From contig PUNP01000852.1 of NCBI GenBank assembly GCA_003551785.1, positions 1 through 9,382 on the forward strand: DNA of 9,382 nt, given 5' to 3'. The stretch's first letter is position 1. Each line of letters opens with the position of its first letter. Origin of the DNA: Candidatus Brocadiaceae bacterium. GTDB taxonomy: Bacteria > Planctomycetota > Brocadiia > SM23-32. The notes below the pieces were generated by a model that saw only the letters and a program-made list of their open reading frames with translations, ran no database searches and had not been told where the DNA came from. The position numbers were made by a program, and so were the translations under genes. This document shows positions 1 to 9,382 of the stretch, one piece after another.

Positions 1-381
1 CACTTCCATTGGCATAAAATGGAAGATATTATCAACAGAGGGGGCGGTAACCTGTTAATCCAATTGTATAATGCCGACGAAAGTGAGAAACTTGCCCAGT
101 CAAATGTTACCGTTTGTAAAGATGGAAGAGTTTATCATGATAAAGCCGGATGCATAATCCGGCTTGAACCGGGGGAAAGTATTACTCTCACCCAAGGGTT
201 GTATCATCAATTCTGGGCGGAAAGAGGACGGGGAAAAGTGCTGTTGGGTGAAGTATCTATGGTTAACGACGATAGCCTGGATAATCGGTTTCTGAATGAT
301 GTAGGACGCTTCCCTCAAATCGAAGAAGATGTGCCACCTTTTCGACTGTTAGCGGGACAATACCCTTTGAGCGAGGACTGA
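1..381 (+). CDS. lyxA: D-lyxose/D-mannose isomerase family protein, C-terminal part (5' end outside window)
   Basis: The frame is open from base 1 and reads HFHWHKMEDIINRGGG, the cupin motif of the D-lyxose ketol-isomerase family (LyxA, B. subtilis YdaE). The HxH pair and the following Glu are expected metal ligands. A third region, GLYHQFWAE (residues 66-74 of the visible part), supplies the last His. The tail GEVSMVNDD...DNRF and GRFPQIEEDVPP is also typical. Members are around 230 residues, so the 126 visible residues are about the C-terminal half; the start is off the left edge. Known members interconvert D-lyxose and D-xylulose and often D-mannose and D-fructose with a divalent metal, in the cytoplasm. 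The stop lies 4 bases before the kinase gene, so this is an upstream member of the sugar operon. The family call is firm; the true substrate is not known. Confidence 0.88.
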   Translation, partial: HFHWHKMEDIINRGGGNLLIQLYNADESEKLAQSNVTVCKDGRVYHDKAGCIIRLEPGESITLTQGLYHQFWAERGRGKVLLGEVSMVNDDSLDNRFLNDVGRFPQIEEDVPPFRLLAGQYPLSED

Positions 382-385
382 CAAA

Positions 386-1582
386 ATGACCAATAGTCAA
401 AATGACAAAAATAAAGTCGACGTACTGATACTTAATACGGCGGTTTTGGACCTTAAAAGTGAAAGGTTTGAGTTTGTTGATCAACTTGTTGGTGCCGGCG
501 GTCTGGCAAAATGTCCGGTTGATCAAATGCCGGATTATTCTCAGACTGAACTGAAGGAAATTATCGATGAAGGCTGTGCTTCGGCCGGTGGGCCGGGTAA
601 TACCGCACCGATAATTGCAAAGGCCGGACTGAATGTCGCTGTCGGTGGATACCTCGGCAAAGGCGATTTTGACGGATTGGATGTCCAGGGGGTTACATTT
701 AAAGGCATTCTCGAAAAAAATGGCGTTGACGTTTCGGCTTTCAGAACTCACCCAACTCTGCCAACCGGAACAACCTTCATCAATGACAGACCCGGGGATG
801 AAAGGGGGGGGATAGCGTATTTTCCGAATGCGAACGATGATTTCGATTTTGATGTTTTCAAAAGTGAGGTCATGCGGTTAAAGCCGAATATTGTATATTA
901 TATGTATTCCGGGCTTTCTGAAAAAGGCGATGCCCGTGGTGGGAAGAACCTGGCTGATTTTATGAAATGGTGCCGGAATGAAAATGGCTGCATAACTATT
1001 ACTGACAGCCATACGCTCGTTTCAGACCCGCAGGATGTCATTGAAAAGGGATATCCCGTTGATGCATACGAACTTCTGCGCCCTCTGTTATCCGAACTCG
1101 ACATATTTTTCACATCCGCCGATGAGGCTAAAATGATTCACAACACTTTGGATAAGCCCCGCGACTGGGGGGCTTTTGATGAAGTCTCGAATTATGAGCA
1201 CTTCCTTCACTTCCTCCTGGATAATTATGCTGATGATCAACAACAGCATGCAAGCCTTTTCGGCGTTACTTGCTCAAAAGGTGCTATGGGAGTCTATGTG
1301 TCTGAAAGTGGAGAAGTGAAAGGGCCGCAAATGGTAGAATCCAAGTTTTTAACAGACCAGGTTAATGACCTTGTAGGTGCCGGTGATTCTTTTCGTGCCG
1401 GGCTGATCTCATATATCGCCCGACATTCTAATGAATTTAAACAAGGCAAGCTTAATTTCAAAGATGCTATTCAAATGGGTAATCTTACCGCTGTATCGTA
1501 TATTACCGCCCCTTGGGAAAACAGGTATGCCAATATCGACCTTTATGAGAAAATGCTCAAAAAAGTGAAAAATGATAAATGA
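386..1582 (+). CDS. PfkB-family carbohydrate kinase
   Basis: A 398-residue cytoplasmic kinase of the ribokinase/PfkB superfamily. The C-terminal signature NDLVGAGDSFRAG (residues 327-339) carries the anion hole and the expected catalytic base Asp334. GGPGNTAP (68-75) is the usual sugar-binding Gly/Asn stretch, and TCSKGAMGVYV (295-305) is the nucleotide-side strand. It is longer than ribokinase (about 310 residues), mainly because of inserts between residues 20-65 and 250-290. The start at 386 has GAGG (373-376) 9 bases upstream and lies 4 bases after the isomerase stop. It would phosphorylate a sugar, probably the ketose made by the upstream isomerase, but PfkB members also act on nucleosides, 2-keto-3-deoxy acids and sugar phosphates, so the substrate is open. 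A run of eight G residues (804-811) sits in frame in the coding region. Confidence 0.88.
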   Translation: MTNSQNDKNKVDVLILNTAVLDLKSERFEFVDQLVGAGGLAKCPVDQMPDYSQTELKEIIDEGCASAGGPGNTAPIIAKAGLNVAVGGYLGKGDFDGLDVQGVTFKGILEKNGVDVSAFRTHPTLPTGTTFINDRPGDERGGIAYFPNANDDFDFDVFKSEVMRLKPNIVYYMYSGLSEKGDARGGKNLADFMKWCRNENGCITITDSHTLVSDPQDVIEKGYPVDAYELLRPLLSELDIFFTSADEAKMIHNTLDKPRDWGAFDEVSNYEHFLHFLLDNYADDQQQHASLFGVTCSKGAMGVYVSESGEVKGPQMVESKFLTDQVNDLVGAGDSFRAGLISYIARHSNEFKQGKLNFKDAIQMGNLTAVSYITAPWENRYANIDLYEKMLKKVKNDK

Positions 1583-1608
1583 GCTATTACTAACTAAATT
1601 AATTTTCA

Positions 1609-1627
1609 AATTTATTCCGGATAAATT
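1609..1627 (+). other. AT-rich hairpin upstream of the DUF4432 gene
   Basis: The bases AATTTAT (1609-1615) and ATAAATT (1621-1627) are perfect complements around a 5-base loop TCCGG. The hairpin lies in the only sizeable gap of the operon (1583-1641), just before the ribosome binding site GGAGG (1631-1635). It has no T-run, so it is not a normal terminator. It could be an operator half-site pair or an mRNA processing or stability element. The stem is weak and chance is possible in such AT-rich sequence. Confidence 0.35.
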
Positions 1628-1641
1628 AACGGAGGATTATT

Positions 1642-2673
1642 ATGGACAAAGGATTGGAAAATAAGATTTCACACCATTCTCAGATAGGAGGGATTGAAAC
1701 TTCTGTTTTGGATAATGGTCCCGGCAAAGGTGTGCGCATCGCCTGGTTTAATACCGGTTCACCGCTGCGATTCAAAGTGGTTGTTGATAGAGCAATGGAC
1801 ATATGTGATGCGTTTTTTTCGCATCACAGTCTTGCCTGGATCAGCCATCAGGGAGTTACAGCCCCCGATCCCGCTGCAAATAAAGGCATGGATTGGCTTG
1901 GAACCTTTTCCGGAGGACTTTTGACCACCTGCGGACTCTCGCATATAGGACAACCGGAAGAAGACCAATCGGGAGCCAGGGGCCTTCACGGGAAAATAAG
2001 CACCATGCCCGCTGAAATTACTCATATCAAACAACCTGATCCCCAATCCGGACGGAACCAAATGGCTATTACCGGTGTTATTCGCGAGTCTACGGTGTTC
2101 GGCCCTATGCTGGAATTGCATCGTACCATCAGCTCGGAGTTGGGGAAAGCTGATATCAAAATCCAGGATAAAGTTGTCAATAAAGGGAATGAACCTGTAC
2201 CGCATATGCTGCTTTATCATTGTAATTTCGGATACCCACTGGTCGACTCAGGGACAAAACTGGAGTGGAAAGGCGAATTGAATCCGGCTGATCAAGATGG
2301 ATTTTTTAGTAAAGAAAATGATTATTGGACATGCCCTGATCCGATACCGCAACATAATGGCCCGGGGGAAGCTTGTGCTTTTATATACCCTCAACCGGAT
2401 ACGGACGGTTTATGCCGATGTTCAGTTGTGAATCCCAGGCTTGAAATTAAACTTACTCTGTCTTTCTCACCCAAACAACTCCCTTGCCTGACTAACTGGC
2501 AGCATTGGGGGACTCGTGAATATGTTACCGCCCTTGAACCGGGAACTAACCACCCTATTGGGCAGGGCGGCGCGAGAAAAAATAAAGAACTGTATATGCT
2601 TGAACCGGGGGAAGAAAAGGAATATGACTTATCATTTAGCCTCTCTGACATCAGGAGGCCGTATGATAATTAA
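1642..2673 (+). CDS. DUF4432 family aldose 1-epimerase-like protein
   Basis: A 343-residue protein of the galactose-mutarotase-like superfamily, DUF4432 branch. Family blocks visible in order are DRAMDI (49-54), SLAWIS (63-68), GVTAP (71-75), FSGGLLTTCGL (89-99), GLHGKIS (114-120) and LYHCNFGYPL (191-200). A late ALEPGTN (298-304) is where mutarotases carry their catalytic Glu. His116 and His193 are candidate sugar-binding or catalytic residues. No signal peptide is seen, so it is cytoplasmic. Relatives are annotated as aldose epimerases; few have tested activity. The ribosome binding site GGAGG lies 6 bases before the start. In this operon it plausibly interconverts anomers of the sugar used by the isomerase and kinases (inference). 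Its 3' end overlaps the next gene by 11 bases. Confidence 0.85.
   Translation: MDKGLENKISHHSQIGGIETSVLDNGPGKGVRIAWFNTGSPLRFKVVVDRAMDICDAFFSHHSLAWISHQGVTAPDPAANKGMDWLGTFSGGLLTTCGLSHIGQPEEDQSGARGLHGKISTMPAEITHIKQPDPQSGRNQMAITGVIRESTVFGPMLELHRTISSELGKADIKIQDKVVNKGNEPVPHMLLYHCNFGYPLVDSGTKLEWKGELNPADQDGFFSKENDYWTCPDPIPQHNGPGEACAFIYPQPDTDGLCRCSVVNPRLEIKLTLSFSPKQLPCLTNWQHWGTREYVTALEPGTNHPIGQGGARKNKELYMLEPGEEKEYDLSFSLSDIRRPYDN
2653..2658 (+). promoter_or_regulatory. Ribosome binding site deciding the polyol dehydrogenase start
   Basis: AGGAGG, a full Shine-Dalgarno core, lies 4 bases before ATG 2663 and inside the end of the DUF4432 gene. It supports 2663 over in-frame upstream ATGs at 2516 and 2624, which would add residues ahead of the nucleotide-binding fold. 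Confidence 0.7.
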
Positions 2674-3940
2674 ACATGAATTGGCCGGTTTCGGGTTCGG
2701 CCCGATACAGTCCGGCATATTTGCCGCTGAAGCAGCCCAAAGCAGCGATTTCAACCGAATCAGCATAGCAGAAGTAGACGGTGAATTAGTTGATGCTGTT
2801 AGAAAAAACGGGAATACTTATTCCCTGAATATCGCACACCGTGATTGTATTAAGACCGTGAATATAAAAAATGTTGACCTCTTCAATATCACTATCGCGG
2901 CACAACGTGATGAAATGATACACAGGCTCAAAACTGCCACTGAAATAGTGACTTCTCTGCCGTCTGTTAATTTCTTCAATGCCGGTGGTGAAAACAGCCC
3001 CGCTGCTCTTATAGCTCTTGGGCTGCAAAGCAACAATGAAGAGCCAGCTTTAATTTATGCCGCTGAAAATAATAATCAGGCGGCGGAATTGCTCGAGAAA
3101 CAGGTTGCAAAATATCTTGAAAATGCCTCGAATCGGCGTCCCAGCCAATTCCTTAACACGGTTATCGGCAAAATGTCACAAGTGATAGATGATCCCAATC
3201 TGATGAAAAAACTCGCCCTGGCACCAGTAACACCTGATGTTTCGAAAGCTTTCCTGGTGGAAGAATTCAACCGTATTCTCGTCTCAAGTGCAAATATCAA
3301 CGGTTTCACGCCCGGTTTTTCAATGTTCGAAGAAAAAAATGATTTAGCGCCTTTCGAAGAAACTAAACTTTTTGGACATAATGCGGTACATGCTATGCTG
3401 GGTTTTTTTGCTAAAAATCGTGGATTAAAAACTATGACGCAGCTTAGAGAACATCCGGATTTGATGCAGACCGCACGCAGTGCATTGGTTAATGAAACAG
3501 GGCAAGCGCTAATCAAACTATATAAGAATACCGGCGAAAACCTTTTTACTCCGAAGGGCTTTAAAGAATATGCAGATGATCTGCTGGAGCGTATTACCAA
3601 CCCAATGCTCCACGATGCCGTTGACAGAATGGTCAGAGATCCTATCAGAAAACTTGGATATAATGACCGGCTTTTCGGGGCTGTACGATTATGTTTAGAT
3701 TGCGGCATAAAGCCTGTCAACCTCGTCTGGGGGGTAATTGAGGGGCTAAAATATATCCAGCGATCTGGAGTATTTGAAAAATATTCCACTGGGATGGATA
3801 AGAAAATACCCGAGGCGGGGGTGTTTGATCCTCAGTTCACGGGTAAACTCCTCAGTGAAATCTGGCAAAATGAAAAATTTAACGCGCTAAAATTGAATGA
3901 AATTGCCAATCTTGTCAGCGAGGTTTACACAAATGGTTAA
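2663..3940 (+). CDS. Mannitol-1-phosphate 5-dehydrogenase-like polyol dehydrogenase
   Basis: From ATG 2663 this is a 425-residue protein of the long-chain polyol dehydrogenase family (MtlD-like; E. coli MtlD is about 382 residues). The N-terminal Rossmann fold starts at once with GFGFGPIQSG (9-18), and Asp39 ends strand 2, which favours NAD over NADP. YAAENN (132-137) matches the IACEN region of MtlD, and VEEFNRILV (199-207) opens the C-terminal domain. The catalytic pattern K-x4-N-x2-H is present as KLFGHNAVH (Lys235, Asn240, His243). RKLGYNDRL (329-337) matches the conserved RKL.x.DRL segment. It should oxidise a polyol, or polyol phosphate, to a ketose or reduce the reverse way. Whether the substrate is phosphorylated is not visible. 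The start overlaps the preceding gene by 11 bases; longer in-frame starts at 2516 and 2624 are rejected. Confidence 0.83.
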   Translation: MIIKHELAGFGFGPIQSGIFAAEAAQSSDFNRISIAEVDGELVDAVRKNGNTYSLNIAHRDCIKTVNIKNVDLFNITIAAQRDEMIHRLKTATEIVTSLPSVNFFNAGGENSPAALIALGLQSNNEEPALIYAAENNNQAAELLEKQVAKYLENASNRRPSQFLNTVIGKMSQVIDDPNLMKKLALAPVTPDVSKAFLVEEFNRILVSSANINGFTPGFSMFEEKNDLAPFEETKLFGHNAVHAMLGFFAKNRGLKTMTQLREHPDLMQTARSALVNETGQALIKLYKNTGENLFTPKGFKEYADDLLERITNPMLHDAVDRMVRDPIRKLGYNDRLFGAVRLCLDCGIKPVNLVWGVIEGLKYIQRSGVFEKYSTGMDKKIPEAGVFDPQFTGKLLSEIWQNEKFNALKLNEIANLVSEVYTNG

Positions 3941-4766
3941 TTTCCCAAGGACAAAAGTCGGAGGCATATCGCTCTCCAGACTTATAATTGGTACTAACTG
4001 GTTTCTGGGGTATTCTCATACCAGTGCAGCAAAAGATAAATTTATCAAAAATTTTCAGACTAAAGAGAACATCACCGAAATCCTTGTGGAATTTCTCAAC
4101 GTCGGAGTCGATACGATCATGGGCATGCCGGTACCACTCCTTCGTGATGCTATTGAGGACGCTGAAAACCGTGTCGGCAGGGGGATCAAGCTTATACTTA
4201 CTCCGCATTTTAATATCCTTCCCGGGGGTGAAAGGGAATTAGAGCCCCAGCATGTGTTTGATAAATGCCGAGAGCTTGGGGCGACATTCTGCATGCCGCA
4301 TCAGTGCATTACCGATCGGCTTGTTGACAGATTGCATGGGAATATTCGGGATATGGATAAATACTCCAAAATGATACGCGATAGAGATATGATCCCCGGC
4401 CTCTCAACACACATGCCGGAAACTATTAGTGTTGCAGACCACTCAAAAGCTGATGTGGAAACTTATATTCAAATTTATAACGCAGCAGGATTTATGATGT
4501 CACTCGAGGCCGACTGGGTTATGCGGATTATTTATCAAGCTGAAAAACCGGTAATGACTATCAAACCCCTGGCTGCGGGGAGACTGCTGCCGCCCGTGGG
4601 CCTGGCTTTTGTTTGGAATACTATTCGGGACTGCGATTTGGTTACGATAGGCACGACTACTCCGGATGAAGCTAAAGAAATTATTGAACTATCATTGGCC
4701 TTTTTGGAAAAAAGAAACCCTGAGAATGAATTACAATTTACCAGGAGTAAGCAATTTTATGTGTGA
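3933..4766 (+). CDS. Divergent aldo/keto reductase-fold protein, catalytic tetrad apparently lost
   Basis: A 277-residue protein, about the size of a small aldo/keto reductase (AKR). The start VGGISLSRLIIGTNWF (9-24) resembles the AKR opening, and the end IKPLAAGRL (210-218), VTIGTTTPDEAKEIIE (237-252) resembles the AKR cofactor-phosphate region. By my by-eye alignment, GVDTIMGMPVP (58-68) occupies the place of the usual G.NFFDTA..Y, so catalytic Asp and Tyr become Met63 and Pro68. LILTPHFN (87-94) replaces the TK strand, so the Lys becomes Pro91. His123 in MPHQ may be the retained His. It may therefore be a non-redox TIM-barrel enzyme or use other residues. ATG 3933 overlaps the upstream gene by 8 bases; an in-frame ATG at 3897 lies deeper in the upstream gene and adds residues not seen in AKRs. 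Function unknown. Confidence 0.75.
   Translation: MVNFPRTKVGGISLSRLIIGTNWFLGYSHTSAAKDKFIKNFQTKENITEILVEFLNVGVDTIMGMPVPLLRDAIEDAENRVGRGIKLILTPHFNILPGGERELEPQHVFDKCRELGATFCMPHQCITDRLVDRLHGNIRDMDKYSKMIRDRDMIPGLSTHMPETISVADHSKADVETYIQIYNAAGFMMSLEADWVMRIIYQAEKPVMTIKPLAAGRLLPPVGLAFVWNTIRDCDLVTIGTTTPDEAKEIIELSLAFLEKRNPENELQFTRSKQFYV
4743..4747 (+). promoter_or_regulatory. Ribosome binding site deciding the ROK kinase start
   Basis: AGGAG lies 11 bases before ATG 4759, inside the end of the preceding gene. The gap is slightly long but fits better than the in-frame ATGs at 4666 and nearby, which would place about 30 extra residues before the ATP-binding motif. Confidence 0.55.
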
Positions 4767-5646
4767 AAAAATTGGTATTGATTTAGGGGGGACCAAAATA
4801 GAAGGGGTGGCATTGGATGCACAGGGTAACGAAATCGACAGAATCAGAATACCTACCGGGCAAGAATATGGATATGAACATGTTCTGAATAATATTCAAA
4901 AGGTTTATCTCAGCATGCGTTCAAAACTCAGCACTGGAGAGCATACTTTTGGTATCGGCACTCCTGGCGCTACCTCACCTAAAACCGGGAAATTACGCAA
5001 TTCAAACACACTTTGCCTGAATGGTAAAAGGTTGCACGACGACTTGGAAGATTTGCTTGATCATCGGGTGGAAATTCAGAATGATGCGAATTGTTTTGCT
5101 ATGGCAGAAGCGCTTTTCGGTGCGGGGAAACACCACAAGATGGTTTTTGGCGTGATTTTGGGCACAGGCTGTGGCGGAGGGGTAGTGATCGATAAAAAAG
5201 TACATACAGGCAGTATGGCCATCGCCGGTGAATGGGGGCATATGGTGCTCAACCCCGAAGGACCTGAATGTTATTGTGGGAATCGAGGCTGTGTTGAGAC
5301 TTACCTCAGTGGCGGCGGCCTCGAAAAACTCTATTCCGAACGCTATGGAACTGATGTGCCTTTTCACCAAATTGCTGATAATTATTACAAAGGTAATAAG
5401 CATTGCATTGAATTCATTTCTGAGTTTTTAGCTCATTTTGGCCAGGCTATGGCTAACCTTATTAATATACTTGACCCCGATGTTGTCGTTATTGGCGGCG
5501 GCCTTTCGAATTTCGATGCCCTCTACTCCCAAGGAACAGAAGCTATCGCTAATGTCATCTTTTGCGACTACTTTGATACCCCAGTGGTAAAAAATAAGCT
5601 CGGTGATTCAGCCGGAGTAATAGGCGCTGCGCTTATCGGTAAATAG
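4759..5646 (+). CDS. ROK-family sugar kinase (glucokinase/fructokinase/N-acetylhexosamine kinase type)
   Basis: A 295-residue cytoplasmic kinase of the ROK (repressor, ORF, kinase) family without the N-terminal DNA-binding domain. IGIDLGGTKIEG (5-16) is the phosphate-1 loop. QNDANCFA (107-114) contains the expected catalytic base Asp109. ILGTGCGGGVV (133-143) is phosphate-2, and GEWGHMVLNP (157-166) is the sugar-binding stretch. The zinc site is complete: His161 and CYCGNRGC (171-178), followed by VETYLSG. IGGGLSNFD (245-253) is the adenosine-side motif. It uses ATP to phosphorylate a hexose such as fructose, mannose, glucose or an N-acetylhexosamine; motifs do not settle which. Its start overlaps the AKR-like gene by 8 bases, and it is the last gene of the operon. 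It is the second, unrelated sugar kinase in the same transcription unit. Confidence 0.9.
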   Translation: MCEKIGIDLGGTKIEGVALDAQGNEIDRIRIPTGQEYGYEHVLNNIQKVYLSMRSKLSTGEHTFGIGTPGATSPKTGKLRNSNTLCLNGKRLHDDLEDLLDHRVEIQNDANCFAMAEALFGAGKHHKMVFGVILGTGCGGGVVIDKKVHTGSMAIAGEWGHMVLNPEGPECYCGNRGCVETYLSGGGLEKLYSERYGTDVPFHQIADNYYKGNKHCIEFISEFLAHFGQAMANLINILDPDVVVIGGGLSNFDALYSQGTEAIANVIFCDYFDTPVVKNKLGDSAGVIGAALIGK

Positions 5647-5672
5647 CGCATTGTTAAAATACTGTGCTGGAC

Positions 5673-5690
5673 AAGTGGAAAGGACCACTT
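5673..5690 (+). terminator. Hairpin after the sugar operon, possible terminator without T-run
   Basis: AAGTGG (5673-5678) and CCACTT (5685-5690) form a perfect 6-base stem around the loop AAAGGA, 26 bases after the ROK kinase stop. No T-run follows, so an intrinsic terminator is doubtful. It may only mark the end of the transcript or be chance. Confidence 0.3.
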
Positions 5691-5741
5691 CTAATGCTTC
5701 GTTGCATAACTAAGGATAATCTTTGGTCATTCCGTTTTTTT

Positions 5742-5773
5742 ACCGCAGAGAGCGCAGAGGACACAGAGAACGG
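5742..5773. repeat. Dispersed CCGCAGAG...CACAGAG-type repeat, single copy
   Basis: The block is built from near-repeats of CGCAGAG / ACAGAG: ACCGCAGAG, AGCGCAGAG, GACACAGAG, then AACGG. On the other strand it reads as CTCTGTG, CTCTGCG, CTCTCTGCGG units. I recognise this wording from intergenic repeats scattered through many unrelated bacterial genomes, often mis-translated as ESAEDTEN-like peptides. The outer CCGTT (5732-5736) and AACGG (5769-5773) are complementary, so the copy could fold into a loose stem. Only one copy lies in the window, so its repetition here is inferred, not seen. Confidence 0.6.
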
Positions 5774-5824
5774 CTTATTTACTGAGATCAGACCTGACCT
5801 GCATTACATTTACGCCGGATTTGA

Positions 5825-5854
5825 TTTTACGCATGTTTTCACTTACTCTATAAA
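5825..5854 (+). promoter_or_regulatory. Weak candidate sigma-70-type promoter for the aldehyde dehydrogenase
   Basis: TTTTAC (5825-5830) and TATAAA (5849-5854) are separated by 18 bases and end 50 bases before the aldehyde dehydrogenase start. The -35 match is poor. The gap of 258 bases after the sugar operon makes a separate promoter here likely, but this exact placement is a guess in AT-rich sequence. Confidence 0.25.
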
Positions 5855-5904
5855 TGAAGATCAAGATGTAAAATATAGTTTACTTAAATTAGAGGTACAT
5901 ATCT

Positions 5905-7323
5905 ATGCAAAAATTATTTATCAACGGACATTGGTGTGAAGGCACAGATCAGAAATCTTTTCAATCGTTTAATCCTGCCACCGGCGAGGCTATCGATTCC
6001 ATTGCCGCCGGCTCAATAGATGATGTTGAGAAAGCTGTTCAGGCAGCCAGGGAAGCATATCACGATTGGACGGTTTCCAATGTTACGGATCGGGCTGAAA
6101 TGCTACGACAGTACCTGTACCGCATGCGTGAGGAAAAGGAAAATCTCGCCGAGTTAGTTACTCGGGAAGTCGGTAAAACCGTCCCTGAATCACTGGCGGA
6201 GATTGAAGACGCGCTCAACCTTGTCGACTACCTCGTAGGGGAAGGTAAGCGCTATTTTGGCGAGGTTGCGCCCTCAACTCAAAAAAATCGGTTCGCCTAT
6301 ACCCAGCGCTGCGCTTATGGAGTCGCAGCATTGCTTACTCCATGGAATTTCCCTGTCAGTATTTTAATCTGGAAACTCGCTCCCGCTTTACTCTGCGGAA
6401 ACACGACCGTTGTCAAACCGTCCAGTGATTCCCCTTTAACGGCCGGCGCATTGGTTCAATATGGCGAAGATATCTTCCCAGAGGGGGTAGTGAACCTTGT
6501 AACCGGAAGAGGGGGGGCAATCGGAGATCGTATCGTCTCACATGAGTGGGTAGATGTTATTAGTTTCACCGGATCAACCGAGATCGGCAAGAAAATTCGC
6601 AGTTGTGCCGGCATGAAAGAGGTCGGACTCGAGTTGGGAGGTAAAAATCCCGCTGTTATTATGCCGTCGGCAAATATTGACGGAGCAGTGAGCGATACAG
6701 TTAAAGGTGCGTTTGGTGTTGCGGGGCAACGTTGTACGGCTACCAGCAGAGTAATAGTGCATCAGGACATTTACGATGAATTCAAAGTGAAACTCATCGC
6801 ACAAACTGAACAGTTAAAGCTCGGGAACGGACTTGATTCGGAAACCGATATGGGGCCTCTGATCAAAAAATCGCAAGTCGAAAGCGTGGATGGCTATGTT
6901 AATAACGCAGTAAATGACGGTGCAGAACTGCTTTGCGGCGGCAAAAGGATGCCGGAAGTCGGTGCGTGTTTCTATGCACCGACCGTGCTTGATAAAGTCA
7001 CAAAAGATATGGAAGTAGCACAAGAAGAAGTCTTTGGCCCCGTTTTGTGCCTCATGAAATGCTCGTCTCTTGATGATGCAATAGATATTGCTAATGATGT
7101 CAGATACGGGCTTTCTGCTGCAATCTATACTGCGCACCTCAAGGAGGCATTCAGAGCAACAAACGAACTCGCCTCGGGTATAGTCGTTGTGAACAACCCA
7201 CCCGGAGCCGTTGAGACACATTTGCCGTTTGGCGGCGTGAAAGAAAGCGGTATAGGGCGTGAAGGCGGAATTGAAGGGATTGATGAATTCAGTAGAACAA
7301 AGACCGTATATATTGATTATTAA
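5905..7323 (+). CDS. NAD(P)-dependent aldehyde dehydrogenase (semialdehyde dehydrogenase-like)
   Basis: A complete 472-residue class-3-sized aldehyde dehydrogenase. TPWNFP (145-150) gives the oxyanion Asn148, and VVKPSSDSP (169-177) carries Lys171. FTGSTEIG (221-228) is the cofactor loop, LELGGKNP (242-249) carries the general base Glu243, and AGQRCTATSR (273-282) carries the catalytic Cys277. EEVFGPV (374-380) contributes Glu375, and PFGGVKESGIGREGG (441-455) is the usual C-terminal block. All key residues are present. GEGKRYFGE (112-120) and AGQRCTATSR resemble the 2-oxoglutarate-semialdehyde dehydrogenase branch (YcbD-like), but succinate-semialdehyde or other aldehydes are possible. AGAGG (5891-5895) lies 9 bases before the start. 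It follows the sugar operon after a 258-base spacer and probably formed an operon with the dehydrogenase gene downstream before a small element inserted right after its stop. Confidence 0.93.
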   Translation: MQKLFINGHWCEGTDQKSFQSFNPATGEAIDSIAAGSIDDVEKAVQAAREAYHDWTVSNVTDRAEMLRQYLYRMREEKENLAELVTREVGKTVPESLAEIEDALNLVDYLVGEGKRYFGEVAPSTQKNRFAYTQRCAYGVAALLTPWNFPVSILIWKLAPALLCGNTTVVKPSSDSPLTAGALVQYGEDIFPEGVVNLVTGRGGAIGDRIVSHEWVDVISFTGSTEIGKKIRSCAGMKEVGLELGGKNPAVIMPSANIDGAVSDTVKGAFGVAGQRCTATSRVIVHQDIYDEFKVKLIAQTEQLKLGNGLDSETDMGPLIKKSQVESVDGYVNNAVNDGAELLCGGKRMPEVGACFYAPTVLDKVTKDMEVAQEEVFGPVLCLMKCSSLDDAIDIANDVRYGLSAAIYTAHLKEAFRATNELASGIVVVNNPPGAVETHLPFGGVKESGIGREGGIEGIDEFSRTKTVYIDY

Positions 7324-7330
7324 TATAATA
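7323..7330. repeat. Left target-site duplication of the putative MITE
   Basis: ATATAATA directly abuts the left inverted repeat and matches ATATAATG at 7520-7527 in 7 of 8 positions. Its first base is the last base of the aldehyde dehydrogenase stop codon. Confidence 0.65.
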
Positions 7331-7356
7331 GGCGCTCCGTCATCTTTGCGGATGTT
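7331..7356 (+). repeat. Left terminal inverted repeat of the putative MITE
   Basis: Pairs with 7494-7519 in 22 of 26 positions. Mismatches fall at positions 3, 5, 9 and 13 from the outer end, and the inner 13 bases (7344-7356) are perfect. Confidence 0.68.
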
Positions 7357-7413
7357 GAGATTGCGCAAGCGGGTCGTAATCACTTATAACAAAAGGAGAT
7401 ATTAGTTGATGAG

Positions 7414-7542
7414 ATGATGTTGCGGGGTTGTCTTTTTTTTGCCAGCAACTCTGTTAGCGATGATCTTAATGCCAAAACCTTTTTGCTCATTAAAACATCC
7501 GCAAAGTTGAAGGACCCCCATATAATGATTGGCAAGAGATAA
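7414..7542 (+). CDS. Possible 42-residue small protein or leader ORF inside the MITE
   Basis: An open frame ATGATGTTGCGG... of 42 codons runs from within the putative MITE across its right end. It stops with TAA immediately before the ATG of the dehydrogenase gene (TAAATG). AAAAGGAGAT (7391-7400) precedes it, but 13 bases away, which is long. The peptide (MMLRGCLFFASNSV...) shows no motif I know. If translated it could couple ribosomes into the dehydrogenase start and so partly repair the split operon. It is more likely an accidental open frame. Confidence 0.2.
   Translation: MMLRGCLFFASNSVSDDLNAKTFLLIKTSAKLKDPHIMIGKR
7494..7519 (-). repeat. Right terminal inverted repeat of the putative MITE
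   Basis: Reverse complement begins GGGGGTCCTTCAA and joins the shared core CTTTGCGGATGTT. It is the inverted partner of 7331-7356, with four mismatches. Confidence 0.68.
7520..7527. repeat. Right target-site duplication of the putative MITE
   Basis: ATATAATG abuts the right inverted repeat and matches the left copy at 7323-7330 except for the last base. Confidence 0.65.
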
Positions 7543-8271
7543 ATGATACAGGAAAAATACATAGGAAAAACGGCTATTGTTACAGGTGCTAGCCGCGGAA
7601 TCGGACGTAATATCGCGCTTACGCTTGCTGAAGAAGGCATGAAAGTCATTGCGTCAGCACGTAATGCAAAAGATATAAAAGACTTATCAGATTATATATG
7701 CGATAATGGTGGTTTGGCTGAGGCCGTGGAGGTTGATTTAGCTGATGAATCAAGTGTTATATCACTTTTTCAAAAGGTTAATCAAAAATATGGCTCACCG
7801 GGTGTTTTAATTAACAATGCCGGAGTGGGCGCGTATGGGCCACTTGCTGAGTATACTACAAAAGATTTGGATCATCTTATTTCAGTAAACCTGAGAGGAA
7901 CATATCTTTGTGCGCGTGAAGCCATGAAGTGCATGATAAAAGAGCGTTCCGGCTATATCATCAACATTGCCAGTGTTGTGGGATTCAAGGGTTACCCGAA
8001 CCAATCCGCCTACACGGCAACTAAACATGGGGTTGTCGGGCTGACTAAATCGCTGGCGAAAGAGGCACAGGAATATGATATAAGAGTCAGCGTTATTAAC
8101 CCGGGCGGTGTTGATACGAAGATGGTAAGAAAATCACGACCTGATTTAAATCCATCTGAACTTCTTTCCCCGGATGATGTCTCACAAGCCGTAATCTATC
8201 TGCTGTCGCTGTCGGAGAAGGCAGCTGTAGATGAGTTATACCTGCGCAGATATAGCAGCCAACCTTTTTAA
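7543..8271 (+). CDS. Short-chain dehydrogenase/reductase (SDR), classical type
   Basis: A 242-residue classical SDR of usual length. TGASRGIG (14-21) is the cofactor loop, Ser38-Ala39-Arg40 after strand 2 favours NADP, and Asp65-Leu66 caps the adenine pocket. NNAG (91-94) is present, and the catalytic set is complete: Asn116, Ser144 (NIASVVG), Tyr157 and Lys161 (YTATK). PGGVDT (187-192) follows as expected. The end DELYLRR (230-236) is the conserved C-terminal turn. It would reduce a carbonyl or oxidise an alcohol; the family covers sugar, 3-oxoacyl and many other substrates, so the name should stay general. GGCAAGAGAT before ATG 7543 is a weak ribosome site, and the preceding TAA abuts the ATG. 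Without the putative MITE the gene would lie 22 bases after the aldehyde dehydrogenase, which suggests joint work on one alcohol-aldehyde-acid route. Confidence 0.9.
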   Translation: MIQEKYIGKTAIVTGASRGIGRNIALTLAEEGMKVIASARNAKDIKDLSDYICDNGGLAEAVEVDLADESSVISLFQKVNQKYGSPGVLINNAGVGAYGPLAEYTTKDLDHLISVNLRGTYLCAREAMKCMIKERSGYIINIASVVGFKGYPNQSAYTATKHGVVGLTKSLAKEAQEYDIRVSVINPGGVDTKMVRKSRPDLNPSELLSPDDVSQAVIYLLSLSEKAAVDELYLRRYSSQPF

Positions 8272-8278
8272 ACAACTC

Positions 8279-8297
8279 TTCCTGCCAATATCAGGAA
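8279..8297 (+). terminator. Hairpin just after the SDR gene, weak terminator candidate
   Basis: TTCCTG (8279-8284) and CAGGAA (8292-8297) pair perfectly around a 7-base loop, 7 bases after the SDR stop. No T-run follows, so it is at best a weak or factor-assisted terminator. Confidence 0.3.
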
Positions 8298-8377
8298 CCA
8301 TTACCCAAACGCAAAAAGAAGGGGAGGATATCCAACGGGCCGACACAAAGCCGGCGGCCGCATACCCGCAACGTCCG

Positions 8378-8391
8378 ATAATATATATTAT
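8378..8391. repeat. 14-base AT palindrome in the convergent spacer
   Basis: ATAATATATATTAT equals its own reverse complement over 14 bases. It lies in the 232-base non-coding spacer between the SDR gene and purL. It may be a protein-binding site or simply AT-rich sequence; no gene start is near enough to suggest an operator. Confidence 0.35.
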
Positions 8392-8465
8392 GTTTCATTA
8401 AGGGTGTGGTCATAGAAGTTGGGGGTTTTGGAAGCGGAGAAGTTTTTTGAAGGGAATCCCGATAT

Positions 8466-8489
8466 GAAAAATCCTGAAGTTTATCTTCA
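8466..8489 (-). terminator. Weak intrinsic terminator candidate for purL
   Basis: Read on the minus strand, TGAAG-ATAAA-CTTCA forms a 5-base stem (8475-8489) followed after two bases by a run of five T residues. It starts 15 bases after the purL stop, the right place for its terminator, but the stem is short and AT-rich. Confidence 0.35.
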
Positions 8490-8503
8490 CCGAAATCCTG
8501 AAA

Positions 8504-9382
8504 TTATTCGAACAAAGGAGTTTGCCAGGCTTTTTTGAGTTCTGAAATCGGAGTCGAAATTAACGTCTCTGAATTATTCCCAAGCACGCTTAACATACCC
8601 GTTTCATTTGTCGCCCCCACCTGGCTGCAGACTACCCCGGCAAACATCGATTCAAATGTTTCCTTATTGGCTGGTGAAATCTCAAGCAAGAAACGGGTAT
8701 TGGACTCGCTAAAAAGCAATATATCATTCGGGATACTATTGAAATCTTTCCCTACAGGCACATTACCTAATTTTATATCTGCGCCAAAACCACCGGCGAA
8801 AGCCATTTCGGCCGCCGCTGCGCCAAGCCCTCCTTCCGACAAGTCGTGGCATGCGTTCACTAAACCATAATTGATCACCTTCTGAACGGTTTCCATAACC
8901 TTTAAAGCGCTCCGGCGTCGCACTTTTGGCACTGAACGCCCTAAATACCCGTTTAATTCATAATAATGAGAACCACCAAGTTCCGGATACGTTGCCCCCA
9001 CCAGATAAATTAAAGTGTTGGGTTCTTTAAAGTCCATTGTTTGAGTCAGCCTGATATCATCGATAGCTGACATTGCACTTATCAGAAGCGTCGGCGGGAT
9101 ACTGACCGTTTCTTTTCCGGTGTTAAACTCATTATTCAGGCTGTCTTTACCGCTGATGAACGGGACTTTAAAAGCTTTTCCGTAGTCATAACACGCCAAA
9201 GCGGCCCTTACCAATGTCCCTAACTGTTCCGGTTTTCTGGTATTGCCCCAGCAAAAATTATCAAGTATAGCCGTTCGTGAGATATCTCCCCCCACAGCAA
9301 CAATGTTTCTCAGTGCTTCATCGATAGCACTGGCAGCGGCATGGTAGGCATCGATATCCGCATATTTTGGGTTCATACCACA
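8504..9382 (-). CDS. purL: Phosphoribosylformylglycinamidine synthase subunit PurL, C-terminal part (5' end outside window)
   Basis: The frame is open to the right edge, reading CGMNPKYADIDAYHAAASAIDEALRN at the start of the visible part, then VAVGGD, AILDNFCWGN, FISGKDSLNNEF and CHDLSEGGLGAAAAEMAF. These are PurL (FGAM synthase) motifs of the second AIR-synthase-like half; CHDLSEGGLG is the conserved HD.SEGGL loop. PurL makes FGAM from FGAR, ATP and glutamine-derived ammonia, the fourth step of purine synthesis. The protein ends soon after this domain with no glutaminase domain, so it is the stand-alone type that needs separate PurQ (and usually PurS). About 292 residues are visible; at least a similar amount should lie to the right. 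It converges on the SDR gene and is unrelated to the sugar operon by function. Confidence 0.93.
   Translation of the reverse strand, partial: CGMNPKYADIDAYHAAASAIDEALRNIVAVGGDISRTAILDNFCWGNTRKPEQLGTLVRAALACYDYGKAFKVPFISGKDSLNNEFNTGKETVSIPPTLLISAMSAIDDIRLTQTMDFKEPNTLIYLVGATYPELGGSHYYELNGYLGRSVPKVRRRSALKVMETVQKVINYGLVNACHDLSEGGLGAAAAEMAFAGGFGADIKLGNVPVGKDFNSIPNDILLFSESNTRFLLEISPANKETFESMFAGVVCSQVGATNETGMLSVLGNNSETLISTPISELKKAWQTPLFE

What the first reader, a model, noticed from the sequence alone, without database searches (positions are those of the whole stretch)
7323..7527. A 189-base MITE-like element with target duplication splits a dehydrogenase operon
Seen: 26-base terminal inverted repeats (22/26 matching, 13-base perfect core) at 7331-7356 and 7494-7519, flanked without gap by ATATAATA and ATATAATG. 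Inverted repeats meeting a direct repeat at both ends is the mark of transposition. Inferred: removing the element and one duplication leaves the SDR start 22 bases after the aldehyde dehydrogenase stop, a normal operon spacing, so the insertion separates two co-transcribed genes. The four differences between arms and one in the duplication suggest an old insertion. I cannot name the parent insertion sequence.
Basis: partly seen in the sequence, partly recalled or inferred. Interest (0 to 1): 0.72.

Follow-up and report, generated by a model that had tools for sequence, protein, structure and literature searches.

The report
Small transposon relic between two genes
A 189-base DNA piece between two metabolic genes of an uncultured bacterium is most likely a short hitch-hiking transposon of a known general kind, with related copies in genomes of its relatives.

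Summary
Arms 7331-7356 and 7494-7519 match at 22 of 26 positions; 0 of 1000 shuffles of the spacer and 0 of 60 of the window reach that. ATATAATA/ATATAATG abut both arms. No whole genome is held for the window. Its aldehyde dehydrogenase is closest, in a genome scan, to two 'Candidatus Brocadiaceae' MAGs, G001 and G002. G002 holds relatives of the element: 9 BLAST matches at E<0.01, and 14 matches to the end pattern against 0 for the reversed pattern. One is a full 262-bp element. Another sits between DUF47 and a phosphate transporter gene: the gap is 196 nt in G002 but 7, 40 and 42 nt in three relatives. I call it an old MITE-type, non-autonomous transposon of a lineage-restricted family. Not shown: an empty site at the window's own locus (both relatives lack the SDR beside the dehydrogenase), or a parent insertion sequence. 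ISL3 was a lead, but the similarity of ends is not significant. Most related places show only one end, which I cannot fully explain. New member of a known kind; modest interest.

The parts
7331..7519 (+). MITE-type element, 189 bp, 44% GC, no transposase gene
   Evidence: Inverted arms, shuffle control, relatives in G001, G002, G009, six-frame translation
7331..7356 (+). left terminal inverted repeat
   Evidence: end motif recurs in G002
7494..7519 (-). right terminal inverted repeat
   Evidence: right-end relatives L092, L095, L098, L113
7323..7330 (.). left copy of putative 8-bp target duplication, ATATAATA
7520..7527 (.). right copy of putative 8-bp target duplication, ATATAATG (7/8)
7331..7408 (+). 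left end region shared with L091, L092, L093, L094 (about 80 nt)
   Evidence: alignment A2
7445..7519 (+). right end region shared with L092, L095, L098, L113; can fold into a nested hairpin
   Evidence: alignment A3, DNA folds
5905..7323 (+). aldehyde dehydrogenase gene before the element
   Evidence: Pfam PF00171
7543..8271 (+). short-chain dehydrogenase (SDR) gene after the element
   Evidence: Pfam PF00106

Best explanation
7331-7519 is a non-autonomous DNA transposon (MITE type) that inserted at the stop codon of the aldehyde dehydrogenase gene and probably duplicated 8 bp of AT-rich target. It has no transposase; a transposase supplied by an autonomous element with matching ends, now or formerly in the lineage, would have cut at the GG...CTTTGCGGATGTT ends and pasted it in. 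Shown: the ends and their significance, the near-perfect flanking repeat, related copies in sister genomes, and a short spacer in relatives where one sister copy sits. Inferred: movement by a transposase in trans, the age, and any effect on the two genes. The element probably makes a structured spacer in a read-through transcript; no terminator-like site was detected.
For: Ends beyond chance. Exactly abutting 7/8 direct repeat. BLAST of the 189 bp: 26 matches in G002 at E<=10, 9 of them at E<0.01, best 8.9e-15; 4 weak ones in G001. End pattern with up to 3 mismatches: 14 in G002 on 13 contigs, 1 in G001, 0 in the reversed-pattern control. Relative with both ends in L092 888-1149. Sister copy L095 1464-1611 (weak left end, flanks agree at 5/8) between DUF47 and PHO4: gap 196 nt in G002, against 7 nt in G001 (DUF47 83% identical), 40 in G005 (67%), 42 in G008 (64%). 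Stops in all six frames; 0 terminator-like sites.
Against: No autonomous element with these ends was found. The full copy L092 has no target duplication (3/8, read). Of 21 end places examined only 5 (both ends of the window and of L092, and L095) have a partner end in the right orientation above 9 bits. No empty site for the window's own locus: the two nearest relatives found lack the ALDH-SDR pair.
Confidence: 0.86

Rival explanations
1. The inverted arms form a regulatory RNA hairpin or attenuator native to the dehydrogenase operon, not a mobile element.
For: 7323-7527 folds better than shuffles on both strands (z -3.11 and -3.54).
Against: The same ends lie at unrelated loci in G002; no Rfam family reached its gathering score in 7200-7700; the strong fold is expected from the arms; the two nearest relatives of the dehydrogenase found lack the SDR neighbour, and by reading no such ends follow the dehydrogenase there.
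Confidence: 0.04
2. The repeats are a family of dispersed end units (REP-like or single-ended) that spread by some other route; the paired copies in the window and L092 are two units in opposite orientation rather than one transposon.
For: Most places have a single end; the right-end half can fold by itself into a hairpin in the window and L092.
Against: Window and L092 share both a distinct left and a distinct right end in the same arrangement; L094 keeps the left end plus interior but not the outer right end, so truncation occurs; the 8-bp repeat abuts both arms in the window.
Confidence: 0.08
3. The parent is an ISL3-family insertion sequence.
For: Ends starting GGCTCT and an 8-bp AT-rich duplication resemble ISL3 elements of the same class: 4 of the 25 ISL3 loci scripted (L129, L130, L131, L134) have identical 24-nt ends and perfect 8-bp AT-rich duplications.
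Against: Alignment score of the end to nine ISL3 ends is no better than shuffles (2934 of 5000 reach it); the first 8 bases only weakly so (1097 of 20000). In 30 fetched ISL3 loci the end pattern is never met with fewer than 4 of 18 mismatches.
Confidence: 0.25

Closest known systems
Bacterial MITEs as reviewed in PMC2229807 (RUP, Correia/NEMIS, ERIC; passages seen)
   Same: Small, non-coding, terminal inverted repeats, mostly intergenic, target duplications, stem-loop transcripts.
   Different: Ends start GG, not the TA motif described there for most; 8-bp repeat; no sequence relation to those families was tested.
MITEAba12 with proposed parent ISAba12 (PMC6382973; abstract text and passages seen)
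   Same: Short non-coding element with inverted ends and AT-rich target duplications (9 bp there); insertion sequences listed there with similar ends start GG.
   Different: MITEAba12 copies are uniform (111-114 bp) with a proposed resident parent; here copies are diverged, often one-ended, and no parent was found.
ISL3-family insertion sequences of the same class (L129, L130, L131, L134)
   Same: GG-starting inverted ends and 8-bp AT-rich target duplications.
   Different: Their ends read GGGTC.TC...GTGGGT; similarity to the element's ends is not significant, and the element has no transposase.

Membership tests
[quoted passage not shown]
   189 bp; size range from a passage of PMC6382973
[quoted passage not shown]
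   22/26; 0 of 1000 spacer shuffles reach it
[quoted passage not shown]
   each of the six frames of 7331-7519 holds at least one stop; open stretches are 45 codons or less
[quoted passage not shown]
   7/8 in the window; relatives are weaker: L095 5/8, L092 3/8 (read)
[quoted passage not shown]
   window's genome not held; dispersed relatives in G002
[quoted passage not shown]
   short spacer in three relatives for sister copy L095; not available for the window locus
[quoted passage not shown]
   none found near PF01610, PF00872, PF12762 or PF01609 matches fetched from relatives; only four families tried, fragmented MAGs, own genome not held
ISL3-derived element | ends similar to ISL3 ends | tested here: not met
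   2934 of 5000 shuffles score as well
ISL3-derived element | 8-bp AT-rich duplication | tested here: met
   ATATAATA/ATATAATG, 7/8; ISL3 duplications
REP / RAYT palindromes | GTAG or CGTC tag beside a short palindrome | not tested
   tags known from PMC3733652 abstract and passages; no dedicated test made

The most novel reading that the evidence does not exclude
The one-ended copies are genuine products of a transposition mode that inserts or leaves a single end, so this lineage carries a repeat family whose unit is one 23-80 nt end, with two-ended MITEs as the minority form.
Probability: 0.06. Interest if true: 0.5.

Novelty: new member of a known kind. Interest (0 to 1): 0.22.

Why it matters
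It adds one small transposon family that, as far as searched, is restricted to one order of uncultured planctomycetes (3 of 10 genomes of the order; 4 of 75 of the class, the extra one taken as a coding chance match). A sister copy sits right behind a stop codon in a conserved phosphate-transport gene pair, which could be used to ask how such insertions are tolerated inside operons. Otherwise it is ordinary.

Tried and rejected
Searches without a useful result: plasmids (two short hits at E 0.6), phages (none), viral contigs with the right end (0) and with the degenerate end (1; it looks like coding sequence by eye and is taken as chance), Rfam on 7200-7700 (nothing at gathering score), papers holding the 13-base core (0), MITE with anammox (2 papers listed, neither on this group by title). 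Promoter-like sites in 7200-7700: 2 against 1.4 in shuffles, so nothing.

Parent search: ISL3 (PF01610) was sought in 75 genomes of the class. Of its loci I scripted 25, L125-L149, for inverted ends (two were too short) and 30, L109-L111 and L125-L151, for the element's end pattern: best 4 of 18 mismatches, in L109 (inside the transposase domain) and L137. Matches without a fetched locus were not checked singly, though the end pattern at up to 2 mismatches occurs in only 4 of those 75 genomes. IS256 (PF00872), IS1595 (PF12762) and DDE_Tnp_1 (PF01609) were sought in G001, G002, G009: 8 loci, best 4 of 18 mismatches, in L161 within the matched transposase domain, the others 5 or more. IS6, IS66 and other families were not tried. 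I first favoured ISL3 by eye; the shuffle test did not support it.

Hits dropped: G041/L121 (2 mismatches; overlaps long frames, and reads through as a kinase-receiver linker by my eye) and L106 (weak BLAST hit, no end found). Five places, L101, L102, L103, L104 and L108, have 4 to 6 mismatches to the pattern and may partly be chance. Two pattern matches (C75, C121) were not fetched.

Further empty sites: I fetched 120 contigs of G001, 601,149 bases of about 2.2 Mb, and compared them by tblastn with frames from 17 copy loci. L095 matched L163, already known. L097, L100, L101 and L102 also had hits; of these only L102 against L300 was aligned, and it was not alignable upstream. The others were not pursued: L100 hit two different contigs, L101's hit begins at a contig end, L097's is a short distant frame.

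Full report
What is in the sequence. The arms at 7331-7356 and 7494-7519 are real (22/26) and beyond chance (0 of 1000 shuffles of the spacer, 0 of 60 of the window). ATATAATA (7323-7330) and ATATAATG (7520-7527) abut them. The left repeat includes the last base of the aldehyde dehydrogenase stop codon. The SDR starts 219 nt after that stop, or 22 nt if the element and one repeat are left out of the count. The element is 44% GC with stops in all six frames. In 7200-7700 there are 0 terminator-like sites and 2 promoter-like sites, the latter no more than shuffles give (1.4). RNA folds of 7323-7527 are stronger than shuffles on both strands (z -3.11 and -3.54), as inverted arms make them.

Where the window comes from. 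No whole genome is held. The protein search lists the window's proteins on one 9382-base contig. The dehydrogenase has six relatives at 64-74% identity; the next listed are at 50% or less (best 120 listed). A genome scan with these kept 80 of 423 relatives; the best two are MAGs named Candidatus Brocadiaceae, L001 (70%) and L002 (73%), the third 40%. They lie in G001 and G002. In neither is the dehydrogenase followed by an SDR: L001 has a frame that reads, by eye, like a DegT-type aminotransferase, L002 a long frame on the other strand. So the adjacency in the window is not conserved there, and no empty site is available at this locus.

Other copies. BLAST with the 189 bp gave 26 matches in G002 at E<=10 (9 at E<0.01, best 8.9e-15) and 4 weak ones in G001. 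The pattern GGNNNTCCNTCANCTTTGCGGATGTT with up to 3 mismatches matched 14 times in G002, on 13 contigs, and once in G001; the reversed pattern matched 0 times. With up to 2 mismatches it is found in 3 of 10 genomes of the order (G002, G001, G009), 4 of 75 of the class (the additional one, G041, overlaps coding frames and is taken as chance) and 2 of 392 sampled from the phylum (G002 and G041). BLAST on the eight other genomes of the order matched only G009 at E<=1. The family therefore looks restricted to this lineage, as far as searched. In a simple frame count, 8 of the 19 end places outside the window overlap an uncurated open frame of 80 codons or more and 11 do not, so 'intergenic' holds for many but was not proved for all.

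Anatomy of the family. Window, L091, L092, L093 and L094 share about 80 nt of left end. Window, L092, L095, L098 and L113 share about 75 nt of right end. The middle is variable. L092 888-1149 is a two-ended 262-bp relative. L095 1464-1611 is a 148-bp copy with a weak left end. L094 has the left end and interior but not the outer right end. The right-end region alone folds into a nested hairpin in the window and L092 (z -2.80, -4.49), less clearly in L095 (-2.21) and L113 (-2.43), and not in L098 (-1.02).

Empty site of a sister copy. The L095 copy lies between a DUF47 (PhoU_div) gene and a PHO4 phosphate transporter gene. In G002 the gap is 196 nt and the element starts directly after the stop codon. 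In G001, whose DUF47 is 83% identical, the gap is 7 nt; in G005 (67%) it is 40 and in G008 (64%) 42. These are the 3 other genomes of the order with a DUF47 match; the other 17 matching genomes of the class are at 31% identity or less and were not compared. This is the best evidence that members of the family are insertions.

Parent. ISL3 elements of the same class can have ends like GGGTCTTC...GTGGGT and perfect 8-bp AT-rich duplications (4 of 25 loci scripted: L129, L130, L131, L134), which suggested kinship. A shuffle test of end similarity did not support it (2934 of 5000; first 8 bases 1097 of 20000). In 30 ISL3 loci and 8 loci of IS256, IS1595 and DDE_Tnp_1 the end pattern is not met with fewer than 4 of 18 mismatches. 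In G001 and G002 no two pattern matches lie on one contig except the 262-bp copy L092. The genomes are fragmented MAGs and the window's own is not held, so a parent may simply be missing.

What does not fit well. Of the 21 end places examined (2 in the window, 17 in G002, 1 each in G001 and G009), only those of the window, of L092 and, weakly, L095 have a partner end in the right orientation above 9 bits; L096 has one weak match (18 bits) in the wrong orientation 870 nt away. If copies had simply decayed, both ends should decay alike. Truncation (L094) and assembly breaks (L096 lies near a contig end) explain some. I leave the rest open.

Verdict. An old MITE-type element of a lineage-restricted family that I could not name: new member of a known kind. 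Claims about operon splitting and the parent remain inference. The feature list for MITEs comes from passages of PMC2229807, PMC6382973 and PMC3733652. I do not claim that the family is absent from the literature beyond the searches.

Noticed in passing
L096 2093, L097 1790, L099 899, L100 2020, L107 1500 (G002): Single copies of the end motif without a partner end in the fetched flanks and with interiors that look unrelated.
   Followed up: partly
window 1-8271: Sugar-metabolism gene cluster: D-lyxose isomerase, PfkB kinase, DUF4432, mannitol-dehydrogenase-like, a 289-aa frame without Pfam or NCBIfam match (3897-4766), ROK kinase, aldehyde dehydrogenase, SDR.
   Followed up: no
window 8504-9376: Convergent frame similar to the C-terminal part of PurL (E 1.8e-49, 168.6 bits, far below the model cut-off of 648), running open to the contig end.
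   Followed up: no
L109 632-2287 (G001): ISL3-type element with a 459-aa frame bounded by GGGTCTTCATAAAAATCTGTGGGTGA-like ends, read by eye.
   Followed up: partly
L157 1409-2392 (G001): IS1595-type element with 21/22 inverted ends GACTACCGGGTTAACTCATCAT flanked by AT-rich sequence.
   Followed up: no
window 5905-7323: The aldehyde dehydrogenase belongs to a small set of six metagenomic relatives at 64-74% identity, apart from the next listed ones at 50% or less.
   Followed up: partly
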